Source: Candidatus Thorarchaeota archaeon
GTDB taxonomy: Archaea > Asgardarchaeota > Thorarchaeia > Thorarchaeales > Thorarchaeaceae
Direction: 5' to 3'
Assembly: GCA_016840245.1 (NCBI GenBank)
Contig: JAEOST010000056.1
Coordinates: 1 to 6,759, forward strand
Length of the DNA stretch: 6,759 nt
Position numbers and translations under genes: made by a program. Below, piece after piece: positions 1 to 6,759 of this stretch. Position 1 is the stretch's first letter. Each line of letters opens with the position of its first letter. The notes beneath the pieces were generated by a model. It did not search any database. It had not been told where the DNA came from and saw only the letters and a program-made list of their open reading frames with translations.

Positions 1-788
1 CCTTCAGACGCTCTCTGAGCTGGAATACCAACATATTCAGAGATTGAATCTGGATATCTTCGACCTGTCTGATTGCATTCATCACAACCCTTTCCCTTGC
101 AATCACTGCAATCCCAACGACTTTGAGGAATGCCTCTGACCAGTTTTCGATACCGGCCATATACAAAGATTGGGTTGATTTGGAGTTTGATACTATTCTC
201 TTGCATATCGTAAATCACTACAAGGTCAGGACGGTCAAAGTCAACTGGTCGTTCTAAGAGGTCCGCAAGATATTTTCCGAGTTCTCGATTATAGTCCGAT
301 TTGAGAGTCTCCCCGTGAAGAAGACCGAAGGCTCCCCTGAGTTCATCTTCTCTATCCACCAATACTGGAATTGGATTACACCCAATCAGAAACGTGCTGA
401 ATTCTACACCTTCTACAGCCTCCACAATACGGGTTGCCACATCAGGGATTTGACTGAATATATCCCCTGTTTCCACTGAGCATAGGTGGCAGGATGTAAC
501 ATCTTTATGTTCCATCTTGAGTCTGTCTGCTATTGTCTGTGCAGGTCCAAACATTCCATTTCCTGCAAGAATTTCAACAATCTCCTTTCCCTCTTCCTTG
601 TTATCTGACTTTATCGCTTCATCAGCCATCATGCACAGGACTGATTTGATTGAACTTCCACGGTCTCTGTTTGTGGTATCAGTGCTCAACCACGCAAACT
701 GTCGACCAAGACAGGTATCACAGAGAGGATATGCTTTCAGTAACATCCTTGCTGTATCAACGATACTGGTCTTTGATGAATTGGTCAT
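1..788 (-). CDS. pus10: tRNA pseudouridine(54/55) synthase Pus10, C-terminus beyond the window
   Basis: Pus10 converts U55, and in many archaea U54, of the tRNA T-loop to pseudouridine. Only the first 262 residues are here; the frame is open to the window edge, so the catalytic pseudouridine synthase domain with its Asp is mostly missing. Visible are a CDTC pair at residues 23-26 and a CHLC pair at 100-103, matching the spacing of the four zinc-binding cysteines of the Pus10 N-terminal domain, then a THUMP-like region. The segment NPIFVYGRYRKLVRG (205-219) is followed by a CxxC...CxxC knuckle (Cys 227, 230, 235, 238) and a conserved SxxEYVG stretch, all typical of archaeal Pus10. The ATG at 788 has AAGAGG (798-803) nine bases upstream. 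It lies 48 bp downstream of the flavoprotein gene on the same strand, so co-transcription is likely. Identification rests on remembered family motifs. Confidence 0.9.
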   Translation of the reverse strand, partial: MTNSSKTSIVDTARMLLKAYPLCDTCLGRQFAWLSTDTTNRDRGSSIKSVLCMMADEAIKSDNKEEGKEIVEILAGNGMFGPAQTIADRLKMEHKDVTSCHLCSVETGDIFSQIPDVATRIVEAVEGVEFSTFLIGCNPIPVLVDREDELRGAFGLLHGETLKSDYNRELGKYLADLLERPVDFDRPDLVVIYDMQENSIKLQINPIFVYGRYRKLVRGIPQSRWDCSDCKGKGCDECNQTGRRYPDSISEYVGIPAQRASE

Positions 789-836
789 TCTATCTGTCCT
801 CTTCGTTCAGGTTTTTGTTTTAGTTCATAAAGTCTG

Positions 837-2087
837 TCACATGACTGGATTAATGTATCTGGATACACTAAGACCTAGTCCAATCATCCGAGGGTCACTT
901 AGCAGACGAATGATTACACGTTTCTGCATGTCCATATCACCCTCGCTTCTAATCACGTCAAGAAGCCCCATATGATCCGCTCCTTTGACTAACATATCCA
1001 GTCCACGATCCGACAACATCGATAGTGCTCTTTGTGCGAGATGCATTGCCCGGAACTCACTCATCAATCTGGAACGCCAGACACGTTCATACCGAGTGCA
1101 ATCAATCGTTGCAGTAGACCTATCATTCAATTCAGACGAAGCCACCCTGCCCGCCAATCTAGCTGCAGTTCCTCCAATGACAACTCCCCCACCCGTCGTT
1201 GCCTTGACGTGCCCTGCTGCATCTCCCACTACCATCAATCGTCTTGAGGATGTTCTCTTTACTGGTAGGCCACTCAGTACAGTGCCACCAAAACCACGTA
1301 CTATAGACGCACCCTCCAGTCTTTTGCTCATTATTGGATGATACTTGACACATGCTCTTAGTCTATCCATTGTTCGATTACGGGCGGCTAGTCCAACTCT
1401 GACTTTGCGATCTCCTAACGGAATGATCCACGCAAAGAAGCCAGGTGCAATCTGCCGTCCATAGAACATCTCCACAATATCTTCCTCTATATCCACTCCA
1501 GTCATCTCATATTGATATGCAGGATACTTGTTCTTCCTACTTACCACTGGCAGACCTACCATCCTTGAGATTTGACATCGCGAGCCCTCGGCATTGATTA
1601 TGATTCTTGCAGACCTCTGATGAGTGCCATCTGGTTCTTTAGTGATTACTCCATTGACTTCTCCAGACTCACGTAACACATCAGTGACCTTGCAGTCTGT
1701 TGCTACCTCTACTCCGTAGTCCTCCGCTCTCTGTGATAACCACTGATCGAACAGGCTCCTGTTGACAACAAAGGCTTCTCTACGGTCACGCTCAATGAAG
1801 AGGGAATGACCGGATGGTGAATGTATTCGGGCGCCTGAAACATGGTTCTGAATCACATCCTTTGGTGGCCTAAGACCGATGGATTGCAGACCGGATAGAC
1901 TCAAGAGACCTGCACAGTGGTCTGGTTCTCCAATAGTGGAATGCTCTTCAAGTACAACAACCCTATGTCCATCTGCTGCTAACTCTGCAGCTGCAAGTAA
2001 ACCTGCAGGTCCTGCACCAATTACTGCAGCATCATGATTCAGGTCGTTCACCTCATATTCTAGAGCACATAACACCCTTTTTATCAT
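837..2087 (-). CDS. geranylgeranyl reductase family FAD-dependent oxidoreductase
   Basis: This 416-residue flavoprotein belongs to the geranylgeranyl reductase (GGR) family. In archaea such enzymes saturate the isoprenoid chains of membrane lipids, or related polyprenyl substrates. An FAD-binding Rossmann motif GAGPAG is at residues 24-29. PDHCAG at 56-60 carries the family's conserved cysteine near the active site (Cys58). The signature aromatic-x-W-x-x-P stretch is at about 217-223 (FFAWIIP) and continues to VG (231-232). The second FAD motif VGDAAG (287-292) is followed by a Gly-rich TTGGGVVIGG. Archaeal genomes often hold several GGR paralogues, so the exact substrate cannot be read from sequence. 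The ATG at 2087 has GAGAGGTGA almost touching it, a short spacing. An in-frame GTG at 2051 would start the protein 11 residues before the Rossmann glycines, closer to the family norm, and is a real alternative. The gene is divergent from pth2 and probably co-transcribed with pus10. Confidence 0.85.
   Translation of the reverse strand: MIKRVLCALEYEVNDLNHDAAVIGAGPAGLLAAAELAADGHRVVVLEEHSTIGEPDHCAGLLSLSGLQSIGLRPPKDVIQNHVSGARIHSPSGHSLFIERDRREAFVVNRSLFDQWLSQRAEDYGVEVATDCKVTDVLRESGEVNGVITKEPDGTHQRSARIIINAEGSRCQISRMVGLPVVSRKNKYPAYQYEMTGVDIEEDIVEMFYGRQIAPGFFAWIIPLGDRKVRVGLAARNRTMDRLRACVKYHPIMSKRLEGASIVRGFGGTVLSGLPVKRTSSRRLMVVGDAAGHVKATTGGGVVIGGTAARLAGRVASSELNDRSTATIDCTRYERVWRSRLMSEFRAMHLAQRALSMLSDRGLDMLVKGADHMGLLDVIRSEGDMDMQKRVIIRLLSDPRMIGLGLSVSRYINPVM
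2078..2086 (+). promoter_or_regulatory. candidate TATA element for pth2-truD
   Basis: A T-rich TATA-like stretch (CTTTTTATC) on the plus strand lies about 45 bp before the pth2 ATG. With the usual 22-27 bp archaeal spacing, transcription would start near 2108, leaving a leader of about 20 nt that contains the GGTGAT ribosome site. It overlaps the first codons of the divergent flavoprotein gene. This is a sequence match only. Confidence 0.35.
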
Positions 2088-2115
2088 TCACCTCTCATCT
2101 GATGTCAGGCCCCTC

Positions 2116-2121
2116 GGTGAT
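2116..2121 (+). promoter_or_regulatory. ribosome binding site deciding the pth2 start
   Basis: GGTGAT sits nine bases before the ATG at 2131. Relative to the other in-frame candidates it would touch the GTG at 2122 and lie only six bases from the TTG at 2128. This favours ATG 2131 as the start of pth2. Confidence 0.55.
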
Positions 2122-2130
2122 GTGAGATTG

Positions 2131-2499
2131 ATGCTTACTCGACAATTCAAGTATAAACAGGTAATTGCAGTGAGGACCGATCTTGGAATGACAAAGGGGA
2201 AACTTGCGGTCCAGGTAGCGCATGGAGCAGTTTCTGCATCAGAACGGGCGAGGATCACTGAACAAGCTATTTGGAAGGCTTGGTTCAGAGAGGGTCAGAA
2301 GAAGGTTGTTGTAAAGGTCACATCCGAGGAGGAGCTCATACAGCTTCGTCGAGAAGCAATTAATCTAGGTCTAAGTCAGTCTCTGATTAGAGATGCCGGA
2401 ATGACTGAACTCACTCCAGGGACAATGACTGTTATCGGCATTGGTCCTGGGAAGGCTGAAGATATTGACAAGGTCACTGGAGAACTGAAGCTTCTATGA
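2131..2499 (+). CDS. pth2: archaeal/eukaryotic-type peptidyl-tRNA hydrolase Pth2
   Basis: Pth2 cleaves the ester bond of peptidyl-tRNAs that drop off the ribosome, recycling tRNA in the cytoplasm. From the ATG at 2131 the protein is 122 residues, the usual archaeal length, and appears to be one compact Pth2 domain. The diagnostic segment MTKGKLAVQVAHGA, with the Lys and His of the active-site region, starts about 20 residues in. The C-terminal signature ELTPGTMTVIGIGP is close to the family consensus (TxxxPGTxTVLGIGP). The frame is open to a GTG at 2122 and a TTG at 2128, but the GGTGAT site fits ATG 2131 best. truD begins 10 bp after the stop, so the two form one operon; both act on tRNA. 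I recall pth2-truD adjacency from other archaea but cannot check it here. Confidence 0.93.
   Translation: MLTRQFKYKQVIAVRTDLGMTKGKLAVQVAHGAVSASERARITEQAIWKAWFREGQKKVVVKVTSEEELIQLRREAINLGLSQSLIRDAGMTELTPGTMTVIGIGPGKAEDIDKVTGELKLL
2152..2158 (-). promoter_or_regulatory. candidate TATA element for the flavoprotein-pus10 unit
   Basis: TTTATAC on the minus strand lies 65-71 bp upstream of the flavoprotein ATG at 2087 and inside the first codons of pth2. Initiation would be expected near 2128, giving a leader of about 40 nt. The 43-bp intergenic gap is too short to hold both promoters, so an element inside the opposing gene is plausible. It is a short AT-rich match only. Confidence 0.35.
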
Positions 2500-2501
2500 G
2501 G
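2498..2501 (+). promoter_or_regulatory. ribosome binding site supporting the truD TTG start
   Basis: GAGG overlaps the TGA stop of pth2 and lies eight bases before the TTG at 2510. No comparable site precedes the internal ATG codons at 2540 and 2546, so the site favours TTG. The arrangement would allow translational coupling of the two genes. Confidence 0.5.
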
Positions 2502-2509
2502 CGGCTGAA

Positions 2510-3844
2510 TTGGAAAGAAGCCATCCTCTCGAAGTGTCAATGGGTATGGAGTTTTACTCCACAGATATTTCAGGAACAGGCGGACGAATAAAAAAACAGT
2601 ATGAAGGCTTCATTGTTGAAGAAATCACTCCTACCCAGGAAACCCTATCTATCCGACCATGGAAGGAAGATACAGACTATGCTGTGGATGGAGACCGTAG
2701 GAAACACATTCATTTCACAGTCCAAAAGATGGGTCTCACTACCATGGATGTCGCAACCATTTTGGCTGCAGAGTTGAAGATACCACACCACTTGGTAAAT
2801 TATGCAGGTCTAAAAGATAAACGAGCAGTGACTGCTCAGAGAATGTCAGTTCCTTCAGGAGCATTGAGATATTTCGATGAAATGCGGCTCACAAATATTA
2901 TGATTGGTGATCTTCAGTATGCGCGTAAATCACTGCAAATCGGTGAACTATGGGGGAACCGATTCACAATAAGACTGGAAGATATGGATGTGACATGCCA
3001 AGATGCACTAGATTCTGCTAGGACCCTTGGAGAACATCACTTGCTGAATTATTTTGGAGTTCAGAGATTTGGCATTACAAGACCCTCCAATTTCCTTGTT
3101 GGGAAATCATTGGTTATGCGTGATTATGAAGAGGCTGCTCGAGCAATGCTCGCACTCACAAATGAGTACGAATCAGACGAACTTACCGAAGCACGACAAA
3201 AACTTCAGGACGAGTTACACCCAACTGAGAAAATCCTAGATGCGTTTCCACAAGATATGCGTCATGAACGAGTTGTGATCAAGTATCTTATCAGTAACCC
3301 TGGTGAATACGAACATGCCTTTGCCAGGATTGAACCACGAATTCAAACATTTTTCATTCACTCATATCAGTCATTTCTGTTCAACCGCTTATTGAGTAAG
3401 AGAGTTGAATCTTCTATTCCAATAGATCGACCGAATCCGGGTGATTTCCTCATTCAACTTGATGAGCCACATGCTGGTCGTGATTCTTGGCAATTGGTAA
3501 CCGAACGTAACCTTGACGAGAGTGAACAGCTTGTTAGTGCAGAGGAGTTTGGTGTTGCTTGCCCAGTGCCAGGATACTCCACAAAGATTCCCCCGTCAAA
3601 ACAGACCGAAATGCTAATGGATGTGCTAAAGGAAGAAGGTGTTGCACTCTCTGCCTTCAGGTTTCCAAAGAGTCGTGCACAGAACTCTCCCGGTGGTTTG
3701 CATCTTGCATCTATACGAGCGAAGGAACTAACCATTGAGTGTGATGCTGAATCACTTGTTCTACGATTCAAATTGAGAAAGGGATCTTATGCTACAATAG
3801 TACTCCGTGAGATTATGCGGAATCATCCACTAAGTCGTGTTTAG
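2510..3844 (+). CDS. truD: tRNA pseudouridine(13) synthase TruD
   Basis: TruD isomerises U13 in the D-arm of certain tRNAs to pseudouridine. The 444-residue product is full length for an archaeal TruD. The catalytic motif NYAGLKDKRAVTAQ spans residues 97-110 with catalytic Asp103. GELWGNRFTIRL (145-156) and NYFGVQRFG (180-188) are the two other family signatures; the TRUD insertion domain follows in the middle third. Near the end, RKGSYATIVLREI (423-435) is the conserved C-terminal motif. The start is a TTG with GAGG eight bases upstream. Its N-terminus, HPLEVSMGMEFYST followed by GGRIK and VEEI, resembles the beginning of other archaeal TruD proteins, so trimming to ATG 2540 or 2546 would remove conserved residues. 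It is the second gene of the pth2 operon and its stop is 5 bp from the stop of the opposing NusA-like gene. Confidence 0.94.
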   Translation: MERSHPLEVSMGMEFYSTDISGTGGRIKKQYEGFIVEEITPTQETLSIRPWKEDTDYAVDGDRRKHIHFTVQKMGLTTMDVATILAAELKIPHHLVNYAGLKDKRAVTAQRMSVPSGALRYFDEMRLTNIMIGDLQYARKSLQIGELWGNRFTIRLEDMDVTCQDALDSARTLGEHHLLNYFGVQRFGITRPSNFLVGKSLVMRDYEEAARAMLALTNEYESDELTEARQKLQDELHPTEKILDAFPQDMRHERVVIKYLISNPGEYEHAFARIEPRIQTFFIHSYQSFLFNRLLSKRVESSIPIDRPNPGDFLIQLDEPHAGRDSWQLVTERNLDESEQLVSAEEFGVACPVPGYSTKIPPSKQTEMLMDVLKEEGVALSAFRFPKSRAQNSPGGLHLASIRAKELTIECDAESLVLRFKLRKGSYATIVLREIMRNHPLSRV

Positions 3845-3849
3845 TTCAA

Positions 3850-4443
3850 TTATCTTATACGTCTGGGTCTCTCGCCTATTTCACGCATTCGCTCATCAAA
3901 CTCGGTATCTTGTGTGGACTCTTCTTCCTTCTTTACGCGTTCTCCTTGAAACTCAAAGAGGACTGATTCACCCATTACTCCGCTGACAATTCCACGTAGT
4001 TCTTCCAAAGTGAAGGTAATCCGGTCTTTATCATCATCTCGTAGCATCACTATGCTTTCCTTTGCACCTGTAGGAAGATACAGACTGTTGACTCCTACCT
4101 CAATTGCAGGAGCAATCAAACTTCTCACTACACTTCGGAGCTTGAGGGGCTTCTCAAAGACCATTACATCTCCGAATTCTGACTTTAGCTCTTCAAGAAA
4201 GTCTTCCTCGGAGAGAAGTAGATTCTTCTGACGTTTCTTAACAATTAAGATTAATCGACTACCGACCTTAATTGCACGAAGGATATGTAAATCCACCAAC
4301 GCCGGGTATTGTTTTCCAACTTCAAGTGCCCATTTGCTGAAGTCGATGTCAAATTTTGTGATATCACCGTTGTCCAGTCGCTCTTGACAATTAGGACATA
4401 ACATGTTTGATTCAATGTCGAAGTTACACACTGGGATTTTCAT
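3850..4443 (-). CDS. NusA-like protein with N-terminal zinc motif and KH-like domain
   Basis: The 197-residue product resembles an archaeal family usually annotated as NusA-like transcription elongation or RNA-binding protein. It begins MKIPVCNFD, followed by MLCPNCQERLDNGDI, which looks like a small zinc-binding module with Cys6, Cys16 and Cys19. The place where a fourth cysteine would be expected holds Asp9. A mixed alpha/beta region follows. Residues about 103-135 (VVRSLIAPAIEVGVNSLYLPTGAKESIVMLR) resemble the KH fold of NusA-type proteins. The tail from about 170 is charged and probably disordered. I infer RNA binding from the fold; the precise role is unknown. ATG 4443 has GAGG eight bases upstream. 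It lies 76 bp downstream of alba on the same strand with no T-run between them, so read-through transcription is likely. Its end converges on truD with a 5-bp gap. Confidence 0.65.
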   Translation of the reverse strand: MKIPVCNFDIESNMLCPNCQERLDNGDITKFDIDFSKWALEVGKQYPALVDLHILRAIKVGSRLILIVKKRQKNLLLSEEDFLEELKSEFGDVMVFEKPLKLRSVVRSLIAPAIEVGVNSLYLPTGAKESIVMLRDDDKDRITFTLEELRGIVSGVMGESVLFEFQGERVKKEEESTQDTEFDERMREIGERPRRIR

Positions 4444-4456
4444 CCTTCATTCCTCG

Positions 4457-4486
4457 CCAAACACCAAAGCTCCAGCTTGGTTTTGG
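4457..4486 (-). repeat. imperfect inverted repeat (hairpin) between alba and the NusA-like gene
   Basis: The two arms CCAAACACCAAAGC and GCTTGGTTTTGG pair over 12 bp with two single-base bulges (4462 and 4468) and a four-base loop. As RNA from the minus strand it would form a stem just upstream of the ribosome site of the NusA-like gene (GAGG, 4452-4455). No U-tract follows, so it is not an intrinsic terminator. A role in mRNA stability, processing or translation of the downstream gene is inference. Confidence 0.5.
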
Positions 4487-4516
4487 CTTCAGGTGATGTA
4501 GGGTGACATTTCCCTC

Positions 4517-4539
4517 ATATCACCGCGAAAGGGTGATAT
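4517..4539 (-). repeat. perfect inverted repeat (hairpin) spanning the alba stop codon
   Basis: ATATCACC (4517-4524) and GGTGATAT (4532-4539) are exact 8-base complements separated by seven bases. In the alba transcript the 3' arm contains the TGA stop codon and the 5' arm lies in the last codons. No T-run follows. It could protect the 3' end of a processed alba mRNA or mark a processing site; both are inferences. Confidence 0.55.
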
Positions 4540-4822
4540 CAATTGTTGAGACATTCAGATCGCTACCTTTGTCTGTTTGAACAGTCGTGGTTCCGATCTC
4601 TATTTTCGTGACCGTTAAGTCAGTGATGAACCTGTGGCGTGTGATCTCTGCAACATCGACAGCTCGACTGATTAGTCGCCCTCTTGCCTTGATGACTACT
4701 TCATCAGAACCCTTGTTGAATAGGGTCACGCAGGCAAGAACATAGCTCATTACGTTCTTACTGCCAACGAGAATCACCGAATCCGTTGTCGCTGGTTTGC
4801 TGTCAGTCTTCTCCTCCGTCAA
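4520..4822 (-). CDS. albA: Alba family chromatin protein
   Basis: Alba is a small abundant archaeal protein that coats and bridges DNA and also binds RNA. The 100-residue product has a charged, probably flexible N-terminal tail of about 15 residues, then the Alba core: SVILVGSKNVMSYVLA (15-30), the highly conserved EVVIKARGR (41-49) with ISRAVDVAEI, HRFITD with the interface Phe65, and the closing NVSTIDITL (90-98). In well-studied Albas the first loop reads G-K-K-P-V-M with acetylatable Lys16; here it reads G-S-K-N-V-M, so that lysine is Ser21 and only the second (Lys22) remains. The start appears to be TTG at 4822, with GGAGAG eight bases upstream. A stronger GGAGGAG lies just after the TTG, but no start codon follows it until a GTG at codon 16 inside the fold. 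It has its own promoter region and is followed by the NusA-like gene. Confidence 0.93.
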   Translation of the reverse strand: MTEEKTDSKPATTDSVILVGSKNVMSYVLACVTLFNKGSDEVVIKARGRLISRAVDVAEITRHRFITDLTVTKIEIGTTTVQTDKGSDLNVSTIDITLSR

Positions 4823-4830
4823 CCCGAAGT

Positions 4831-4836
4831 CTCTCC
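4831..4836 (-). promoter_or_regulatory. ribosome binding site for the alba TTG start
   Basis: GGAGAG on the minus strand ends eight bases before the TTG at 4822, a normal spacing. It supports a non-ATG start that keeps the charged N-terminal tail (MTEEK...). Confidence 0.5.
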
Positions 4837-4880
4837 GCCAGCCGTAGCTAGTTGGTACGATACGACGTGGTCCCCGTCTG

Positions 4881-4892
4881 ATATAGATTTCG
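4881..4892 (-). promoter_or_regulatory. candidate BRE/TATA element of alba
   Basis: On the minus strand CGAAATCTATAT combines an A-rich BRE-like CGAAA with a CTATAT core. The core is about 60 bp upstream of the TTG start. Initiation at the usual distance would fall near 4858, giving a leader of about 35 nt that includes the GGAGAG site. It is a plausible archaeal core promoter by pattern only. Confidence 0.45.
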
Positions 4893-5054
4893 TTTTTTAT
4901 CTACTCATTTCAGAGTAGGGTACAATTCGCAACCGTTACACGAAACCTAGACACCAAGATTGATGTTCGGTTCCTGCATGAGAGTCAAGAGCTAGAAGTG
5001 ACGGTGCGATATAACCTCAAATGGGCCTCATGATAGTACTTTAGACAATCCTTT

Positions 5055-5063
5055 GATATATAT
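5055..5063 (+). promoter_or_regulatory. candidate TATA element of the aCPSF2-like gene
   Basis: GATATATAT on the plus strand is the best TATA match in the intergenic region. Initiation is expected near 5085, leaving a leader of about 45 nt before ATG 5132. The element sits between two AGTACT palindromes. Confidence 0.5.
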
Positions 5064-5131
5064 CCAGTACTGTCCAAGTTAGAAACCTTTTTGTCGGATT
5101 CACGAGTGCTAGAAGTAGGAAGTATAACTTA

Positions 5132-6400
5132 ATGGCACAACTAACCTTTCTTGGATCGTGTCGAGAAATAGGAAAATCCGCGTTCTTTCTAGAGCAGAAG
5201 GACGAGAGTTTCCTTATCGATTATGGTACCAAATTCACTAACCCTCCTTCATTTCCCGATCCAGTACCAACAGAAAACCTCCAAGGTGTCGCTGTTACGC
5301 ATGCTCATTTAGACCACTCATGTGGCGTTCCAAGCATCCTTTCTGATTCGTCTGCAATCTCTCTATTCTGTACTCCAGCCACTCGTGATCTTATGACACT
5401 TCTAATACGGGATATGTACAAAATCTCAGGAGGCCGTGTTCCTTTTACAAGAATAGACATTGCACTAGTCAAACGCCAATGTCAAGCCACTGCCTATGAG
5501 GAGACGGTTCCTCTTGGTCACCATTATGAACTAACATTGTTCAATGCTGGTCATATCCCTGGTAGCGCAATGGTGTCTCTGAGAGTAAACGGGAAACGAG
5601 TCTTGTTTACAGGAGACTTCAACGCTAGTGAGTCACGACTACATGCTGGGGTCAGAAAGAACCTCCCCAAACATGATGTTGTTGTAACCGAGAGTACGTA
5701 TGCCCGAAGAGTAAATCCGGACCGTGAGAAGATTGAGGAAGAACTTGTACAGTCTGTTATTGAGACTGTTGAGAACAAGGGTATCGTTCTCATTCCTTCT
5801 TTTGCAGTCGGCCGTAGTCAAGAGATCATGTGTATTCTTGAGTCACATGGTATTCCACAGAAATACCCGATTTACGTTGATGGCATGGCACGTGCTGTCA
5901 ATGATATAGTAGTAAAACACCCAAGATACATTGCCAGTCCGCAATCCTTTGAGAGGGCTGTAGGTCGTGCTCGAACCATCAGGGACAATGACGATCGTAT
6001 GAAAGCAATTCGAAAACCTGGAATCATTATCTCCCCAGCTGGTATGCTGAAAGGTGGTGCATCGCATCTCTATTTCAAGAAACTCTATGACGATGATAGG
6101 AATGCCATTATTCTTGTCAGTTATCAAGTACCCGGAACACCTGGTGCTGAACTGCTTGCCAAGAAGAAGGTAACTATTGGTGGTCGTGTATTCGACGTTA
6201 CTGCTAATCTTCGATATCACCACTTAAGCAGTCACTCTGACTCGAAAGGCCTGATGGACTTGTTGATGAAGATACCTGGTGAACCAGAATTCTATGTTGT
6301 CCACGGCGAATCAGAGTCTTGTGATAAGCTAGCTGAAAAACTAGAAAAGAAAGGTAGACGGGCACATGTGCCCGAGAAGAACGAACAAGCTGAAATCTAG
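5132..6400 (+). CDS. aCPSF2-like metallo-beta-lactamase/beta-CASP ribonuclease
   Basis: This 422-residue protein is a complete beta-CASP metallo-beta-lactamase RNase, related to the eukaryotic 3'-end cleavage factor CPSF73. All metal and catalytic motifs are visible: Asp30 (LIDYGT), HAHLDH at 57-62, His141 (AGHIPGS), Asp162 (FTGDF), motif A Glu187 (ESTYA), motif B His368 (SSHSD) and motif C His391 (VVHGE). The beta-CASP insert spans roughly residues 190-345. There is no N-terminal KH extension, which separates it from the termination factor aCPSF1/FttA; the length fits aCPSF2. aRNase J is the other possibility but is less likely on length and motif context. Members cleave or trim RNA in the cytoplasm using two zinc ions. 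The ATG has only a weak AGGA 11 bases upstream. The gene stands alone behind its own TATA element, and its stop overlaps that of the opposing eL38 gene by four bases. Confidence 0.9.
   Translation: MAQLTFLGSCREIGKSAFFLEQKDESFLIDYGTKFTNPPSFPDPVPTENLQGVAVTHAHLDHSCGVPSILSDSSAISLFCTPATRDLMTLLIRDMYKISGGRVPFTRIDIALVKRQCQATAYEETVPLGHHYELTLFNAGHIPGSAMVSLRVNGKRVLFTGDFNASESRLHAGVRKNLPKHDVVVTESTYARRVNPDREKIEEELVQSVIETVENKGIVLIPSFAVGRSQEIMCILESHGIPQKYPIYVDGMARAVNDIVVKHPRYIASPQSFERAVGRARTIRDNDDRMKAIRKPGIIISPAGMLKGGASHLYFKKLYDDDRNAIILVSYQVPGTPGAELLAKKKVTIGGRVFDVTANLRYHHLSSHSDSKGLMDLLMKIPGEPEFYVVHGESESCDKLAEKLEKKGRRAHVPEKNEQAEI
6335..6374 (-). terminator. candidate terminator of the tRNA-eL38 unit inside aCPSF2 coding sequence
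   Basis: Reading the minus strand, 23 bases past the eL38 stop comes a perfect 16-base palindrome (CGGGCACATGTGCCCG, 6359-6374; six-pair stem with a CATG loop). It is followed by a T-rich stretch with runs of three, four and five T (6335-6354). T-runs are the main archaeal terminator signal. The element lies in the last codons of aCPSF2, encoding RAHVPEK and the Lys-rich segment before it, so the A-richness could also be a coding by-product. Confidence 0.45.
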
Positions 6401-6612
6401 ATTTCACCTGGTTCTGGTCGTGCTTCTACAACCTGACACTTAATCTGCTGAATAATGGTTTCAGCCTGTTGGGGCTCTACGATCAGTGTGTATAGGTACC
6501 TCTGGGTACGGAGTTTGAGTTTCACCTGGTCAGCGTCTCTCTTAACTCGGCACTCCACTGCGTCCTCACTCATCTCCAGGAACTTATCGACATCATGGAT
6601 TTGTTTTGGCAT
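6397..6612 (-). CDS. rpl38e: ribosomal protein eL38 (L38e)
   Basis: This is a small protein of the large ribosomal subunit, shared by eukaryotes and a subset of archaea. From ATG 6612 the product is 71 residues. It opens with MPKQIHDVDKFLEM and later contains VKLKLRTQRYLYTLIV, matching the eL38 pattern (MPRQI.EIK.FL, then VKFK.R.SRYLYTLVV). It lacks any other domain. An ATG five codons upstream (6627) would add MGQYD, but family members start at MPK/MPR, so 6612 is preferred; GGGG (6621-6624) lies eight bases before it. The start is 21 bp from the 3' end of the tRNA gene on the same strand, with no TATA-like element in the GC-rich space just upstream, which suggests a shared transcript. Its TAG stop overlaps the aCPSF2 TAG. 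eL38 is absent from most Euryarchaeota and so bears on taxonomy. Confidence 0.88.
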   Translation of the reverse strand: MPKQIHDVDKFLEMSEDAVECRVKRDADQVKLKLRTQRYLYTLIVEPQQAETIIQQIKCQVVEARPEPGEI

Positions 6613-6656
6613 ATCATATTGCCCCATTTGATTTGGTGGGCCGGGCGTGGATCGAA

Positions 6657-6688
6657 TTCGCGCCCTGTGTCTTTGAGATACACAGAGT
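6657..6688 (-). other. noncanonical tRNA intron in the T-arm (position 53/54), 32 nt
   Basis: The intron separates G53 (6689) from T54 (6656). It folds into a textbook bulge-helix-bulge: a central helix of four G-C pairs (CGCG 6694-6691 with CGCG 6662-6659), a three-base 5' bulge T-G|A and a three-base 3' bulge A-A|T. Inside is an eight-pair intron stem (6687-6680 with 6670-6663, one G-U) and a nine-base loop. Cutting after the second base of each bulge, the splicing endonuclease rule, restores a perfect T-arm. The outer exon helix is poor, as expected for introns outside the anticodon. Confidence 0.88.
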
Positions 6689-6704
6689 CACGCGACCTTC
6701 GCCG

Positions 6705-6733
6705 TTTTCCACAGAATTCATCAGAATCCCGTT
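6705..6733 (-). other. canonical tRNA intron at position 37/38, 29 nt
   Basis: The intron follows A37 (6734) and ends before C38 (6704). Bulges are C-A|A (6735-6733) and A-A|C (6706-6704). The four-position central helix pairs TTCA (6739-6736) with GGAA (6710-6707), with one A-G mismatch at its inner end. A nine-pair intron stem (6732-6724 with 6719-6711, two G-U pairs) carries the loop TGAT. Runs of A at both ends allow the cut to be shifted by a base, but 37/38 gives the best bulge-helix-bulge. Confidence 0.85.
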
Positions 6734-6759
6734 TGTGAAGGCGACGTCATAACCACTAG

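Follow-up and report, generated by a model that had tools for sequence, protein, structure and literature searches.

The window analysed here, a stretch of 6,759 nucleotides from a Candidatus Thorarchaeota archaeon, ends in a short region that the original prediction had read as a tRNA-Val(CAC) gene interrupted by one intron at 37/38 and another in the T-arm. The region raises the question of whether a tRNA gene interrupted in this way is a working gene and, if so, where its T-arm intron came from. How archaeal tRNA introns are gained, move and are lost is an unsettled question, and the Thorarchaeial locus bears on it. We describe the gene and its junctions, the intron family represented in its T-arm and the covariation within that family, and the EndA genes of relatives. 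We consider it very probable that the window carries a working Thorarchaeial tRNA-Val(CAC) gene with two bulge-helix-bulge (BHB) introns, of which the one at position 53/54 comes from a family shared by ten tRNA species.

A tRNA-Val(CAC) gene with two introns at the contig end

The features at the 3′ end of the window are as follows.

6734..6759, minus strand: exon 1 of tRNA-Val(CAC), from position 12 (D-arm) to A37, with the anticodon CAC at 6737-6735; supported by intronless orthologues
6705..6733, minus strand: 37/38 intron, 29 nt; its BHB has an inner helix of 8 pairs and forms three of four central pairs, with A35.G as the mismatch
6689..6704, minus strand: exon 2, positions 38-53
6657..6688, minus strand: 32-nt intron at 53/54, in the T-arm; 6687-6680 pair with 6670-6663 to form the inner helix, and 6662-6659 supply the intron strand of the central helix
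6634..6656, minus strand: exon 3, positions 54-76, with CCA encoded and the CCA end at 6634
6397..6612, minus strand: rpl38e (ribosomal protein eL38), starting 21 nt past the end of the tRNA and conserved beside it in relatives
5132..6400, plus strand: MBL/beta-CASP nuclease, convergent with rpl38e and 95% identical to a Candidatus Thorarchaeota protein

The contig, with a GC content of 43-49%, is Thorarchaeial (Asgard) judging by its MBL/beta-CASP neighbour, as most of the best-matching named relatives of that protein are from Thorarchaeota. The mechanical open reading frame of rpl38e starts at 6627, which is 15 nt upstream of the start seen in relatives, the ATG of MPKQI (6612). The tRNA gene and rpl38e are probably transcribed together, or the former immediately ahead of the latter.

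On the minus strand, positions 6759 to 6634 are confirmed as tRNA-Val(CAC) with introns at 37/38 and 53/54, the 5′-most 11 nt of the gene lying past the contig end. We located the introns by removing one or two segments, demanding a valid cloverleaf, and scoring the results by their stems and BHB pairing; for the window, 11 nt from relatives stood in for the absent 5′ end. The combination of 37/38 and 53/54 ranked first among eight solutions, with three of four central pairs at the former site and four of four at the latter. The spliced product is a standard tRNA with D-, anticodon and T-stems and a TTCGA T-loop, the 5′ strand of its acceptor stem, the partner of CCGGCCC, falling past the contig end, and it agrees with intronless orthologues at the corresponding locus (such as L083-L085), which set position 38 as C. 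Both junctions are fixed, since these orthologues match the spliced product. The predicted identity of the gene, its two introns and their positions thus held, and excision of the 32 nt at 6657-6688 does restore the T-stem with all five pairs and the TTCGA loop. The canonical 29-nt intron at 6705-6733 is likewise supported by the excision search. All 38 solved orthologues begin with GGGC[CAG]GG, a start that the search pattern itself demanded with at most one mismatch.

Standard pattern matching had been expected to see the anticodon arm but no T-arm. ARAGORN reported no gene and Rfam cmscan no match in the window, in part because the gene runs off the contig end. ARAGORN also missed ten of ten complete Val genes with a 53/54, 58/59 or 59/60 intron at the rpl38e loci of relatives, and T-arm introns therefore conceal tRNA genes from a common gene finder.

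Folding of the precursor gave a mixed answer for the 53/54 junction. The predicted BHB with an all G-C centre stands as a layout: the exon strand CGCG (positions 48-51, 6694-6691) can form all four pairs with CGCG in the intron, flanked by two 3-nt bulges, TGA and AAT. Its computed stability does not match, as the fold program assigns the central helix a probability of 0.02 in the full-length window precursor and 0.18 in a local fold, since the intron strand can alternatively be taken up by CGUG. The program favours a competing register for the exon strand of this helix, and forcing the BHB costs 4.2 kcal/mol (-52.3 versus -56.5 kcal/mol for the free fold). In local folds of the 53 family members described below, the BHB is favoured in 49, and the window is one of the four in which its probability is below 0.5. 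At 37/38 the inner helix and the anticodon stem are strong, and the central pairs, which include the A35.G mismatch, have probabilities of 0-0.13.

Truncated halves of tRNA-Val(CAC) exist in one relative, G032, and the window copy could in principle be a decaying pseudogene, with tRNA-Val(CAC) supplied by another gene. We regard this as very improbable, given that every testable stem is intact once the introns are excised and that the truncation in the window is the contig end. Moreover, a D-arm/anticodon pattern run with 0-1 mismatches against 47 genomes, which overlooks Val copies with D-arm introns, found no second Val(CAC)-type match among relatives except in G032. In that genome, the additional matches are two truncated copies of the tRNA-Val(CAC) 5′ half, both of which appear to carry a 37/38 intron and lie near an inverted complete Val gene with a 58/59 intron (L292, G032:C95:600-3700).

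Intron turnover at the orthologous locus

The tRNA-Val(CAC) gene has orthologues beside rpl38e in many relatives. From the best 80 of 385 candidate loci, we took L001-L041, which have at least 64% identity to the MBL protein; two of them are labelled Lokiarchaeota and two only 'archaeon'. The tRNA is present at 39 of the 41, and the other two contigs (L014, L021) stop before it. Twelve of the 39 complete orthologues have no intron, and 27 have introns in ten arrangements. Single introns lie at 37/38 (ten genes), 58/59 (four), 59/60 (three), 53/54 (two), 23/24 (two), 36/37 (one), 45/46 (one) and in the D-arm (one). Three genes carry two introns, with 37/38 and 58/59 combined once and 44/45 and 59/60 combined twice. 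The D-arm intron, in L026, was placed by eye, as the 6-nt variable loop of this tRNA gave no automatic solution, and it may occupy the same site as 23/24. These counts leave out L014 and L021 as well as L042-L080, the last of these sets being from other phyla and including two tRNAs with no solution. The pattern CTAGTGGT caught none of the orthologues in the first 42 loci because the D-loop varies, and a looser search of L001-L080 was used instead.

The window arrangement, 37/38 with 53/54, is an eleventh, apart from the ten found in the orthologues. One orthologous tRNA gene pinned by rpl38e thus displays 12 intron configurations, intronless counted, over 39 rows. Mapped onto a tree of the MBL protein with 39 rows, the window included and L014, L021, L031 and three outgroups left out, they call for at least 20 changes; the 53/54 site alone needs three. 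The position of the window in this tree has weak support (87/79), and some branches are long. The 37/38 intron of the window resembles those of the orthologous Val genes in L029 and L016, and it would be an intron common to orthologous Val genes.

A family of 53/54 introns in Thorarchaeia

Among the long tRNAs of one complete chromosome (G002), a tRNA-Thr(GGT) gene carries a 53/54 intron of 32 nt whose ends match those of the window intron, and the two agree at 24 of 32 letters. Further 53/54 introns occur in tRNA-Thr across the class, alongside intronless copies. A fixed-sequence pattern of the window intron matched only the G002 copy, and a covariance model was required to find the others.

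An alignment of 16 of these elements pairs in 95.3% of its cells, compared with 28-52% in slid controls. Cells with a double change number 49 versus 16.9 in shuffles, and covariation is 0.71 versus 0.255; for the paired share, the double-change cells and the covariation alike, none of 500 shuffles was as high. By a further measure, how many pairs show a double change, the observed value (9, versus 6.9 in shuffles) was equalled in 23 of 500 shuffles. These shuffles ignore kinship between the 16 sequences. Taken as a comparison of sequences, the alignment strongly supports the BHB structure of the 53/54 element.

The covariance model (R1), run with stricter filters and with at most 139 candidates scored in each genome, placed the element at no fewer than 52 sites across 30 of the 47 Thorarchaeial genomes, with a weakest E-value of 7.8e-4; 15 of the 52 are training sequences, and none of the copies in Ser, Ala, Lys, Leu and His tRNAs had been used for training. 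Such recurrence, together with the covariation, makes the presence of the element in the window more than chance. With the window added, the family comprises 53 distinct elements, one of 54 matches (L244) being a duplicate of L010. The exon and intron strands of the central helix are CGCG/CGCG in 31, CGTG/CACG in 16, CGGG/CCCG in one and others in five, with all four central pairs present in 49 of the 53 and three of four in the remaining four.

Once the introns had been excised computationally, ARAGORN recognised a tRNA spanning the junction in 47 of the 53, window included, as follows.

Thr(GGT): 13
Thr(CGT): 10
Ser(CGA): 10
Val(CAC): 3
Ala(GGC): 3
Lys(TTT): 2
Leu(GAG): 2
His: 1
Lys(CTT): 1
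Ala(CGC): 1
mis-called: 1

We reread the mis-called element as Lys(TTT) and one element that ARAGORN had not called as Ala(GGC), and five are left with no isotype. The family therefore spans ten tRNA species, counted by anticodon, and seven amino acids (Thr, Ser, Ala, Lys, Leu, His and Val), with His resting on the ARAGORN call alone. In two elements, L239 and L275, the spliced T-stem would carry an A53.C61 mismatch (GCGAA/CTCGC); L239 is a displaced remnant.

Probable transfer between tRNA genes

A family shared by so many tRNA species can be accounted for by descent within each gene, by transfer between genes, or by repeated origin. The nearest neighbour of an element is of the same isotype in 43 of the 53, some isotypes having been set by hand from the 3′ end, and descent is therefore the rule and transfer between isotypes the exception.

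The window intron is probably one such exception. With the exon-pairing end excluded, it is most similar to Ala and Ser introns, scoring 32, compared with a best-of-52 score averaging 21.2 (sd 3.1) in a null matched for composition and structure (P 0.005). These closest partners are similar rather than identical and come from other genomes. The two other Val 53/54 introns, those of L010 and L040, are matched best, and weakly, by Thr(CGT) introns (scores 21 and 13). The window copy is thus closer to Ala and Ser introns than to those of its own isotype, which points to transfer between genes. Simple descent of the window intron together with the other Val 53/54 introns is disfavoured, because the site needs three changes on the tree and the introns differ in their nearest neighbours.

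It might be argued instead that the 53/54 intron arose separately in each tRNA gene, and that the likeness reflects a shared structural demand for CGYG pairing, an A-rich bulge and a short hairpin. The BHB does constrain the intron ends, the three Val 53/54 introns are unlike one another, and the preponderance of same-isotype neighbours is what such an origin would give. However, the likeness extends to the unconstrained hairpin, where it exceeds the null matched for structure and composition. In addition, the window intron resembles the G002 Thr intron at P 0.0002, a value for a single partner chosen for looking alike. We therefore hold separate origins to be fairly unlikely.

Instead, the sequence comparisons suggest that a family of small 53/54 introns appears to have moved between many different Thorarchaeial tRNA genes. 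The window copy most likely came from an Ala- or Ser-type tRNA gene, whose T-stem would offer C-G-Y-G to a 53/54 intron, by a route that we infer from these likenesses. The window gene is most useful as an entry to this traceable mobile family.

Displaced genes and 3′-end remnants

In 6 of 36 loci surveyed (L001, L002, L004, L024, L040 and L041), a remnant of a tRNA-Val 3′ end lies 26-30 nt before rpl38e, each with P up to 0.025 in mononucleotide shuffles, at which level about one of the 36 loci would be expected by chance; the survey leaves out L026, L029 and L031. A seventh remnant, in L006, is weak (P 0.06). The remnants occupy the place at which the intact gene terminates in most of the other genomes (26-41 nt, with two at 54 and 71); at the remnant loci, the intact Val gene is found either shifted upstream by 133-169 nt or in inverted orientation.

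Introns are present in 11 of 12 displaced Val genes and 16 of 27 undisplaced ones, where 'displaced', a category defined by hand after inspection of the data, means a gap of more than 100 nt or the other strand. This difference lacks significance (Fisher's test, 0.063 two-sided and 0.044 one-sided; p 0.06-0.25 in phylogenetic pairs), and noncanonical introns considered alone are about equally frequent in the two groups (5/12 versus 11/27, p 1.0). The association of displaced Val genes with introns is suggestive only.

Similar remnants are found beyond tRNA-Val. In L320 (G029:C314:17256-17476), a complete Thr(GGT) gene is followed by a displaced 3′ half carrying a 53/54 intron; this remnant appears to start at the anticodon loop, and the 3′ flank, CTTCTTCT, is repeated. 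In L318 (G034:C16:11314-11790), a complete Ala(GGC) gene with two introns is likewise followed by a displaced 3′ half with a 53/54 intron. Among the 53/54 matches, the solver recognised no 5′ half in five (L275, L242, L269, L239 and L243). Split tRNA genes were considered as an explanation, and two of the five, in G029 and G034, turned out instead to be 3′ halves displaced beside a complete gene. In L242, L275 and, doubtfully, L269, 53/54-type elements are followed by tRNA 3′ ends, and these may be remnants, heavily interrupted genes or split genes.

It is tempting to speculate that tRNA genes gain and lose introns through integrating elements, which would exchange the 3′ half of the gene for an attP-borne copy with its own introns and leave the old half downstream as a scar. 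The remnants in six Val loci with displaced or inverted intact genes, the Thr(GGT) and Ala(GGC) genes trailed by 53/54-bearing remnants, and the counts of introns in displaced and undisplaced Val genes would fit such a process, and a similar model has been put forward for Caldiarchaeum (PMC3293823). Against it stand the lack of significance of the association with displacement and its post hoc category, the one remnant locus in 36 expected by chance, and the window itself, where the Val gene lies at the usual spacing, 21 nt from rpl38e, with no space for a remnant. We think this replacement model unlikely. Its broadest form, in which the intron state of Thorarchaeial tRNA genes is set largely by recombination, with elements swapping 3′ halves, each swap bringing or removing T-arm introns of the mobile family, and the discarded halves persisting as scars, is a speculation that we hold to be no less doubtful. 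If true, introns would be both cargo of and barriers to integration.

The Caldiarchaeum case concerns a tRNA-Thr(GGU) locus at which intron gain and tRNA fragments occur together and an integrating element is blamed, as the text of that report presents it (PMC3293823). It involves one population, a 24/25 intron and a 5′ fragment, whereas the Thorarchaeial set is class-wide and consists of displaced 3′ ends. Having an orthologous locus, an intron family and 3′-end scars together makes both transposition and integration-driven replacement testable in closely related genomes.

Thorarchaeial introns among those of other archaea

Transfer between genes, which we favour for the 53/54 family, has precedents. 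In Thermoproteales and other Crenarchaeota, noncanonical BHB introns are described at positions from 20/21 to 59/60, 53/54 included, with several per gene, as here (PMC4090602). Their spread between tRNA species in Thermoproteales is ascribed in that account to intron transposition (PMC4090602). The crenarchaeal introns belong to another lineage, and the family described here is likened to them by kind and position; in Thorarchaeia, by contrast, the changes can be traced at one rpl38e-adjacent locus over 39 genomes.

Closer relatives also provide a parallel. The Asgard classes Atabeyarchaeia and Freyarchaeia have introns at noncanonical positions and many multi-intron genes, as do Thorarchaeia, with 92-95% of tRNA genes in three genomes reported to contain introns, often noncanonical ones (PMC11291895). 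These are different Asgard classes, and the account given of their introns mentions no intron family or transposition, with Thorarchaeota named in the references (PMC11291895). The two-intron gene had been judged notable as a case in another lineage; the class is indeed a different one, but two other Asgard classes had already been reported, and the claim is to that extent reduced. T-arm introns, transposition and multi-intron Asgard tRNAs are all published, and what is new within the literature searched is their occurrence in Thorarchaeia. That literature, drawn mostly from outside subscription journals and not including preprints, yielded no report of Thorarchaeial tRNA introns. A two-intron Val gene is ordinary in kind for archaea with a broad-specificity EndA.

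The splicing endonuclease

The original prediction had called for a two-subunit EndA, and its genes are found in relatives: PF01974 is present in 47 of 47 Thorarchaeial genomes and lies at two separate loci in 41. The stronger copy (alpha) has the Y/H/K motifs, which we take to be the catalytic positions, in all 30 examples examined, and the other copy (beta) lacks the His in seven of seven read. From these relatives we infer the EndA of the organism in the window. A catalytic alpha with a non-catalytic beta is, at the level of sequence, the composition expected for broad specificity.

The best solved relative of the Thorarchaeial alpha is the Aeropyrum pernix subunit 3p1z_B (E 1e-44), to which it aligns with no gap over the Crenarchaea-specific loop. 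The A. pernix loop residues K44-P45-R46 are matched by K-P-K in the Thorarchaeial alpha; it is K44, P45 and R46 that are named as loop residues in A. pernix EndA (PMC12397907). By this alignment, the loop Lys would lie near the active site. The Crenarchaea-specific loop of the (alpha-beta)2 EndA of A. pernix is thus also a feature of the Thorarchaeial catalytic subunit, although the former is a crenarchaeal enzyme and the latter an Asgard protein that we know here from its sequence. A heterotetrameric EndA, with a catalytic subunit bearing the Crenarchaea-type loop and a non-catalytic partner in a presumed assembly, would cut the precursor at both 37/38 and 53/54, and the exons would be ligated after both cuts.

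The IRKPK loop occurs in 30 of 30 Thorarchaeial alphas (29 by a stricter count) and, by alignment, in eight of eight alphas from other genomes, L125-L154 and L276-L283 being the loci of these alphas, and is absent from all nine beta rows of the alignment. Of the eight, three are Baldr-, Borr- and Hermodarchaeal and five are Bathyarchaeia-type, Culexmicrobium and Thermoprotei-labelled. In the text of a published account, the loops of broad-specificity EndA are suggested to have been acquired independently in Crenarchaea and eukaryotes (PMC12397907). The presence of the loop in Asgard catalytic subunits, 30 Thorarchaeial and three others, bears on that suggestion.
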